From NCBI RefSeq assembly GCF_000420705.1, contig NZ_ATVL01000001.1, positions 1 through 64,000 on the forward strand: a stretch of DNA of 64,000 nucleotides. The letters are read 5' to 3'. This DNA is from Hymenobacter norwichensis DSM 15439. GTDB taxonomy: Bacteria; Bacteroidota; Bacteroidia; Cytophagales; Hymenobacteraceae. Under the pieces are notes generated by a model, which saw only the letters and a list, made by a program, of their open reading frames with translations, was not told where the DNA came from and ran no database searches. Positions 1-64,000 of the stretch are shown piece after piece (position 1 is the first letter of the stretch; every line of letters starts with the position of its first letter). The position numbers and the translations under genes are program-made.

Positions 1-69
1 CGAGCTGGCTAGTGGGTTCTGCAACAGCCACGGTCCTTTGTAAAAGGCCAAGCTACCTTCTAAGCGGAG

Positions 70-111
70 TTTGTATCATTACTTAAACGTCCGTTTAAAA
101 AATGATACAAA
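70..111. promoter_or_regulatory. 42-bp imperfect palindrome upstream of the serine recombinase
   Basis: Outer arms TTTGTATCATT (70-80) and AATGATACAAA (101-111) are exact reverse complements. Inside them TTAAACG and CGTTTAA also pair around a TC centre. Overall the two 20-base halves match at 18 positions. It sits about 60 bp before the recombinase start. A resolvase crossover or binding site, or an autoregulatory operator, is the natural inference; the sequence alone cannot decide between them. Confidence 0.55.
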
Positions 112-171
112 TCCAAAATTGAGTAGTTTTGCCCTGTCACCTTGTCAATCCCCTACCCCTCTCGCTGACTG

Positions 172-861
172 ATGCCAGACTACGTTGCCTACTACCGCGT
201 GAGCACCGCCCGTCAGGGGCAGTCGGGATTAGGACTTGAAGCCCAACAGGCCGCAGTGCGTACCTTCCTCAAGTCAGAAGAGCAGATCTTGGGCGAGTAC
301 ATTGAAATCGAGAGCGGCCGCAAGAACACGCGGCCGCAGCTGATCGCCGCCATGCAGGCGGCCAAGGATGCGGGCGCCGTGCTGCTCGTGGCTAAGCTCG
401 ACCGGCTGGCGCGCAACCTGGCGTTCCTTACCGCGCTCATGGAAAGTCGCGTCCGCTTCAAGGCCGTCGATATGCCGGCGGCCGATGAGTTTACCATTCA
501 CGTGCTCGGCGCCGTGGCCGAGAAAGAAGCCAAGGCCATCTCTACTCGGACCAAGGATGCGCTGACGGCCAAGAAGGCCCGCGGCTTTCAGTTAGGGACA
601 CCGGCGAATTTGACCGTGGAGGCGCGGGCCAAGGGGCTAGAGCAACGTCAGATGAACGCGCAGACCCATTTGGCCAACCGGCAAGCCGCCGAGCTGGCTC
701 GCCTGTATCGGAGTATGCAGTGGGACTACCGGCGCATTGCCGCCCAGCTCACCACCTCGGGCTACCGCACCCGGCGGGGCTGTGCGTTTACGGCGGCCGG
801 GGTCCGCCGGCTCCTGCTCGGGCGCTCGTCCGCGGCAACAGCAGTATCAATTTCGTCATAA
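172..861 (+). CDS. Serine recombinase, resolvase family
   Basis: A 229-residue protein with an N-terminal resolvase catalytic domain. The motif YYRVS places the nucleophilic serine at residue 11, and the LDRLARN segment near residue 80 is the second conserved catalytic block. The C-terminal part (about 180-225) is a short Hin-like helix-turn-helix (YRRIAAQLTTSGYRTRRG). Small enzymes of this kind resolve plasmid dimers or invert DNA, cutting at a short palindromic crossover site; a 42-bp palindrome lies just upstream. The start ATG at 172 gives the YVAYYRVS beginning typical of the family. Its role as a multimer-resolution enzyme is inferred from the plasmid context. Confidence 0.85.
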   Translation: MPDYVAYYRVSTARQGQSGLGLEAQQAAVRTFLKSEEQILGEYIEIESGRKNTRPQLIAAMQAAKDAGAVLLVAKLDRLARNLAFLTALMESRVRFKAVDMPAADEFTIHVLGAVAEKEAKAISTRTKDALTAKKARGFQLGTPANLTVEARAKGLEQRQMNAQTHLANRQAAELARLYRSMQWDYRRIAAQLTTSGYRTRRGCAFTAAGVRRLLLGRSSAATAVSISS

Positions 862-1033
862 GGTATTGTTGTACACTACACACCAGCGGTGCTTACTTCA
901 TAGAGCCGTAAGCCACCCGTAAAATCACTCACCTGTTCCTATTCGCGGACTTACTCCATCTGCTTCTTTTTTTCAGTAAAGCTGAAGCCACAGGGGAGCT
1001 TATATTACGCTTAAAACGGTATAAGAAGTGCTG

Positions 1034-1086
1034 TTACAAGAATTGTTGTAATCAAATTACCATTTTTGTTAGTTAAATACAACTAA
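1034..1086. promoter_or_regulatory. Two spaced dyads upstream of umuDC (possible damage-response operator)
   Basis: Two 18-bp inverted repeats of the form 6-6-6 lie side by side: TTACAA-N6-TTGTAA (1034-1051) and TTAGTT-N6-AACTAA (1069-1086), with centres 35 bp apart. Both begin TTA and end TAA. They are in the 270-bp AT-rich gap before umuD, where a LexA-type or other repressor would be expected to bind. No known box was matched, so the function is inferred. Confidence 0.35.
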
Positions 1087-1132
1087 ATAAGTTAGCAAAC
1101 GTTTACTTTGCGGTCCATCAACTGACCGTACT

Positions 1133-1603
1133 ATGCATGATGTTCACGCAATCCGGGTGCCTGAGCCCGGTCCCAATCCTTCTCTGCTACCCCTGTTCAG
1201 CTATTTGGTACCAGCAGGTTTTCCCTCCCCAGCATCCGACCATTTGGAAGGATTATTCGATATGAATCGGCTGCTGTTCCGGCATCCTGACGCAACGTAC
1301 ATGTTGCGCGTTGGTGGGGAAAGCATGAGTGGCGCAGAAATTCATACCGGCGATTTACTGGCCGTGGATAAGCACTTAGAAGCCGACCACGGGCACATCG
1401 TAGTGGCCGTTGTACAAGGGGAATGCACGGTTAAGCGCCTCGTGCGGAAAGGACAAAGCTGGTGGCTGATGCCAGCCAATCCGGCCTTCAAGCCATACGA
1501 GATTACCGATACCGATGAATTGCGCATCTGGGGTGTAGTAACCCATGTTGTCCACGAGTTGCTGCCCGGCCGGCAGCAAGCACTCTTACACAGCATTGAT
1601 TAG
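1133..1603 (+). CDS. umuD: UmuD-like self-cleaving polymerase V subunit
   Basis: A 156-residue S24-family protein. RecA-stimulated self-cleavage of UmuD gives UmuD', which activates the UmuC translesion polymerase. The cleavage region LVPAGFPSPA is visible, with the Ala28-Gly29 bond at the place of E. coli Cys24-Gly25. The catalytic serine is Ser64 in GESM and the lysine is Lys101 in TVKRL, in the usual order and spacing. The umuC ATG follows the stop codon by four bases, so the two genes form one operon. Two dyads upstream may mediate control. Plasmid umuDC operons usually increase mutation and UV survival in the host. Confidence 0.93.
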   Translation: MHDVHAIRVPEPGPNPSLLPLFSYLVPAGFPSPASDHLEGLFDMNRLLFRHPDATYMLRVGGESMSGAEIHTGDLLAVDKHLEADHGHIVVAVVQGECTVKRLVRKGQSWWLMPANPAFKPYEITDTDELRIWGVVTHVVHELLPGRQQALLHSID

Positions 1604-1607
1604 CGCG

Positions 1608-2960
1608 ATGTTCGGACTGCTGGATTGCAACAATTTCTACGTCAGTTGCGAGCGGGTTTTCCAGCCGCGCTACGAGGGGCAGCCGGTGGTGGTGCTCTCA
1701 AATAATGATGGCAATTTGATCAGTAGGAGCGCCGAAGCCAAGGCGCTGGGGCTGAAAATGGGCGATCCCTATTTTCAGGTAAAAGATCTGCTGCACCAAC
1801 ACAATGTGAAGGTGTTTAGCTCGAACTATGCGCTCTACGGGGATATGAGCCGCCGCGTGATGTATCACCTGCAGCAAGTAGCACCAGCCGTGGAAATTTA
1901 CTCGATTGACGAAGCCTTTCTAGACCTGGCGGGGATGGAAACCTATTTAGGAAGCCTGGATACCTACGCCCGCCAAGTTCGGGAGGGGGTGAAGGGCCGA
2001 ACAGGTATCCCGACCTGCGTTGGAGTTGCGCCCACCAAGACGTTAGCCAAGCTGGCTAACCGCCTGGCCAAGAAAGAGGCGGCGCTGGGCGGGGTGCTCT
2101 ATCTGGATTCGCCCGAACGACGGGCCTGGGCGCTGCGGCACGTACCAGTGGGGGACGTGTGGGGAGTGGGGCGGCAATATGCGGCGAAGCTGGCGGCGGC
2201 CGGGGTGGACTCCGCGGCCGACTTGGCCCGCGTGTCGGATGCCTGGGCGCGGAAGCACTTGGGCGGCGTGGTCGGGGCCCGGCTGGTGCAAGAGCTGCAA
2301 GGTCGGCCCTGCGCGGGTCTGCACCCGTCGGAAGATGGAACGCTCAGCCGCCAAAGCATCAGCTGCTCGCGCACCTTCGGCAAGGCCCTATCGGCCTTTG
2401 ATGATGTACTCGCAGCGGTGGCGGCGTTCCTCTCGCGGGCGGCGGAAAAGCTGCGGGCGCAGGGAGAGATGGCGCATGTGCTGACGGTGTACCTCAGCAA
2501 AAACCGCTTTGCTGCGCACATGCTGCCGCCTTTTTCGCGGTCGGCTACGCTGACGCTCCCCATCGGGCCTACGGCGGATACGACGGTGCTGCTCAGCTAT
2601 GCCCGCCTGCTGCTCGGGCGCCTATGGGAGAAGGGAACAGCTTACACTAAGGCTGGGGTGGTCCTCGATGGATTGGAGCCGCCTGGCACAGGCCAGCAGC
2701 TAGACTTGTTTGCGGCGGCCCCGGCAGTTATGCCCGTCGAGAAGCCTGCCCTCGTTACCAAGCGGCCAGCCTTGATGGCCAGCCTGGACACACTGAATCA
2801 ACGTTTCGGCCGGGGTACAGTGCAAGTTGCTACGGCGGTTCCGGCAATTGGCCACACTGTTGCGATGAAAGGTAAAACCCCGCCTCCCTGGCAAGGGAAG
2901 GCACAATGGTGTTCCCCAGCCTTTACTACCCGATTAGAAGATCTGATGGTGGTGCATTAG
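1608..2960 (+). CDS. umuC: UmuC-like Y-family DNA polymerase (Pol V catalytic subunit)
   Basis: A 450-residue translesion polymerase. The start at 1608 gives MFGLLDCNNFYVSCERVF, the standard N-terminus with a catalytic Asp; an upstream in-frame ATG at 1545 would run inside umuD and is rejected. The second catalytic block YSIDEAFLDL is near residue 100. A helix-hairpin-helix region follows (GVGRQYAAKLAAAGVDSAADL), then the little-finger domain and the usual UmuC tail, where GQQLDLFA is a beta-clamp-binding-like motif. Length is normal for UmuC (about 420-450). A diverged copy of its last 130 codons is found at 7152-7513. Confidence 0.94.
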   Translation: MFGLLDCNNFYVSCERVFQPRYEGQPVVVLSNNDGNLISRSAEAKALGLKMGDPYFQVKDLLHQHNVKVFSSNYALYGDMSRRVMYHLQQVAPAVEIYSIDEAFLDLAGMETYLGSLDTYARQVREGVKGRTGIPTCVGVAPTKTLAKLANRLAKKEAALGGVLYLDSPERRAWALRHVPVGDVWGVGRQYAAKLAAAGVDSAADLARVSDAWARKHLGGVVGARLVQELQGRPCAGLHPSEDGTLSRQSISCSRTFGKALSAFDDVLAAVAAFLSRAAEKLRAQGEMAHVLTVYLSKNRFAAHMLPPFSRSATLTLPIGPTADTTVLLSYARLLLGRLWEKGTAYTKAGVVLDGLEPPGTGQQLDLFAAAPAVMPVEKPALVTKRPALMASLDTLNQRFGRGTVQVATAVPAIGHTVAMKGKTPPPWQGKAQWCSPAFTTRLEDLMVVH

Positions 2961-3099
2961 GGAGCAGTAGCAAAGTCCCACTCAACAAGCAAGAAGTTAG
3001 CTGGCTGTAACTCCAACTGTAAGCTAGCTCCACCCCCAAGGCGCCGGCCCCGACTCTGAAGGTAGAACGCACAGAAGAGATTGAATCACAAAAGGGAAG

Positions 3100-3122
3100 A
3101 AAAGACCCGGCTCCAGTCTTTT
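3100..3122. terminator. Possible bidirectional terminator between umuC and rep
   Basis: AAAAGAC and GTCTTTT form a 7-bp stem, with an A-rich run on the left and a T-run on the right. It lies between the convergent 3' ends of umuC and rep, so it could stop transcripts from both sides. The stem is short, so this is a modest call. Confidence 0.4.
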
Positions 3123-3208
3123 TTATGGCATTTCAATTCGGCAAACAGAATAGTCTCCCCTTGCCAGCCGACTATATCCCAACAACCCGCGTAGGTGTTG
3201 CCGCTGCA

Positions 3209-4408
3209 TCACTGCTTTACCACCCATTGCTGGCTCTGACTATCCTTTATCAGCTTAAAGCCTTGGTCTAGATACACCCTCTGCAAATGCTCCTCGAAAG
3301 TAGCATCTGCCGTTTTCTTCTTTTCCACCAACGTTTGGTAGACAGGTTGCAAATCTTCCAGGCGAAACCGAACAGCTTCTTTACCAGACTCAATAATTGC
3401 TGGCCGCTGCTGTCGACGCTCCTGCGCCTGCTGATACTCTGTCACCAGATGACGCTTAGTAATTGCCGTGAATATCGAGCCGGCCAAGCTCTTCACTTTA
3501 CCAAGCCGGTGTTTTTCGCGTTGAACCTTTACAACGAACAGGACATAATCTGAATCTACCTTCCCTTCCTCTAGTAATTCTAGTATAGTAGCCAAGCTAC
3601 TAGGAGCCAGTCCTACTTGATATAACACCTCCTGCCATCCGCTAAGAGGAGGCATGGCCGCCTCTATTGACAATGGGATCTGCTTGAAAAGAAAGCGGAT
3701 CTGCGCTACGCTCTTACCCTGGCGAATTAGTTCGTACTCAAATGGTAAATCAGTTCGGCTTAATTCTTCCTGCGCCCGATCTAATACGCGCAACCGAAAT
3801 AGAGGAAACTGCTTATACTGTCCATCCAGATTTAATAATCCTTTCAATTCCTCAACCCCCATTACCCGATTACCAAACGTAGAATACTCTTTTAGCAGCC
3901 AGTATATGCGGTAAGAATGCGGACTTTTTAGCTTTAACAACTGCACTACCTGTGCCTTCGTGAAGTTACGGTGCAATTGCAGCAAATAAGGCATTACTTC
4001 ATCATTGAACCGCACTCGTAGTGCCCCCTCCTCCCCTCTGTACTTAGCATAAGCCATTAGTGGAATTTTATCGAAGTCAGGTGCCACATTACGGCGCTCT
4101 TTACGCTGGGAAAGAGTTGGCCGCTCAATATGTAGGATGCGGCTTACCAGTTGGTCACACATTCCCGCTACCTGCTGGTAATCTTTACTACTTGGTCGCC
4201 GACCTGACAGGGCAACAATCTCCGTGAGCGGGATACGCATCTCTCGAAACTCATTATCGTCTCGTCCAATCCTGGAGAGCATAGCCATAAACAGCCGCAT
4301 TTCTACCGTGCTGAGATCAAACCGAGCATTTACTAGCGCGTTATGCTGGACAACAATCTTACCATTGGGTTCCTCAGGTGGGATGGCATCGAATAGGACA
4401 GTTTGCAT
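3209..4408 (-). CDS. Rep_3 (RepB-like) plasmid replication initiator
   Basis: A 399-residue initiator that would bind iterons and open the origin. The N-terminal part carries the Rep_3 pattern (KIVVQHNALVNARFDLSTVEMRLFMAMLSRI), with a first winged-helix of about 130 residues and a second near 150-250 (HSYRIYWLLKEYSTFGNRVMGVEELKGLL). It is longer than the usual 230-330 residues because of a charged C-terminal extension. I chose the ATG at 4408 over a GTG two codons earlier. It is transcribed away from nine iterons, and a dyad built from the iteron half-site lies 43 bp upstream of the start, which fits autorepression by Rep dimers. Confidence 0.88.
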   Translation of the reverse strand: MQTVLFDAIPPEEPNGKIVVQHNALVNARFDLSTVEMRLFMAMLSRIGRDDNEFREMRIPLTEIVALSGRRPSSKDYQQVAGMCDQLVSRILHIERPTLSQRKERRNVAPDFDKIPLMAYAKYRGEEGALRVRFNDEVMPYLLQLHRNFTKAQVVQLLKLKSPHSYRIYWLLKEYSTFGNRVMGVEELKGLLNLDGQYKQFPLFRLRVLDRAQEELSRTDLPFEYELIRQGKSVAQIRFLFKQIPLSIEAAMPPLSGWQEVLYQVGLAPSSLATILELLEEGKVDSDYVLFVVKVQREKHRLGKVKSLAGSIFTAITKRHLVTEYQQAQERRQQRPAIIESGKEAVRFRLEDLQPVYQTLVEKKKTADATFEEHLQRVYLDQGFKLIKDSQSQQWVVKQ

Positions 4409-4450
4409 TATCACGGGCTAGGTAGGAGGCGAAGATGCAAAAGAATAGCA

Positions 4451-4480
4451 TCTATTACAAGCTGCATTTCTTGTAATAGA
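4451..4480. promoter_or_regulatory. Inverted repeat sharing the iteron half-site, upstream of rep
   Basis: TCTATTACAAG (4451-4461) and CTTGTAATAGA (4470-4480) are perfect 11-bp arms around an 8-base spacer. The arms repeat the TTGTAATAGA end of the iterons. In Rep_3 plasmids such as pSC101 or R6K, Rep dimers repress rep through an inverted repeat sharing sequence with the iterons, so this is the likely rep operator. Confidence 0.7.
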
Positions 4481-4580
4481 AAGAGCCTGTATAAAGACTT
4501 CGCCCTATACCTTGATTCGTGCTTTGGTAATAGCTATAAGGTATCCTTTATCCCTCACCACAACTCCCTTTTGCCTGTCA

Positions 4581-4689
4581 TCGTGGTTTCTGTAATGGAT
4601 CGTCGTGGTTTTTGTAATAGGTCTGTCGTGGTTTTTGTAATAGATCGTCGTGGTTTTTGTAATAGATCGTCGTGGTTTTTGTAATAGAT
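4581..4689 (+). repeat. Iteron cluster 1 of the plasmid origin (five copies)
   Basis: Five directly repeated copies of TCGTGGTTTTTGTAATAGAT start at 4581, 4603, 4626, 4648 and 4670, spaced 22-23 bp (about two helical turns), so Rep monomers would stack on one face. The first copy is degenerate (TTTC and TGGAT variants). An AT-rich stretch at about 4690-4810 follows and is a candidate melting region. Confidence 0.9.
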
Positions 4690-4905
4690 GTGCCTTTCAA
4701 ATCACTGTAATTCAAAAGGTTATGACGCCTGTAAACCTTATAAACCTTATAAAATAAGGAACAACCTCTTTAAAAGGGAACAATAGGTCGTTTTTTTTAA
4801 GATGTTAGCTATTAAGGGTAAGGCATAGGAGCCCACCTGTTAGCAACTCTTTATCAGAGAGTTTTGAAGAAGTGTTTAGGTTTAGGTTTTTGCGCGGCGC
4901 GGCTG

Positions 4906-5126
4906 TCGTGGTTTTTGTAATAGATGAATGCGCACTGTAGGCCTTCTTTGGTTGTATACCTATTACAAAAACCACGACACAGGCTACTCCCCTCCCCTCT
5001 TTGGCTTGGTTAGCGGGCCATCTATTACAAAAACCACGACAAGCAACATCATAGGCAGCTATAATCAGGTTTCTAGGACTGCATTCCATTGCTCCAGCGA
5101 TAGCCGTCGTGGTTTTTGTAATAGAT
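4906..5126. repeat. Iteron cluster 2, mixed orientation (four copies)
   Basis: Four further copies of the same 20-mer: plus strand at 4906-4925 and 5107-5126, minus strand at 4958-4977 and 5020-5039. They are widely and irregularly spaced, unlike cluster 1. Inverted distal iterons commonly serve copy-number control by pairing ('handcuffing') of Rep-bound sites. An apparent minus-strand reading frame across them (4805-5221) is produced by the repeats and is not taken as a gene. Confidence 0.85.
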
Positions 5127-5320
5127 GCATTACTGCCTGAGTTAGAAGTGCAGAAAAGAACAAGTCCACTACTGCTAAGACGGCGCAAGTACGGTGTAGG
5201 GTTAATTAAACAGAAGCTCAAGCCCTATCAGCGAAAGATCCGTTACGCAAGCGGAAACCCAAAACAGACTATTGTAGCCTTAAACTTCTTTGCTACTAGC
5301 ATCTGGGGAAGACCTTATTA

Positions 5321-5479
5321 GTGAGGTGCTATGCCGGACTTTGGTTACTTATCACCCTTTTGGCTGGCTTCCTAATCCTACTCCTACTCTGCCACTGCAT
5401 GTTCGGAGTTGGTAGCATACTTACCTCATTAGCTAAGAGCGTCCTGATCTTTCTCGCGGTTATACTGATAGAAGAATAA
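5321..5479 (+). CDS. Possible small hydrophobic protein (GTG start)
   Basis: A 52-codon frame starting with GTG and ending TAA. It encodes two hydrophobic stretches (about residues 7-24 and 28-50) with a Cys-His-Cys between them and a Glu-Glu end, like a two-pass or hairpin membrane peptide. It lies between the origin and the partition repeats. No ATG is available in frame and no family was recognised; a small plasmid toxin or exclusion peptide is possible but unproven. It may also be a chance frame. Confidence 0.25.
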   Translation: MRCYAGLWLLITLLAGFLILLLLCHCMFGVGSILTSLAKSVLIFLAVILIEE

Positions 5480-5576
5480 CTAATTCGGTTAATTATTTAT
5501 TAGTAAGGACTTTATGGTGCATTTTATGAATGATTCAAAATTTTGCAATTGGATTAACAGGCAGGCCTTTGGACAG

Positions 5577-5857
5577 TGTAGTGTCTGTAATATCTGTAGT
5601 GCTTGTAGCACTTGTTGTAACGCGTATAATTGTAATGCAAGTAGCTTATGTATTGGAAGTAGTATTTGTAGTAGGTGTGTTATTTGTAGCAGCTGTAGTA
5701 AGACAACTACATTGTAATTTAAGTAGCGCATGTAGTATCTGTATTGCTACGTAACAAGTGTAGTAGATGTATTAATAGTAATAACAGTAGTGATAGTAAC
5801 GGTAGTAACATGAGTACTAGCAGTAACGATAGTAGCAACTGTAGTAGTTGTAGTGAA
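5577..5857 (+). repeat. Array of 31 nonamer repeats, candidate partition centromere
   Basis: 281 bp consisting of 31 consecutive units, 29 of nine bases and two of ten (starting 5703 and 5749). The general form is (T/A)GTARYNNN; units such as TGTAGTGCT, TGTAGCACT, AGTAGTATT, AGTAACGGT and TGTAGTAGT follow one another without gaps. Left units tend to begin TGTA and right units AGTA. The array ends 51 bp before the parA ATG. Short tandem sites upstream of parA are the usual centromere of type Ib partition systems, where a small ribbon-helix-helix protein binds them. Period-three reading frames across it are by-products. Confidence 0.8.
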
Positions 5858-5908
5858 CTTTTATATATTGCAGCTCACAAAGCACACTCTCTGTGTAATC
5901 CTTACAAT

Positions 5909-6742
5909 ATGTCAACAGCCACTCAGGAGCGCTCTTGTCGCGTGATTGCTATTACCAACAACAAAGGGGGCGTCTGCAAAACGACTACTACGGTTGCAGT
6001 AGGCGCTCAGCTCTCTGAAATGGGATACAAGGTTTTGCTCGTCGACCTTGATCCACAAGCCAACCTGACCAAGCATTTAATAGATCCTAACGCTGAATTT
6101 GAGATTGTTTTACACACTGGGGATGTACTAGCTGGATCAGCAACTATGCAGGAAGCCATTTTGGCTTATAGCTCCAGTGTGGAACAGGCCGTTGACTATA
6201 CACTGCATTTTGTACCGGCCTCTTATTTGATGGATACTTACGAGAGCGCGCTTCGAAAAAAGCCAGACATGCCCAATCTACTGCGCAAGGCCTTGCGACA
6301 GGTTCGTCCGCATTATGACTTTATCCTGCTCGATTGTCCTCCTCAAATGTCGACTTATACCTATGTCGCTCTTGTGGCTGCTGATGGATTCTTTGTGCCC
6401 TCAAAGCCCGCAACCTTTAGCTTTGATGGGATCAAAAATGTGTGTGAGGCGGCGGAAGGAGTACGGGATCAACTCAATCCTGGCCTGCAGTTTTTGGGGG
6501 TTGGTATAATGACGTATAATCCCAGAATTGCCAGTAACGCCGAAAAGCTGGCAGTTAGTCGTATTGAAGAGTACGTGAGTACTTCGTATGGGCCCAACTA
6601 CATGTTAGGCAACGTCAGAGTAGACAAGACAATAGAAGACGCCCAGTCTAAAGGGCGCATCATCTCTGAAACTGGACTCGACACCCGGGTAGGCAGAGAC
6701 TACCACGAACTGACAACTAAACTACTTGAAGTCCTCAACTAA
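5909..6742 (+). CDS. parA: ParA-type partition ATPase
   Basis: A 277-residue ParA/Soj ATPase for plasmid segregation. The deviant Walker A box is KGGVCKTT at residues 19-26; the signature lysine is Lys19. A Cys replaces the usual Gly in KGGVGKTT. Walker B-like LLVDLDPQAN and FILLDCPP are present. There is no N-terminal helix-turn-helix, so it is the short type Ib form. I chose ATG 5909 because the earlier in-frame ATG at 5744 lies within the nonamer array and would add a Ser/Asn-rich repeat-coded tail. The small partner gene follows 11 bp downstream. Confidence 0.9.
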   Translation: MSTATQERSCRVIAITNNKGGVCKTTTTVAVGAQLSEMGYKVLLVDLDPQANLTKHLIDPNAEFEIVLHTGDVLAGSATMQEAILAYSSSVEQAVDYTLHFVPASYLMDTYESALRKKPDMPNLLRKALRQVRPHYDFILLDCPPQMSTYTYVALVAADGFFVPSKPATFSFDGIKNVCEAAEGVRDQLNPGLQFLGVGIMTYNPRIASNAEKLAVSRIEEYVSTSYGPNYMLGNVRVDKTIEDAQSKGRIISETGLDTRVGRDYHELTTKLLEVLN

Positions 6743-6753
6743 CCTTTTGTACG

Positions 6754-7128
6754 ATGGCATCTGATAATAAGCTTTCCGCTCGCAAACAACCGATGACTCC
6801 GGTAGCAACACGTTCGGCTCCTACACGAGTCTTTTTCCCTCCTGTAGAGAAGGAATCAGATGAGCCTGATGCTAGTCAGGAAGCTCCATCACCAGCAGCA
6901 CCTGCGCCAACCGTCGATAAAAGGGCAGTGGGGAAAACGAAAGAGCCCAAACCAGTTATGGTCCCTCGGGCAATTAGAATATCACCGGAAAACTTAGAAA
7001 GGCTGGCTAATATGCTCGATACTGCTCCTCGGCACGTAACCAAACAAGTGTTGATGGACTTCATCTTAACTGACTTCTTTATGAGAAGCCCGGAACTGCC
7101 GGAACAGCTTCGTAGAAAGGGTCGCTAA
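6754..7128 (+). CDS. Small partition partner (ParB/ParG-like), hypothetical
   Basis: A 124-residue protein next to parA. The first 65 residues are Pro/Ala/Glu-rich and probably disordered. The C-terminal half (VPRAIRISPENLERLANMLD, then VTKQVLMDFILTDFF) has a beta strand followed by two helices, as in ribbon-helix-helix centromere-binding proteins. A flexible N-terminus plus compact DNA-binding domain is the plan of ParG-like proteins, which stimulate ParA. The function is inferred from size, fold pattern and position beside the nonamer array. Confidence 0.6.
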   Translation: MASDNKLSARKQPMTPVATRSAPTRVFFPPVEKESDEPDASQEAPSPAAPAPTVDKRAVGKTKEPKPVMVPRAIRISPENLERLANMLDTAPRHVTKQVLMDFILTDFFMRSPELPEQLRRKGR

Positions 7129-7151
7129 CAGATAGGGTAGGGGAGGAGCAC

Positions 7152-7513
7152 CCTCCCCATAGGGCCCACAGTGGATATGACCGCGCTACTTAGCTACGCC
7201 CACCTCCTGCTGGAGCGACTGTTAGAGAAGGGCACGGCCTACCAGAAGGCTGGGGTCATACTCGACAGTTTAGAGCCGCCCGGCACGGGTCAGCAGCTAG
7301 ACTTGTTCGCTGCTGACCCTGCGGTCAAACTTATTGACAACCGGGCCCTCGACGCCTTGAATCAGCGTTTTGGGCGGGGCACGGTGCAGGTTGCCACGGA
7401 GGTTCCAGCCCATGTCTACGCCGTTGCGACGTAAGGTAAAACCCAGCCTCTCTGGCAAGAGACAGCCCCCGGCCTTTACTAGCCGATTCGAAGAGTTGAT
7501 GGTGGTTCATTAG
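7152..7513 (+). pseudogene. Decayed 3' end of a second umuC
   Basis: This matches the last 130 or so codons of the intact umuC at 2550-2960, beginning at the CTCCCCAT(C/A)GGGCC segment and ending at the same GATGGTGGT-CATTAG tail. The reading frame 7171-7434 preserves LLEKGTAYQKAGV, LEPPGTGQQLDLFA and LNQRFGRGTVQVAT. It is broken by a TAA where the intact gene has an AAA codon, and is shifted near the end. The copies differ at many positions, so it is not a recent duplication. No start or catalytic region remains. Confidence 0.85.
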
Positions 7514-7624
7514 AAAGCATCGGCTGGCAGCGCTTCTTGGCCCTCCCCCGAAATTTCTTTCGTCATCTGCCTCTACCTACTGGTGGATGCATTGCCTCAC
7601 CTTCTTCTGCCGTGTCAATGTCTA

Positions 7625-9067
7625 CTACCGTCGGATGCCCCGCCGAATCGCTGGTTCCTGAGCTTCCTCTTTGGCTGGTGACGCACTTTGGTCCTTCATC
7701 GCTTCAGAGGTTGGTGCTACGGATAAGGCCTGGGGCTGCTTATTACCGCGCAGGCTCTCTTTGAGCTGGTCGTTCCAATCGTTGGCCCGCGGCTTAACCA
7801 AGTCCAGCTTCACACTCATGGGGTAGGATAGAATCAGAGCCCGGTTAAAGTACTCCAGCGCCTCCAGCCGTTTCGGAATATGAAACTTATAGCTGTTGTC
7901 GGCTTCCTTGGTAGCTAAGATAAACTCGCTTTGCAGCGTGTGAGTGGGCGGGGCCTTCGGGCCGGCCAACTGGTAATACCCCTCGGTCACCTCCTGGTTG
8001 TAGTTCTTGGCTTGCTGGTGCAGCTTACTGAAGTATTGCTCTTGGTCAGAGTGGATGCTTACAGTCAGCATACCGGGCAATGTGCGCTCGATGCCCATCG
8101 GCGTGGACACGTGGGCAAGCCCCGTAATCAATTTGGTGTCGTATACGTGGCCATCCACGTCATTGTCGAAGCCCAGCTTCACCGACTTTAGATTGTGGTC
8201 CGTGATGAGCCGCCGAATCTCGGCCACCTTGTTGTCGGTGAGCTGGCCCGACGTGGACGCATACATCGTATTGTTGGGCTGCTTCAACTGATAGTGCGAA
8301 AGGGCATCAATGGCGCTTTCCGTTATCACAAGGGTACTGGTCTTATGCGTGCTGTTCGAAAGCCATAAGGCCGATGAATTCAACGAATCAGCCGCCTGCC
8401 CCCGAAAGCCCTGAGCCTTGATTTCCAGCCCAACAATCTTATCGTTGTAAACCTGCGGAAAAGCCGTGTTGACGAACTCATACCGCTGGCCCGTCTTGCT
8501 GGTGCCTTCGTGCATGTGGTTCAGTACTCGCCCTTTGAAATAGTGATTTTCCAGTGTTTCATTGCTCAGGCCGCGGGCGTTCAGGTAGCGCGTGTCAGTG
8601 AGCGGGGCAGTCTTTCGCAGGAAGTCGGGCACGTACTGATCACCGCGCTGCACCGGGGCAATAGTCTGCTGCAACTGCGGACTAAACTTGCGCTCCTGCT
8701 CAGGCATATTCAGGAAGCGGCGGGCGTTGTCGATGACACTGGCCCAGACGCTCTTGCCATTGCTGGCTTGAATCCCCTCAATGCGTGGGTTCTCAATCCG
8801 GTTCTTCAGGAAGTCGATTACACTGCCCTTGTCGCGGTCGTCAGCCCGGTTGAAGTACAGGAAGTCGCCGGATGGAGCCTTGTAAATGATCACCTGATCG
8901 AGGTTGGCATTGCCCCGATAATCGAACACGTGAAACTTGCCTTTATCGAGCGTAGGCCCGCTTTTCTGGCGGTTGTGCTGATAGCCGAGCGTCAACACCA
9001 AATCGACCAGGTTCAAGTCTTTCTTGACCTGGCTGAAGTTCAGTTCGGGTTCACGTGGCGGCTGCAT
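7625..9067 (-). CDS. Toprim-domain protein (DUF3991/primase-like), mobilization-associated
   Basis: A 480-residue protein. A CHC2-zinc-like N-terminal region (about 15-120, without the cysteines) precedes a Toprim fold. The Toprim glutamate is Glu250 in LVITESAIDAL, and the acidic cluster is Asp301, Asp303 and Asp305 in GFDNDVDGH. The layout matches the DUF3991 plus Toprim proteins carried beside mobilization genes in Bacteroidetes, which resemble DNA primases and may prime complementary-strand synthesis after transfer. It is the last gene of the minus-strand mobilization operon, separated from the preceding gene by a hairpin at 9147-9183. Confidence 0.8.
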   Translation of the reverse strand: MQPPREPELNFSQVKKDLNLVDLVLTLGYQHNRQKSGPTLDKGKFHVFDYRGNANLDQVIIYKAPSGDFLYFNRADDRDKGSVIDFLKNRIENPRIEGIQASNGKSVWASVIDNARRFLNMPEQERKFSPQLQQTIAPVQRGDQYVPDFLRKTAPLTDTRYLNARGLSNETLENHYFKGRVLNHMHEGTSKTGQRYEFVNTAFPQVYNDKIVGLEIKAQGFRGQAADSLNSSALWLSNSTHKTSTLVITESAIDALSHYQLKQPNNTMYASTSGQLTDNKVAEIRRLITDHNLKSVKLGFDNDVDGHVYDTKLITGLAHVSTPMGIERTLPGMLTVSIHSDQEQYFSKLHQQAKNYNQEVTEGYYQLAGPKAPPTHTLQSEFILATKEADNSYKFHIPKRLEALEYFNRALILSYPMSVKLDLVKPRANDWNDQLKESLRGNKQPQALSVAPTSEAMKDQSASPAKEEAQEPAIRRGIRR

Positions 9068-9146
9068 AAAAGAGGGGAATGTTAGCGTACGGCATTATTG
9101 CAAGGGTGTGTGTGCGTGGGTACTAAGGGCGGGGTACTCGGAAAAA

Positions 9147-9183
9147 GAAAATCAGCTTCCGAAGAACTCGGAAACTGATTTTC
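9147..9183 (-). terminator. Hairpin terminator after the DUF4099/DUF3945 gene
   Basis: Arms of 16 bp with one mismatch (9147-9162 and 9168-9183) around a 5-base loop. On the minus strand the stem is followed by TTTTTCC, as in intrinsic terminators. It lies 16 bp past the stop codon of the gene ending at 9199. Confidence 0.7.
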
Positions 9184-9198
9184 GTAAAGCTAACAAGA

Positions 9199-11040
9199 TT
9201 ACATTCTCATTCTGGGCCGGGGAGCTGCAACCTCTTCCTTGGGGGTTGCCTTTATGACTTGCTTAGGCGTCTCGTGAAACTTAGGCTGCTGGGTCAAAAT
9301 GGTGCGCTTGATGGGATCTAGCTGCATCACCGCATCAAAGCTGCGGTTCTGGTGAACCATGTTCTCAATTCGCACTGGCCGCCCCTCCTGCAACTCTTTG
9401 CGCTGCTCAGGCTGAAGCGCCACGCCGTGCAGTATCTTAGGTATCTCCAAACCCTTGCTGGGCACGGCCACCACCTTGTTCATCTCCTTGTCGACTGCCA
9501 GATAAGCAGCCTGCCCGTTCGCCCCCTTGGTGAGCACCACGCCGCCTTTCTCCAACTGCTCTTTCATCACCGGCGTAATCTCCTGGCCCTGGATCTGCTT
9601 AGGGATTTGCAGCTGGTGCTTCGGTAAGTCGAAGTGCAGACTAGCTACGCCCTGGGTGTCGCGGGTCATCACGAGTTTAGCCGGAAAGGAAACCGGCTCG
9701 CCCTCTTGGTTGCGAATCGAGAACGACGGAATCAAGTCGGTTTTCTTTCCATCCAGTAACTTTTGCAACTGACCGGTCTTTTCCAGTTCCGCCGCCTGCA
9801 CACCCATTTTAGCCAGCAAGTCAAACGGAATATCCTCCCGCACAAAGCGTTTGGGTTGGGCACGATTACGTAGGCTTTGCTCGGCCAACGCCTGGGCCTG
9901 AGCCTTCAGTGCGGGGCTCAGCAAGGAAGCTACTTTCTCCTGCACGGCAGGCGTGGGCGTCAGATCGAGAACGGGCTTAGTGGCTGCCGGCGTGCCGGTG
10001 GCTGGGGCCACCTGCTGCGCGGGGGCGCTGGGGTGCTGGCTGGGACGGTGCACGTTGCCGGCCGTGTCGGTCAATTCGAGCTGGCCTTTCTTCACCACTT
10101 CCCAGCCGTCTGCCGTCTGCTTCATCTGGCCCGGCTCCGCCAATCCAACCTTGGCAATCTTCAGCCCACCGGTCGGCATCTGGTAGTCGAAAAACTTCTC
10201 CAGCGACTTCATGCCGTCGCCAATCAAGCGGGCTTGGTTCACCTGGGGGTTTACTCCAAAACGACCATCAGCTGTGATACCCACGTTTAGGGCGTCCATG
10301 GGGCTGGCCACCGCCTTGCGCTTTTCAATGACGCCGGTATCAGGCGTGGGGGCGTACTGGGTGAACTGAAGCGCCGGTGCCGGTGCGGGCTTGTCGGCCT
10401 GGCTCGACTGCTGCGCCACCGTAACCTGCTGCACCACGGCGGCGGGCTTCTCGGCGGGTGCCTGCACTGCGGCGGCCGGCTGAGCAGCGGGCGCGGGCTG
10501 CTGGGCACGAGCAGCGGAAGCGGCCGATTCCAACACGATGCTGGGGTCCCGCTTCTCGACGGGCTTGGCTCCTGCCTTCTGCGCCATGCTGAAGTTCTCA
10601 GCAAAGTTGCTGACGAAACTTACCACCACCCCATTGCGAATGGTGATGTTGAGCAGGCCCGCCCCATCCAGGGCTTGGCCGGCCTTCCGTAGGTTCTGGG
10701 CCTGCGGCATTTTCTTCAGCTCCGGGTCTTTCTCAATAACATCCCAGATGTTCTTGAGTACGTTGCTTACCGACTCTCCTTTCAGTGCGTCGGGCTGTTG
10801 TTGTGGCTGGGTGCCGACGGCTACCCCAATCACTTTGGCCGCCTGCTCGAGCTGCGTGGCCTCCACTATCTTCCCTCGCTTGCGCATGGCATCGGCTACC
10901 GGCTGCGCGTTTTTAATGAATTCATCCCGCGTTTCATCGACATTGATCGGGGTACTCTTCTTCGGAGCCGGGGCTAGCCCTACGGCTTGGGGAACTGGCT
11001 GTTCTCCAGCACTGGTTTTGGGTTCGGTTTGCTCAGACAT
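9199..11040 (-). CDS. DUF4099/DUF3945 plasmid protein
   Basis: A 613-residue protein. Residues about 1-150 are mostly helical and polar; 150-250 form an Ala/Pro/Gln-rich linker. The C-terminal third starts with FVREDIPFDLLAKMGV (DUF4099), followed by repeated DUF3945-type segments (FPAKLVMTRDTQG, and two versions of an I.G..L.PEQ...L..G pattern). These families are frequent in Bacteroidetes conjugative elements beside mobilization genes, but their biochemical role is not known. The gene sits between the HTH gene and the Toprim gene on the same strand. Confidence 0.7.
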   Translation of the reverse strand: MSEQTEPKTSAGEQPVPQAVGLAPAPKKSTPINVDETRDEFIKNAQPVADAMRKRGKIVEATQLEQAAKVIGVAVGTQPQQQPDALKGESVSNVLKNIWDVIEKDPELKKMPQAQNLRKAGQALDGAGLLNITIRNGVVVSFVSNFAENFSMAQKAGAKPVEKRDPSIVLESAASAARAQQPAPAAQPAAAVQAPAEKPAAVVQQVTVAQQSSQADKPAPAPALQFTQYAPTPDTGVIEKRKAVASPMDALNVGITADGRFGVNPQVNQARLIGDGMKSLEKFFDYQMPTGGLKIAKVGLAEPGQMKQTADGWEVVKKGQLELTDTAGNVHRPSQHPSAPAQQVAPATGTPAATKPVLDLTPTPAVQEKVASLLSPALKAQAQALAEQSLRNRAQPKRFVREDIPFDLLAKMGVQAAELEKTGQLQKLLDGKKTDLIPSFSIRNQEGEPVSFPAKLVMTRDTQGVASLHFDLPKHQLQIPKQIQGQEITPVMKEQLEKGGVVLTKGANGQAAYLAVDKEMNKVVAVPSKGLEIPKILHGVALQPEQRKELQEGRPVRIENMVHQNRSFDAVMQLDPIKRTILTQQPKFHETPKQVIKATPKEEVAAPRPRMRM

Positions 11041-11186
11041 ATCGCTGTTAGTTAATGAGTTATACCGTCTGCCCCCACCGTGGGGCCAGCTTTAACAAAT
11101 ATAACAATTCACCGACGCGATATTGGTATTTGTAATATTTACTTTAAAAATAACAGATTATCTTACAAAATAATTTTTGTAATGGT

Positions 11187-11552
11187 TTATCCATCCAACG
11201 CTTTTACCATTGCAGTTACCTCTCTATCAATACCTTGTCTAAGGTTATGCACCTGATCAAGCACCGCTTGCATGTCTACGGTTTTTATTTCCTCTCCTAA
11301 CCGCACCTTCGACAGGTTCTTATTGTCCTCCAAAATGATCCAATGCAGATTGTAGCCCCGGCGGTAGAAGAAAAGCAGATAAGCAATAAAGATCTCGGTA
11401 CCGCCCGCCCCACTGCGTTCCATTGTACCAACCTGGTTGAGGGTAAGGCCCGTTTCCTCGGCCACCATTGCTATCGTCCACTTCTTCTCCCCGGGGCGGG
11501 CCAGCTCGTCCCGCAGGGCGGCCAGCCGCCGACCAATCAGCTCTTTATTCAT
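11187..11552 (-). CDS. Small helix-turn-helix protein in the mobilization operon
   Basis: A 121-residue protein. The segment WTIAMVAEETGLTLNQVGTMERSGAG looks like an XRE-type helix-turn-helix, and an aromatic helix IAYLLFFYRRGYNLHWIIL follows, as in the second half of such domains. The start overlaps the last 8 bases of the coupling-protein gene, so the two are probably translationally coupled. It may regulate the mobilization operon; this is inferred from domain type and position. Confidence 0.6.
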   Translation of the reverse strand: MNKELIGRRLAALRDELARPGEKKWTIAMVAEETGLTLNQVGTMERSGAGGTEIFIAYLLFFYRRGYNLHWIILEDNKNLSKVRLGEEIKTVDMQAVLDQVHNLRQGIDREVTAMVKALDG

Positions 11553-13563
11553 TTTGCCTTTGCCGTTTAGTTTTGATTAAGTGTTGCAAGTTGGTATCAC
11601 TCGCAATCCTATCCAATTCCTTCTTGATAATGCCGGCAACGTCAGCCTTGATAGCCTTGTAGTTATCGCGGATAACCTGCTCAGTATTATCCTCTCCGGT
11701 CGCTGTATCCACGAAACTGGTGATATCAGGAATATCTTCGTAAGTCGCCTCTTCCTTGGCGGTTTTGGCAATATCCACGACGATTTCAGCGTGAAACACC
11801 TTCTGGCTAATCACCTCCCCAAAGTTGTCGGCGACAGCTCCTACGAAGGTGCCTTGCGTCAGACTAGAAATCTTACTGGCTGGAATCATGCTGTCGAGTT
11901 GGGTGGAAATGCTGCTGCTCGTGTCGCGGCTGTTGACGCTCAGGCTCTGCCGCTTTTGCAGGATGCGGCCGAATCGCTTGCTTAGCATCTCAGCACTGTC
12001 GCCCGTTACCTGCCCCGAAATCACGGTGCCAAATAATTCCTGCAAGGTGGTGGATTCGGCCTTGCCATACTGCTGGTCGAGTTGGGCCTTGGTTTGAATG
12101 CCGAGGCAGGTGGAAACCTTATTGCTGCGCGCGGTAGCAATCAGATCCTCTAGGCCCTTGAAATAGATGGTCGGCAACTCATCGACAATAACCGATGATT
12201 TAAGCTTGCCTTTCCGGTTGATGAGCTTAATAATGCGAGCATTATAGAGCCCCAGCGCGGCCCCGTAAATACCTTTGCGGTCGGGGTTGTTGGCAACGCA
12301 CAGCACCTTGGGCGCCTCGGGGTTGTTGAGATCGAGCGTAAAATCACTGCCACTCATCACCCAATACAGGGCCGGGGAAGCCAGGCGGGCCAAGCCGATA
12401 CGGGCGCTAGCAATCTGCCCTTCCAGCTGGTCCATTGCCCCACCTTCAAAAGCTGACACGAACGGCTTGGCGTAGTTCTCCAACTCGTCATACGACAGCA
12501 GAATGGGAAACATCTCTTCGTACTCGCGCCCCAAAAACTCGATGACGTGGGGGAAGGTGCAATACTTGCCCTGCTCGTAGAGCTTAAGAAACCAGATGAT
12601 GGACGCCACGAAGTTGATTGGCGACTCGACGAAGAAATCCCCCTGTTTCTGAATCCACGTCCGGTTCAGGTTCAGCATGATGGTAGAAGCCGATTCCGTG
12701 GCGTCGGCAATATCCGTCATCATAGCGGGCATGAGCGGGTTGCAGCGGTGGCTTTTGCCGGGGTTGTCAAAGTTGATGACGTAGAACTGCACCGGGTTTT
12801 TATACTTGTCCTGGTGCTTCATCAATTCGTTATAGGCTAGGCGGCTCAGGTCGGGAAACTTGTAGTCATAGACATACATAGCAAAGCCTTTCGAGAGGTG
12901 CTGCTTGATGAACTGGTTGATGACGGCAAACGACTTGCCCGAGCCGGGCGTGCCGTAGACCACCGTGGCCCGAAAGGGATTGACGATGTTGACCCAGCCC
13001 TGGCGCTGCTTGCCCTTCAGCTGGTAGCGGGTGGGCAGGTTCACCGAAAACTCGTTTTCCATTTTGCGCTCTTCCTGGGGAAACGTCTCGTTTTCCAGAT
13101 TGAAAATGTCGCCCATCAGGTTCACCTTCAGCATCCGGCTAATGGAGTTGCCGGCGCTCAGCATCAGCAGAAACCCGACGAAGATGGCCCCACCATACAG
13201 GGCCGTGAGCATGGCCAGCGAGTAGGGCAAGTCCAGCAGCAGCGCACTACCAAAGAATAAGGTCAACCCCAGCACCAGACTTACTATAATGGGCGTCCAC
13301 TTCTGCCCCTCCTTGGGCTTGCCTTTTGTTCCTAAGCACGAAAGCCCTAGGAATACCACTGCTGCTAGCTTCGTCACGTAGGGGGCGTGAAATAGGGCGG
13401 TTTTGGTGGTAAACTTGGTCAGTATCTTACCCGACCAGGCCGCTGTCAAGTGCTGCTCGGTAAAGAAGCCGTAGCAGTAGTAATACACGTGCAACAGTAA
13501 AAGAAACACGCTGATCAGGCGCATAAAGTCCATAATCTTCTTGAGTCCTCTTTCGTCTTCCAT
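11545..13563 (-). CDS. Type IV coupling protein (TraG/VirD4 family)
   Basis: A 672-residue inner-membrane ATPase that links the relaxosome to the conjugation channel. Hydrophobic segments occupy about residues 10-30, 60-80 and 88-140. The Walker A box is YGTPGSGKSFA near residue 208, and the Walker B region is SSVIVDELPTIYF near 455, followed by the arginine-rich LIATARSNKVSTCLGIQ motif typical of coupling proteins. It is encoded just downstream of the relaxase, in the usual order. Note that the Bacteroides name TraG belongs to the VirB4 homologue at 18366, not to this gene. Confidence 0.9.
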   Translation of the reverse strand: MEDERGLKKIMDFMRLISVFLLLLHVYYYCYGFFTEQHLTAAWSGKILTKFTTKTALFHAPYVTKLAAVVFLGLSCLGTKGKPKEGQKWTPIIVSLVLGLTLFFGSALLLDLPYSLAMLTALYGGAIFVGFLLMLSAGNSISRMLKVNLMGDIFNLENETFPQEERKMENEFSVNLPTRYQLKGKQRQGWVNIVNPFRATVVYGTPGSGKSFAVINQFIKQHLSKGFAMYVYDYKFPDLSRLAYNELMKHQDKYKNPVQFYVINFDNPGKSHRCNPLMPAMMTDIADATESASTIMLNLNRTWIQKQGDFFVESPINFVASIIWFLKLYEQGKYCTFPHVIEFLGREYEEMFPILLSYDELENYAKPFVSAFEGGAMDQLEGQIASARIGLARLASPALYWVMSGSDFTLDLNNPEAPKVLCVANNPDRKGIYGAALGLYNARIIKLINRKGKLKSSVIVDELPTIYFKGLEDLIATARSNKVSTCLGIQTKAQLDQQYGKAESTTLQELFGTVISGQVTGDSAEMLSKRFGRILQKRQSLSVNSRDTSSSISTQLDSMIPASKISSLTQGTFVGAVADNFGEVISQKVFHAEIVVDIAKTAKEEATYEDIPDITSFVDTATGEDNTEQVIRDNYKAIKADVAGIIKKELDRIASDTNLQHLIKTKRQRQNE

Positions 13564-13612
13564 GATGCATTAAGTAAGGGTGGGGGAATGATTTTTATGT
13601 AACTGGCGGGCC

Positions 13613-14569
13613 TTAGAGCCTCGGCCGACGTCGGCGCCGACGTACTTCGTTCTCGTTGCGCTCGGCATCATCGGCGCCGCCACCGAGGTCGGCCGGGCCG
13701 CTTTTATCCTGTACACTTATCAGACTTGGTGCACCGTCGCCGGCACTGGCCAGCGCCGGGCCTGCGGCACGGCTACCACCTCGCAGGCCTGCGCCGGGCT
13801 GGTCGCTGGTGCGCAGGGCCTCGCGGCCGTAAGGGCTGAAGTGGTCGCGCAGCTGCTTGGCCTTGATACCCACGTCGGTTCCCTTCACGCTGGTTTCCTG
13901 ATAGCGAAAGCTGGTGCCCACGAGCACGCCCTTGCCATCGCGCTTCAACACCACTTCTATCTGCTGTTCTTTGAGGCGGGCGGTCAGCTGGTCGAGGGAC
14001 CTAATGTTGCCGTCCTGCATGGCAGCTGTAAGCTGCTCGCGCACATAATTGCGAGTGCCTTCCTTTTGGGGGGCGAGGTCGCGGGTGCTTTGCCGGCGCT
14101 CGGGCAAGGGCTTCATGCCCAGCTGCTCCCGAATCTGGCGGGTGGCCTTCACGTTCCGCACGTAGTTCTGATCACTGCGCAGGGCTGCCCCACCGTCAAT
14201 GGGCACGCGGTTGATGTAGATGTGAATGTGCGGGTGGTCCTTATCCTTGTGCTCATAGACCGCGACCTGGTGGCGCTCGAGGCTGGCGCCCATCAGCTCA
14301 CAATAGAGCTTGGCCGCCTCGACCTTTTGCACCTTGCTTACCTGCTCACCTGGGGCCCACGATAAGACCGTGTGCCATACCGGCAACTGAATGCGGCTGC
14401 TCATCTCGGCCACGGCCCGCATTTCCGCCGCCATCCCGGCCACGTCTTGGCTACCCATGTTAGCTATACTTAGTAGCTCAGCTTGCTTGTTGGTGCGGTC
14501 AGAACGCAGGCCCGCCCCGTACTCCAGCGCGCCGCTGAAGTCATTTCCGGTAACCGTTTTGGCTATCAT
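13613..14569 (-). CDS. Relaxase / mobilization nuclease
   Basis: A 318-residue protein that would nick oriT and pilot the transferred strand. The metal-binding histidine motif is HPHIHIYIN at residues 112-120, preceded by EHKDKD. Upstream, LPVWHTVLSW carries another conserved histidine. The C-terminal 60 residues are Gly/Ala/Arg-rich. It belongs to the relaxase/mobilization-nuclease family broadly assigned to MOBP-like groups; the exact subgroup is not certain. The start ATGA overlaps the mobC stop, and the candidate oriT is about 370 bp upstream. Confidence 0.9.
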   Translation of the reverse strand: MIAKTVTGNDFSGALEYGAGLRSDRTNKQAELLSIANMGSQDVAGMAAEMRAVAEMSSRIQLPVWHTVLSWAPGEQVSKVQKVEAAKLYCELMGASLERHQVAVYEHKDKDHPHIHIYINRVPIDGGAALRSDQNYVRNVKATRQIREQLGMKPLPERRQSTRDLAPQKEGTRNYVREQLTAAMQDGNIRSLDQLTARLKEQQIEVVLKRDGKGVLVGTSFRYQETSVKGTDVGIKAKQLRDHFSPYGREALRTSDQPGAGLRGGSRAAGPALASAGDGAPSLISVQDKSGPADLGGGADDAERNENEVRRRRRRPRL

Positions 14570-14898
14570 TTGAGCGTTTCTAGTAGCCGGGAAAGCAGTT
14601 CGTTCAGCGTCTGCGCGCTGGTGCTAGTGAGTTTGCCCGCGTTGGCTAGGCGGGTGAGTTGGTTCAGATTGCTGCCAGTGGCGGCCAGTATACGCCGGAA
14701 ATCGGGCGGAATCTTGCTGGTAATCTTGCGGCCCAGCGCGGCCCGACGCATGAACTCGCCGGTCTTTAGCCCCGCTTCCGCCGCCTTTTCCTCCACTAAT
14801 TTTTTGTCCGCAGTGGAGATGCGGATGTTGATATGCTGGTCCTTTTGGCTTTGATCGTCGCCCTCTGGCGTCAGCCCTGGTAATGCTTCTACTTCCAT
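14566..14898 (-). CDS. mobC: MobC-like relaxosome accessory protein
   Basis: A 110-residue DNA-binding accessory protein. INIRISTADKKLVEEKAAEAGLKTGEFMRRAAL is a ribbon-helix-helix pattern, and the signature GSNLNQLTRLANAG of the MobC family follows near residue 75. MobC helps the relaxase melt and nick oriT. It is the first gene of the operon, overlaps the relaxase by four bases (ATGA), and starts 36 bp from the candidate oriT dyads. Confidence 0.85.
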   Translation of the reverse strand: MEVEALPGLTPEGDDQSQKDQHINIRISTADKKLVEEKAAEAGLKTGEFMRRAALGRKITSKIPPDFRRILAATGSNLNQLTRLANAGKLTSTSAQTLNELLSRLLETLK

Positions 14899-14933
14899 TT
14901 CTGCTTCAGCTTATGGTCGTCTGACAAGACAAA

Positions 14934-15007
14934 GGGGAAATAGCTTGCGTCAATTTCCCCGGTGTCTTTGTGCGCACTTCCCCGCAGGGATTGTGCGCAC
15001 AAAGACA
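14934..15007. other. Candidate origin of transfer (oriT)
   Basis: Two consecutive inverted repeats lie directly upstream of mobC. GGGGAAAT (14934-14941) pairs with ATTTCCCC (14953-14960). TGTCTTTGTGCGCAC (14963-14977) pairs perfectly with its complement at 14993-15007 around a 15-base spacer. Relaxase binding sites are usually such dyads next to mobC and the relaxase gene. The nick position cannot be read from the sequence. Confidence 0.6.
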
Positions 15008-15153
15008 TGGCTTGCTGAACAACATTGAACATATGGGAAAGCTAATTCTATGAGACAAAGCTCTCTTGGAAAAACAATACTTCTCGACAAGCTAAACAAG
15101 TAGCTTAATACCGCTACTTGACCGGATTCCGACTGTACACTACCCCTATTCAA

Positions 15154-15228
15154 AGTCTGATAGATTGATAGTCTGATAAATATTTAGTCTGATGGATTGA
15201 TAAATATTTAGTCTGATAGATTGATAAG
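15154..15228 (+). repeat. Direct repeats AGTCTGATAGATTGATAA upstream of the transfer operon
   Basis: Copies of AGTCTGATRGATTGATAA begin at 15154, 15186 and 15210; a shortened copy (AGTCTGATAAATATTT) begins at 15170. The two full copies at 15186 and 15210 are 24 bp apart, linked by ATATTT. They lie in a strongly AT-rich 350-bp region between oriT and the tra promoter. They could bind a regulator or partition protein, or form an accessory part of oriT. Confidence 0.65.
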
Positions 15229-15386
15229 TGACTAAACAGATAGTTGAACATTCATTTAAATAGTTGCCTAACTACATAGTGCTTTAAACTACTATCATAA
15301 TATGCATTTACATGTTCAATCATTTCCAAAACTAACAAACGAAACAGATAAATAAATTGACTTTTTTACTTTTAAATAAATTTATA

Positions 15387-15416
15387 TTGGTTTATCCAAC
15401 CACACTTATAAATTTG
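15387..15416 (+). promoter_or_regulatory. Bacteroidetes-type promoter of the transfer operon
   Basis: TTG (15387-15389), exactly 19 bases, then TAAATTTG (15409-15416). This matches the Bacteroidetes primary sigma consensus TTG-N19-TAnnTTTG without mismatch in the -7 box. It is 84 bp before the first gene of the plus-strand operon. TTGG and CCAA within it form a small dyad. Confidence 0.7.
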
Positions 15417-15499
15417 TAATCAGCGAAAGAGTTACAAGAGTTCTTTGCTAAGTGCTGCCGGTTGTCGCGTTCCCTCTCCACTACTTTCCTCTCCCTCGT

Positions 15500-16261
15500 A
15501 TGAGCACCACCAAGTATATCTCGATCTCATCCCAGAAGGGGGGCGTGGGCAAAACGACCATCAACATCCTGGCCGCCTCTATCTTTCACTTCCTGGGCAA
15601 GGAGAAAGTAGCCGTCATCGACTGCGACTATCCGCAGCACTCCTTGGAAGGATTGCGCAATAAGGAATTGGCCCAGCTTCAGGCCGACCCCGTCAAAGCC
15701 GCTGAATTTCAGGTCCTCAACATGCAGTCGTACCCTATCGTGGATTGCACGGTAAAAGAGGCCCTGGACGTGGCGAAGGAAATGGACGGGCAATTCGACC
15801 TAGTGTTCATCGACACGCCGGGCACTATCAACGTCCCGGGCCTGCTGGAGCTGTGGAAGCAGTTAGACTATGTGTTCATGCCCCTGGAAGCCGACGTGTT
15901 AAGTGTCGAGGCTACGATACCCTTTGCCGGGGCCTTGGAAACCTTCGTGATCGGCAAGCCCGGTAGTCGGCTAAAGCAGTACTACGCCTTTTGGAACAAG
16001 CACATCAAGAGCGAAAAGCAGGACTTCTACAACAAGACGGAAGAGCTCTTCGCCCAGCAGAACATTCCCTTCCTGAAGAGTCGCCTGGAGCATAGTGTGA
16101 ACTACAAAAAGGAAGGCATGCGCTCGACCATGTTCCCCCTATCCAAGGAGTTTATGCGCTTGGGTATCACTGGACTGATCCAGGAAATATCGCAGATCAT
16201 CTTTGCCGATAAAGTTCTGGCAAAGGCTACTGCATCCACCGAGGCAAGCAAGGCCCTTTAA
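15500..16261 (+). CDS. ParA/MinD-like ATPase, TraA-like, first gene of the transfer operon
   Basis: A 253-residue ATPase with a canonical KGGVGKTT box at residues 13-20 and a FIDTPGTINVPGLLELW switch region. The start at 15500 gives MSTTKYISISSQKGGVGKTT; the earlier ATG at 15452 would add 16 residues with no family match. It has no clear ParB partner beside it. In Bacteroides conjugative transposons a ParA-like TraA precedes the DUF3408 protein TraB, and the same order is seen here, so a role in transfer rather than segregation is likelier. Confidence 0.8.
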   Translation: MSTTKYISISSQKGGVGKTTINILAASIFHFLGKEKVAVIDCDYPQHSLEGLRNKELAQLQADPVKAAEFQVLNMQSYPIVDCTVKEALDVAKEMDGQFDLVFIDTPGTINVPGLLELWKQLDYVFMPLEADVLSVEATIPFAGALETFVIGKPGSRLKQYYAFWNKHIKSEKQDFYNKTEELFAQQNIPFLKSRLEHSVNYKKEGMRSTMFPLSKEFMRLGITGLIQEISQIIFADKVLAKATASTEASKAL

Positions 16262-16273
16262 TCTTCTACTCCT

Positions 16274-16768
16274 ATGGCCAAGTCTGCTGCCACCGACGTG
16301 AATGCCTTTGTGAGCTCGTTTTCGCGTACTCGCCCAACTACCCCAGCTGCTGCTCCTGAAGCCGCCCCTGAAGCTGATTCTTCACCTGAGCCCGAAACTT
16401 CTATGCAAGCTCTACCCGCATCCGAACCTGCTACCGAAACACCTCCAGCGGCGCTCAGCCTGAAAGTCGAGCGTACGGAAGAGCCTGTACAAAAGGGAAG
16501 AAAAGAGACGGCCCCAGCTGCTCCGGCCGGCCAGATCGACTACGCCGAAACCTTCCTCTATCGGGGACGCGAGAAGAAGATTAAGGCAGTCTATATCACC
16601 GAGGATGCCCACCGCACACTAAGCGCTATCATCTCGGCCAGCGACGGTACCGGCCTGGCTGATCTACTCGCCAATATCATTACCCATCACTTTGAAACCT
16701 ATGGCCCTGACATCCGCAGCTTCATAGCGGAGCAGGAGAGGAAGAATAAGAAGCGCCTGCTGATTTAA
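16274..16768 (+). CDS. DUF3408-domain protein, TraB-like
   Basis: A 164-residue protein, 12 bp downstream of the ParA-like gene. The first 85 residues are Pro/Ala/Glu-rich. The C-terminal domain (YRGREKKIKAVYITEDAHRTLSAI, then LADLLANIITHHFETY) matches the DUF3408 pattern of conjugal TraB proteins, probably a ribbon-helix-helix DNA-binding fold. It is the likely partner of the preceding ATPase. It resembles in plan the small partner of parA at 6754, which has a similar disordered N-terminus. Confidence 0.7.
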   Translation: MAKSAATDVNAFVSSFSRTRPTTPAAAPEAAPEADSSPEPETSMQALPASEPATETPPAALSLKVERTEEPVQKGRKETAPAAPAGQIDYAETFLYRGREKKIKAVYITEDAHRTLSAIISASDGTGLADLLANIITHHFETYGPDIRSFIAEQERKNKKRLLI

Positions 16769-16866
16769 TCTTTTCCCATTTCCTAAGTCACTGATTCACA
16801 TATCCCTAAAAAAGGTATGTCGACTACTGCTTTGCCTTATCCTTTCACCCTACACTTAATACCGAC

Positions 16867-17634
16867 ATGTTTAAAATGATCACGTGGCCGCAGTACTTAG
16901 GTGCCGTGGCGGTCCTGCTCGTCCTGTACTATGCATACGTGGGCGTGGTGTACTACCGGGCAGAATTACTCGGCCTAGTAGCCGGCAAGAAGGGCAAAGC
17001 AGTAGCTGGTGACCAGGCTTTCAACCCCGGCCCTACCTCCCTGCTCAATCGCGGGCCCTTGATTCCAAAAGCGGCGGCCGTCGTTATTCCCGCTGCCGCT
17101 GCTGCCGCCGCCATCCCAGCTGCGCCGGCAGTAGATACCACCGGCTCAGATGTGGCCACTGATAACGAGGAAGACGAGCAGGAGCAAGCGCCAGGAGAAG
17201 AAACCGGTACTGAAGCATCCATTGAAGCCCCCAATGAGGCCGACCAGGAAGCTCAACCAGAAGCCAGCGAAGAAACCGACGAACAACCTGAACCAAACAA
17301 AGGAAACAACTTTTGCAACAAAGAAAATTCTTTTGTTGAAAATTCTGTTAATTTTACGGATGCCGAATCAGAGCAAATGAGCCATGGTGTGCAAGATGGG
17401 GAACAAGAGTCGGCAGAAGAGTTTGAAGAGGATTTTACGGTCGGGGTTGCTCAGCTCAACAACATCTTTGACCGGGCCGCAGATGGAGAGTTAACGCAAG
17501 AACAACTTGTAAAAGAAGTGCCCGAGCTGGAGAACACCGACGTGTTGATGGCATTCTACAAAACCAGCACCAAGAGCGCTCAACAACTAACTGCTGCAAC
17601 ATATGCCCATGTTGCCGAGCCTGCCCTGAACTAA
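16867..17634 (+). CDS. Conjugation-associated membrane protein, unknown family
   Basis: A 255-residue protein with one N-terminal membrane segment (about residues 8-32, YLGAVAVLLVLYYAYVGVVYY). A long, very acidic Ala/Glu/Pro-rich region (60-185) follows, then a helical C-terminal part (FDRAADGELTQEQLVKEVPELENTDVLMAF). It occupies the slot of TraC/TraD between the DUF3408 gene and the pilin-like gene. The acidic linker suggests a low-complexity spacer. No enzymatic motif is seen. Confidence 0.55.
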   Translation: MFKMITWPQYLGAVAVLLVLYYAYVGVVYYRAELLGLVAGKKGKAVAGDQAFNPGPTSLLNRGPLIPKAAAVVIPAAAAAAAIPAAPAVDTTGSDVATDNEEDEQEQAPGEETGTEASIEAPNEADQEAQPEASEETDEQPEPNKGNNFCNKENSFVENSVNFTDAESEQMSHGVQDGEQESAEEFEEDFTVGVAQLNNIFDRAADGELTQEQLVKEVPELENTDVLMAFYKTSTKSAQQLTAATYAHVAEPALN

Positions 17635-17702
17635 CGTTTTTAGTAGCTTTTTTTCAACTTTCCCTTTCACTCATTTTATCCTTTTCCCAAACTTTTACCG
17701 CC

Positions 17703-18047
17703 ATGTTTAACAAACGCCAAGCCCTCAAAACTCGTCGTTCCCTGATCAATAAAGCCCAGGCCCTGTGCACGGCGCTGGTCGTACTGGCCACCGCTACCGC
17801 TTCGCTCGCTCAGGGCAACGGCGCTGCGGGTATCCAGGAAGCCACCACCCAGGTGACGAGCTACTTTGATCCGGCTACTACTCTCATCTATGCCATCGGG
17901 GCCGTTGTCGGTCTGGTGGGTGCCGTGAAAGTGTTCAGCAAGTGGAACTCCGGCGACCAGGACACGCAGAAAACTGCGATGAGCTGGTTCGGCAGCTGCA
18001 TCTTCCTGGTGGTCGTGGCCACCGTTCTGCGCGCCTTCTTCCTGTAA
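17703..18047 (+). CDS. traE: TraE (DUF4134), VirB2-like pilin candidate
   Basis: A 114-residue protein. An N-terminal signal-type helix (about 20-36, ending in SLAQG) is followed by two membrane segments (LIYAIGAVVGLVGAVKVF and WFGSCIFLVVVATVLRAFF) separated by a short polar loop (SGDQDTQKTAMS). This is the DUF4134 layout and matches the size and topology of VirB2 pilins. It is followed four bases later by the VirB3-like gene. Confidence 0.85.
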   Translation: MFNKRQALKTRRSLINKAQALCTALVVLATATASLAQGNGAAGIQEATTQVTSYFDPATTLIYAIGAVVGLVGAVKVFSKWNSGDQDTQKTAMSWFGSCIFLVVVATVLRAFFL

Positions 18048-18051
18048 GGCC

Positions 18052-18369
18052 ATGAGCCACTACCCGCTGAATAAGGGCGTCAACAAGCCCGTCGAATTCA
18101 AGGGACTAGTGGGCTCGCGGTACATCTTTATGCTACTCGGTGGACTCGGCGGCGTGTTCTTGGGCTATATCGTCCTGCACGTCGCCGGCGTCAGTTCCTA
18201 CCTAACGTTGCCGCTGGCCATTGGTAGTGCTTTCTGCTGGGTTACCCGGGTATTCAGTCTGAGTGCCAAATATGGAGAGCACGGGGCCATGAAGCAGCAA
18301 GCCAAGGGTCGGCAACCCAAGCGCATTGTAAACCGCAACCCTCGCCTGTTTAAGAACCTGAAACGATGA
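18052..18369 (+). CDS. traF: TraF (DUF4133), VirB3-like
   Basis: A 105-residue protein with the start MSHYPLNKGVNKPVEFKGL typical of DUF4133. It has two adjacent membrane segments (about 27-46 and 50-68). VirB3-like proteins sit in the inner membrane and associate with VirB4. The stop overlaps the start of traG by four bases (ATGA), so translation is coupled. Confidence 0.85.
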   Translation: MSHYPLNKGVNKPVEFKGLVGSRYIFMLLGGLGGVFLGYIVLHVAGVSSYLTLPLAIGSAFCWVTRVFSLSAKYGEHGAMKQQAKGRQPKRIVNRNPRLFKNLKR

Positions 18370-20834
18370 GCCAGATCCTCCTACCTTCCGCCACTCTCGA
18401 AGACAAGCAGCCGATTTACGCGGTCGAGGACGGTTGCATTATCAGCAAGAATGGGGATGTAACCGTCGCTTACCGCCTGGAGCTGCCCGAAATCTTCACG
18501 CTGGCCCAGCATGATTACGAGGCGCTGCACTCGGCCGAAGTGAAAGCGCTACGCCTACTGCCCAACCATACAGGAGTGCACAAACAGGATTGGTTTGTTG
18601 AGGATAAGTACACGGCCTCCTTTGAGGACGACCGTTCGATGCTCTCGCAGGCCTACGAGCGGCATTTCAACGAGCGGCCGTTTCTCAACCATTACTGCTA
18701 CCTGTTCATCACCAAGACGCCCAGCAGCCGGGAAAACTGGAATAGCCTGTCTACCCTGCTGTCGCGCTCGAAGATCGTCCCCAAAGAGATGATGGACGAG
18801 AAGCTATTGAGCAGCTTCTTCAACGCCGTGGGGCAATTTGTGCGGGTGCTGTCGGATGCCGGCATTGGGTTCACCCAGCTGACGGATGATGATCTGGCCG
18901 GCACCGATGAAAAAACCGGGCTGCTGGAAAAGTACCTCTCGCTCAACATGAGCGACGTGGCACCTATGAGCGACCTCGATTTTACCAACGGCCTGAAGGT
19001 GGGCAACAAAATGTGCCACTGCTACTCGCTGGGTAACCTCGATGACTTGCCGATGGCCTTAACCACCAGCGCGCGCCACAGCAACCTGAGCACCGACTAC
19101 ACCAACTTCTTTGTGGGCTTTTCCTCGCAAGTCGGCCTGAGCCTCAACTGCAACCACATCTACAATCAGTATGTGTTTATTGATGACCAGGCCAAGACGC
19201 TGAAGAACTTCGAGAAGAAGCGCGACAACCTGAATGCGCTGTCGCTCTACTCGCGTCAGAATGCCATCAATAAGGAGTTCTACGACCGCTACCTGAACGA
19301 AGCGGTTTCCGAGCAAAAGCTTTCCGTACGGGCTCATGCCAACGTTTTTGCCTGGACGGAGCACGAAGCCGATCTAAAGGAGCTGCGGGAGCAAACGGGT
19401 GGGGCTATCAGCAAGATGGGCTGCAAGGCGCGGGAAAACACCGTGGATATCGGGGCGCTGTTCTGGGCGGGCATACCGGGCAACGCCGGCGACTTCCCCA
19501 GTGAGGAAACCTTCTACACATTTGCCGAGCCGGCCTGCTGCCTGTGGAATGTGGAAACCAACTACCGCAACTCCAGCAGCCCGTTCGGCATTAAGCTTTC
19601 CGACCGCATCACTGGCAAGCCGGTGCACGTGGACATTTCCGATGAGCCGCGCAAAAAGGGCATCATTGCCAACCGTAACAAGTTCGTGCTGGGTGGTTCG
19701 GGTTCGGGCAAATCGTTTTTCACCAACGGCATGGTGCGGCAGTACCACGAGCAAGGGTCGCATGTGCTGATTGTCGATACGGGTAATAGCTACAAGGGCC
19801 TCTGCGAGCTGCGCAAGGGGGTGTACTTCACTTACGAGGAAAAGAACCCCATCAGCTTCAACCCCTTTTTTGTAGTGGGAGAACCAGACGTGGAAAAGCG
19901 TCTGAGCCTGCATAACCTGCTGGTGATGCTCTGGAAGCGGGAAAACGAGAATGTATCCCAATCCGAGTTCGTTTCCATCTCGACGGCCCTTACGCAGTAT
20001 TACCAGTATTTGGCGGCTGACTCCAGCATTCGGGCCAGCTTCAACACGTTCTACGAATTCCTGCAGGGGCCTTTCACCGCCTATCTGGCCACGGAGAAAG
20101 TACGGGAGCAGGACTTTGACATGCTCAACTTCCTGTACGTGCTGAAGCCCTACTACAAAGGGGGCGAATACGATTACCTGCTCAACTCCGACAAGCAGCT
20201 CAACCTTACCCAGGAGTCGTTCATCGTTTTTGAAATCGACAACATCAAAGACCACCCGATTCTGTTCCCGGTGGTCACGCTGGTGATCATGGACACCTTC
20301 CTGCAGAAGATGCGCACCCTCAAAGGGGTGCGGAAGATGATCCTGATTGAGGAAGCCTGGAAAGCCATTGCGACGCCGGCCATGGCCGAGTACTTGAAGT
20401 ACCTGTTCAAAACGGTACGTAAGTTTCAGGGGGAAGCTATTGTCGTAACGCAGGAAGTGAAAGATATTCTCGACAACCCGGTGGTCAAGGATACCATTAT
20501 CACCCAGTCCGATTGCATGATCCTGCTGGATTTGCGCAAGTTCATGGGCAAGTTCAACGAGATTCAAGAGGTGCTGGCCCTGTCGGAAAAGCAAAAGGCG
20601 TTGGTGCTCAGCATCAATCAGGATCGGCGCCCCAACGTCCGCTACAACGAGGTCTACATTGGCCTTGGTACTACGATGGCCACGGTGTACGGCGTGGAAG
20701 TGTCGAAGGAAGAGTATGTTACTTACACCACGGAAGAAGTCGAGAAGAAGATTCTCTTCAACAAAGTGGAATCGGGTATGAGCATCGAAACCGCTATTCA
20801 GGCGTACGCTCAGGAGCTACGCGAAGCTGGGTAA
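18366..20834 (+). CDS. traG: TraG, VirB4-like conjugation ATPase
   Basis: An 822-residue ATPase that powers pilus assembly and transfer. The Walker A box FVLGGSGSGKSFFTNG is near residue 440 and Walker B LIEEAWKAIATP near 660, followed by VVTQEVKDIL, the pattern of VirB4 proteins. The N-terminal domain (about 1-400) is the Bacteroidetes type (DUF3875-like start LEDKQPIYAVEDGCIISKNGDV). Length agrees with the family (about 800-830). Confidence 0.93.
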   Translation: MSQILLPSATLEDKQPIYAVEDGCIISKNGDVTVAYRLELPEIFTLAQHDYEALHSAEVKALRLLPNHTGVHKQDWFVEDKYTASFEDDRSMLSQAYERHFNERPFLNHYCYLFITKTPSSRENWNSLSTLLSRSKIVPKEMMDEKLLSSFFNAVGQFVRVLSDAGIGFTQLTDDDLAGTDEKTGLLEKYLSLNMSDVAPMSDLDFTNGLKVGNKMCHCYSLGNLDDLPMALTTSARHSNLSTDYTNFFVGFSSQVGLSLNCNHIYNQYVFIDDQAKTLKNFEKKRDNLNALSLYSRQNAINKEFYDRYLNEAVSEQKLSVRAHANVFAWTEHEADLKELREQTGGAISKMGCKARENTVDIGALFWAGIPGNAGDFPSEETFYTFAEPACCLWNVETNYRNSSSPFGIKLSDRITGKPVHVDISDEPRKKGIIANRNKFVLGGSGSGKSFFTNGMVRQYHEQGSHVLIVDTGNSYKGLCELRKGVYFTYEEKNPISFNPFFVVGEPDVEKRLSLHNLLVMLWKRENENVSQSEFVSISTALTQYYQYLAADSSIRASFNTFYEFLQGPFTAYLATEKVREQDFDMLNFLYVLKPYYKGGEYDYLLNSDKQLNLTQESFIVFEIDNIKDHPILFPVVTLVIMDTFLQKMRTLKGVRKMILIEEAWKAIATPAMAEYLKYLFKTVRKFQGEAIVVTQEVKDILDNPVVKDTIITQSDCMILLDLRKFMGKFNEIQEVLALSEKQKALVLSINQDRRPNVRYNEVYIGLGTTMATVYGVEVSKEEYVTYTTEEVEKKILFNKVESGMSIETAIQAYAQELREAG

Positions 20835-20879
20835 CACCAGGCGGCGCAACTATCACTGTCACTAACCACCCCACCCACT

Positions 20880-21458
20880 ATGAAAACGACCGCTTTGTTC
20901 CTCCTAGCCAGCCTGGCCCTCTCTTCCTGCGGGGAAGATGCGGCCTCGAAAAAGCTGGCGGCTGATACCGAGGCCCGCGTGACGGCTTCCATTCAGCAGC
21001 TGCTCGTGCAGGCCGGCGACAAGGCGGGCACGACTTCCTACGTGCAGGTAGTTCACAACTGGTATCAGAGTGATGTGCCGAACCTGATCAAGCTCAATCC
21101 GAAGACGGAAAGCATTTATCAGACGCATGCGACCATCCTGCAGGAAGTAGCCAGCAACGAACCCAAGCTGGTGCAGCATCCGGTGGTGACGCCGGCGCAG
21201 GCTGAAGGCATCCGGGCCAAGTACAAGCAGCTGGTCGATGAAAGCGCCGCCCGGGTGCAGGAACTCTCGGCCCTGGCCACGAGTGAAACCACCATGAGCG
21301 AGGCCGAACAGCTGAAGTACGTTTCCGACCTGGCCGACAAGCAGACGCATCACCTGGCGTTGGTGCGCTACTACTCCAAGAAAACAGCTTCCACCCTGGC
21401 GCGCAAGCAGCAGGATGCGACCAACAAGCGCCTTATACGCAACATGTGGGGGGTTTAG
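20880..21458 (+). CDS. Lipoprotein, VirB5/TraI-like paralogue 1
   Basis: A 192-residue lipoprotein with lipobox LSSC and the acylated Cys at 17. The helical body shares a pattern with the next two genes: TPAQ..G....Y..L, M(S/T)(D/E)AE, then DK..H..LV.Y. It is the most diverged member and the only one with a lipobox; the others have ordinary signal peptides. It sits where TraI (VirB5-like) proteins lie in Bacteroidetes tra operons. A minor pilus or adhesin role is inferred. Confidence 0.6.
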   Translation: MKTTALFLLASLALSSCGEDAASKKLAADTEARVTASIQQLLVQAGDKAGTTSYVQVVHNWYQSDVPNLIKLNPKTESIYQTHATILQEVASNEPKLVQHPVVTPAQAEGIRAKYKQLVDESAARVQELSALATSETTMSEAEQLKYVSDLADKQTHHLALVRYYSKKTASTLARKQQDATNKRLIRNMWGV

Positions 21459-21497
21459 CCCCGTTTCCTAACCAAGTCCACTAAACACTTTTAGGAT

Positions 21498-22151
21498 ATG
21501 AAAAAGACACAGTTTTTCCTGTGTGTGGCCGCGCTTTGCCTTGTTGGTAAGCCTTCCGCCCAGGCACAAGCCATCGTTTCTGCCCCGGTTCTGGAGGGGA
21601 CCAACTTCATTCAGACCGGGTTGCAGGCTACGCTAAAGGCCCTCAACACCACCGCGAATAAGCTGGTGAATAATGGAGTAGTCGAGCAGGTGCTGACTAA
21701 GGGATTCACCGAGAAGAACATGCTGCTGGCCAAGAATTGGTACGACGGCTTGATGCAAGTCAGCAACACCATCCGCACCTACCGGCGCGTGCAGCACATT
21801 TTCGAGCGCCAGACGGCCATCATCACCATCTATTCGAATTACATCGGCAAGTTTCGAGCTGACCCTAACCTGACGCCGGCGCAAGTACAAGGCATGGTGC
21901 GGGGCTACACCACTCTGATTCAGGAGTCGGCTTCCTACCTGGATGATCTGACGGCTATTGTTTCGCCGCTGAAGTCGAAAATGACCGATGCCGAACGCAT
22001 GGAGCTGATTGATGCGCTCGACGACAAGGTGACCCATCAATACGACCTCGTATCCTACTTCACCCGCCGCAACATGGCTATTTCCATGCAGCAGAATAAG
22101 GCCCAGAAGGATATGCTGCTCATCAAGCAACTCTACGGCCTAGCCAACTAA
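21498..22151 (+). CDS. Secreted TraI/VirB5-like paralogue 2
   Basis: A 217-residue protein with a signal peptide (MKKTQFFLCVAALCLVGKPSAQAQ). The helical body includes YRRVQHIFERQTAIITIYSNYIG, LTPAQVQGMVRGYTTLIQES and MTDAERMELIDALDDKVTHQYDL. It is clearly paralogous to the next gene and more weakly to the previous one. The next gene starts two bases after its stop. VirB5-like function is inferred from position and size. Confidence 0.65.
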   Translation: MKKTQFFLCVAALCLVGKPSAQAQAIVSAPVLEGTNFIQTGLQATLKALNTTANKLVNNGVVEQVLTKGFTEKNMLLAKNWYDGLMQVSNTIRTYRRVQHIFERQTAIITIYSNYIGKFRADPNLTPAQVQGMVRGYTTLIQESASYLDDLTAIVSPLKSKMTDAERMELIDALDDKVTHQYDLVSYFTRRNMAISMQQNKAQKDMLLIKQLYGLAN

Positions 22152-22153
22152 CG

Positions 22154-22804
22154 ATGAAAAAGCTACTCTGCTTTCTAGCTCTCGGGGGCCTGGCCCTAGT
22201 CGCGTTGCCGGCGCGGGCTCAGTTCGTGGTCACCATGCCCATTGCCGAAAAGCAAGCCACTAAGCAGGCGACCCACCAAGGCTTTCTGACCACGCTTCGT
22301 GCTTTGGGTAATACCATCGTCAAGAAAGGCACCAACACGCAGGCGGTCATCAAGCAGCTGACCAACCAGACGGCTGAAATGCACGACGAATGGTACAGCA
22401 GCCTGCTCAAAATTAACGGGGTAGTGCGCGACTATCGGCGGGTGCAAAACATCTGGACCTACCAAAGCCGGATTATGAGCCTCTACACGCAGAATATGAG
22501 CACCCTGCGGCAAAACCAATACCTGACGCCTACCCAGATTCAGGGCATGGTGCGGGGCTACACCGTGCTACTGGCCGACAACGTGGGCCTGCTCGATGAT
22601 TTGACCGTCATCCTGACTCCTAACGGGGCGAAGATGACCGATGCTCAGCGGCTGAAGTTCATCAACAAGATTTCCGATAAGGTCGAGCATCAGTATGCGC
22701 TCGTGGCCTACTTCACCAAGCGCAACCAGGCTATTGCCAGCAAGCAAAGCAGAGAGGCCTTGGATCGTCAACTCCTTAAACAGCTCTACGGGCTCTCCAA
22801 CTAA
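22154..22804 (+). CDS. Secreted TraI/VirB5-like paralogue 3
   Basis: A 216-residue protein with a signal peptide (MKKLLCFLALGGLALVALPARAQ). It shares with paralogue 2 the blocks YRRVQNIWTYQSRIMSLY, LTPTQIQGMVRGYTVLL and MTDAQRLKFINKISDKVEHQ. The three genes form a tandem family in the operon, directly before traJ. Having three members rather than one suggests that they assemble into a hetero-oligomer or diversified after duplication. Confidence 0.65.
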   Translation: MKKLLCFLALGGLALVALPARAQFVVTMPIAEKQATKQATHQGFLTTLRALGNTIVKKGTNTQAVIKQLTNQTAEMHDEWYSSLLKINGVVRDYRRVQNIWTYQSRIMSLYTQNMSTLRQNQYLTPTQIQGMVRGYTVLLADNVGLLDDLTVILTPNGAKMTDAQRLKFINKISDKVEHQYALVAYFTKRNQAIASKQSREALDRQLLKQLYGLSN

Positions 22805-22812
22805 CTACAGCT

Positions 22813-23898
22813 ATGTCTCTGCTTTCTATTCTACTTCAGGTATCCATTCCGGTTGAATCACTCAACCAGCTGCTCGACAACCTCTACGAGGAAATGTTGC
22901 CCCTGTGCTCCGACATGATCAACATTGGCCGCGCGCTGGGGGGCCTGGGCGCCCTGGTATTTATTGCCAGTAAGGTATGGCGTAGCATCGCCGCCGCGGA
23001 GCCGATTGATGTATTCCCGCTGCTTCGGCCCTTCGCCATCGGCCTCGTGATTGCCTTGTTCCCCTCGATGCTGCTCATCCTGAATGGCGTGCTGGGGGGC
23101 ATCTCCAACGCCACCAACTCGGTCGTGCGGGTGCAGAACCAGAACATCATTCAGCTACGGGACCGCAAAGCGGAGCTGCTGGCGGCCCGACCCGAAAACG
23201 CGGTCTATGAAAACGATGAAGCATTTGACAAGGAACTGGAAAGCAAAGATGTACTCGACTTCGGCGGGCGGGCAGCGCTCTACTTCGACCGCATGAGCTA
23301 CGATGTGCAGAAAAACTTCCGCGAGTGGATGCGCAATGCCCTGGAGCTGGCCCACCACTCAGCCGCGCTGGTCATCAACACTATTCGCACCTTCTTTCTG
23401 ATCATCCTCTCCATTATTGGCCCCATCAGCTTCGGCTTTGCCATCTGGCCCGGCTTCGAGGGCACGCTGACCAACTGGCTTTCGCGCTACATCAACACCT
23501 TTTTGTGGTTGCCGGTGGCCAACATCTTCGGGGCTATCATCGCCAAGATTCAGGTGATGATGCTCAACCTAGACATTCAGCAGATTCGCTCAGGGGGCGA
23601 CCTGGAAGCAGCCGATATGGGCTACATGATCTTCCTCGTCATTGCCATCTGCGGCTACTTCACTGTGCCCTCGGTCGCGGGCTGGATTGTGGCCGCTAGT
23701 GGCATGGACAGGATTACCCGCTCTTTCACCAGCGTCGGCGGTGGGGCGGCCTCGGGTGCTGCCAGTCTTGCCGGTGGTGCTGCGGGCCAAGTGGCCGGCC
23801 GCGCGGCGAACGTGGCAGGCGCTATGATTTCGGATGCGCGCAACAACACGGTACCGGGCACGGTGGGCAATCAGGGCTACAAAAACACAGCAGCTTAA
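22813..23898 (+). CDS. traJ: TraJ, VirB6-like polytopic membrane protein
   Basis: A 361-residue protein with five or six membrane segments, among them about 40-58, 73-95, 188-212, 228-250 and 268-295. A hydrophilic loop (100-175) holds NQNIIQLRDRKAELL. The C-terminus is Gly/Ala-rich and lacks membrane character. This layout and its place before traK match conjugative transposon TraJ, the counterpart of VirB6 in the inner-membrane channel. Confidence 0.82.
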   Translation: MSLLSILLQVSIPVESLNQLLDNLYEEMLPLCSDMINIGRALGGLGALVFIASKVWRSIAAAEPIDVFPLLRPFAIGLVIALFPSMLLILNGVLGGISNATNSVVRVQNQNIIQLRDRKAELLAARPENAVYENDEAFDKELESKDVLDFGGRAALYFDRMSYDVQKNFREWMRNALELAHHSAALVINTIRTFFLIILSIIGPISFGFAIWPGFEGTLTNWLSRYINTFLWLPVANIFGAIIAKIQVMMLNLDIQQIRSGGDLEAADMGYMIFLVIAICGYFTVPSVAGWIVAASGMDRITRSFTSVGGGAASGAASLAGGAAGQVAGRAANVAGAMISDARNNTVPGTVGNQGYKNTAA

Positions 23899-23910
23899 TC
23901 TACTACGACT

Positions 23911-24528
23911 ATGTTTCGATCCCTCAAAAACATTGATTCCGCTTACCAGCAAACGAAAACGCTGGCTTTGCTTTTCATGCTGCTGTGCTTCTCAGTGGCC
24001 GCCTACGCCGTGTACTCGGCTCGGCAAACGGCTGCTGCTGCCCAGGGCCGCATCTACGTGCTTGACCAAGGCAACCTGCTGGCGGCCGTCTCGCACAACG
24101 TGAAGGAAAACCGCCCGGTGGAAGCCAAGGATCACGTCAAGCGCTTTCACGAGTTCTTCTTCACCCTCGACCCCGACGGCAAGGCTATTGAATACAACGT
24201 GAGCCAGTCGCTGTTTCTGGCCGATGAGAGCGCCAAGCGGGCGTATGAGAACCTGAAGGAGAGCGGCTACTACAACAACCTGATTCAGGCCAACATCAGC
24301 CAGAATATCAAGGTCGATAGTGTAAGCATCAATGCTGCCTCCTATCCCTACTATGCCAAGTGCTACGCGCACCAGCAGATTATTCGGGCCTCGTCGGTTA
24401 CCAGCCGCCTGCTGATCTCCGAGTGCTACCTGCGCGACGTGTCGCGCTCGAGCAATAACCCGCATGGTTTCCTGATGGAAAAGTGGCGGGTGATCCAAAA
24501 CAACGACTTGCGCACCGAGCGCCGCTAA
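23911..24528 (+). CDS. traK: TraK, VirB8-like
   Basis: A 205-residue bitopic inner-membrane protein: a short cytoplasmic N-terminus (FRSLKNIDSAYQQTK), one membrane segment (about 20-38) and a periplasmic domain (VKRFHEFFFTLDPDGKAIEYN, then SLFLADESAKRAYENLKESGYYNNLI). This matches conjugative transposon TraK, which has the VirB8 fold. TraM follows 11 bp downstream; a TraL gene, present between them in Bacteroides, is absent here. Confidence 0.85.
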   Translation: MFRSLKNIDSAYQQTKTLALLFMLLCFSVAAYAVYSARQTAAAAQGRIYVLDQGNLLAAVSHNVKENRPVEAKDHVKRFHEFFFTLDPDGKAIEYNVSQSLFLADESAKRAYENLKESGYYNNLIQANISQNIKVDSVSINAASYPYYAKCYAHQQIIRASSVTSRLLISECYLRDVSRSSNNPHGFLMEKWRVIQNNDLRTERR

Positions 24529-24539
24529 CCCCTACCGTT

Positions 24540-25859
24540 ATGGCAACCCCTTCCAAACAATCGCAGGAATTCCTCAACAAGCGCCGGTTGATGGCCTTCA
24601 TTCCAGTACCGGGCGTTATCTGCCTCACCCTGCTTTTCTACCTGGGCGGTGGGGGCAAAGGTGTGGCTTCGGCCACAGCCACGGCGGGGCCGGGTGCTAC
24701 CGGCATCAACACCACACTTCCCGAGGCGGGCAAAACCGCGCTGTACGAGGATAAGATGGAGGCTTACAAAGCGCCGCATGACAGCACGCAACGTGATAAC
24801 CGACTCGCCTTTACAACGGTCGGGGAAGTTGCTGAGTCGACGGATGCAGCTGCTGCCGTCGCCCCTGGGGCAGCCAGCACCACGGCCGCACCTGGTGGGC
24901 TCAATTACGCGGTGCAACCGGGACAGTCGCCCCAACGCTACGACCCCAACACCGACCCCAATGTGACGGCCGTGCAAAGCCGCATGCAGCACCTTCAGCA
25001 GCAGCAGCGGGCACCTCAGCCCTCCTATCGTTCGAGCGGGGGCTATGCCAGCGACGGTGGGTACAGCAGCAGCGGCTACGCCAACCCGACTGCCTACACG
25101 CCGGCGTCCTCGAGCAAGGATGTTGAGCTAGACCAAACCATCAAAGAGCTGGATGATTTGCGCAAGCAGTATGAGAAGCGGTTGCAGGCCCTGAGCACGC
25201 CCACGGCCACGGTCGCGGCACCAGCTGCGGCGCCGCCATCGGTGGCCACGAGTGCAGCGGCCACCAAGCAGAAAGGCATGAGTGTGGTCACCGAAGTACA
25301 GCAGTCGGTGGTTACCAGTCTGGGTAGTCGCGCCGGCATGGGTACGCCCGTAGTGGTAGTGAATTCGGGCAACGCCTTTCACGGCCTGGGGGAAACGACC
25401 AACGGCCAGATGAACTCGGTACCGGCCGTCATTCATGATGACGTGATTGTAAGCCAGGGTTCGACGGTGAAGATGCGCCTGCTCTCGGATGTGCAGCTGG
25501 AGGGGCGGCTTATCCCGCGCAACAGCTTCCTGTATGGCACCTGCGACGTGTCGGGTAACCGCCTCACTATCGAAGCTACGTCGGTGCAGTTTCAAAACAG
25601 TGTGCTACTGCTGAGCCTGAAAGCCTACGATATGGACGGTGGGGAAGGACTGAGCATACCGGGCTCAGTGAATCGGGACGCGGCCAAGCAGGGCATGGCC
25701 AACGGAACCAGCTCGGCCGACCTGCTCACCATGTCACCCAGCCTGGGCGCCCAAGCGGCCGGCATTGCCTTGCAGACCGGCAAAGCACTGGCCGGCAAGA
25801 AAATTAAGCTGGTGAAAATTCACCTCAAAGCCAACTACAAACTGCTGTTGAAATCATGA
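24540..25859 (+). CDS. traM: TraM, VirB10-like
   Basis: A 439-residue protein with one membrane segment (about 19-36, AFIPVPGVICLTLLFYLGG). A long Pro/Gln/Ser-rich stretch and a short coiled coil (ELDQTIKELDDLRKQYEKR) follow. The C-terminal domain begins near 280 (GNAFHGLGETTNGQMNSVPAV) and holds the beta-rich region of VirB10-type proteins (VKMRLLSDVQLEGRLIPRNS). I chose ATG 24540 because the earlier ATG overlaps traK. It would span the periplasm with TraN as outer partner. Confidence 0.82.
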   Translation: MATPSKQSQEFLNKRRLMAFIPVPGVICLTLLFYLGGGGKGVASATATAGPGATGINTTLPEAGKTALYEDKMEAYKAPHDSTQRDNRLAFTTVGEVAESTDAAAAVAPGAASTTAAPGGLNYAVQPGQSPQRYDPNTDPNVTAVQSRMQHLQQQQRAPQPSYRSSGGYASDGGYSSSGYANPTAYTPASSSKDVELDQTIKELDDLRKQYEKRLQALSTPTATVAAPAAAPPSVATSAAATKQKGMSVVTEVQQSVVTSLGSRAGMGTPVVVVNSGNAFHGLGETTNGQMNSVPAVIHDDVIVSQGSTVKMRLLSDVQLEGRLIPRNSFLYGTCDVSGNRLTIEATSVQFQNSVLLLSLKAYDMDGGEGLSIPGSVNRDAAKQGMANGTSSADLLTMSPSLGAQAAGIALQTGKALAGKKIKLVKIHLKANYKLLLKS

Positions 25860-26824
25860 GACTGCACCCCACTCTTGTCCGCCTCGGCTTATTCGCCCTG
25901 TCGATATCGGCCCTGCCTGCTACGGCCCAAAAGTCTATCGCTACTCGCCGGTCGATGACCTCGGCTCAGCTGCTGGGTAACTTCTCGCCACCGGCACCCA
26001 GCGCCCCAGCTGCGGCACCGGCACCCATGCCGAAGATGCTCAGCCTCGGGGAACAGAACTACATCGGCTCGTATCACCTGGGCGTTGGTTTCCAGAAAAC
26101 CACCCACCTGATTTTCCCTTACGCCGTGACCTACGTTGACCTGGGCAATTCGGGCATTATTGCCGACAAAGCGCAGGGGGCGGAAAACATCGTCAAGCTC
26201 AAGGCCAATCGGCAAAGCTTTCCCCAAACCAACATGACGGTGGTAACGGCCGATGGGCGGCTGTATTCCTTCCTGATCGATTATGAGCAAGACCCACGTG
26301 TTCTGAACTACAACCTGACCACCGGTGCCGGCGACGCCTCGCCCGTTATGCCGATGGCCATGTTCTCCAATCTGAGCATGACCCAGACCGAGATGGAAAA
26401 CTACTCGCGTATCGTCCTCAAGAAAAAGAAGATGCTGCGCACCAAAGAGGTGAAGGATGATATTACCCTGGCCCTGCAAGGCATGTACACCAAGGATGAT
26501 ATGTTCTTTCTGCCCCTCTACATGTTCAACAAGTCCAATATTAACTACGACGTGGACTTTGTGAAATTCTACATCCGGGATAAGAAGCTGGCGAAACGCA
26601 CGGCAATTCAGGAATCGGAGTTGGCCCCGTTGTTCGTTTACAATTCCACCCAGACTACTATTCCCGGCCCGGGTGGCATGGACCAGGTGTACGTACTCCG
26701 AAAATTCACTATTCCCGATGACAAGAACCTGGTGGTGGAGATGTTCGAGCGCGGCGGGGGCCGGCACCTCACTTTCAACGTGACCAACGAAGATATTCTG
26801 AAGGCCCGCAAACTAAAACGCTAA
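25856..26824 (+). CDS. traN: TraN (DUF4138), VirB9-like
   Basis: A 322-residue secreted protein with a signal peptide (about 1-24, ending ATAQ). The segment YHLGVGFQKTTHLIFPYAVTYVDLG is the diagnostic start of the DUF4138 domain, and the C-terminus has the beta-rich form of VirB9 proteins. The ATGA start overlaps traM by four bases. It is the last large tra gene; a hairpin follows at 26867-26893. Confidence 0.85.
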   Translation: MRLHPTLVRLGLFALSISALPATAQKSIATRRSMTSAQLLGNFSPPAPSAPAAAPAPMPKMLSLGEQNYIGSYHLGVGFQKTTHLIFPYAVTYVDLGNSGIIADKAQGAENIVKLKANRQSFPQTNMTVVTADGRLYSFLIDYEQDPRVLNYNLTTGAGDASPVMPMAMFSNLSMTQTEMENYSRIVLKKKKMLRTKEVKDDITLALQGMYTKDDMFFLPLYMFNKSNINYDVDFVKFYIRDKKLAKRTAIQESELAPLFVYNSTQTTIPGPGGMDQVYVLRKFTIPDDKNLVVEMFERGGGRHLTFNVTNEDILKARKLKR

Positions 26825-26866
26825 GCTACTGGCGCCGCGGTGCAACACGTGGTGCTGTAGTTGGGC

Positions 26867-26893
26867 AAGGGTATAGCACGTTGCTATACCCTT
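26867..26893 (+). terminator. Hairpin after traN
   Basis: Perfect 12-bp arms AAGGGTATAGCA and TGCTATACCCTT around a 3-base loop, 43 bp past the traN stop codon. The downstream sequence CTTCGTTTCC is only partly T-rich, so it may be a partial terminator or an mRNA-end stabiliser. Confidence 0.6.
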
Positions 26894-27003
26894 CTTCGTT
26901 TCCAGGTGGCACCAATATTGTAGGATTTCGTATGTTAGCTACGAGAATGAAGGCTACTCGTGGCAGCGTTATCTATTCTAGCTTTCGCTTTATCCCTACC
27001 ACT

Positions 27004-27174
27004 ATGCGCAAGTTCCTGATCATTGTGGCCTTGGCCATCTTTCTTTATAGCCCTTATGGACCCAGCTGGGGACAGTTTGCGGTAAACGCTGCCATCGTGC
27101 TGAGCATCTTCAGCTTTCTCGGCAAGCACCAACCCAAGCACCGGTACCACGACGAACACGAAGAGTACCACTAG
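27004..27174 (+). CDS. Small membrane protein, unknown
   Basis: A 56-residue protein: two hydrophobic stretches (about 3-18 and 21-38), then a His/Glu-rich tail (KHQPKHRYHDEHEEYH). I chose the ATG at 27004 because the longer frame from 26881 begins inside the traN hairpin. It is followed six bases later by another tiny gene. No family was recognised. Position suggests a tra-linked accessory protein. Confidence 0.4.
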   Translation: MRKFLIIVALAIFLYSPYGPSWGQFAVNAAIVLSIFSFLGKHQPKHRYHDEHEEYH

Positions 27175-27180
27175 ACCCTT

Positions 27181-27315
27181 ATGTTCTCGACTTTCGACCC
27201 TTTGCTATTTGTGCGGATCGTGGGTAGCTCCTTTGTAGGCGGCTACCTGGTTTGCCTGATGTTCAAAGAGATATTCGGCTACAACGTCGGCCGTCGCAAA
27301 GGCCCAAAACCTTGA
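27181..27315 (+). CDS. Tiny membrane protein, unknown
   Basis: A 44-residue frame, ATG to TGA. One hydrophobic helix (about 8-28, LLFVRIVGSSFVGGYLVCLMF) is followed by a basic tail (GRRKGPKP). It comes six bases after the preceding small gene and ends 25 bp before a strong terminator, so it is placed as the last gene of the operon. No function is known. Confidence 0.4.
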   Translation: MFSTFDPLLFVRIVGSSFVGGYLVCLMFKEIFGYNVGRRKGPKP

Positions 27316-27339
27316 TGCAACCGTGCATTTTATTTATAC

Positions 27340-27373
27340 AAAAGCCCCAACGCGCATTGCATTGGGGCTTTTT
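27340..27373 (+). terminator. Rho-independent terminator of the transfer operon
   Basis: AAAAGCCCCAA pairs with TTGGGGCTTTT, followed by TTTG. It lies 25 bp after the last small gene. The A-rich left side also lets it act on leftward transcripts. Confidence 0.8.
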
Positions 27374-27401
27374 GTTGATGTAATTCTACATTAAAAACTG
27401 T

Positions 27402-27590
27402 TTACTCAATCTGAAGCCAGGTGCGACAAGTCATGCAGTTGGTGCACCGCATCTTGAGTTCGGTTACGCTGCCGTGAATGCTTAACACTTCTTCATGCGT
27501 GTGCAGGGTTTCGTCCTGGCAAGTCACGCAGTTGAGCAGCTCAGCGTTGCTGATCATTTCTTCTAGGAAATCCAGTTGGTCGGCTTGCAT
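27402..27590 (-). CDS. Small zinc-ribbon-like protein
   Basis: A 62-residue protein with two cysteine pairs, NCVTC and RCTNCMTC, and a histidine in between, the pattern of a small metal-binding ribbon. The start at 27590 gives MQADQLDFLEEM; a longer form from 27785 would add 65 Arg/Pro-rich residues and looks non-native. It stands alone on the minus strand, with its end facing the tra terminator. No function is assigned. Confidence 0.45.
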   Translation of the reverse strand: MQADQLDFLEEMISNAELLNCVTCQDETLHTHEEVLSIHGSVTELKMRCTNCMTCRTWLQIE

Positions 27591-27932
27591 AGTGCGGTGG
27601 GGTAGCGAGGTAAGCAAGATATCAAATTGGCCAGATATGGGTTCCGCAATGGGTCGCGCCGCCCAGTGCCTTAACTTCTGATTTCCCTCTTTTCCCGTCC
27701 TGCCCGCTGGCCTTGCTATTTGGCCGCTGTAGTCTTCGCTCGGGTTGGGGTGTATTCTTTCCCGTTCGGAGGTCTGATCGTTCAATACGTGTCAGCCTTG
27801 CGTCAAATTCGCCCGTTCTCGCTTCGTTGGCCCGGCCCATCATCCCTCTAAAAGCTATTTTTTGATTCGCTTCTCTGTGGTCGTAAGAGGGTATTCTTAA
27901 TCTTCTCCTTTTCTATCTTAGTAGGAGTAGGT

Positions 27933-28077
27933 GAACGAAAACCTACAAGTGGGGGAATGAAAACCTACACACACAGGGAACGAAAACCTACAGTGGAGAA
28001 TGAAAACCTACAGCTTGGTGAACCAAAAGATACAGGCGGTGAATAAAAACCTACAGGATGGTGAATGAAAAGATACA
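27933..28077 (+). repeat. Second iteron set: seven copies of GAAYGAAAACCTACA
   Basis: Seven 15-bp direct repeats start at 27933, 27955, 27978, 27998, 28020, 28041 and 28063. Spacing is 20-23 bp. Copies 5 and 7 read AAAAGATACA instead of AAAACCTACA. The sequence is unrelated to the iterons at 4581-5126. An AT-rich stretch (28078-28140) follows and the probable initiator gene ends at 28158, so this is a candidate second origin. Confidence 0.85.
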
Positions 28078-28157
28078 GTATATAAAAGCATAAAAAAGAC
28101 CATCCCGCATATAGCAAAATGGACTTTTTAATACCTTATAAAACAGCCTTGTTGTAC

Positions 28158-29171
28158 TCAGGAATGCAGTTTTTCGGTAAGCTTCAGTACTTGCTGCTGT
28201 CCCTGTTGCCGCGCCTGATTCTGCCGCTGTTGCTCGGTGGCTAGGCGCTGCTGCTCGGCCTCCTGCTCACGCTGGCCAGCCTTCTTGGTTAGGATAACTT
28301 GGTAGGCTGCTGGGCGCGTACCATCAGGCAGCCGCCGCACGGCGCCAGCATCCACTTTCTCAATACGAGCCGTGAAGGGTATACTGCCCAAAGTACAAAC
28401 CCGCTCTAAGTATCCCCGTAGCAGGCTGGCGGCTTTCTTGGCCGGCGTCTTAACGAAGCCCGCTATTTCCATCAGCTCCGAAAAGTTCTCGGTGAATTCG
28501 TTCTTGCCTTTGTTGTCGGCGCTGCACCACAGGCCCCAGGCATACCGCATGCGCAGATACAGGAAGCGGCCGACGGTCCAGCTGCTGCCCTGCTTGGCAT
28601 GGTCGGTGCCGGTCGTGCGTAGGCTCACGTAATCCGGGATGGTGATGAGCTGACTCAGGAAGTGATTGTTCTGCACGAAGTCGGGGTTGATTTCCACCGT
28701 ATAGCGCACAAACGCCCGACTGCTGCGCACAATCTCCAACCCACGGAATACCTTCAGCGAGCTAAGCTTGTAGCGCTCTTGGCGCCGCTGATCGACGACG
28801 CGATACTCCTTGTCGGTATACGCAATTGAGTTGGTTGACATACTGAACATCGTCGCATCGAGGATGCAACGGCCGTAGTCTTTGCGCAGCTTTTCTTTGT
28901 AGGCAAAGATAGCCTCCCCACCTGGCGTGAGGGGCTTGAGAACACTAGTCCGACGTTGAGCAAACAGCCGATAGAAGTCCGCTGCGTGGAAAGTGATGCT
29001 GGGCGCTGGTATCAGCAGATCCAGCCGCTCCCGAAAGTTGGGAACAAACGACTCCTTGGCGGCCCACACAAGCAGGTCAATGGCCAAGCTACCGTAGGGC
29101 CCAAATTGCAGGACCTCGTGCGGGTATCTGCATATATTAGAATCCAAGTAGATTTTCTCTACATTTGCCAT
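28158..29171 (-). CDS. Probable second plasmid replication initiator
   Basis: A 337-residue protein of no firmly recognised family. It seems to have two mixed alpha/beta domains: about 10-170, with LLIPAPSITFHAADFYRLFAQRR, and about 175-290, with a winged-helix-like run (FLYLRMRYAWGLWCSADNKG, FSELMEIAGFVKTPAKKAASLLRGYLE). The tail (298-330) is Gln/Glu-rich. This two-domain plan and the seven iterons just past its 3' end are the grounds for calling it an initiator. It is not similar at sight to the Rep_3 protein at 3209. Confidence 0.5.
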   Translation of the reverse strand: MANVEKIYLDSNICRYPHEVLQFGPYGSLAIDLLVWAAKESFVPNFRERLDLLIPAPSITFHAADFYRLFAQRRTSVLKPLTPGGEAIFAYKEKLRKDYGRCILDATMFSMSTNSIAYTDKEYRVVDQRRQERYKLSSLKVFRGLEIVRSSRAFVRYTVEINPDFVQNNHFLSQLITIPDYVSLRTTGTDHAKQGSSWTVGRFLYLRMRYAWGLWCSADNKGKNEFTENFSELMEIAGFVKTPAKKAASLLRGYLERVCTLGSIPFTARIEKVDAGAVRRLPDGTRPAAYQVILTKKAGQREQEAEQQRLATEQQRQNQARQQGQQQVLKLTEKLHS

Positions 29172-29191
29172 GCGAATATTATTTCATTAAT

Positions 29192-29258
29192 GGCAAGCTT
29201 CGGTTGCACGAAGCCTGCCGTTTCCGACGGGAGCCCTTGGTTGCACAGGGGCTCCCGT
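29192..29258. promoter_or_regulatory. Twin hairpins with the same loop, upstream of the second initiator
   Basis: Hairpin 1 pairs GGCAaGCTTCG with CGAAGCcTGCC (29192-29219, one mismatch). Hairpin 2 pairs ACGGGAGCCC with GGGCTCCCGT (29227-29258). Both expose GGTTGCAC at the loop. They lie in the leader of the initiator gene starting at 29171. Paired stem-loops in a rep leader can be targets or products of a countertranscript RNA; neither has a T-run expected of a terminator. Confidence 0.45.
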
Positions 29259-29314
29259 TGTGTTTACACTCATGTGAGCAACTAGTTCCGAAAGGTAGCC
29301 AATCCCCCCACATT

Positions 29315-29330
29315 GTTTCTATTTAGGAAC
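29315..29330. promoter_or_regulatory. Operator-like dyad, site A
   Basis: GTTTCTATTTAGGAAC is a near-perfect 16-bp dyad. Its reverse complement agrees at 15 of 16 positions with the centre of the large palindrome at 33637-33682. It lies between the small HTH gene (3' end at 29370) and the second initiator, so a shared regulator is possible. Confidence 0.4.
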
Positions 29331-29369
29331 AGTATTTTCACCGCAAAGAATAGACTTTATAAGTCAGCC

Positions 29370-29684
29370 CTACTCCTGAGCCTTGGGCTTACGTGGGGAA
29401 TACTTGCGGCCGATAACCTGCTCCGGTATCTGATTTAGCTGCTCTATTACTTCTTTATTGCGGCTTACCTCAGCCAACACAATCTTGATCACCTGTTCGA
29501 CTGGGCGCTTGATCATCTTCGCCACACCCATCATCTCGGCCACAGTCAACAAGGATGGATCAGCCTCTTTACGCTTCAGCACCCCGAAGCCGACGCCCAT
29601 CACCTTCATGAAGTCTCGGTCAGTGAATTGATCTCTTTCCCTTATCAATTGGCTGAAGGTCTGTGGGGTGTCGTTATTTTTCAT
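29370..29684 (-). CDS. Small HTH-like protein, unknown
   Basis: A 104-residue protein. FSQLIRERDQFTDRDFMKVMGVGFGVLKRKEADPSLLTVAEMMGVAKMIKRPVEQVIKIV resembles a helix-turn-helix regulator (TVAEMMGVAKMIKRP is the likely second domain half). It ends in a basic tail (GRKYSPRKPK). I chose ATG 29684; ATG 29696 would add four residues, and the open frame further upstream overlaps the preceding gene and is Arg/Pro-rich. A plasmid regulator role is inferred. Confidence 0.5.
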   Translation of the reverse strand: MKNNDTPQTFSQLIRERDQFTDRDFMKVMGVGFGVLKRKEADPSLLTVAEMMGVAKMIKRPVEQVIKIVLAEVSRNKEVIEQLNQIPEQVIGRKYSPRKPKAQE

Positions 29685-29727
29685 CAGTGCTAACATTTCA
29701 GGCGAAAGTAGCGGAAGCGCCTCAGCA

Positions 29728-30165
29728 TTAAAACTGCGGGTCGGCCTCGGGCTGTGAAGCCGGCGCCGGGGCCTCACCCAACCACACCACCTCCGGGCGT
29801 GGCTCAGGCGAATAATAGAGGCCAAAATTACTGTGCACGTTGGAGACGCCGTTTTTGGCATTGCGCGCGGAAAGCATCGTTTTATACACCTCGTAGCTCA
29901 GCTAGGCGGCCTGGCGCTCTAGGTGGCCGTCGATGTAGCCGACGCCCAGGCTGTGGCCCCAGCCGTGCAGCTCGGGCCACACCAGCTTGCGGAAGGGCAG
30001 CAAGGTTTCCTCTATCTGCTCCACGTCCACGTTTAGCATCCGCTGCGAGCTATCGAGGCTGGCGGGCAACCGGTCTGTCTGGCCCCAAAGGAAGCGACCG
30101 TAAAACTCCAGCGCCTCCGTTACAATGGCGGCATACTTGTCAGAAAGAGTAAGTTGGCAGGGCAT
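29728..30165 (-). pseudogene. Hypothetical gene interrupted by an in-frame amber codon
   Basis: The frame from ATG 30165 runs 87 codons to a TAG at 29902-29904, and then continues in the same frame for 57 more codons to TAA at 29728. The part after TAG (LSYEVYKTMLSARNAKNGVSN) reads as normal protein. A single CAG-to-TAG change would explain it, so the intact protein would be 145 residues. It could be a recent pseudogene, a readthrough gene or a sequencing error. No family was recognised. Confidence 0.6.
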
Positions 30166-30238
30166 TTGGGCTTAGGGAAGAAATTAAAACTAGCTATACC
30201 AGATATTTGAGGCTAGTCAGGTAAATACCCATTTAGCA

Positions 30239-30916
30239 ATGATGAATACAGAGAAAAACAAAATTGAAAAAGCAGTAGAAGACGGTTTAAGTAAGCCTGC
30301 CTTTGACTTGACACAGGATTATGCCGAACTAGGCTTAGATAGCTTTCTCGATAACCCAGCTCTAAAGGAATTACCTCTTGTGAAATCTATTGTCGGCGTT
30401 GTTCGGGGCGGAATGGCAATCCGGGAAATATGGCTGGCAAAAAAGCTACTGACCTTTCTAAGTGAGTTTCACAATGGAAAACTTACAGAGGAAAGGAAGC
30501 AGGAATTTCTAACCAAATTCAGGGAAGACACAAAGTATCGAGTCTCAGTAGTCGAGCATGTTGTTGTGCTCAATGACCGCTTTATCAGCGTGGAGAAGTC
30601 CAAGATACTAGCCAACTTGTTTCAAGCTCACATTAATGGAAAGTTCGTCTGGGAAGCATTCTGCCAATTATCAGAGTGTTTAGATACCCTGCACACTAGG
30701 GCTTTTGCCGTCCTTCACAATTCAGCTAACTCAGATGATCCTTTCCATTTTAAAACTCATGATTACGACGTAGATGGAGGGGGGGTGCTGTTTAGCGCTG
30801 GTCTTTGTATCGTTCATGGCAATCATTATAGTGTCAATGCATATGGACAGTACTTGTACTATTATGGCATTAAAGGCGACATTGACTTTACCTTTCCAAA
30901 ACAAGAATCAAACTAA
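30239..30916 (+). CDS. AT-rich orphan protein, unknown function
   Basis: A 225-residue protein. Residues about 1-130 are helical (LPLVKSIVGVVRGGMAIREIWLAKKLLTFLSEF, then SVEKSKILANLFQAHINGKFVWEAF); the rest is beta-rich with aromatic residues. Base composition is clearly more AT-rich than its neighbours, and it is the only plus-strand gene between minus-strand blocks, suggesting separate acquisition. The helical half reminds me of uncharacterised proteins with PIV..IVG....IRD...KLL.FL that recur in accessory regions, but this recollection was not checked. Confidence 0.5.
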   Translation: MMNTEKNKIEKAVEDGLSKPAFDLTQDYAELGLDSFLDNPALKELPLVKSIVGVVRGGMAIREIWLAKKLLTFLSEFHNGKLTEERKQEFLTKFREDTKYRVSVVEHVVVLNDRFISVEKSKILANLFQAHINGKFVWEAFCQLSECLDTLHTRAFAVLHNSANSDDPFHFKTHDYDVDGGGVLFSAGLCIVHGNHYSVNAYGQYLYYYGIKGDIDFTFPKQESN

Positions 30917-30988
30917 AGGGAAGAAAAAGGGCGGCACCGGCAAACCCCGGCCACTGCATGAGCAAGGCCGGGGCCGCGGTACTGGCCG

Positions 30989-32545
30989 CTACTTGCGGGC
31001 GCGAAGGGTTACAGGGTCGTACTCCTTGGCTAGTTGCTCCTGTGCGGCTTCTGCTAGGCCAGCGGTAAGCACTTCCCTGTTGAGCAGCCGCACTACCTTG
31101 TCTTGATAGTTGTCGAACTCGTAGCTCAGGTTGTAGTGAACCACGACGAACAGCAGCAGCCGCGAAAGCTCGGCTTCGGTGGGCGCTACCTGCATGGCTT
31201 GCTCTCGAATCAGCCGCTTTTCCTCGCCATAGGCGTGGGTTTTCTGCTCCGGCTTCTGCCAGCCCCATTCTTTTACCAATGCCGCAAACAAGCGAGGTTC
31301 CTCAGCTCCTTGCCGGTTGCGTTGCAGCTGGTCGGCAATCAACTCGGCCAGAAAGATGCGGCGGGCCTCGGCTCCGGCCTCATCGGTCCCACCCAGCAGC
31401 GCGGCGGCGCGTTGGGCAATCACGAGCTTGGTTGCTTCGTGGGTCAGGCGCTTGCGGCGGCTCTCCTTGTTCTGCTCCCCCCGGCTCTTTTCGGACTTGG
31501 CTGGGCCAATGAGCAAGATTCGCACGGCTTTCCCCTGCTGCGGTCCATCGACGTACACCCCGAACTCAACTCCTTTTTTCTTCTTGGTGAGTTCATAGCG
31601 GCCCATTGGCAGGGCACCGGCTGGCGCGTTGTAGGTGCTGCTGGATATGCGGCGGGCGGGCTGCTCCGGCGTACTGTTCTCGGCTAGGGCTTGCTCGGTG
31701 CGCAGGGTGAGCTTCTTGCCCCAGCAAGCATTATCTAGGCAGGTATCTTTGGCCGTAACCTCCTGCATAAATAGCAACGACTGGCAGCTGCTGCGCTTGG
31801 GGCAAGCAGTGCAGGCCCCGGCGACAGGGTACAACGTGGCATCTTCCAAATCCCACGGCGCACTATTCAGCACCCGCATTTCACTGTTCAGCCAGTTCTT
31901 TACCGATAGTTCGGTAATCTGCTGGTACCGGTACTGCTGGGCCTTCTCGGTGTGCATTCGCTGCTGCACCGAATGAGGCCAGCGGGCCAATTCTTCGGCG
32001 GCGCTCAGGGTCATTTTATTGCTCCGTAGCGCTTCCATCCACACCGGCAACAACTCGCTAATGGCGCGGCGCTGCGCCACCCACAGCAGAGGCTTGCCTA
32101 GTCGGCTGGCAATTTCTTGATAGCTGGCCCCGTTGGCGCTCAGGCGGGCCACGGCCACCGCTTCGTCGGCGGGGTGGGGGTTCTCGCGTTGCAGGTTCTC
32201 AATCAGGCGGGCTTCCTCGGCTTGCTGCTCGGACATTTCCCGAACGTTGGCCAGGATGGTAGGCAGCTCGGCCAACTCGTGGGCAGCATAGCGGCGGGCA
32301 CCGGCCACGAGGGCCAAGTACTTGCCCTCTAGCGGCTCCACCAGCGGGCGCACGGTAATGGGCTGAATCAAGCCCGACTGCTTGATGCTCTCGGCCAACT
32401 CGGCCAAGCCCTCGGCACTCATGGCGGTTCGGTAGTTGCCGCCGATGTAAATATGGGCCAGCGGGACGTGGCGCAACTCCACCCCCAGCAGGGGCATAGA
32501 ATCGGCGGTAAAATCAGGGGAAATAGTGATGGGTTGGGCGCTCAT
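30989..32545 (-). CDS. ParB/Srx-family protein with a cysteine cluster
   Basis: A 518-residue protein. The N-terminal ParB domain (about 28-125) has the pattern IYIGGNYR, LAELAESIKQSGLIQPITVRP, LVAGARRYAAHEL and ARLIENLQREN. A helix-turn-helix (SYQEIASRLGKPLLWVAQRRAI) follows. A cluster of cysteines (CTACPKRSSC, then CLDNACW) at about 252-285 is shared with ParB-like proteins of the PRTRC type. The C-terminal part is helical and basic. No parA is adjacent, so it may regulate genes or act with one of the distant ParA proteins. Confidence 0.8.
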   Translation of the reverse strand: MSAQPITISPDFTADSMPLLGVELRHVPLAHIYIGGNYRTAMSAEGLAELAESIKQSGLIQPITVRPLVEPLEGKYLALVAGARRYAAHELAELPTILANVREMSEQQAEEARLIENLQRENPHPADEAVAVARLSANGASYQEIASRLGKPLLWVAQRRAISELLPVWMEALRSNKMTLSAAEELARWPHSVQQRMHTEKAQQYRYQQITELSVKNWLNSEMRVLNSAPWDLEDATLYPVAGACTACPKRSSCQSLLFMQEVTAKDTCLDNACWGKKLTLRTEQALAENSTPEQPARRISSSTYNAPAGALPMGRYELTKKKKGVEFGVYVDGPQQGKAVRILLIGPAKSEKSRGEQNKESRRKRLTHEATKLVIAQRAAALLGGTDEAGAEARRIFLAELIADQLQRNRQGAEEPRLFAALVKEWGWQKPEQKTHAYGEEKRLIREQAMQVAPTEAELSRLLLFVVVHYNLSYEFDNYQDKVVRLLNREVLTAGLAEAAQEQLAKEYDPVTLRARK

Positions 32546-32602
32546 GACAAACAGTAAAAAGAGTGGGGTTGCAGTCTCCTTGTGCTTTGCTGTGCCCTAC
32601 TG

Positions 32603-32630
32603 GCACCGGATAGACTGGCCTATCCGGTGC
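32603..32630. terminator. Hairpin downstream of ardC
   Basis: GCACCGGATAG and CTATCCGGTGC form perfect 11-bp arms around a 6-base loop, 15 bp beyond the stop codon of the ArdC-like gene. No clear T-run follows on the minus strand, so it may be a terminator without a tract or an mRNA-end structure. Confidence 0.5.
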
Positions 32631-32645
32631 TTTCGGGAAGCCGGG

Positions 32646-33590
32646 TTAGGCGGCTTTCATGTTCGATTCTTCCAGTTGCGACTGTACCACGGGCTGATCC
32701 GTTGGTTCGTTGGGGCTCTGACCTAGTATCAGATTGAGCGCCTTCTGCGCGTGGCTGGCCGCTTTCACCAGCAGCGTTTTATCTCCTTTGAGCTTGCCCA
32801 ACCAGAATTGCAGGTAAGCGGCTGTATTGTCGTCGGTGGCTTCGGGGCTGATACCTGCGGCACCACAGAGAAAAGCGGCTCCCATTTCGGCGGTCAGTTC
32901 CTCGCGGGCGTATCCTTCGGCTCCTTTCACGGCCATGTTTTCGGCTAGGTCGGGGCGGTTCAGGCGGCAGCGGTGGCCGGTGGCGTGGGTCAGTTCGTGA
33001 AAAAGCGTCTGGTAATAGAGTTCAGCCGTGCGGAAGCTGCCGAAAGCGGGCATATTCACGGAGTCCGTAGTGGGCACATAGTAGGCGTTCTGGTCCATGT
33101 GGGTAATGCGGGGGCGCTCGGCCCAACCCATCACGATAGCCTCAGCCGCTTCTATTGGCTCATGGATGGCGGGGGCGGCTTGCGGCAAAACCAGGTTCAC
33201 GCCTTCCACATCGGCAATGTTGAACACAGTGGAATAGCTGGCGAACGGTATGCGCTTGGTTTCCCCTTCGGGCGCTTCCTTCTCAATTACATTGTAGAAG
33301 ATGATGGGAAAGCCCTTCGCGCCTTGGCGAATGTGCCCGCCTAGCTGCTTGGCTTGGCGGAAAGTCATAAACAGCGGCATTCCGTCACAGAGGAAGTGGA
33401 GCAAGAAGGCGTTGATGCCGGTGTACACGTGGCCGCTGACGTAGTTGCGGGGTGCGCCGAACGTGTGCCAAGGCTTCTGCCACGGAATCTGCCCGCCTTC
33501 CATCTTTTCCAAGATGCGGTCGGTAATGATCTGGTAAGCATCGGCTTTTGCAGTGCCGGTACTTGGGGTGATGTTGCGAATATTTTTCAC
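32646..33590 (-). CDS. ArdC-like antirestriction protein
   Basis: A 314-residue protein. The N-terminal ssDNA-binding domain of ArdC-type proteins (about 15-130, IPWQKPWHTFGAPRNYVSGHVYTGIN and GGHIRQGAKGFPIIFY) is followed by a zincin-like peptidase domain with HELTH at 198-202 (the HExxH zinc site) and a downstream EELTAEMGAAFL. ArdC proteins on conjugative plasmids protect incoming DNA against restriction. A large palindrome lies 47 bp upstream and may control early expression. Confidence 0.85.
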   Translation of the reverse strand: MKNIRNITPSTGTAKADAYQIITDRILEKMEGGQIPWQKPWHTFGAPRNYVSGHVYTGINAFLLHFLCDGMPLFMTFRQAKQLGGHIRQGAKGFPIIFYNVIEKEAPEGETKRIPFASYSTVFNIADVEGVNLVLPQAAPAIHEPIEAAEAIVMGWAERPRITHMDQNAYYVPTTDSVNMPAFGSFRTAELYYQTLFHELTHATGHRCRLNRPDLAENMAVKGAEGYAREELTAEMGAAFLCGAAGISPEATDDNTAAYLQFWLGKLKGDKTLLVKAASHAQKALNLILGQSPNEPTDQPVVQSQLEESNMKAA

Positions 33591-33636
33591 TGTACTAGGG
33601 CTTTAGAAAAGGGCTTTGTTGCTCTTTCTATACCCT

Positions 33637-33682
33637 AAAGATACCAACTTTGTTTCTAAATAGAAACAAAGTTGGTATCTTT
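33637..33682. promoter_or_regulatory. Perfect 21-bp-arm palindrome upstream of ardC (site B)
   Basis: Arms 33637-33657 and 33662-33682 are exact reverse complements around an AAAT loop. On the minus strand it contains TATCTTTA, one or two mismatches from the TAnnTTTG box, with TTTG about 22 bases upstream. Its centre GTTTCTAAATAGAAAC is shared (15/16) with the dyad at 29315. It can be an operator over the ardC promoter or a strong stem-loop terminator. Confidence 0.6.
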
Positions 33683-35031
33683 TTTCATCTTTTCTTAACT
33701 AAAAACAGTGTTTCTGGCACGATAAAGGTGTTTTTCTTCCCTTTAGTTATTCTCTTCAAGTAACCTATTTAGCATTCTCGCTTTACGTTTTCAAGTTCTT
33801 GCTATGAGTGCTTAGCAGTATACATAACCGCAACACTTATTTCTACTCTCCAATAAGATTGGCAGTTGTAAACGGTTATCTATCATAGTTGCTTGTATTC
33901 TTATCATAGATTCAGCAATTGCATTCAGAAGTAACCAAAGAGAAAACTGAAAACTGATGGCGATGCTTCTCATTTCCTGCTTTCATTTGATTTCTAGCTA
34001 AGCCTACGCCCCTTAAAAGGCTAATGATCTGAGTTTAATCTTTGGCAACACGTTGTCAGAAAAACCAGTCCTTGGTGCGGCCTCGATTCGCCGCGTAAAC
34101 TCTGTTTACGGGCCGGCCTAACTACGTTTTCTCTACTGTGATAAAGGTACCGGCACCGCACAAACGTCTTAATCTTTAGGATAGTAGCTTCAGTTACTAC
34201 GTTCGACAGCACATGACCAAGGCCCTCCATTAAAAAGATTTGGAACAGGAGGCATAGTGTCAGGTGGCCTAGCAGCACAGTCAAAGCGGTAGGGTAGTTG
34301 TATTAGGTCATACCTTGCTTACATCACCGTTTTCATGATCGCTAGCTAAGCTTCCTCTTATACTATTATCTCTTTATCCTCGGTGACTAATAGAATTCTG
34401 GATGGCGATTAGGAACAAGAATAACCCAGCATTAATACGAGTACTATAAAATTAGAATAATTCAATATCACAACAGAAAAATAAGTTAACACATATATCT
34501 AAGTATTAGGTTTTGAATATTCATTTACATACCTATGTACTCTTTCCAAGAATTTATATTCTTACTGGGAAGAAAGTATAAAATTTTCACTGCAATATCC
34601 TTATTCATATATAATCCTGCTGCGATGAATCTAGATGCGTTGTTAACCTGCTTTAGCAAGCTTCCTTTAACGACCTCGTAAGGCTGCGCCCCTGCTTTGG
34701 GGTCAAGTACTTTGCTCTCACCTATTGCTATCAACTGCTCAAGGTAAAGCAAGTGCGCTTCATCTATGAGCAGTAAAGCAACTAGCCTAGTGACTACGAG
34801 GGCTACCAGATAATACCTACAGCCTTAGGTCCGGTCCCCCCTGATGCAGGATGCGCTGAGCATCCTTCCCCTTCACTTCCTCTGATCGAGTCCGCGCCAC
34901 TGACTGCGCTAAGCACCTAGCCCTTAGCAGTTCATGGCCGCACTAGGTTACCGGCACCCCTCACTCGCAGCAAACTCCTAGATACTCACCTTCCATTACC
35001 CCAGCAATTTCCACTTTTAACCCCAGTAATT
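33683..35031. other. 1.3-kb stretch without a convincing gene
   Basis: AT-rich DNA with only short frames. The best is an open minus-strand frame from about 34830 to 34525 with a sensible residue mix (ALLLIDEAHLLYLEQLIAIGE ending WKEYIGM) but no ATG; it may be a gene remnant. A small hairpin (AGGATGC/GCATCCT) lies at 34848-34866. I see no tRNA, IS end or repeat array. Confidence 0.4.
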
Positions 35032-37188
35032 ATGCAACACCTTGACTCCTCGCCGGACGTACCCGTCTGCGGCGCCCCCATCGTTATAGTAAGTGCTATT
35101 ACAGCGCCGCAATGCGTAGTGTCGAGTCGGTTTTGGGCGTTTGCCCGACTGATGGCCATCGTCCTTTTGACGGCGCTGCCTATGCTGGCGCACGCCGAGC
35201 ACTTTACGGCGCCGATCTCTGACTTTGACCATGTCGGTATGGGAACCTTTACGGGCAACTATACCCAATCTACTACTGACCATCCGTGGTTCATCTTCAA
35301 TGCCAATGCTGGCAACACGGTAACGATCAACGTCACCTCTTCTTTCACTGGAGGCTTTGGCTCTGGCAGCTACACGTGGCTTTATCGAGCGCCGGATGGA
35401 TGCGCCGAAATTGGTGACTTCGCTGACAACAACACCTTGCAGCTCGTGCAAACAGCCGGCAATGGTGCCAATAACTATACGTTGACGTACACCGTCCCGG
35501 CCACCGGCCAATTTGCCGTCCAGTTGGATTCCTGGCTAGGTGGCAGCGGCGCCTATACGGTGACGCTATCCGGTTCCACGGCGACCACGGTGCTTTGTTC
35601 GACGCTCATACCTACCTTATCTACTTCTCCCCTGGCTACGGGTCCGTTTTGTGCCGGTCAAGCTTTGGCCGTTCCGTTTACCGTGAGCGGCCCGTTTGCG
35701 GCGGGTAACGTCTTCTCGGCGCAACTTTCCAACGCGGCGGGCAGCTTTGCCTCGCCGGTGACCATCGGCACGCTGACTGGAACGGGTTCGGGCACTATTG
35801 CCGCTACGATTCCGGCAGGCACGCCAGCAGGTACTGGCTATCGCATCCGAGTAGTAGGCAGTACCCCTGCCGTAACGGGTACTGATAACGGAAGTAATCT
35901 AACCATCAACGCGGCCCCGGTGCTGACGCTGCCCGCCAGTCAGACGGTGGCAGCCACCACAGGACAATGTAGCGCCAGCGTGGCTTTTGCCGCCTCGGCC
36001 ACTAATCAGGCTTCGATCGTTTACACGCTGGGCGGCACACCCATCACTTCCCCCTACACTTTCCCAGTAGGCACCTCTACCGTTACCGTTCGGGCCACCA
36101 ACAACTGCGGCACGGCCACGGGCACCTTCACGGTGACGGTGCAGGATCGGCAGGCCCCGACGGTGCGGGCTGCGGGCTTCCAGACGGCGCTGGTGAACGG
36201 CACCCGTACGATTGAGGCCGCCGACGTAGATGGTGGCAGCTTCGACAACTGCGGTATTGTCTCGCTGAGCATCAGCCCGCGCACCTTCACCTGTGCCAAC
36301 ATTGGCCCCAATCAAGTCACGCTCACCGTTACCGACAACTCGGGTAACGTGGCCACGCAGACGGTGACCGTCATCATCGTTGACAACACGGCCCCAGTGG
36401 TGTTGGCCGCCGGGTTGCAAATCAACCTGATCAACGGCACGCGCACGATTGAAGCAGCCGATGTTGACTACGGCAGCTATGACGACTGCGGCAGCATCGT
36501 GTCGCTCACGCTGAGCAAAACCACCTTTACCTGTGCCAATGTGGGCCCCAACCAGGTCACGCTGACCGTGCGTGACAACTCGGGCAACACGGCCTCGCAA
36601 ACCGTGACCGTACTAGTAGTCGATAACACGGCCCCAGTGGTAGTGGCCGCGGGCTTCCAAACCACGCTGATCAACGGTACGCGCACCATTGAGGCCGCGG
36701 ACGTGGACGGGGGTAGCTACGACGATTGTGGCTCGATTGCCTCGTTGAGCATCAGCCCACGCACCTTTACCTGCGCCAACGTCGGCCCTAACCAGGTCAC
36801 GCTGACCGTACGCGATAATGCCGGTAACGTAGCCACGCAGACCGTGACCGTCATGATCCTGGCCGATGCTACCTGCACCAACAGCGTGGCCAGCCGTAGC
36901 AACTCAGCCAGCGCGAACCTGAGCAATGAGAGCCAGCTACAGGCGTACCCGAACCCGATCACCGATCAGGCTATGGTGTCGTTCCGTCCCACGCAGGCCG
37001 GCAAAGCGCAAATCAAGGTCTACAACCAGTTGGGAGTAGTAGTGGCCACCCTGTATGATGGAGCAGTGGAAGGCAACCGGCTTTACAGCGTGACCCTGAA
37101 TGGGCAGCCGCTCGCCAGTGGGGTCTACAACTGCCAGCTCATCACCAACGGCAAGGTGACCAATCAGCGCCTGCTCGTCAGCAAGTAA
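35032..37188 (+). CDS. Secreted HYR-repeat protein with type IX sorting domain
   Basis: A protein of up to 718 residues. A hydrophobic signal segment (LMAIVLLTALPMLAHA) lies at about 40-55; the start may therefore be ATG 35152 instead of 35032. A beta-rich domain (57-190) is followed by HYR-type repeats of about 81 residues. The three final ones carry TIEAADVD, FTCANVGPNQVTLTV and DNTAPVV. The last 85 residues (AYPNPITDQAMVSF to RLLVSK) form a T9SS type A C-terminal signal, which directs export to the cell surface in Bacteroidota. Adhesive or structural function is inferred. Confidence 0.8.
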   Translation: MQHLDSSPDVPVCGAPIVIVSAITAPQCVVSSRFWAFARLMAIVLLTALPMLAHAEHFTAPISDFDHVGMGTFTGNYTQSTTDHPWFIFNANAGNTVTINVTSSFTGGFGSGSYTWLYRAPDGCAEIGDFADNNTLQLVQTAGNGANNYTLTYTVPATGQFAVQLDSWLGGSGAYTVTLSGSTATTVLCSTLIPTLSTSPLATGPFCAGQALAVPFTVSGPFAAGNVFSAQLSNAAGSFASPVTIGTLTGTGSGTIAATIPAGTPAGTGYRIRVVGSTPAVTGTDNGSNLTINAAPVLTLPASQTVAATTGQCSASVAFAASATNQASIVYTLGGTPITSPYTFPVGTSTVTVRATNNCGTATGTFTVTVQDRQAPTVRAAGFQTALVNGTRTIEAADVDGGSFDNCGIVSLSISPRTFTCANIGPNQVTLTVTDNSGNVATQTVTVIIVDNTAPVVLAAGLQINLINGTRTIEAADVDYGSYDDCGSIVSLTLSKTTFTCANVGPNQVTLTVRDNSGNTASQTVTVLVVDNTAPVVVAAGFQTTLINGTRTIEAADVDGGSYDDCGSIASLSISPRTFTCANVGPNQVTLTVRDNAGNVATQTVTVMILADATCTNSVASRSNSASANLSNESQLQAYPNPITDQAMVSFRPTQAGKAQIKVYNQLGVVVATLYDGAVEGNRLYSVTLNGQPLASGVYNCQLITNGKVTNQRLLVSK

Positions 37189-37305
37189 GTAGCGCGTAGT
37201 ACCCGTCTTGCTTCGCAACCGCCGGCCCGGTCATTCAGGCTTGAGGGACTTGTCTTACTAAGCGGAAGGTAAAGCCGAGTGCTTTAGCAAGACCCATCTA
37301 TAATG

Positions 37306-37338
37306 AACGGGGGACGTAGCTTGGCTACGTCCCCCGTT
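37306..37338 (+). terminator. Strong terminator after the T9SS protein
   Basis: AACGGGGGACGTAGC pairs perfectly with its 15-base complement around a TTG loop, followed by TTGTG. It is the main structure in the 350-bp gap before the metal island; the remaining gap shows nothing else. Confidence 0.75.
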
Positions 37339-37537
37339 TGTGCGTTTGTGCATTTGCTCATATAAGCAAAATTTTAGAAGGAGTGGCGTAAAACAGGAGC
37401 AAGGTTCTCCCTCAGTTAAAGGCAAAACGATTCTCTATTTCCACACCTGCTGAGCTTAACTCATAAAGAACTTTTGTCGGATAAACTTGGTAAAGGTGAT
37501 AGCTGGCAATTCTCGGTTGTCGCTACCTTTGCCCGTA

Positions 37538-37867
37538 ATGCGTCTGTCTGCTCTGTTTTTTGCCTTGTACTTCGCGTGCCTCTCGTGCCTAGCCTGTGCC
37601 GACGAGGTTCCCGTGTGCCAGGATCAGACGCAAACTACCATCGCCGCCTCGTCGCACTCGGACTGTGGAGCCGATGCCCTAGGTGACTGGTGCTCGCCGC
37701 TGTGCCAGTGTCACTGCTGTGGTGGGGCCGTTGTTCCGCTGGCGCCGTTGCCGGTGCTCGCACAAACCCCACCTCACGTATGGGGTTCGGTTAGCCGGCC
37801 CGCGCAACTCGTGGTCGCGGCACCAACTCGTGCTCCCGGGGCTATCTGGCAACCGCCGCGGGCCTAA
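37538..37867 (+). CDS. DUF6660-like small Cys-rich protein
   Basis: A 109-residue protein with a signal peptide (MRLSALFFALYFACLSCLACAD). The Cys/His-rich motif WCSPLCQCHCCGG near residue 55 is the hallmark of the small DUF6660-type proteins encoded ahead of czc/cus genes in Bacteroidetes. The ATG at 37538 gives a clean signal peptide; the earlier ATG at 37487 does not. The cysteines could bind metal in the periplasm. The RND pump gene follows. Confidence 0.65.
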   Translation: MRLSALFFALYFACLSCLACADEVPVCQDQTQTTIAASSHSDCGADALGDWCSPLCQCHCCGGAVVPLAPLPVLAQTPPHVWGSVSRPAQLVVAAPTRAPGAIWQPPRA

Positions 37868-38058
37868 CCTTTCCCTTGTTTTCCTGCTGACCACCCCACC
37901 GGGCGGCCTGCTTTCCTAGGGAGCAGCCTTGCCCGGTTTGCCAACGCGTGGCGTTGCGCTTAGGGTGCGTCCTGGCCACGCCGTTCCCGCTTGTACCAGC
38001 CGGAACCGCCTCGCCGCAGGGTTTTCACGGAAGTGTTAGACCTAACCCCTACCAGCGG

Positions 38059-41000
38059 ATGTTCGACCGGCTGATCTATTTTTCCATTCACAACAAGCTC
38101 ATCATCGGGCTGCTGACCCTGGCCTTGATTGCCTGGGGCAGCTACTCGCTCAGTCGGCTACCCATTGACGCGGTACCCGACATCACCACCAACCAGGTCG
38201 TCGTGTACACGGTGGCCCCCTCGCTGGCCGCCAGCGACATCGAGCGCCTCGTCTCCTTTCCCGTCGAGCAAAGCGTGGCCACCATTCCCGGCCGCGAGGA
38301 AGTGCGCTCGTTCTCGCGCTTCGGCCTCTCGGTGGTGACCATCGTCTTCGAGGACAAAATTGACATTTACTGGGCCCGCCAGCAAGTAGGCGAACGCCTA
38401 CGGGAAGCCGAAAGCCAGATTCCCGCCAGTATTGGCCGGCCGGAAATGGCTCCGGTCAGCACCGGCTTAGGCGAAGTGTATCAGTACCTCGTGCGGGCCA
38501 AGCCCGGCTACGAGAAGAAGTATGATGCTCGCGAGCTGCGCACCATTCAGGACTGGATCGTGCGGCGTCAGCTACTCGGCACGCCCGGCGTAGCCGACGT
38601 GGCCAGCTTCGGTGGCCAGCTCAAGCAGTACGAAATCCGGCTGGACCCCACCCGCTTACGCTCGCTTGGTATCACCATTGACCAGGTCTACCAGGCCGTC
38701 TCGCGCAATAACCAGAATGCGGGCGGCGCTTACCTCGACCAGAAGCCCACCGCCTACTTTATCCGCACCGAAGGCCTAGCCGAGAATGCCGCCGACCTGG
38801 GCAACATCGTCGTGCGCAGCACCCAAAGTGGTATGCCCGTGCTGGTACGTGACGTGGCCGACGTGCGCCTGGGCTCGGCCGTGCGCTACGGGGCCATGAC
38901 CCGCAACGCGGAGGGCGAAGTCACCGGTGGTCTGGTGCTCATGCTCAAGGGCGCTAATGCCAACGAAGTCATTCAAGCCGTGAAGGAGCGCATGGCCACC
39001 GTGCGCAAGTCCTTGCCCGAAGGCGTCACTATCGACGTGTACCTGGACCGCTCCGACCTGGTTGGTCGGGCCATTAGCACGGTCACCAAAAACCTGGTCG
39101 AAGGAGCGCTGATTGTGATTTTCGTGTTGGTGCTGTTTCTCGGCAATTGGCGGGCCGGGCTGGTCGTAGCCTCGGTCATCCCGTTGGCCATGCTCTTTGC
39201 TATCAGCATGATGCGTCTGTTCGGTGTGTCGGGCAACCTGCTCTCACTCGGGGCGATTGACTTCGGGCTCGTCGTGGATGGGGCCGTCATCATCGTCGAG
39301 GCCATCGTGCACCGCCTACACGGCGGGCAGTTGCGTGTACCTGGGGGCCACCTCAACACAGCGCAGATGAACGAGGAAACCTATCACGCGGCCAGCAAGA
39401 TCCGCTCCTCGGCCGCCTTTGGTGAAATCATCATCCTCATCGTGTACCTGCCCCTGCTGGCCCTAGCCGGCATTGAAGGCAAGATGTTCCGGCCCATGGC
39501 CGAAACCGTGGCTTTTGCCATCATCGGCGCCTTTATTCTGAGTTTGACCTACGTACCCATGATGTCGGCGCTGGCCTTGAGCCGCGACACCGAAACCAAG
39601 CGCACGTTCTCGGACCGGATGATGAGCTGGCTGGAAGCCCGCTACCGGCCGGTGCTGGAATGGGCGCTGCGCCGTAAAACGGTGGTGTTGGTGGCGGCCG
39701 TGGCCTTATTGGGGGGCGCACTGCTGCTGTTTCGGACCTTGGGCGGGGAGTTCATTCCGCAACTGGCCGAGGGGGACTTCGCTATCGAGATGCGTACGCT
39801 TACGGGCTCGTCGCTGAGCTACACGGTCGACAAAAGCCAGGAAGCAGCCGCCATCCTCACCAAACAGTTTCCGGAAGTCAAGGAGGTGGTGGCCAAAATC
39901 GGGGCCGCGGAAATTCCTACCGACCCCATGCCGGTGGAAGCGGCCGACGTAATGGTGATTCTGGAAAAAGACCAGAGCAAATGGACCTCGGCCCGCACGC
40001 AGGAGGAGTTGGCCGAGAAGATGGCCGAAGCATTGGAAGTGATTCCCGGCGTCACCTTTGGCTTCCAGCAGCCCATTCAAATGCGCTTCAATGAGCTCAT
40101 TTCCGGCGCCAAGCAGGACGTGGTGCTTAAAATCTATGGCGAAGACCTGGAGCAGCTGGCTGACTATGCGCAGCGGGCGGCCCGCCTGGTGCGACAGGTG
40201 GAAGGCGCCGAGGACGTGTACGTGGAACAGGTGACCGGCCTGCCCCAAATCGTGGTCAAGCTGGATCGTAACCGCTTGGCCCGGTTCGGGCTCAACGCCG
40301 ACGACGTGAACCGCACCGTACAGACCGCTTTTGCCGGGCAGAGTGCCGGGCAGCTTTTCGAGCAGGAGCGCCGCTTCGACGTGGTGTTACGCCTAGCGCC
40401 CGAGCTGCGGCAGAACATCAATCAGGTGCGCCAATTGCTGGTCGCTACGCCGGCCGGTGAGCAGATTCCCTTGGAGCAAGTCGCCACCGTGGACTTGCAG
40501 GAAGGCCCCAACCAGATTCAGCGTGATGACGCCAAGCGACGCATTTCGGTGGCCTTCAACGTGCGGGGCCGGGACGTGGAAAGCATCGTGCAGGAGTTGC
40601 AAGGCAAGATGGACCAGCAGTTGAAGCTGGCTCCCGGCTACTACACCACCTACGGCGGGCAGTTCGAGAACCTGCGCCAGGCCACCGAGCGTCTGAGCAT
40701 TGCCGTGCCGGTGGCGCTGCTGCTCATCTTCGTGCTCCTGTTCTTCACCTTTAAGTCGCTGAAGCAATCGATCATGATTTTCACGGCCATTCCGCTTTCG
40801 GCCATCGGCGGGGTGCTGGCCCTATGGCTGCGCGGCATGCCGTTTAGCATCTCGGCGGGAGTGGGTTTCATTGCTCTGTTCGGGGTGGCCGTACTCAACG
40901 GCATCGTGCTGATTGGCTACTTCAACCAGCTCAAGGAGGAAGGCCACACCGACCTCTACCAACGCATTTTGGAAGGCACGCAGGTGCGGTTACGGCCGGT

Positions 41001-42465
41001 GCTGATGACGGCCACCGTCGCCTCGTTGGGCTTTTTGCCGATGGCGCTGAGTACCTCGGCCGGAGCGGAAGTGCAGCGGCCCCTGGCCACGGTCGTCATT
41101 GGCGGGCTGGTCACGGCCACCCTACTTACGCTGCTCGTGCTGCCGGTGCTTTACGCCCTGTCGGAGCGCGCTGCTACCGCCAAGGGTGAAGATCAGCCCC
41201 AACGGACGGCAACCCTGCCGGTTGCCAGTGGGCTGCTCCTGCTACTTGGGGGGCTACTCCTTGCCACCCCGGTCCGGGCGCAGGGCTCCCTGACGGCGAC
41301 GCAGGCCGTGGGGCAGGCGCTACAAGCCAATGGTACCGTGCAGGCGGCCCGCAGTGCGTTGGAAGCACAGCAGGCCTTACGGCGGACCGCGCGCGATGTA
41401 GGTCGCACCACCATCCTGGGGACCTATGGGCAAGTGAATTCCCCTCTGTCCGACAACGTGTTCAGCATTGGGCAAACGCTGGCCTTACCGGGCTACTACA
41501 AAGCGCAGGCGGGACTGAGTCAGGCGCAGATTCAGGGTCGCGAGCAGCAACTCGCCCAGGTACAAGCGGAGTTGCGTCGGCAGGTGCGGCTAAGCTATGA
41601 GCAGGCCGTGCATGCCCGGCACCGGCTGCGCATGTTGCGGGGCCAGGACAGCATTTACGCCGAGTTTTTGCGCTCGGCGCAGCTGCGCTTCAAAACGGGG
41701 GAAGTCGCCCGGCTCGAACCCGCCAACGCCCTGTTGGCGCAGGGCGAAACGCAAACCCTGCTAACTGAGGCCCGAACGGATTATGCCATCGCCCAACGGC
41801 AACTGCAAGCCTTGCTGCAAGCCCCGCAACTGGTGGCCATTGCCGACAGCACCTTGCGCCTCTTGCCTTACCCAACTGCCTCCTCGGATACCACGGTGCT
41901 GGCTTCCACGCCCCAGGCCCGGGTGCTACAACAGCAAGTAGTGGAGCGACAGGCGCAAACGCGGGTGGAGCAGGCGGCCGGCTTGCCACAGGTGACGGTG
42001 GGCTACACCAATCAGTCCCTCCGGGGCACGTACGAAGTGGATGGGCAGGCCACTACCTACGGGACCGGTGACCGGTTCCAGAGCGTGCAGGCCGGCGTGG
42101 CCATCCCCCTGCTGCGCGGCCCGCAGAAGGCCCGCGTACAGGCGGCTCGGTTGCAGGAGCAGGCAGCTGCCACTACCTACCAGCGCTACCGGGCGGAAGT
42201 AGCCGCCCAACTCGATGAGCTCCGTTTGCGCCTGCAAGAGCAGCAGCGGCGGGTACAGTTCTACGAGCAGACCGGCTTGCCGCAGGCCGAGGTCATTGTC
42301 CGGCTTAGCCAGCGCGCTTACAAGGCGGGTGAAACCACCTACTCCGAGCTTCTGCTCAACCTGGAACGCGCCCTACGGGTGCGCACCACTTATCTCGACG
42401 CCGTGCTGGCGCACAACCAGACCACCATCGAGTTGGAGTACCTGCTAGGTACCCCGGCGCAGTAA
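38059..42465 (+). CDS. czcA: CzcA-type heavy-metal RND pump fused to a TolC-like outer membrane factor
   Basis: 1468 residues. The first 1030 or so are a CzcA/CusA pump: N-terminal FDRLIYFSIHNKLIIGLL, DAVPDITTNQVVVYT, and in membrane helix 4 DFGLVVDGAVIIVE with the proton-relay acidic residues of the divalent-cation group. A second signal-like segment (LLLLLGGLLLATPVRAQG, about 1055-1073) joins it to a CzcC/TolC-like part with coiled-coil repeats (about 1080-1465). I chose ATG 38059 because it gives the usual CzcA start. Such fusions occur in Bacteroidetes; czcB follows 24 bp downstream. Confidence 0.9.
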   Translation: MFDRLIYFSIHNKLIIGLLTLALIAWGSYSLSRLPIDAVPDITTNQVVVYTVAPSLAASDIERLVSFPVEQSVATIPGREEVRSFSRFGLSVVTIVFEDKIDIYWARQQVGERLREAESQIPASIGRPEMAPVSTGLGEVYQYLVRAKPGYEKKYDARELRTIQDWIVRRQLLGTPGVADVASFGGQLKQYEIRLDPTRLRSLGITIDQVYQAVSRNNQNAGGAYLDQKPTAYFIRTEGLAENAADLGNIVVRSTQSGMPVLVRDVADVRLGSAVRYGAMTRNAEGEVTGGLVLMLKGANANEVIQAVKERMATVRKSLPEGVTIDVYLDRSDLVGRAISTVTKNLVEGALIVIFVLVLFLGNWRAGLVVASVIPLAMLFAISMMRLFGVSGNLLSLGAIDFGLVVDGAVIIVEAIVHRLHGGQLRVPGGHLNTAQMNEETYHAASKIRSSAAFGEIIILIVYLPLLALAGIEGKMFRPMAETVAFAIIGAFILSLTYVPMMSALALSRDTETKRTFSDRMMSWLEARYRPVLEWALRRKTVVLVAAVALLGGALLLFRTLGGEFIPQLAEGDFAIEMRTLTGSSLSYTVDKSQEAAAILTKQFPEVKEVVAKIGAAEIPTDPMPVEAADVMVILEKDQSKWTSARTQEELAEKMAEALEVIPGVTFGFQQPIQMRFNELISGAKQDVVLKIYGEDLEQLADYAQRAARLVRQVEGAEDVYVEQVTGLPQIVVKLDRNRLARFGLNADDVNRTVQTAFAGQSAGQLFEQERRFDVVLRLAPELRQNINQVRQLLVATPAGEQIPLEQVATVDLQEGPNQIQRDDAKRRISVAFNVRGRDVESIVQELQGKMDQQLKLAPGYYTTYGGQFENLRQATERLSIAVPVALLLIFVLLFFTFKSLKQSIMIFTAIPLSAIGGVLALWLRGMPFSISAGVGFIALFGVAVLNGIVLIGYFNQLKEEGHTDLYQRILEGTQVRLRPVLMTATVASLGFLPMALSTSAGAEVQRPLATVVIGGLVTATLLTLLVLPVLYALSERAATAKGEDQPQRTATLPVASGLLLLLGGLLLATPVRAQGSLTATQAVGQALQANGTVQAARSALEAQQALRRTARDVGRTTILGTYGQVNSPLSDNVFSIGQTLALPGYYKAQAGLSQAQIQGREQQLAQVQAELRRQVRLSYEQAVHARHRLRMLRGQDSIYAEFLRSAQLRFKTGEVARLEPANALLAQGETQTLLTEARTDYAIAQRQLQALLQAPQLVAIADSTLRLLPYPTASSDTTVLASTPQARVLQQQVVERQAQTRVEQAAGLPQVTVGYTNQSLRGTYEVDGQATTYGTGDRFQSVQAGVAIPLLRGPQKARVQAARLQEQAAATTYQRYRAEVAAQLDELRLRLQEQQRRVQFYEQTGLPQAEVIVRLSQRAYKAGETTYSELLLNLERALRVRTTYLDAVLAHNQTTIELEYLLGTPAQ

Positions 42466-42489
42466 CCCTCTCTTTTCGACGTATTTACC

Positions 42490-43671
42490 ATGTATAAGAT
42501 TGTATCATTCGTGCTGCTGCTGGGCCTGAGCGTGCCCTTTGGCTGCACTTCCGATAAACCAGAAACGGCCGCAGCAGATGCCGAAGGCCGGGAAACCGCC
42601 ACTCAGGAAGGCGAAGAAGCAGAAGAGGCAACCGACCTGGTTACCCTCTCGCCAGCGCAGCAGCAGGTGGCGGGCATCCAGACCGGTCAGCTGACGAACC
42701 GGCCGATGGGCGCGGGCCTGGCCGTCACCGGCACGCTGGACGTGCCGCCGGAAAGCGCCGTCTCCATCACGGCCCCGCTGGGAGGCTTCGTGGACAACAC
42801 CGAACTGCTGCAAGGTACGCGGGTGCGCAAAGGCGAAGTGCTAGCCACCATCCGCAATCCCGAGTTCGTGACCCTGCAGCAGGAGTACCTGGAAACCCGC
42901 GCCCGCCTCGAATACGCCCGAACCGAGCTGGCCCGGCAGAAAGAGCTGTACGAGCAGGAGGTAGCCCCCCAAAAGAACTATCAGCGGGCCCAAGCCGATT
43001 ACAATGCGTTGCGCGTGCAAACCAACGCGTTGGCGGCCCGGCTGCGCTTGGCGAACCTGCCGGTAGGGGGCAAGCTTGTTACGACGGCCAGCATTCGGGC
43101 TCCCCGAGCGGGTTTTGTGCGAACCGTGAACGTAACGGTCGGCCAGGCAGTGACGCCTACGGATGCCCTGTTTGAAATCGTGGACCCCGAGCACTTGCAC
43201 GTCGAGTTGACCGTCTTCGAGCGCGACGTGGCGCGGGTGCAGAAAAACCAGCTGATTCGCTTCACCCTGGCCAGCGACTCGACCGGCTCCCGCCGCGAGC
43301 GGACGGCCCGCGTGTATCTGATTGGGCGGGCTATTGGGCAAGACCGCACGGTACGCGTACACGGCCATTTAGATCAGGAAAACGATCCGGCCCTGTTGCC
43401 GGGCCTCTACGTGCGGGCCCTGATTGAAACCGGCCGCACGGAGGTGCCCGCCCTGCCCGATGCGGCGCTGGTGCGCTTCGAGGGTAAGAGCTACGTCTAC
43501 GCCGTGGAAGCGCCCGGCCGCTACCGCATGGTGCCCGTAACCCTAGGCCGCAGCGAAGACAACTTCACCGAAGTCACGCTGCCCGAAACGGTGCCCGCTA
43601 CAACCACCTTCGTAACAGGGGCTGCTTACTCGTTGCTGGCCAAGATGAAAAACGCCGAGGAAGAAGAATAG
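42490..43671 (+). CDS. czcB: CzcB-type RND periplasmic adaptor, lipoprotein
   Basis: A 393-residue membrane-fusion protein linking the RND pump and the outer membrane channel. A lipoprotein-like N-terminus (LLLGLSVPFGC, Cys19) is followed by an acidic linker. The domain order is barrel-sandwich (VSITAPLGGFVDN), a helical hairpin (EYLETRARLEYARTELARQKELYEQEV), the returning sandwich strand (ASIRAPRAGFVRTV) and beta-barrel (LHVELTVFERDVARV). It is 24 bp from the pump gene and in the same operon. Confidence 0.88.
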   Translation: MYKIVSFVLLLGLSVPFGCTSDKPETAAADAEGRETATQEGEEAEEATDLVTLSPAQQQVAGIQTGQLTNRPMGAGLAVTGTLDVPPESAVSITAPLGGFVDNTELLQGTRVRKGEVLATIRNPEFVTLQQEYLETRARLEYARTELARQKELYEQEVAPQKNYQRAQADYNALRVQTNALAARLRLANLPVGGKLVTTASIRAPRAGFVRTVNVTVGQAVTPTDALFEIVDPEHLHVELTVFERDVARVQKNQLIRFTLASDSTGSRRERTARVYLIGRAIGQDRTVRVHGHLDQENDPALLPGLYVRALIETGRTEVPALPDAALVRFEGKSYVYAVEAPGRYRMVPVTLGRSEDNFTEVTLPETVPATTTFVTGAAYSLLAKMKNAEEEE

Positions 43672-43718
43672 CCGCTTACAGGAAGTTCCTGATTTCCTCA
43701 GTTAACAAAAGACCCTCA

Positions 43719-44048
43719 ATGGCTTACCTACAGACCCTAGGTGTATTTGTGTTGGCCGGCCTCTGTGAAATCGGGGGCGGCTATTTGGTGTGGCAGTGGC
43801 TGAAGGCGGATCGCCCGGGCTGGATGGGGCTAGCAGGAGCAATCCTGCTCGTGCTCTACGGCTGGGTGGCCACTTGGCAGCCCACTTCCTTCGGCAAAAC
43901 CTACGCCGTCTACGGGGGCATTTTCGTGGTCATGTCCATTGCCTGGGCCTGGTACTTCGATGGCTTCTGGCCGGATCGGTTTGATGTACTGGGCGGCGCT
44001 ATCGTGCTGCTTGGACTGGGGGTCGTGCTGTTCTGGCCCCGCGCCTAA
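43719..44048 (+). CDS. YnfA/UPF0060 family membrane protein
   Basis: A 109-residue protein with four membrane segments. The N-terminal LAGLCEIGGGYLVWQWLK and the loop WQPTSFGKTYAVYGGIFVVMS are typical of UPF0060 (YnfA). Such small SMR-superfamily-like proteins are frequent companions of metal resistance genes, but the transported substrate is not established. It is 47 bp downstream of czcB. Confidence 0.85.
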   Translation: MAYLQTLGVFVLAGLCEIGGGYLVWQWLKADRPGWMGLAGAILLVLYGWVATWQPTSFGKTYAVYGGIFVVMSIAWAWYFDGFWPDRFDVLGGAIVLLGLGVVLFWPRA

Positions 44049-44135
44049 TTTCTCTAGTCGCTCTCCTTACACCCCTGCGCTTGGCCGTTTACTGGCTCAA
44101 CCGGGCCTCTGCGCAACCGCTACACTACTCTCATT

Positions 44136-44558
44136 ATGGCTCATCCCCAAGAAGATACGCTTATTGCCAAGCAGATCACGCCCACCGCTATGCGCCTGCT
44201 GGTACTGGAAGTGCTGCAACAGCAGCCGGCGGCATTGAGTCTGGCTGACGTGGAGCAACTGCTCGGCCACGCCGACCGCATCACGGTGCACCGCACGCTG
44301 AAAACTTTCACCGATAAGGGGCTGGTGCATCGCATTGAGGACGGCAGCGGGGCGGTAAAGTTCGCCTTATGCGAGCCGGGTTGCACGCCGGAGCAGCACC
44401 AGGACCTGCACGTACACTTCTTCTGCACCCGGTGCCGCGAAACCAGCTGCCTGCCTACCGTGGCCGTACCGACCATTCCCCTGCCGGGCGCGTTTCAGGT
44501 GCAGGAAACCAGTTTAGTGATGAAGGGCCTCTGTGAACGCTGCGCTATCACCTCCTGA
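44136..44558 (+). CDS. Fur-family metalloregulator
   Basis: A 140-residue repressor. The winged helix covers about 12-75 (TPTAMRLLVLEVLQQQ, then DRITVHRTLKTFTDKGLVHRI). The dimer/metal part has HVHFFCTRCRETSCL and a C-terminal CERC, giving two Cys pairs for the structural zinc, and His residues in the sensory position. A Zur- or zinc-responsive role is inferred from the P-type ATPase downstream. A perfect 17-bp dyad at 44563 lies just after the gene and before the next two metal genes. Confidence 0.85.
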   Translation: MAHPQEDTLIAKQITPTAMRLLVLEVLQQQPAALSLADVEQLLGHADRITVHRTLKTFTDKGLVHRIEDGSGAVKFALCEPGCTPEQHQDLHVHFFCTRCRETSCLPTVAVPTIPLPGAFQVQETSLVMKGLCERCAITS

Positions 44559-44562
44559 AACA

Positions 44563-44579
44563 ATGCAATACCATTGCAT
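44563..44579. promoter_or_regulatory. Candidate Fur-family operator
   Basis: ATGCAAT-ACC-ATTGCAT, a perfect 7-3-7 dyad, five bases past the Fur-family stop codon and 62 bp before the membrane protein gene. Its place between regulator and targets supports a binding site of that regulator; the exact protein is not proven. Confidence 0.5.
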
Positions 44580-44640
44580 CGCCCTACGAGGGAAGTTTGC
44601 TTTCTCGTACGAGCGGTGTGTTACCCATCCCTGCCTGCCC

Positions 44641-45255
44641 ATGGTTGAATTGCTTACCGGTGCCCTTGTGCTGAGTTTACTTCACGCGCTCATTCCCAAC
44701 CACTGGGCGCCCGTACTCGCTATTGCCCGGGCCGAACGGTGGCCGTTGCGGCGAGCGGTGGGGGTTACGCTGGTCGCCGGCATGGCCCACGTGCTAAGCA
44801 CGGTAGCCCTGGGCCTGGCGCTGGGGTGGCTGGGCTGGCGCCTATCGGCCCGCTTCGAGCAAGTGGCTGGCTGGGCCGCGCCGCTGCTCCTCATTATGGC
44901 GGGGCTGCTGTACGCCTTTTCCGGACCCGGTCATGCCCACCCGGACCCCCGACCGATAAGCCGCCGAGGGCCGCGTCGGCGGGTGGTACTCGGCCTGGCC
45001 GCTACCATGTTCCTGGCTCCATGTCTAGAAATTCAGACCTTCTTTCTGGCCGCCGGCACCCACGGCCCCGCCGCCTTGGCCCTGCTAATGACTGTATACC
45101 TGCTGGTTACAGTTACGGCTATGTGTGCGCTGGTGGCGCTGGCCCATCGCAGCTTACGCCGACTGAATCTGGATGGGCTGGCCGCCCATGAACGCCAGCT
45201 GACCGGCGCCGTGCTCGTACTGGTGGGAATGGCTGGCTTTTTCCTGGACTGGTAG
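44641..45255 (+). CDS. NiCo-transporter-like membrane protein
   Basis: A 204-residue protein with about six membrane segments. The first contains LHALIPNHWAP, comparable to the His-rich HX4D-type motif of Ni/Co and related (RcnA/UreH-like) transporters. The gap between segments 3 and 4 has GPGHAHPDPRP, a short metal-binding-like loop. I chose ATG 44641; the earlier frame starts within the Fur gene. The substrate is unknown; context suggests divalent metal efflux. Confidence 0.6.
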   Translation: MVELLTGALVLSLLHALIPNHWAPVLAIARAERWPLRRAVGVTLVAGMAHVLSTVALGLALGWLGWRLSARFEQVAGWAAPLLLIMAGLLYAFSGPGHAHPDPRPISRRGPRRRVVLGLAATMFLAPCLEIQTFFLAAGTHGPAALALLMTVYLLVTVTAMCALVALAHRSLRRLNLDGLAAHERQLTGAVLVLVGMAGFFLDW

Positions 45256-45307
45256 CCGCCTGCTACCATTATTCTCTCTTTTCCCTTTGACTTCACTTCT
45301 TTGCCTT

Positions 45308-47401
45308 ATGCCTGATCCTTCATCCCCGAACACCAACGAAGAGTTGAACACCGCCAAGCAGGTGCAGCTAGAAAACGTGGGCGCCCTCAGCCGGGAGCAG
45401 CTTACGCCCGAAGCCGCGACCGAGCCGCAGGGCCACGACGTGGCTGGGCATGACCATGCTCCAGCAGCGGATACCACCCCGGATGCGCACGCTGGCCATA
45501 CGCACGCCGAGGGAGAGGACGACGACCACGACCACGGACCGGCGGGGGCCAACCCCTATTTCTGGCCGGGCGTGAGCTTGGCGCTGCTGCTGGGCGGTAT
45601 TGCACTGGATTACTTCGACGTCGCTTTCTTCACCGGTCCGATCCGTCTGGTTTGGTACGGCCTCGCCTTTCTGCTGGTCGGCTGGAAAGTGATTCGCTCG
45701 GCCGTTCAAAGCATTCCTTCAGGCAACATCTTCAATGAGTTCCTGCTCATGAGTTTGGCCACCATTGGGGCCTTTGCTATCGGCGAGTACCCTGAGGGCG
45801 TGGCCGTGATGCTGTTTTACACGGTGGGCGAGCTGTTCCAGGATGCGGCCGTGAATCGGGCCAAGCGCAGCATTCGGGCCTTGCTCGAAATTCAAGCCAC
45901 AGAGGTCACGGTGGTGCGGGATGGGCAAAGCCTGGTGCTCGACCCCAAGCAGGTACAGATCGGGGACGTGATGGAGGTCCGGCCCGGCGAGAAAGTAGCC
46001 CTGGACGGGACACTGCAAGCCGCCGCCGCTTCGTTTAACACGGCCGCTCTTACGGGCGAATCGGCTCCGCAAACCAAACAGCCGGGCGAGGCTGTGCTAG
46101 CCGGCATGATCAACTTGGAAACCCTGGCCCGCGTCACGGTCACCGCAGCCTTCGCCGATACCAAGCTCTCCAAGATTCTGGCTATGGTGCAGGACGCGGT
46201 GGGACGCAAGGCCAAGACCCAGCAGTTCATCACGCGCTTCGCCAAGATTTACACGCCCATCGTGGTGGGTCTGGCGGTACTGCTGGTGCTGGTGCCCTAC
46301 TTTATGGTAGACGACTACGTATTCCGCACCTGGCTCTACCGGGCTCTGGTCTTTCTGGTGATTTCCTGCCCCTGCGCGCTGGTTATCAGCATTCCGCTGG
46401 GCTACTTCGGGGGCATCGGTGCAGCTTCCAAGGCAGGCATCCTGTTCAAAGGCTCCAATTTCCTGGATGTGCTGCGCGAAATCAACACGGTGGTGATGGA
46501 TAAGACCGGCACGCTCACCCAAGGGGTGTTTGCCGTGCAACAGGTGCAGCCGGCGCCCGGCACTGACCCAGCGCAGTTGCTGCAACTGGTGGGAGCATTG
46601 GAAACCAAGTCCACGCACCCCATTGCCAAAGCGGTGGTAACGCATGTTGGAGCGGCCGTAACAGGCGTGCTCGTGGAAGGGGTGGAAGAAATTGCCGGCC
46701 ACGGCCTGCGCGGCCGGGTAGCGGGCAAAGATGTACTGGCTGGTAATACCAAGCTGCTCACCAAGTTTAACGTGGCCTATCCGGCCGTCGTGGATCAGGT
46801 AGCAGACAGCATTGTAGTGGCCGCTATTGATGGCCAGTATGCGGGCTACCTTACGGTAGCGGATGCTCCCAAGGAAGACGCGGCTCGGGCCGTGCAAGAG
46901 CTGAAAGCGGATGGCATTACCAAGCTCGTGATGCTCTCGGGCGACAAGGACAGCATTACGCAACGAGTGGCGAAAGAGCTCGGCATCGATGAGGCCCACG
47001 GCGGGCTGCTACCCGAAGACAAGGCCCGCTACGTGCAGCAGTACCTCAGTGAAGGGCGCAAACTAGCGTTTGTGGGCGATGGGGTAAATGATGCCCCAGT
47101 GGTAGCGCTGGCCGACGTGGGCATTGCCATGGGCGGGCTGGGCTCAGACGCCACCATTGAAACGGCCGACGTCGTCATCCAAACCGACCACCCGAGCAAG
47201 ATTGCCACCGCCCGCCGTATTGCCCGGGCCACGCATACCGTAGTGTGGCAGAACATCTGGCTGGCCTTCGGGGTGAAAGCCATTGTGTTGGCCTTGGGGG
47301 CTGGCGGGCTGGCCACGATGTGGGAAGCGGTGTTTGCCGATGTTGGGGTAGCTCTGCTGGCCATTCTGAACGCGGTACGCATCCAGCGGATGAAGTTTTA
47401 A
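45308..47401 (+). CDS. Heavy-metal P1B-type ATPase (ZntA/CadA-like) with His-rich N-terminus
   Basis: A 697-residue cation efflux ATPase. In place of an HMA domain, the N-terminus (about 40-75) is rich in His (GHDVAGHDHAP, HAGHTHAEGEDDDHDHG). Membrane helix 6 has the CPC motif (residues about 353-355), the phosphorylation site is DKTGTLT near 397, and the THPIAK (HP) motif is near 437. The last helices end with ...FADVGVALLAILNAVRIQRMKF, as in zinc/cadmium/lead pumps. Located after the Fur regulator and its operator. Confidence 0.92.
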   Translation: MPDPSSPNTNEELNTAKQVQLENVGALSREQLTPEAATEPQGHDVAGHDHAPAADTTPDAHAGHTHAEGEDDDHDHGPAGANPYFWPGVSLALLLGGIALDYFDVAFFTGPIRLVWYGLAFLLVGWKVIRSAVQSIPSGNIFNEFLLMSLATIGAFAIGEYPEGVAVMLFYTVGELFQDAAVNRAKRSIRALLEIQATEVTVVRDGQSLVLDPKQVQIGDVMEVRPGEKVALDGTLQAAAASFNTAALTGESAPQTKQPGEAVLAGMINLETLARVTVTAAFADTKLSKILAMVQDAVGRKAKTQQFITRFAKIYTPIVVGLAVLLVLVPYFMVDDYVFRTWLYRALVFLVISCPCALVISIPLGYFGGIGAASKAGILFKGSNFLDVLREINTVVMDKTGTLTQGVFAVQQVQPAPGTDPAQLLQLVGALETKSTHPIAKAVVTHVGAAVTGVLVEGVEEIAGHGLRGRVAGKDVLAGNTKLLTKFNVAYPAVVDQVADSIVVAAIDGQYAGYLTVADAPKEDAARAVQELKADGITKLVMLSGDKDSITQRVAKELGIDEAHGGLLPEDKARYVQQYLSEGRKLAFVGDGVNDAPVVALADVGIAMGGLGSDATIETADVVIQTDHPSKIATARRIARATHTVVWQNIWLAFGVKAIVLALGAGGLATMWEAVFADVGVALLAILNAVRIQRMKF

Positions 47402-47455
47402 AGGGTTGGGAGGGCTGGTTGGCTCGCTGGTGCTTCCGCTTCTTTTCTCCCGCTG

Positions 47456-48502
47456 CTAGGCAGTGGTTCCACCACAGCTGGAGCCACTGCCGGCCGTGCA
47501 GCCGTAGCAGTGTTGGTTGATGACCACTGCCCGCTGGGCGAGTGCGGCGGCATCGAAGTCACGGATATGCTGCACGGGACTAGCCACGTTGAGCTCCAGC
47601 ATCTGGTTGAAGTCGCAGTCGTAGAGCAAGCCGTCCCAACTCACGGAAATCGTGTTGCGGCACATCACGCCGGCCGCCGCCACGGGGTTGAACGCGTTGA
47701 CCAGCTTTTCCATGTAGCCCGCGTAGTTGCCCGACTCCAGCAGGAAGTCCAGGTAGCGGCTCACGGGAATGTTGGTGATGGCAAACAACTCATTGAACAC
47801 AATACCGAAGTCCTTGTGCAGGGCCCGTTTGAATTGGTCCTGCAAGCCTTTCTGCGCGCCGGGCAGAAACGCGCCGTTGGGATTATACACCAAGTTCAAC
47901 GTCAGCCCCGAGCCTGGCTGCCCGTAGCCCACCGCGTTCAGCATCTTCAGCGCCTTAATGGAATCGTCGAACACACCGTCACCGCGCTGACGATCGGTGG
48001 TTTTGGCATTGTAGAAGGGCAAGGAGCTAACCACCTCCACGTTGTGCGCCCGGAAAAACTCGGGCAGGTCGTGGTACTTCTTGTTGGCCACGATGATGGT
48101 CAGGTTGCAGCGCACGATGATGTGGCGGCCCAGCGCGTGCAGCTGCGCCACAAACCAGCGGAAATCCGGGTTCATCTCCGGGGCGCCGCCCGTTAAATCC
48201 ACCGTCGCAATATCAGTTCCCGCCAGCGCGTCGAGGCAGAGCTGCATCGTTTCGCGGGTCATGATTTCCTTCCGGTCGGGCCCGGCATCTACGTGGCAGT
48301 GCTTGCAGACCTGGTTGCACATCTTGCCCACGTTGATTTGCAGCACCGTGGCGGCCATGGGGCGCAAAGGAAACAGCCCGGCGGCGCGCATTTTCTCGTG
48401 AAACGGCGGCAGATGGGCTCCCTCCGCTTGTTCGGTGCGCAGCACCGTTAGCTGAAAGGCGGCGTCCGCTAGGTGGTGGCCCGTGGCCTTGAGTGATTTC
48501 AT
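47456..48502 (-). CDS. arsS: ArsS, arsenosugar biosynthesis radical SAM enzyme
   Basis: A 348-residue radical SAM protein. The iron-sulfur motif is CNQVCKHC (Cys62, Cys66, Cys69). The C-terminal HCYGCTAGSGSSCGG (RSAM-associated region) is typical of ArsS. ArsS attaches the deoxyadenosyl group to dimethylarsinate to begin arsenosugar synthesis. The ATG at 48502 gives the known start (MKSLKATGHHLA); an earlier ATG is possible. It is convergent with the P-type ATPase and followed upstream by the SDR gene. No arsM is visible in the window. Confidence 0.88.
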   Translation of the reverse strand: MKSLKATGHHLADAAFQLTVLRTEQAEGAHLPPFHEKMRAAGLFPLRPMAATVLQINVGKMCNQVCKHCHVDAGPDRKEIMTRETMQLCLDALAGTDIATVDLTGGAPEMNPDFRWFVAQLHALGRHIIVRCNLTIIVANKKYHDLPEFFRAHNVEVVSSLPFYNAKTTDRQRGDGVFDDSIKALKMLNAVGYGQPGSGLTLNLVYNPNGAFLPGAQKGLQDQFKRALHKDFGIVFNELFAITNIPVSRYLDFLLESGNYAGYMEKLVNAFNPVAAAGVMCRNTISVSWDGLLYDCDFNQMLELNVASPVQHIRDFDAAALAQRAVVINQHCYGCTAGSGSSCGGTTA

Positions 48503-48579
48503 CAGAGGAGGTAGTGATAGCAGCCAGCGCGTGAACCAGACGTACGGCAATGCGTACCGGCACGGATTAGCTTGGGTGG

Positions 48580-49482
48580 TTATTCATAGAAGTGACGGAG
48601 GCGCCGGATGGTTGTCTGCACAATCCAGTCCCCCAGCCGAGGCAGGTAGGTGTGCACCAGCACAATGAGCTTGCCCAAAGCCGAGATGACGGTGCGCGAC
48701 CGGCGCCGGCGGATGTGGCCAAGGATCAGATGCGCCACTTCGGTTTGGCTTTTCTGCCAGCGCGGGGGACGGTGCGCGATGGGCACGGGCTCTCCCGTGG
48801 CGCTGAGCACCCGCTTTTCGGGGTCGTTTTGGGTGAAGCCGATGTGCACCACCCCGAAGTGAATGCCGGTGTGGGCCAGCTCCATGCGCAGGGTGTGCGC
48901 CAGGTTGGCCACGGCCGCTTTGCCCGCGCAGTAGGCCGAACCGCTGGGCATGCCGTTCAGGGCCGAGATGGAGGAAATGAAGGTCACGCTGCCCCGGGTC
49001 TGGGTTAGGTGCGGCAGCGCGGCTTTCAGTGGGTACACCGTCCCGTAGACGTTGCTGTCAAGTACCTGGCGGAACACTTCCGGCTGCATGTCGGCAAAAT
49101 AGGCCCGCTGCGAGATGCTGGCGTTGGTGACCAGAATATCCAGTTGCCCAAAGACTTGGATAGCCGTGGCTACCAGCTGCTCACAAGCGGCGTAGTTGGT
49201 CACATCGGCCACGCAGCTGGCCACGGCAAAGCCAGCCGCCTCCAAGTCCCGCCGGGTTTGCTCCAGGCGCTCGGGCTGGCGGCCGTTGAGCACGACGGCC
49301 GCTCCTTGCTGGCACAGCGCCCGGGCCGTTTCCCGGCCAATGCCCGATTCGGAGCCCGTTACCAGCGCGACTTTACCAGCAAACGGCCCGTTACCCGGCA
49401 GCAGGGGCTGCCGCATCGTCGGTGAAGCAGCAGGCTCCGTCTGGGGCCCGACGAGGGAGGGCTGCGGGGGGGCGTCAAACAT
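48580..49482 (-). CDS. Short-chain dehydrogenase/reductase
   Basis: A 300-residue SDR. The cofactor site is TGSESGIGRE near residue 41, and the active-site motif is S...YCAGK (SSISALNGMPSGSAYCAGKAA). It ends with a basic helical tail (IRRRRSRTVI, then TTIRRLRHFYE). Its start overlaps the epimerase stop by eight bases, so it belongs to the same minus-strand operon as the glycosyltransferase and arsS. In arsenosugar-type clusters it may process the sugar or its carrier; this is inferred. Confidence 0.82.
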   Translation of the reverse strand: MFDAPPQPSLVGPQTEPAASPTMRQPLLPGNGPFAGKVALVTGSESGIGRETARALCQQGAAVVLNGRQPERLEQTRRDLEAAGFAVASCVADVTNYAACEQLVATAIQVFGQLDILVTNASISQRAYFADMQPEVFRQVLDSNVYGTVYPLKAALPHLTQTRGSVTFISSISALNGMPSGSAYCAGKAAVANLAHTLRMELAHTGIHFGVVHIGFTQNDPEKRVLSATGEPVPIAHRPPRWQKSQTEVAHLILGHIRRRRSRTVISALGKLIVLVHTYLPRLGDWIVQTTIRRLRHFYE

Positions 49483-50479
49483 AGTGATGGTCTTTAAACC
49501 AGTGGAACGCTTCGGTGATGGCCTGTTCAAGCTCGGTTTGGGGCAAACCCAGTTCCGTGCGCGCTTTTTGCACGCTGAAGTAGTGCCCATCACCAGCCAC
49601 GGCCATCATGGCGGAATTAAGCTGTGCGGGGCGGCCCGTCAGCCGCGCCTGCCCATCGCAAGCGGCACCGTACAGGCGGGCCAGCGGTGCCGGTATGGGC
49701 CAGGCGGGCGGGCGCACGCCCATCCGCCTGGCCATTAGCCCGAAGGCTTCCCGGTAGCTTAAGTTCTGGTTGCCGAGAATGTAGGACTCCCCCATGCGGC
49801 CTTGGGTTAGCGCGTTGACCGTGGCCACGGCCACATCGCGGACGTGCACGTAGTTTTTGCCCCCCGTCGGATAGCCCGGCAGCTTCTGTTGGTAGAGTTC
49901 CAGCAACAGGGCGTTGGAAGTGGGCTTGGCATCGCCGGGTCCCAGCATAAAGGTGGGATGCACCAGCACGGCCGGCAGCTGCCACTCGGTTACGGCCTGC
50001 AGCACCCGGTTGGTGGCCGCCCGCTTGCTGTCCATGTAGTCCAGCCCGTAGCGCTGCCCGGCATAGGGCCGGTTTTCGTCGCCGGGGTGCTGGCGGCTGC
50101 CGAAGCCAAAAACGTTGGCCGTGCCCACGTACACGAAGCGGTTAACTTCCGCCTGCCGGGCCAGGTGCAGCACGGCCTCTGTACCACCCAGGTTCGCGGC
50201 CCACACGGCCGGGTTACGCGCCGGGTTCACTTCCGCCCGGGCCGCGGCGTGCACGATGGCCCCACAGCCCTCAGCCAGCCCCACCAGCGAAGCCGGCTGG
50301 CATAAATCACCCGTACGCACCTCGACGCCCAGTGAGGCCAGGGGCGGGAGGGCAGAAGTAACTGCCGCCCGACCGGGCCGCACCAGTGCCCGCACGGCAT
50401 AGCCTCGGTGCAGCAGTTCCTGCACGAGGTGGCGGCCCAGAAAGCCGCCGGCACCAGTCACCAGGACGGGCTTTTCCAT
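49475..50479 (-). CDS. NAD-dependent epimerase/dehydratase
   Basis: A 334-residue extended SDR with N-terminal VTGAGGFLGRHL and an active-site pattern (YGLDYMDSKRAA, where YxxxK is the catalytic pair). It probably modifies a nucleotide sugar or a related alcohol. It lies between the glycosyltransferase and the SDR with overlaps at both ends (one base upstream, eight bases downstream), so the three are translationally coupled. Confidence 0.83.
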   Translation of the reverse strand: MEKPVLVTGAGGFLGRHLVQELLHRGYAVRALVRPGRAAVTSALPPLASLGVEVRTGDLCQPASLVGLAEGCGAIVHAAARAEVNPARNPAVWAANLGGTEAVLHLARQAEVNRFVYVGTANVFGFGSRQHPGDENRPYAGQRYGLDYMDSKRAATNRVLQAVTEWQLPAVLVHPTFMLGPGDAKPTSNALLLELYQQKLPGYPTGGKNYVHVRDVAVATVNALTQGRMGESYILGNQNLSYREAFGLMARRMGVRPPAWPIPAPLARLYGAACDGQARLTGRPAQLNSAMMAVAGDGHYFSVQKARTELGLPQTELEQAITEAFHWFKDHHYV

Positions 50480-51171
50480 CAGCGGTAGTTGAGCAAGGCC
50501 TTGTAAGTGCGGGCAATGCGCGGAGGCGGTACCTTGAGAAAAAACAGCGAAAAGGCCGTCAGATTGGCCAGCTGCACGCGCAGCCAGGAGTTGGTTTCGT
50601 ACTTGCGGGCCGACACGACCACGTCCTGCGGGACAATCAGAAAACGGGCCCGCTGTCGGATGCGGCGGATGATATCAAAATCCTCCATGATGCAGTAGTG
50701 CTCATCAAAGCCCCCGAGCTCGTCGAACAAGTCGCGGGTGATAAACAGCGTTTGGTCGCCCCCGCGGCTCATGATGCCCTCGAAGCGGGTGCCGTAGCTG
50801 TTCAGGCGCAGCAGCGGGTGCGATGAGTCGAAGCGGAAGCGGTAGCAGCCGGCCGGGTAACCATCGTGCACGGCCTGCCGGACGGTGGTGGCGTAACCGG
50901 GGTGAATGCCCACGTCGGCGTGCACGAAGTAGAGAATGTCGCCCGTAGCGTGGCGGGCGCCGTGGTTCATCTGGCCCGCCCGCCCAGGCTTCGGCGACTG
51001 CAGTACCGTGGCCCCCGCGCGGCGGGCGGCCTCGGCGGTGCCGTCCTTGCTGCCGGCGTCGACCACGAGGATTTCCAGGGCGTGGCCCGGATGGTGATGG
51101 CGCAACTCCTGCACCAAGCGGCCGATGTTATCGGCTTCGTTGTAGGTTGGAATGATAACGCTCAGCAGCAT
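50479..51171 (-). CDS. Family 2 glycosyltransferase (arsenosugar-type, TIGR04283-like)
   Basis: A 230-residue GT-A glycosyltransferase. MLLSVIIPTYNEADNIGRL is followed by VVDAGSKDGT and the DXD-like HADVGI motif. The segment GRAGQMNHGARHATGDILYFVHAD is characteristic of the arsenosugar biosynthesis glycosyltransferases annotated TIGR04283. It is the first gene of the minus-strand cluster and shares its TGA/ATG junction with the epimerase. The association with ArsS two genes further down supports the arsenosugar reading. Confidence 0.8.
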   Translation of the reverse strand: MLLSVIIPTYNEADNIGRLVQELRHHHPGHALEILVVDAGSKDGTAEAARRAGATVLQSPKPGRAGQMNHGARHATGDILYFVHADVGIHPGYATTVRQAVHDGYPAGCYRFRFDSSHPLLRLNSYGTRFEGIMSRGGDQTLFITRDLFDELGGFDEHYCIMEDFDIIRRIRQRARFLIVPQDVVVSARKYETNSWLRVQLANLTAFSLFFLKVPPPRIARTYKALLNYR

Positions 51172-51218
51172 CGGGTGAGGGGGTAGACGAGAGAATAGTC
51201 GAGTTACAAATAAGGAAT

Positions 51219-52307
51219 TTAAAAAGCTTCCCCGATGGTGATGTACAACCCACTGGATTGCCGGCCAAGGCCGTAATCGAGCCGCAGGTTCAGCTGGTCG
51301 CGGCGGTTCACCGTGAAGCGTAAGCCCGCTCCGTACGCCGCTTTGGGCGCGTTCAGGCGCAGCACCCGCTGCTCGTCGCCCAGCGCGCCCACCCCGCCAA
51401 ACACCACCGCCCCCAGCCGCCGGTACACCGGTAGACGCAGCTCGGTTTGCAGCACGGCCGCGTTTTGGTCGCGGTAGCGGCCTTCGTAATAGCCGCGCAG
51501 GCGCTTGGTGCCGCCCAGCAGGGAGAGGGCATTAAAGGGCGCAATACCCGCCGTGTAGCTAACAAAGTAATTCACGGCCAGCACCGTGCGTGGGGCCAAG
51601 CGGTGATAGGAAGACACATCGGCCGAGAGGCGACTGAAGCGCGTCGTGCCTGCGGACGCGGCCGCGCGGTTGCGGTGCCAGTACGCGACGTCGGCAACCA
51701 CGCCCCGGGTGGGAAAGAACACCTGGTTGCGGGCGTCAAAAAACAAACCCAGCCCGCCGCCCGTCAGCCGGCTGCCGCGGCCACCCGGCACGGCACCGCT
51801 GCTGAGCAGGCCATTGGGCGCGGTGCTGGTCACGTCGTAGTCTTCGAGCTGGTAACGCACGCCGGCGTAGAGCTTGCCGTGTCGCCAGTCCGGGACAATG
51901 CGCCGGAAAGCATTGAGGCGGATGCGCGGAAAGTTGACCTGGTAGAGTTCCTTGGGTACGCCTCGTTCTCCCACGCCGAAGAAGTAGTAGCTATAGCGGT
52001 AGTAGCCGGCCTCGCCGTAAGCATAGTAGCGGTTATGATCGTAGAACACCTGAAAGGGCAGGTACACGAGCAACTGCCGGTTCTGAGTGTAGGCCACGCC
52101 GAAGGTGAGCTGCGAGGGCCGGGCGGTGCTGTCACCCGCGTCGCGGCGAAAGCGCACCGTGGCCGTCGCCGCTGCCCCGAACGCCAGCCGGGTTTCGGGC
52201 GTGTAGTAGACCAACGGCAGCGGAAACACCGCCACGCGCTTCGGCAGCACGGTGTCGGGCGGGGACGACCAGCAGGAAAGGCCGAGCAGTGAGGGAATCA
52301 GGAGCAT
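51219..52307 (-). CDS. BamA/TamA-like outer membrane beta-barrel protein
   Basis: A 362-residue protein with a short signal-like N-terminus and a C-terminal barrel of alternating strands. Motifs GGTKRLRGYYEGRYRDQNAAVLQTELRLPVYRRLGAVVFGGVG match the surface-antigen (Bac_surface_Ag) barrel of Omp85 proteins, including the (V/I)RG(Y/F) loop in the form LRGYYE. No POTRA domain is seen, so it is a short, barrel-only form. It lies 47 bp upstream of the glycosyltransferase in the same orientation. Its role in this cluster is unknown. Confidence 0.75.
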   Translation of the reverse strand: MLLIPSLLGLSCWSSPPDTVLPKRVAVFPLPLVYYTPETRLAFGAAATATVRFRRDAGDSTARPSQLTFGVAYTQNRQLLVYLPFQVFYDHNRYYAYGEAGYYRYSYYFFGVGERGVPKELYQVNFPRIRLNAFRRIVPDWRHGKLYAGVRYQLEDYDVTSTAPNGLLSSGAVPGGRGSRLTGGGLGLFFDARNQVFFPTRGVVADVAYWHRNRAAASAGTTRFSRLSADVSSYHRLAPRTVLAVNYFVSYTAGIAPFNALSLLGGTKRLRGYYEGRYRDQNAAVLQTELRLPVYRRLGAVVFGGVGALGDEQRVLRLNAPKAAYGAGLRFTVNRRDQLNLRLDYGLGRQSSGLYITIGEAF

Positions 52308-52421
52308 ACGGCAGGCAAGGTATGTATACCGTACGCACTAGTTGGGGGCGGAAGATTTACCGGGCGTCAATCTTCTTGGCAGCGGCTTGCCGTATATGCC
52401 AGCTCAACCGTACCTTTCCCT

Positions 52422-53204
52422 ATGCGCAGAATCTTCCTGGCCGTGTTGCTATTGAGTGCCGTAAGCACGGGAGTGGTGGCCTTTATCGCTCCCAAACCGG
52501 GCCCTCTGCGAACCGGGACGGCGGCCCCCGTTGATCACGCTGCCTACGACCGGCTGCTGAAAAAGTACGTCACCGAGAAAGGACTCGTCAATTACAAAGC
52601 GTGGAAAACGGACCCGCAGGAGCTGAACCAGTACCTGGACCAGCTGAGCAAGAATCCGCCGGCGGCTAATTGGAGCAAGTCCGAGCAAATGGCGTACTGG
52701 ATCAACGCCTACAATGCTTACACCATTCGCCTGATTCTCAACCACTACCCAGTCAAGAGCATCAAGGACATCGGCTCCAAAATCAAAATTCCGTTCGTGA
52801 CCACGCCGTGGGCGGCGGAGTTTTTCAGCATCGGTGGCAAGAAGATGAGCCTGGACGACATCGAGCACGGCACTCTGCGAAAGAAGTACGACGACCCGCG
52901 GATTCACTTTGCCTTGGTGTGCGCCTCTATTTCCTGTCCCCGCCTGCGCAACGAAGCCTACACAGCCGACAAACTGGACCGCCAGCTCGACGAGCAGGGC
53001 CGCGACTTCCTCAATAATCCGGGCAAAAACAAAGTGAGCCAGCAAAGCGCCCAGCTCTCCAAATACTTTGACTGGTACAAAGGCGACTGGAGTAAGAACG
53101 GGCAGTCGGTGGCTAAATGGGTCAACAGGTACTCGGCCACCAAGATGAATCCGGACGCGAAGGTGAGCTACCTCGACTACAACTGGAACCTGAACCAGCA
53201 ATAA
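52422..53204 (+). CDS. DUF547-domain secreted protein
   Basis: A 260-residue protein with an N-terminal signal peptide (about 1-25). The DUF547 core includes MAYWINAYNAYTIRLILNHYP and later CASISCPRLRNEAY, with a Cys and an Asn/His-rich pattern of the family. DUF547 proteins have been noted near arsenosugar genes, but their function is unknown. It is divergent from the barrel gene, with 114 bp between the starts. Confidence 0.8.
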   Translation: MRRIFLAVLLLSAVSTGVVAFIAPKPGPLRTGTAAPVDHAAYDRLLKKYVTEKGLVNYKAWKTDPQELNQYLDQLSKNPPAANWSKSEQMAYWINAYNAYTIRLILNHYPVKSIKDIGSKIKIPFVTTPWAAEFFSIGGKKMSLDDIEHGTLRKKYDDPRIHFALVCASISCPRLRNEAYTADKLDRQLDEQGRDFLNNPGKNKVSQQSAQLSKYFDWYKGDWSKNGQSVAKWVNRYSATKMNPDAKVSYLDYNWNLNQQ

Positions 53205-53327
53205 ACCGCCCGCTGCCGCGGCCCCACGTTCTTCACTTGCCATGACGATAAGGCCGCGGTGACTACTCTGTTCCCATCACCCGATGCCCGGCGGGCTTGC
53301 TGCCTGCCGGGCATTTTGCTACCTAGT

Positions 53328-53954
53328 ATGCGTGCCTTCTGGTTGATCGTCCCCGCATTGCTTGGGAGCAGCTGCCTGCTGCTTGCGCCGGCGTGGGCGC
53401 AACGCCCGGCCCCGGTCGAGGTACGTCACTATACTATTGAGGTAGCCGGCCTGCGCGTGGGCTCCATGACGGCTACCCGTCACTCCCTGAATGCTGCCGA
53501 GGTGCGCTACACCCTGGTCAGTGACGTGCAGGTCAACTTCCTGGTGTATCACCTGAAGGTGTATTACAAAGTCATCAACCAGGTCCACAGCGGCCAGTTA
53601 CTGCTTTCCACGGTGGAAGCGCACACCAACCAGGGCGACTTTGCCTCCCGTACGGAGTGGAAGGGGGACCATTACGACATCGTGGCCGACCAGTACAAGC
53701 ACCACTATCGGGGCACCCTGCGCCAACCCATCCGGTATACGGTAACCGATATGTTCTTTGGGGCACCCGTCGGGCAAGCGCACGCCTACGGCGAATATTT
53801 TGGCGACTACTTCACGCTTGGCTCCACATCGGCCAGCACCTACCAAGCCCACCGCGCCGGGCGGGAAGACGAATACCACTATGCCGATGGGCAGCTAACT
53901 ACCATTATCAAGAAGAACCCACTGAAAAACTTTATCATCCGGCGGCAGCCATAG
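53328..53954 (+). CDS. DUF6134-like secreted protein
   Basis: A 208-residue protein with a signal peptide ending at PAWAQ. The body is beta-rich: YTIEVAGLRVGSMTATR, VNFLVYHLKVYYKVINQV, then GEYFGDYFTLGSTSASTYQAHRAGREDEYHYADGQL, matching the DUF6134 pattern. ATG 53328 gives the clean signal peptide. A periplasmic or surface role is likely; the biological function is unknown. Confidence 0.65.
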   Translation: MRAFWLIVPALLGSSCLLLAPAWAQRPAPVEVRHYTIEVAGLRVGSMTATRHSLNAAEVRYTLVSDVQVNFLVYHLKVYYKVINQVHSGQLLLSTVEAHTNQGDFASRTEWKGDHYDIVADQYKHHYRGTLRQPIRYTVTDMFFGAPVGQAHAYGEYFGDYFTLGSTSASTYQAHRAGREDEYHYADGQLTTIIKKNPLKNFIIRRQP

Positions 53955-54044
53955 TTGGGCATTATGCCCGCCAAAAGCCCCGTATCGGCGGGTTAAAGCG
54001 GTAAGGACGCTGGCAAAAGCACCCACGACAAGCAAAAAAATCTT

Positions 54045-54089
54045 CATGTCGTAAACATGCGTCATATTATGCCGTATATTTACGACATG
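54045..54089. promoter_or_regulatory. Long dyad upstream of the arsR operon
   Basis: CATGTCGTAAA (54045-54055) and TTTACGACATG (54079-54089) are perfect 11-bp arms. Allowing three mismatches, the pairing extends to about 21 bases per half. ArsR-type repressors bind such dyads over their own promoter. A start ATG at 54057 falls within it, which argues for the later start at 54114. Confidence 0.65.
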
Positions 54090-54113
54090 ATTCCTGTTGC
54101 ATCACCACCTGCT

Positions 54114-54386
54114 ATGTCGTACAGCCCAGCTACACCCGTTCATCCCCTATTGCCCATCATCCTGGAACGGGTACTGCGCACGGAATGCTTGGTGCTGGAA
54201 GGGCTGCGGCTACAGACCCAGGGCAGTTACAATGGCTTGCCCGGCGGCGGTGGGGAGCAGCGGTTGAAAGCGGCCGAACAACGCGCCTACCAGCGGGCTG
54301 AAACCCTGCTCGCTAACTTGTTGGCGGCTACCGGAGTACCGACTGCTACTTCTGACACTCTTTCTTCCCCTGATGACCTACGCTAA
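54114..54386 (+). CDS. Small protein ahead of arsR, unknown
   Basis: A 90-residue protein that is largely helical (LLPIILERVLRTECLVLEGLRLQ, LKAAEQRAYQRAETLLANLLA), with one Cys at residue 20. Its end overlaps arsR by 14 bases, so the two are expressed together. No known family was recognised. It may be an ars-associated accessory gene. Confidence 0.55.
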   Translation: MSYSPATPVHPLLPIILERVLRTECLVLEGLRLQTQGSYNGLPGGGGEQRLKAAEQRAYQRAETLLANLLAATGVPTATSDTLSSPDDLR

Positions 54387-54723
54387 AACCGCCGCCTTCA
54401 CCCAGGAGCAACAGCAATTAGCCCGCGTGGCCAAGGCCCTGGCGCACCCGGCGCGGGTGGCCATCATTCAACTGCTGGCGTCCAAGCAAACCTGCATCTC
54501 CGGCGACATTGCGGCCGAACTACCACTCTCGCGCACGACGGTCTTCCAGCATCTGCAGGAGTTGAAAGCCCTGGACTTGATTCGTGGTGAAATCGAAGGG
54601 CTCACGGTCTGCTACTGCCTCAATACCGAGTTGCTCCAACAGGTTTACCAGCAGTTCACCGCCTTTTTCATCGAAGCCACGAGCGGGGCCGTCTGCGGCC
54701 CGGATGATGCCTGCGCCTGCTAA
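54373..54723 (+). CDS. arsR: ArsR/SmtB-family repressor
   Basis: A 116-residue winged-helix regulator. KALAHPARVAIIQLLASKQTCISGDIAAELPLSRTTVFQHLQELKALDLIRGEIEG is the standard ArsR DNA-binding region. The possible arsenite ligands are the Cys in SKQTC (residue 38) and the C-terminal CGPDDACAC group, unlike the classical CVC in helix 3. A large dyad is located upstream of the operon. It is the first regulator of the ars operon that runs to ACR3. Confidence 0.88.
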   Translation: MTYAKTAAFTQEQQQLARVAKALAHPARVAIIQLLASKQTCISGDIAAELPLSRTTVFQHLQELKALDLIRGEIEGLTVCYCLNTELLQQVYQQFTAFFIEATSGAVCGPDDACAC

Positions 54724-54765
54724 TCTTATTCTCGCTTTACCCCTCACTTTTTCCGAAGCAACGTC

Positions 54766-55224
54766 ATGAAGATTTCTGAAATCAAGCAGGCCCTGACCGA
54801 AGTGGAAGCCATCACCTTTCGCTTGCCCACGGGCGAGCACCTGCCGGCTCATTTCCACGTCACGGAGGTAGGGTTGGTAAGCAAGCACTTCATCGATTGT
54901 GGGGGCGTGGAGCGCCGGGAAACGGTGGCTAACTTCCAGCTCTGGGAAGCGGGCGACTACGATCACCGCCTGGCGCCCCAGAAATTCCTGCACATCCTTA
55001 ACCTCTCCGAGAAGATTCTCGGCAGCGAGGACCTGGACATTGAAGTGGAATACCAGCAGGCGACTATCGGCAAGTTCGGCTTGACCCGTGAAGGCAATGA
55101 CTTCGTGTTGACGGCCAAGCAGACGGCCTGCCTGGCGCAAGACGCGTGTGGCATCCCGGACAAAGAGTTTGCTTTACCCCAGCTGCAAATAGCAGGCTGC
55201 ACCCCAGGTGGCGGGTGCTGCTAA
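54766..55224 (+). CDS. DUF6428-like protein, ars-operon associated
   Basis: A 152-residue protein. MKISEIKQALTEVEAITFRLPTGEHLPAHFHVTEVGLVSKHFIDCGG is the known DUF6428 start. The C-terminus has Cys residues (TACLAQDACG, then GCTPGGGCC) that could bind arsenic or metals. The family recurs in Bacteroidetes ars operons after arsR, as here. The biochemical role is unknown. Confidence 0.75.
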   Translation: MKISEIKQALTEVEAITFRLPTGEHLPAHFHVTEVGLVSKHFIDCGGVERRETVANFQLWEAGDYDHRLAPQKFLHILNLSEKILGSEDLDIEVEYQQATIGKFGLTREGNDFVLTAKQTACLAQDACGIPDKEFALPQLQIAGCTPGGGCC

Positions 55225-55301
55225 ACCCTGTGTACAACGGCGCCCCCTCTGTGGGAGCGCCGTTTTGCTTGCTGCCTCTCTAACTCTTCTCTCTCGTCCT
55301 G

Positions 55302-56075
55302 ATGACCATTGCCTTTTTCTCCGACGTGCACGGTAACCTGCCGGCCCTGGAAGCGGTGCTAACTGATATGGAGCAGCGCCAGCCAGACATGATTTTCTGC
55401 TTGGGTGACTTGGTGGGCTATGCCCCCTGGCCCAACGAAGTAGTGAACGAAGTGCGACGTCGGGGTATCCCCACGTTGGCCGGCAACTACGACCAGGGCA
55501 TTGGCCTGGCCAGTGAGAACTGTGGCTGCGCCTACAAGACGGACGGGGAGAAAGACTTGGGTGCCCAAAGCATTGCCTACACCAATCACATCATGGGAGC
55601 CGATGAGCGGCGTTACCTGCGCTACTTACCGAAGCACATGCGCCTGGAGTTTCAGGAGGAGCCCTGCACGCTAAGCTTGCTGATGGTGCACGGCTCACCT
55701 CGTAAAATCAACGAGTACCTGTTTGAGGACCGGCCTGAAGCCAGCTTTCTACGGGTGTTGCAGGACGCCAGCGCCGACATTCTGCTCTTTGGCCACACAC
55801 ACAAGCCCTACCACCGCACGTTCGCCTACGAGCACGAAGGCGAAACCCGCTACCGCCACGCGCTCAACATCGGCTCGGTGGGCAAGCCCAAGGATGGCGA
55901 CCCGCGGGCGGCCTATCAATTGCTGCACTTGGATGAACATACCACGCTGACGGACCCCACCAGCGTACGTTCCGAACTGGTGCGGGTGGCATACGACGTG
56001 GAGAAAGCCGCGCGGGCAGTGGAAGCTTCGCCACTGCCTAATGAGTATGCCGACATGCTGCGCAACGCTTACTGA
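55302..56075 (+). CDS. Metallophosphoesterase
   Basis: A 257-residue calcineurin-like phosphoesterase. All metal-binding blocks are visible: FSDVHGN (residues 6-12), GDLVG, GNYD, HGSPR and GHTHKPYH. This is the YfcE/DeoD-like small form that acts on phosphodiesters or phosphomonoesters. It occupies the place where an arsenate reductase is often found in ars operons. The substrate is unknown; detoxification of a phosphate or arsenate ester is one possibility. Confidence 0.85.
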   Translation: MTIAFFSDVHGNLPALEAVLTDMEQRQPDMIFCLGDLVGYAPWPNEVVNEVRRRGIPTLAGNYDQGIGLASENCGCAYKTDGEKDLGAQSIAYTNHIMGADERRYLRYLPKHMRLEFQEEPCTLSLLMVHGSPRKINEYLFEDRPEASFLRVLQDASADILLFGHTHKPYHRTFAYEHEGETRYRHALNIGSVGKPKDGDPRAAYQLLHLDEHTTLTDPTSVRSELVRVAYDVEKAARAVEASPLPNEYADMLRNAY

Positions 56076-56101
56076 GTACCGTTGACTCTTCCCACGCTGT
56101 C

Positions 56102-56545
56102 ATGAAATACCTGCCCTTCCTTGTATTGGTGCTGGCCGGTGCGGCCCTAACGACGCAGTCGGCCGTCAACAACCAGCTACGGGGGAGCCTGCACAGCGTG
56201 CTGTGGGCCGTGCTGGCCTCTTACCTGGTGGGCACACTGGCCGCCGCGATGGTGCTGGGTTATAGCCAGACCCCGCCGCCGAGCCTGGCTGCAATGAGCG
56301 AGGTGAAATGGTATCAGTGGACAGGTGGGGCGCTGGGGATGGTGTACATCGCCGCCATTGTCTTCTCGCTGCAACGGGTCGGCGCGGCCTCCCTCTTCGC
56401 CTTGGTCGTCACCGGGCAACTGCTCACCGCGCTGCTTTTCGACCAACTGGGGCTCTTTGGTCTTACGCGCCATCCGCTCTCCCTAAGCCGGCTGGCCGGG
56501 GCTGTGCTATTGGTGGCCGGGGCCTATCTACTCAACCGCAACTAA
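56102..56545 (+). CDS. DMT-family (YdcZ/DUF606-like) transporter
   Basis: A 147-residue protein with five membrane segments (about 1-22, 36-55, 73-91, 98-113 and 127-145). The N-terminal VLAGAALTTQSAVNNQLR and C-terminal FGLTRHPLSLSRLAGAVLLVAGAYLL match the YdcZ/DUF606 half-size drug/metabolite transporters. It comes 26 bp after the phosphoesterase gene and in the ars operon, but its substrate cannot be seen. Confidence 0.78.
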   Translation: MKYLPFLVLVLAGAALTTQSAVNNQLRGSLHSVLWAVLASYLVGTLAAAMVLGYSQTPPPSLAAMSEVKWYQWTGGALGMVYIAAIVFSLQRVGAASLFALVVTGQLLTALLFDQLGLFGLTRHPLSLSRLAGAVLLVAGAYLLNRN

Positions 56546-56580
56546 CTTTTTATCTTTTCACCTTTCACTGTTCCGCGCTC

Positions 56581-57141
56581 ATGCCGCTGCAACCTCTAAC
56601 CGCTGCGCACTGGCCCCACGTGCGTGCTATTTACGAGCAAGGCATTGCCACGGGCAACGCCACCTTCACCACCACGGCCCCGAGTTGGGAAGCGTGGGAT
56701 GGGAGCCACCTCGCGCACAGTCGGTTGGTGGCAGTAGAAGCTACTGGTGGCCACGACGAGCAGGTGCTGGGCTGGGCGGCTCTCTCTCCCGTATCGAGTC
56801 GTTGTGTGTACGGGGGCGTGGCTGAAGTGAGCGTGTACGTGGCTGGCGCAGCCCGTGGACGCGGCGTGGGGCGGCAGTTGCTGGCCGCGCTCGTAGCCGA
56901 GTCAGAAGCCAACGGTATCTGGACGTTGCAAGCGGGCATCTTCCCCGAAAACACCACCAGTATCCGTATTCACGTGGGCGCAGGATTTCGGGAGGTCGGT
57001 CGGCGCGAGCGGATTGGCCAGTTGCACGGCGTGTGGCGGGATACTCTTCTGCTGGAGCATCGCAGTGCCGTGGTAGGCGTTTCGCCCGCATCGGCTTCTG
57101 TTCACCTTCCTGCCCCCACTTCGCTAGATGGCAACAACTAA
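56581..57141 (+). CDS. GNAT acetyltransferase (phosphinothricin/ArsN-like)
   Basis: A 186-residue N-acetyltransferase. The acetyl-CoA loop is RGRGVG in [23 protein letters not shown]; the start is the ATG at 56581 ([11 protein letters not shown]). The sequence style agrees with phosphinothricin acetyltransferase-like proteins, which in ars operons (ArsN) acetylate arsinothricin. Its end overlaps the ACR3 gene by 14 bases, so it is linked to arsenite export. Confidence 0.8.
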
Positions 57142-58237
57142 CGCATCCGCCCCGCTCACAGTGCCAGCTCCCGCTGCGCTGGCCGAGAAGAAACTATCGG
57201 GCCTGGACCGGGGCCTGACACTCTGGATCTTCCTGGCCATGGCGCTGGGCGTAGCCCTGGGCTACTTCCTGCCGGGCATCAACGACGCGGTGAACTACTT
57301 CTCCGTGGGCACCGTGAACGTGCTGCTGGCCGTGGGCCTGATTTTGATGATGTACCCGCCGCTAGCGAAGGTGAAGTACGAGCAGCTGCCCACGGTCTTT
57401 CAGAACACGCGCATCATTGGCCTCTCGCTCTTCTTAAACTGGATTCTGGGGCCGCTGCTCATGTTCTTTTTGGCCATCTGGCTCTTGCCTGACAAGCCGG
57501 AGTACATGATGGGCCTGATCCTCATTGGTATCGCCCGCTGCATTGCCATGGTGCTGGTCTGGAACGACTTGGCCGATGGCAGTCGTGAGTACGCAGCCGG
57601 GCTGGTAGCGCTCAATTCCATCTTTCAGGTGCTGTTTTACTCGGTGCTGGCCTGGCTCTTTATCACGGTGCTGCCGCCCTATTTCGGGCTAAAGGGCTAC
57701 GCCGTCAACATTGGCATCGGGGACATTGCCCAGAGCGTGCTTATCTACCTGGGCATTCCCTTTGCGGCGGGCTTTCTTTCCCGCACGTTGCTCCGCCGCC
57801 TCAAGGGGAACGAGTGGTACGATACGGTTTTCATTCCCGCTATCAGTCCCATCACCCTGATTGCTTTGCTGCTCACGATCGTCGTCATGTTCAGTCTGAA
57901 GGGCGAAACCATCGTGCAAGTGCCGCTGGACGTGCTGCGCATTGCCCTGCCGCTGGCCATTTATTTCGCCGTGATGTTCGTGCTCAGCTTTGCCGCCGGC
58001 AAATGGCTGGGGGCCGACTACGCCGAGAATGCCAGCATTGCCTTCACGGCGACGGGCAACAATTTCGAGCTGGCTATTGCCGTAGCCATCGGCGTATTCG
58101 GGCTGAACTCGGGGCAGGCCTTTGCGGGCGTTATTGGCCCGCTGATCGAAGTGCCCGCCCTCATCGCCCTCGTGAATCTTGCGTTCTGGTTTCGCCGCCG
58201 TTGGTACGGTGGCAAGTCAGTGGCTTCAGTTGCCTAA
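57128..58237 (+). CDS. ACR3 arsenite efflux permease
   Basis: A 369-residue permease of the ACR3 type with ten predicted membrane helices. The conserved Cys138 in [19 protein letters not shown] matches the arsenite-binding cysteine of ACR3. [18 protein letters not shown] holds the conserved Glu. The N-terminal 25 residues are hydrophilic. It is the last gene of the ArsR operon. It would expel arsenite directly. Confidence 0.94.
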
Positions 58238-58337
58238 CTCTTCCGGACCGGCTGCTTCGGGCAATGCGAACTAGGTAAACTTACCAGGAAGTTTTCATGT
58301 GGCGGGAGGTGGTGAGGTTAAAGTAAGGTGAGGGCAA

Positions 58338-58574
58338 CTAGCAGCAGCCGCAGGCACCTTCGCCCTGCTCCTGGATGGGCGGGCATGGCACAGACCCATA
58401 GGAGCAGTACACACAGCAGTCACCAGCCAACGGCTTGAGGACGGTATGGCAACTGGTGCAGTCGTAGAAATACTGGCACGCGTCGGTAGGCATCTGTTCT
58501 GCTTGCGCGTGGTTACACACTGGGCACGTCAATACAGAGGTGAGCAGAGGGGATTTAGGTTCGAGCGTGCGCAT
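58338..58574 (-). CDS. Small GDCC-motif Cys-rich protein
   Basis: A 78-residue protein with four Cys groups: CPVC, CTSC, GDCCVYCSYGS, and C-terminal CGCC. GDCCxxCSYG is shared by small proteins encoded beside mer and related transport genes. It is on the minus strand, 14 bp downstream of the merTP-like gene. It probably binds a soft metal; its exact role is unknown. Confidence 0.7.
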   Translation of the reverse strand: MRTLEPKSPLLTSVLTCPVCNHAQAEQMPTDACQYFYDCTSCHTVLKPLAGDCCVYCSYGSVPCPPIQEQGEGACGCC

Positions 58575-58588
58575 AAGGCAGCGGGAAG

Positions 58589-59206
58589 TTAGTTTGTGGC
58601 CAGCACCCGATAACCGGTGCCATTAATAGCTTGCGCGACCTGAGCAGCGGCGCTTTGAGATGCGTCAAACCGGACCTGCGCCGTACCTTGTGCATAGGAG
58701 ACGCTTACCGTCTGCACCCCCGGCAACTGCTGCACCGCGTGCTCGACATGTTTGGCGCAGGCGTCGCAGGTCATCCCCCCAATGCGGTAATTGGCGGTTT
58801 GCCAGACCGGCACCGCTGTACTCGTGGCCACTGGCGCGGGCGCGGCTGGTGCCGGGTACAACTTCGCCCCGTAGTAAGGAAAGGCCAGCAGTAGCACTGC
58901 CAGCATTGTGACCACACCCAGAAACCCTTTGGATTGCAGAAGCGATGGTTTTGCGGCTACCGCGCAACCACAGGCATCGGCGCTTGGCGCGGGTTTGAGC
59001 TGTTGATACCACGCAAAGCCAAGCGCGCCCACGGTCAGCGCCACCGAATAGGGCCGCAGGGGTTCGAGCCAGGCGAAAGCCGACGCCACGCCGCCCAGGC
59101 CTGCCAGGACGGCCAGCAGCGGCGTAATGCAACACAGTGACGCGGCCAGGGCCGCTACTAGGCCAGCCCCAAGCAGGGATTTGTTGGAAGCAGACGAAGG
59201 ATTCAT
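58589..59206 (-). CDS. MerT-MerP fusion (mercuric ion uptake-like)
   Basis: A 205-residue protein. MerT-like part: four membrane helices, the first with the Cys pair in AASLCCITPLLAVL, then CGCAV in a cytosolic loop. MerP-like part: residues about 135-205, with GGMTCDACAKHVEHAV, an HMA domain. It matches the MerTP fusion type. No merA or merR is in the window, and the gene overlaps an ArsR-family gene by four bases, so it may serve another soft metal. Confidence 0.85.
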   Translation of the reverse strand: MNPSSASNKSLLGAGLVAALAASLCCITPLLAVLAGLGGVASAFAWLEPLRPYSVALTVGALGFAWYQQLKPAPSADACGCAVAAKPSLLQSKGFLGVVTMLAVLLLAFPYYGAKLYPAPAAPAPVATSTAVPVWQTANYRIGGMTCDACAKHVEHAVQQLPGVQTVSVSYAQGTAQVRFDASQSAAAQVAQAINGTGYRVLATN

Positions 59207-59586
59207 AGAGTTGATTGAAGGGAGGGGGTAGCCGTTAAACCCATCAGCAGCGGTTGTAGAACAGGCAAATGCGGTTGACTGAGCGCATAAAACACCGTCT
59301 GCCCGACCTTGTGGGCGTGCAGCACGCCCCCATCTTTGAGCTTACGCAGGTGCTGCGAAACGGCAGAAACGGTCATTTGCAGCACGTCGGCGATGTCGCA
59401 CACACAGAGCTGCTGTTCCTGAGCCAGCAGAAACAAGATTTTTAGCCGCACTTCATTGCCCGCCAAAGCCAGCAGCGAAGCCAAGGACTGAAGGGCAGGT
59501 TCGACCTGGACCAAACGCCTCTGACACTGCTCGATATGAGTTGTGTCGGCATACACCCGGATGCAATCAGTTGCTTTTTTAGACAT
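59203..59586 (-). CDS. ArsR/SmtB-family repressor of the merTP operon
   Basis: A 127-residue winged-helix regulator: LASLLALAGNEVRLKILFLLAQEQQLCVCDIADVLQMTVSAVSQHLRKLKDGG, with the CVC metal-sensing motif in the DNA-binding helix region (LCVCDIAD). N-terminal residues add Cys8 and Cys20 (TDCIRV, EQCQRR). It overlaps merTP by an ATGA and is first in the operon. Confidence 0.88.
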   Translation of the reverse strand: MSKKATDCIRVYADTTHIEQCQRRLVQVEPALQSLASLLALAGNEVRLKILFLLAQEQQLCVCDIADVLQMTVSAVSQHLRKLKDGGVLHAHKVGQTVFYALSQPHLPVLQPLLMGLTATPSLQSTL

Positions 59587-59708
59587 GGTTGGATAAAGGT
59601 ACTACTTGCGCATTTAAGCAAGTGCTAAAATAAGTTTCAAGGGGAGGCTAACGCGATAGAATGATAAACCATTCGTGGCTGTGTTGCTTTACCGACCGAC
59701 CAACGAAA

Positions 59709-59731
59709 AACGCCCAGCAAAGCCGGGCGTT
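59709..59731 (-). terminator. Terminator of the small secreted protein gene
   Basis: AACGCCC and GGGCGTT pair around a GC/GC inner stem. On the minus strand TTTTTCG follows. It lies 25 bp beyond the stop codon of the gene ending at 59756. Confidence 0.7.
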
Positions 59732-59755
59732 AAACCGAAAAGACAAAAGAGCGCC

Positions 59756-59953
59756 TTATTTGACTGCGCAACAAGCGGGTGCGCCCACCGTGCAAGCCGC
59801 TGTACCAGCTTGTGCGCAATTTTCAATCATAGGGCACGCAGAAGTCCCTTTCATTGAACAGTCACCACCCGTAGGAGCTGGGCTGGTAAAGCTAAACAGC
59901 GTGCTGCCGGACAGGAGTGCTGCAGCGCCAAACATCATCATCTTGATTTTCAT
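59756..59953 (-). CDS. Small secreted Cys-rich peptide
   Basis: A 65-residue protein with a signal peptide (KMMMFGAAALLSGSTLFSF) and six cysteines in short pairs (DCSMKG, ACPMIENC, AACTVGAPACC). Likely a periplasmic metal-binding or thiol-rich peptide. It is 91 bp upstream from the HMA-protein gene on the same strand and has its own terminator. No family was recognised. Confidence 0.6.
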   Translation of the reverse strand: MKIKMMMFGAAALLSGSTLFSFTSPAPTGGDCSMKGTSACPMIENCAQAGTAACTVGAPACCAVK

Positions 59954-60044
59954 CGCTATACTGGGTTATGAGAGCTCACTGATACGGCAGTAAGGAAAAA
60001 CAACTAACCCCGGTCCGTACACCAGGAAGTAAGTTCAGAAAGGA

Positions 60045-60251
60045 CTACGCTTTCTCGGCCTTGAAGCCTGCGTCTTCCACGAGGGCCACCACTTGGTCGT
60101 CAGTCAACTCGCCAGTTACGGTCAAAACCTTATTGGGATTGGTCGTATCCACCTGCCAGGACTGAATGGCTTTCTCACCGTTTAAAGTAGGCGTAACCGC
60201 TTTGATGCAGCCCCCGCAGTTGATATTGGTTTTAAATTGGAGCGTTTTCAT
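60045..60251 (-). CDS. HMA-domain metallochaperone
   Basis: A 68-residue protein with the HMA fold pattern: FKTNINCGGCIKAVTP, then VLTVTGELTDDQVVALVEDAGFKAEKA. The metal-binding motif is CGGC rather than the commoner MxCxxC, a form seen in Bacteroidetes copper chaperones. It is probably a cytosolic copper-handling protein serving the neighbouring efflux genes. Confidence 0.85.
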   Translation of the reverse strand: MKTLQFKTNINCGGCIKAVTPTLNGEKAIQSWQVDTTNPNKVLTVTGELTDDQVVALVEDAGFKAEKA

Positions 60252-60379
60252 GGAAATCGAAAGTAAAAGCGCCCATTGCGGGCTGATTTAACATACTAAC
60301 ACCCAAAATTAGGCGCCCGTGCACCGCGACGGGTACAGAATTGCGCTAGGGGCTTGCATGATTTCCCAACCACTGAAAC

Positions 60380-60419
60380 GGCAACTGCCCATTGGCACCT
60401 ATACCAATGGGCAGTTGCC
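60380..60419. terminator. Strong hairpin downstream of the Csp-like gene
   Basis: Perfect 16-bp arms (60380-60395 and 60404-60419) around an 8-base loop. It starts 17 bp past the stop codon of the Csp-like gene. No clear T-run follows on either side, so it may act as an mRNA-end structure. Confidence 0.6.
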
Positions 60420-60435
60420 ATTAGGTGAAAGCCAG

Positions 60436-60771
60436 CTAAGCGGTTACCCCCTGGCGGCAGGCCTCTTCACAGCGACGGCACGCCTCGGCGCACGCACGGC
60501 AGTGCTCCATGTGCGCGCCATGCTGTTCGCATTCGTCGCCGCAGGCTTTGCAGATCTCGGCGCACTCGCGCAGCAAGTGCTCGGCGTGTTCCGAGCCCCG
60601 GGCGACCAGACGGGCCGTCAATGCACAAACATCGGCGCAGTCGCGGTCCAAGCTGATGCAGCGGACCATCATCTTCACGTCGTCTTCCTGCAGGCAGGCA
60701 GTTGCACAGTGCTCACAGGCGGCAATACAGGCATTGAGGGCGTCGAGCAGGCTTTGATTTTGCTGGTGCAT
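60436..60771 (-). CDS. Four-helix-bundle Cys-rich copper-binding protein (Csp-like)
   Basis: A 111-residue protein with four helices, each bearing repeated CxxC/CxxxC spacing: CIAACEHCATAC, CISLDRDCADVC, CAEICKACGDEC, and CRACAEACRRCEEAC. The array would line a helical core and store several Cu(I) ions, as in Csp proteins. No signal peptide is present, so it should be cytosolic. Confidence 0.88.
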   Translation of the reverse strand: MHQQNQSLLDALNACIAACEHCATACLQEDDVKMMVRCISLDRDCADVCALTARLVARGSEHAEHLLRECAEICKACGDECEQHGAHMEHCRACAEACRRCEEACRQGVTA

Positions 60772-60868
60772 GGCAAGGGAATTAAGTGAATACTAGGCGA
60801 GAAACTTTTCTTAACAGTATACCCTGCTGGCCGACGCTGGTTTTATACCTGAGACGGTAGGATTTGCA

Positions 60869-61459
60869 TCATTTGGCTGCACCCCCTAACGTGCGTCGCC
60901 GCTTGCGGTAGGTGGAGGGCGAACAGGCTGCTAGGCGCCGGAATTGCCCGGAAAAGTGCGCTAGGCTGCTGTACCCCAGTTGTCGGGCAATCAGGCCCAC
61001 CCCAAGCGTGGACGAAGCCAGCAGTTCTTGCGCGTAGGCTTGGCGCTCCCGGACGATGTAGCCCGCCAGTGAGTCGCCCGTCACCAAGTGGGCGTAGGCC
61101 GCGCTCAGCTGCGTGACGGGCATCCCCAGTTCCTGGGCCACGGCCGCCGGATAGGCTCGGTGCCGCAATCCTGGGGGCTGGCGTAGCAACTGGTGCACGG
61201 TCACCTGCACCCGGCCTAGCAGCGTCTGGTGCACGGATTCCAGCAACGCAAACCCGGCCACCTTTAATGCCGACCGCAGGCGCGGCCAATCAATCTGCTC
61301 GGCCGCGGTCGCTACCGTCGCGGCCCCTAACCGCACCTCCAGTACTTTGAAGCCCAATTGCTCCAACTCCTGCCGCACCACTCGCATGCAGCGCGCACAG
61401 ACGATGTGCTTGATGTAAAGCACAGTGGTTGGCGGCGCAGGTTCAGAAAGCAGCAGCAT
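60869..61459 (-). CDS. AraC-family regulator with N-terminal HMA-like domain
   Basis: A 196-residue protein. Residues about 12-70 (YIKHIVCARCMRVVRQELEQLGFKVLEV...) resemble an HMA ferredoxin-like fold with a CxxC (Cys20-Cys23) and a following loop. The C-terminal AraC region (about 90-190) has two helix-turn-helix units; the second is GVGLIARQLGYSSLAHFSGQFRRLAACSPSTYRKRRR. Joining a metal-binding domain to an AraC output domain suggests direct copper or soft-metal sensing. It is encoded between the csp-like gene and the second RND pump. Confidence 0.8.
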   Translation of the reverse strand: MLLLSEPAPPTTVLYIKHIVCARCMRVVRQELEQLGFKVLEVRLGAATVATAAEQIDWPRLRSALKVAGFALLESVHQTLLGRVQVTVHQLLRQPPGLRHRAYPAAVAQELGMPVTQLSAAYAHLVTGDSLAGYIVRERQAYAQELLASSTLGVGLIARQLGYSSLAHFSGQFRRLAACSPSTYRKRRRTLGGAAK

Positions 61460-61752
61460 CAGCCGGCAGACTTAAGGTAGATACCTGCCGGGTTGCCAGC
61501 GCTCGGTACAGTCCAGCCTACTATGCAGCAGAAAGTACACGGTCCACACGCATGTACGCGCCAGCAGCAGCAGGTATGTGTACCCCCCAATTGCCCAGCA
61601 AAGGTGAAAGGAGTGGAAGTTGATGCTGCAACGCTCCGGATTCTAAAAGGCGTGGCCCACAGCCGATCTAAATTCAGCAGCTGGACCCGGTGCCAGGGGA
61701 GCAAATAAAATGCTAGCGCCGCGAGGTTATGCAGAAGGGCGTACCGCATTGC

Positions 61753-64000
61753 CTAGCGGGTAGGCAGCACCGGATTCAAATCCGAGGGCGGCGTGAGGGG
61801 TTGCGCATCCAGCTCCTGCGGGTGCGCATCCAGGCCGGTTTCCTGGTGGGCGGCAAAGTATTGCGCCAAGGCTTTTTCGCCTACCAGCCAGAATACGACG
61901 GGCGTGACGATGATGTCCAGAAACGTGGACGAGAGCAGCCCCCCCAGAATCACGGTGGCCACTGGGTAGAGGATTTCCTTGCCCGGCGCATCCTTGGCCA
62001 GCGTAAGGGGCACCAAGGCCAGCGCCGCCACCAGCGCTGTCATCAGCACCGGCACCAGACGCTCCAGCGAGCCGCGCACAATCATCTTGGCACCGAACAC
62101 TTCGCCTTCGTGCTCCACCAAGTGGATGTAGTGGGAAATCATCATGATGCCGTTGCGCGAGGCGATGCCGGTCAGGGTAATGAAGCCCACGAGCGAGGCT
62201 ATACTGAAGGTGCCGCCCGTCAGTAATACCGCCACCACCGAGCCAATCAGCGCCAGCGGGATGTTGAGCATGATCTGGCCCACCATGTAGCTGGACTTGA
62301 AGTGCGAGTACAAGACCAGGAAGATGCCGGCCAGCGAAAACAAACTCAGCCAGAGAATCTTCTGCGAAGCCGACTGCTGGCTCTCGAACTGGCCACCATA
62401 GGTCAGGTAATAGCCGGCGGGCAGCTTCACCTGCTGACTGATCTTCTGCTGAATCTCTTTCACCGTGGAGCCCAAATCGCGCTCGGCCACGTTCAGCGAG
62501 ATGGTAATGCGGCGCTGCGTGTTCTCGTGGTTGACGGTGTTCGGGCCCGGCTCGTAGATGATGTCAGCCACTTCACTGACCGGAATCAGAGCCCCCGAGG
62601 ACGTTTCAATTCGCGTCTGCCCAATGGCGGCGATGTCGTTACGCTGCTCTTCGGGCAGCTTCACAATCAAGTCGAAGCGCTTCTGCCCGTCGAGCATCTG
62701 CGAGACGACGGCCCCTTGAAACAGGGTTTCCAGGTCGCGCACCACTTCGCCCCGCTCCATGCCGTAGGCCCGCAACGCCTGGTCGCGGGGGCGCACCAGC
62801 AGCTGGGGAATCTGCACCTGTTTTTCCACTTGCAAGTCCACCACGCCCGGCACCGTAGCCGCCGCACTGCGAATCTCATTGGCATAGCGGCGCAGCTCCA
62901 GCAAATCATTGCCGAACACCTTAATGGCGACCTGCGCCCGCACGCCCGAGAGTAAGTGGTCGAGGCGGTGTGAGATGGGCTGCCCAATGTTCACGTTCAC
63001 CCCGGTAATCAGACTCAGCTTCTCGCGCATATCAGCCAGAATCTCGTCGCGGCTGCGCATGGTCTTGCCTTCCTTCTCCAACTCTTCCTCGGTTTTGAAG
63101 GCCACTTCGATTTCCGAGTTGTTGACCGATTCGGCGTGCTCATCGAGTTCGGCGCGGCCCGTACGGCGGGCGGTGTAGGCCACCTCCGGAATCTTAAGCA
63201 TCTGCTGCTCGCCGAGGGTGCCCAGCCGGTTGCTCTCCGTCAGCGATGTGCCGGCCGGGGCTGAGAAGTTCACGGTCAGCGAGCCCTCGTTGAAGGGCGG
63301 CAGAAACTCGGTACCGAAGAAGGGCACCAGGGCGCCCGCCAGCACAAACAGCAGGCCGGTGGTGGCCAGCACCACTTTGGGGTGCCGCAGCCCCCAATCC
63401 AGTAACCGCGTGTCCTTGAGCTTCAGCCAGCGCACCAGTGGGCCGTCAGTTTCGGCGTGGTTGATCTGCTTCATCTTGGGCAGCAGGTAGTAGCAGAGTA
63501 CCGGCGTGACCGTTAACGACACGAACAGCGAGGCCACGATGCTGGTGATGTAAGCAATGCCCAAAGGCGCGAAAATGCGCCCTTCCATGCCTTCCAGCGC
63601 AAACAGGGGCAGGAATACCAGCACCACGATGATGGTGGCGTACACGATGGAATTGCGCACCTCCGAGGAGGCCGAGTAGATTACTTGCAGCACGGGCCGG
63701 GGCTGGGGCAGGTGCCGGTTTTCCCGTAGTCGCCGGTACACGTTTTCCACGTCCACGATGGCGTCATCAACCAACTCCCCGATGGCAATGGCCAAGCCGC
63801 CCAAGGTCATGGTGTTGATGCTGATGCCCGCGACGCGGAACACCAAGGCCGTTACCAGCAAGGACAAGGGAATGGCGACCAGCGAGATAAAGGTAGTGCG
63901 CACGTTGAGCAGGAAGGCAAACAGCACAATCACCACCAGAATGGCCCCGTCGCGTAACGCTTCCTCGACGTTGGTAATACTGGATTCGATAAACTCGGAC
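61753..64000 (-). CDS. CusA/CzcA-type RND pump, truncated at the right edge of the window
   Basis: The frame stays open to the window edge, so the N-terminal part is missing; about 748 residues are visible. The pump's fourth membrane helix holds GGLAIAIGELVDDAIVDVENVYRRL, with two aspartates and a glutamate in the proton-relay position. Later EVADIIYEPGPNTVNHENTQRRI and the final helix block (TALVAALALVPLTLAKDAPGKEILYPVATVILGGLL) are typical of RND metal pumps. It differs clearly from the czcA fusion at 38059 and has no fused outer membrane factor at its C-terminus. Confidence 0.9.
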   Translation of the reverse strand, partial: SEFIESSITNVEEALRDGAILVVIVLFAFLLNVRTTFISLVAIPLSLLVTALVFRVAGISINTMTLGGLAIAIGELVDDAIVDVENVYRRLRENRHLPQPRPVLQVIYSASSEVRNSIVYATIIVVLVFLPLFALEGMEGRIFAPLGIAYITSIVASLFVSLTVTPVLCYYLLPKMKQINHAETDGPLVRWLKLKDTRLLDWGLRHPKVVLATTGLLFVLAGALVPFFGTEFLPPFNEGSLTVNFSAPAGTSLTESNRLGTLGEQQMLKIPEVAYTARRTGRAELDEHAESVNNSEIEVAFKTEEELEKEGKTMRSRDEILADMREKLSLITGVNVNIGQPISHRLDHLLSGVRAQVAIKVFGNDLLELRRYANEIRSAAATVPGVVDLQVEKQVQIPQLLVRPRDQALRAYGMERGEVVRDLETLFQGAVVSQMLDGQKRFDLIVKLPEEQRNDIAAIGQTRIETSSGALIPVSEVADIIYEPGPNTVNHENTQRRITISLNVAERDLGSTVKEIQQKISQQVKLPAGYYLTYGGQFESQQSASQKILWLSLFSLAGIFLVLYSHFKSSYMVGQIMLNIPLALIGSVVAVLLTGGTFSIASLVGFITLTGIASRNGIMMISHYIHLVEHEGEVFGAKMIVRGSLERLVPVLMTALVAALALVPLTLAKDAPGKEILYPVATVILGGLLSSTFLDIIVTPVVFWLVGEKALAQYFAAHQETGLDAHPQELDAQPLTPPSDLNPVLPTR

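Follow-up and report, generated by a model that had tools for sequence, protein, structure and literature searches.

The partition system of plasmid pCXC100 from Leifsonia xyli subsp. cynodontis was described by Yin et al. (2006) and Huang et al. (2011). Its centromere reportedly consists of nine uninterrupted 9-nt direct repeats, which are bound cooperatively by a ParB of the ribbon-helix-helix (RHH) class. Arrays of 11-bp repeats are a feature of type II partition systems. According to the available extracts of PMC5016525, 10-bp repeats likewise belong to type II ParR systems; the pCXC100 centromere contains direct repeats only, and its ParB has an RHH domain; ParG of TP228 is an RHH protein with a flexible N-terminal tail, and its parH repeats are split by AT-rich regions; and in the delta-omega-parS system of pSM19035 the RHH protein omega occupies contiguous short repeats as a left-handed protein helix. 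For omega, at least four contiguous repeats are needed for full ParA activation, as stated in the extract of PMC9499535. In the StbA-stbDRs system of R388, in the excerpted account, 9-bp units around a promoter are bound by a small protein and are required for stability. Further sources on partition are PMC3098194, PMC2262945, PMC13245405, PMC3325190 and PMC3235114.

The window, which is the whole 64,000-nucleotide stretch that was analysed, forms the start of a 105,963-bp Hymenobacter contig and carries a 9-bp repeat array upstream of a parA gene. The features of the locus and its neighbours are the following.

3209-4414, minus strand: Rep_3 replication initiator gene (PF01051, E 5.5e-33), a neighbour outside the candidate centromere
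4581-4689: tandem 22-bp repeat TCGTGGTTTTTGTAATAGATCG, adjoining the Rep_3 gene
5577-5857, plus strand: 281-bp array of 9-bp units, consensus TGTAGTAnn, upstream of parA
5703-5712, minus strand: inverted unit 15 of the array, ACAACTACAT, a 10-bp step (profile-model unit list)
5858-5908, plus strand: leader from array to parA, patchily conserved (TATATTGCA, AAAGCACAC) in the alignment with H. tibetensis
5909-6742, plus strand: parA, deviant Walker ATPase of 277 aa (PF13614, E 1.2e-42)
6754-7128, plus strand: parB-like gene, 124 aa, beginning 11 nt after parA; proposed centromere-binding protein with a putative C-terminal RHH

The parA start at 5909, picked to match the annotated H. tibetensis gene, lies 51 bp from the array. 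The par promoter is probably located in the leader (5858-5908) or in the last array units; a scan for sigma-70-like sites, which does not cover Bacteroidota promoters, gave none on the plus strand between 5300 and 7300. The encoded ParA is 93% identical to that of H. tibetensis, and its plasmid matches are from Hymenobacter in eight of nine records. By count on the translation, its KGGVCKTT motif occupies residues 19-26 of the 277, which leaves no room for an N-terminal HTH. Three features of type Ib partition systems were found: a ParA-family ATPase with a deviant Walker motif and no N-terminal DNA-binding domain, a small second gene (124 aa) directly 3' of parA, and a repeat array upstream of the operon, of which the sequence and place are observed and the centromere role is predicted. 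The ATPase is a ParA and not the actin-like ParM of type II ParMRC systems.

The product of 6754-7128 is 73% identical to its H. tibetensis homologue (NZ_CP094671.1, locus L006, 4846-5223), which is absent from the gene table of that plasmid record. Of 82 loci, 75 have a ParB-like domain 3' of parA, the profile itself having been trained on some of these loci. The parB-like frame of L005/L013 has only 93 aa, compared with 156 aa in its close relative L008/L012, and this copy therefore looks interrupted. The ORF at 7171-7434 resembles by eye the C-terminal part of ORF 1545-2960, the two having GTAY.KAGV.LD.LEPPGTGQQLDLFAA in common, and is probably a duplicated gene fragment after parB. More copies of the 22-bp repeat TCGTGGTTTTTGTAATAGATCG are found in both orientations at about 4900-5130, and the 22-bp repeats by the Rep_3 gene are likely replication iterons. 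Further tandem repeats of the window lie at 27933-28078, 15154-15227 and 36196-36858, with periods of about 22, 24 and 240 bp.

A cyclic profile model divided the array into 31 units (5577-5855), in agreement with the preliminary description, which had placed 31 units at 5577-5857. The autocorrelation that it proposed as a check of the 9-bp period gave an identity of 0.511 at lag 9 and 0.483 at lag 18, and the best value over lags 4-39 was at most 0.436 in 1000 first-order Markov shuffles. The top 12 stretches of the window at lag 9 (281 bp each) all overlap the array region. The GTA core, said to be present in nearly every unit, was found at unit positions 2-4 in 27 of the 31 units and at any position in 29, and the two 10-base units mentioned in the same description start at 5703 and 5749; for 5613-5630 the model gives a 10 + 8 split of the two units, with 9 + 9 equally possible. 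The run had also been called unbroken, which is not strictly so because of the inverted unit 15 (5703-5712); units that look inverted also occur in the H. tibetensis array, where two of them are 10 bases long. A change from TGTA- to AGTA-type units, from which two sub-arrays had been suggested, exists as a weak drift from T-starting to A-starting units (rank test p 0.012; p 0.035 in H. tibetensis). However, the A type makes up a block at units 23-29 and the T type is back in units 30-31, so that the two sub-arrays are not established. In both arrays unit positions 2-4 are kept at 0.88-0.95 and positions 8-9 are nearly free. A DNA similarity search of the genome returned a single copy of the array, and the scan of the 64 kb revealed no second array of the TGTAGTAnn word.

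Twenty-five ParB candidates were aligned, leaving out repeats, the shortened frame L013 and candidates judged to be wrong frames (e.g. L021, L028, L037 and L038). In the alignments the N-terminal tail is of low complexity, and the C-terminal part has a strand-helix-helix-like pattern. Comparison of subgroup profiles connected A3 with A4 (probability 74%, E 2.7e-5) and A6 with A4 (99.7%, E 9.5e-26). Pfam gave no match for the 6754-7128 product and no RHH match in 12 members of A4; among the ParBs of seven relatives scanned, one (L085) reached RHH_1 at E 0.0025, under Pfam's cut-off. A PDB sequence search with the family of the 6754-7128 product found no credible match. AlphaFold models of two sequences predict helices at residues 78-90 and 97-111 of this product; the models, made for the two sequences and then for the C-terminal domain alone, are of modest confidence and lack the strand, and Foldseek found no significant match to them (best E 2.9). 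The family profile scored 14.3 against ParG, compared with at most 5.7 for 60 shuffles; with slightly different settings the score was 18.2, and 150 unrelated segments gave at most 17.4, four of them reaching 14.3. The label 'ParG-like', which had been attached to this gene, accords with the modest profile score and finds no counterpart in Pfam or in a credible PDB sequence match. The ParB family is a likely, if weakly supported, member of the RHH class.

The regions upstream of parA homologues were tested for periodicity at lags 5-25 against second-order Markov shuffles (100 each), a region passing if its best lag was 9 or 18 (8 or 16 for period 8) and this was reached by none of the 100 shuffles. 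Among 76 non-identical regions, 51 have period 9, five have period 8 and 20 have neither; a search for the array upstream of parA homologues had been proposed as a check. The loci were best ParA matches or chosen plasmid-like matches rather than a random sample, and 51 of 76 is therefore not a natural frequency. By our own sorting, period 9, period 8 and neither were found in 48, 3 and 15 of the 66 regions from the same genus and in 3, 2 and 5 of the ten from outside the genus but within its family or order. Regions counted as non-identical differ somewhere between -200 and -20, and some pairs, such as L018/L019 and L012/L013, are still close relatives. L006, L007, L063, L066 and L067 (repeats of L011, L015, L010, L035 and L034), L088 (a repeat of L087) and L040 (Cardinium, without a period) were left out of the 76; two more repeats, L070 and L071 (of L017 and L020), had not been entered at all. 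Three further loci are present in the window's own genome, L044 and L045 having period 9 and L043 no array at the cut-off.

In 49 of the 51 period-9 loci the lag-9 score exceeds the maximum of 4.4 seen in 100 control tiles of the window. A best lag of 9 or 18, reached by at most one of 100 shuffles, occurs in four of the 100 window tiles and in two of 34 regions 3' of parA (L023 and L025). These two loci have a 9-bp periodic stretch 900-1510 nt after the parA start, with lag-9 scores of 5.1 and 7.9, and the stretches may be real second arrays. None of 27 parA upstream regions from distant Bacteroidota passes at 0 of 100 shuffles; one of this set, L099, has lag 9 with 1 of 100, and L094, L110 and L112 were left out of it as repeats. 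At the margin the cut-off is sensitive to the shuffles, since L077, L081 and L091 had 0 of 100 in one run and 1, 2 and 1 of 100 in another; outside the genus, therefore, a firm result is left only for L082 (period 9) and L092 (period 8). The profile model picks up coding periodicity (mean score 27.7 and maximum 47.9 on 98 window tiles), and for lower-scoring loci such as L044 and L049 the period is accordingly taken from the lag test alone. The arrays of L022 and L024 consist of nearly perfect repeat copies. A scan of genome contigs yielded L008 and the distant L009, and a scan of viral contigs confirmed no relative.

The repeat word differs between plasmids. The unit consensus is TGTAGTAnn in the window and H. 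tibetensis, GTATACTwA-like in H. guriensis and the DG01 relatives, CTTGGTAGC in one further group and tnCTAGcan in another. Alignment of the window and H. tibetensis arrays scored 50.0, which does not exceed what 300 random pairs of arrays generated from the two unit profiles gave (mean 38.8, sd 9.5, maximum 67.0); what is demonstrably shared is therefore the word and the lattice, TGTAGTAnn at 9 bp. The third codon positions of the two parA genes are 62.6% identical, and the 300 nt upstream of the two arrays align poorly. Judging from these comparisons, the array sequence turns over while the word and the lattice are kept.

Words and ParBs were compared for 39 of the 51 period-9 loci, namely those in which the model scored more than 50 and a ParB domain was identified. 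Where the normalised score of two ParB C-terminal domains was at least 0.5, the word was held in common (similarity above 0.7) in 38 of 39 pairs; the other 702 pairs, with scores below 0.5, had a median word similarity of 0.43-0.47 by band. Close relatives have both the word and the ParB in common by descent. Over all pairs the rank correlation was weak (Spearman 0.13, a value reached by 28 of 2000 permutations), and similar words (about 0.9) also accompany unlike ParBs in L017-L019 compared with L052 and L062. Agreement of the word appears mostly to follow close ParB relatives. For eight co-resident pairs, drawn from four genomes, word similarity ranges from 0.44 to 0.66 and stays under 0.7 throughout; the top value, 0.66, is that of the window array with L045 of its own genome. 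H. tibetensis has five parA contigs, with four 9-bp arrays and one 8-bp array; the consensus words of the four look different, two of them being poorly defined.

An ACGT core is found in the consensus of both L047 and L059, which have 9-bp spacing, and L048, L054 and L058, which have 8-bp spacing. L047 and L059 had model scores of 57 and 73 at period 9 and of 24 and 10 at period 8, compared with 104, 75 and 97 at period 8 and 17, 15 and 12 at period 9 for L048, L054 and L058. L047 and L048 are from one H. tibetensis genome, with 148 of 258 ParA residues and 29 of 61 ParB domain residues identical. A period of 8 is also seen in L092, which belongs to another genus. The idea that the length of the ParB inter-helix loop sets the spacing at 8 or 9 bp was rejected by the alignments, because equally short loops also occur with 9-bp arrays.

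Very probably the array functions as a type Ib centromere, in a type I partition system that uses a small RHH ParB, a reading made from sequence comparison. It is well supported because the 9-bp period is common to 51 of 76 loci, the word and lattice are kept, and the word mostly follows close ParB relatives; the same survey backs the earlier view that parA and the small gene next to the array fit partition. Dimers of the 6754-7128 product would bind each 9-bp unit via its GTA core. At 10.5 bp per turn, a 9-bp step is computed to be -51 degrees, and each successive dimer would be turned back by about 51 degrees from its neighbour, since a full helical turn takes more than 9 bp. The dimers, about 31 in number, would form a left-handed cooperative spiral, like that of omega on its parS repeats, and their N-terminal tails would stimulate nucleoid-bound ParA, with the plasmid carried along. 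Thirty-one units would provide ample capacity and tolerance of degenerate units. The last units, when occupied beside the parA promoter, may plausibly also repress parAB.

The 9-bp period might also be explained by coding sequence, the array then specifying three-residue repeats (Cys-Ser-x or Ser-Asn-x): nine is a multiple of three, open frames pass through parts of the array, and parts of it are crossed by ORF 5514-5717 and by an upstream extension of parA from 5744. However, all six frames contain at least one stop in both the window and the H. tibetensis array, the 10-base steps break the frame, relatives change the word while keeping the 9-bp period, and the sister loci use 8 bp, so that no frame is kept; this is the least probable of the explanations considered. 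Rep_3-type initiators bind tandem repeats, and with a Rep_3 gene about 1.2 kb away the array could be a set of replication iterons. Such a role is very unlikely, given that the separate 22-bp repeats TCGTGGTTTTTGTAATAGATCG (4581-4689) adjoin rep and that in four annotated plasmids rep lies upstream in either orientation or 3' of parB, with a 9-bp array upstream of parA in each. The degeneracy of the units and the nearly perfect copies in L022 and L024 would suit a short tandem repeat that is neutral and persists through slippage. This is just as hard to sustain as iterons, since place and unit length are constant in 51 of 76 loci and were not seen in the 27 distant controls, and positions 2-4 are kept at 0.88-0.95 in both plasmids with positions 8-9 nearly free.

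The explanation closest to the preferred one is that the array serves only as an operator, at which ParB represses parAB, the true centromere being elsewhere on the plasmid. It has in its favour the position of the array directly upstream of parA, 51 bp from the start codon, and the double role of type Ib centromere-binding proteins as repressors, as described in the extracts of PMC5016525. Thirty-one units over 281 bp nevertheless seem, in our judgement, far beyond the needs of an operator, and neither the scan of the 64 kb nor the DNA similarity search of the genome turned up another array of the word; an operator-only role is improbable, if less so than the other three alternatives.

With the array taken as a centromere, the conserved pitch (9 bp, or 8 bp in the sister ParB group with the ACGT core) could be a functional feature of a helical-lattice centromere in Hymenobacter and some related plasmids, with a word that drifts along with the ParB; word and pitch together would act as an address code, by which homologous partition systems coexist in one cell. 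This proposal is tentative and may well prove wrong. Differing words at constant 9-bp spacing may help several plasmids to share a cell. The conserved pitch with a drifting word, together with the switch from 9 to 8 bp, is the chief interest of these loci: they provide dozens of natural ParB-array combinations in which many words occur at one pitch, as well as two sister loci that have an identical core at 9- and 8-bp pitch, which makes what sets the pitch and specificity of partition spirals directly testable. Vectors for these bacteria could also draw on them for candidate compatible centromeres. Among the best matches listed in the open-licence literature, titles and abstracts contained no description of plasmid centromeres from Hymenobacter or Bacteroidota.

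Compared with known systems, the array resembles the pCXC100 centromere as reported, with period 9 over 281 bp apart from one inverted unit and two 10-bp steps. The proposal of a new-type centromere is not upheld, since uninterrupted 9-nt direct repeats are reportedly already known from pCXC100. The array differs from the nine repeats reported for that plasmid in its 31 degenerate units, inverted unit and two 10-bp steps, and it comes from a different phylum. An hmmsearch of PDB chains up to E 10 gave four matches with profile A3 and none with A4, no match being a partition protein, and therefore no sequence homology to pCXC100 ParB was detected, its chain being assumed from the title of the paper to be among the PDB chains. 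As in the TP228 ParF-ParG-parH system, in the extracted account, a parA-like gene is followed by a gene for a small protein, with repeats upstream of the operon; unlike in that account, the array has no AT-rich separators, and the profile score of the ParB family to ParG is weak. The parS site of pSM19035 consists of 7-bp repeats in both orientations, in contrast to the 9 bp (8 bp in the sister group) and nearly uniform orientation seen here, and the lag-7 identity of the array is 0.219, compared with 0.511 at lag 9. The stbDRs of R388, according to the excerpts, form two sets of five units with 2-nt spacers and hence an 11-bp period, and the ATPase StbB is dispensable for stability. The contrast that had been drawn between 9-base phasing and 7-, 10- and 11-base type Ib arrays is correct in that the period is 9 and not 7, and fails for the 10-bp repeats, which are those of type II ParR. 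The candidate system is a variant of the RHH type I kind and not a new type; what is new here is the clade, the length of the array, the inverted units with 10-bp steps, a ParB without a Pfam match, and a conserved pitch combined with a drifting word.
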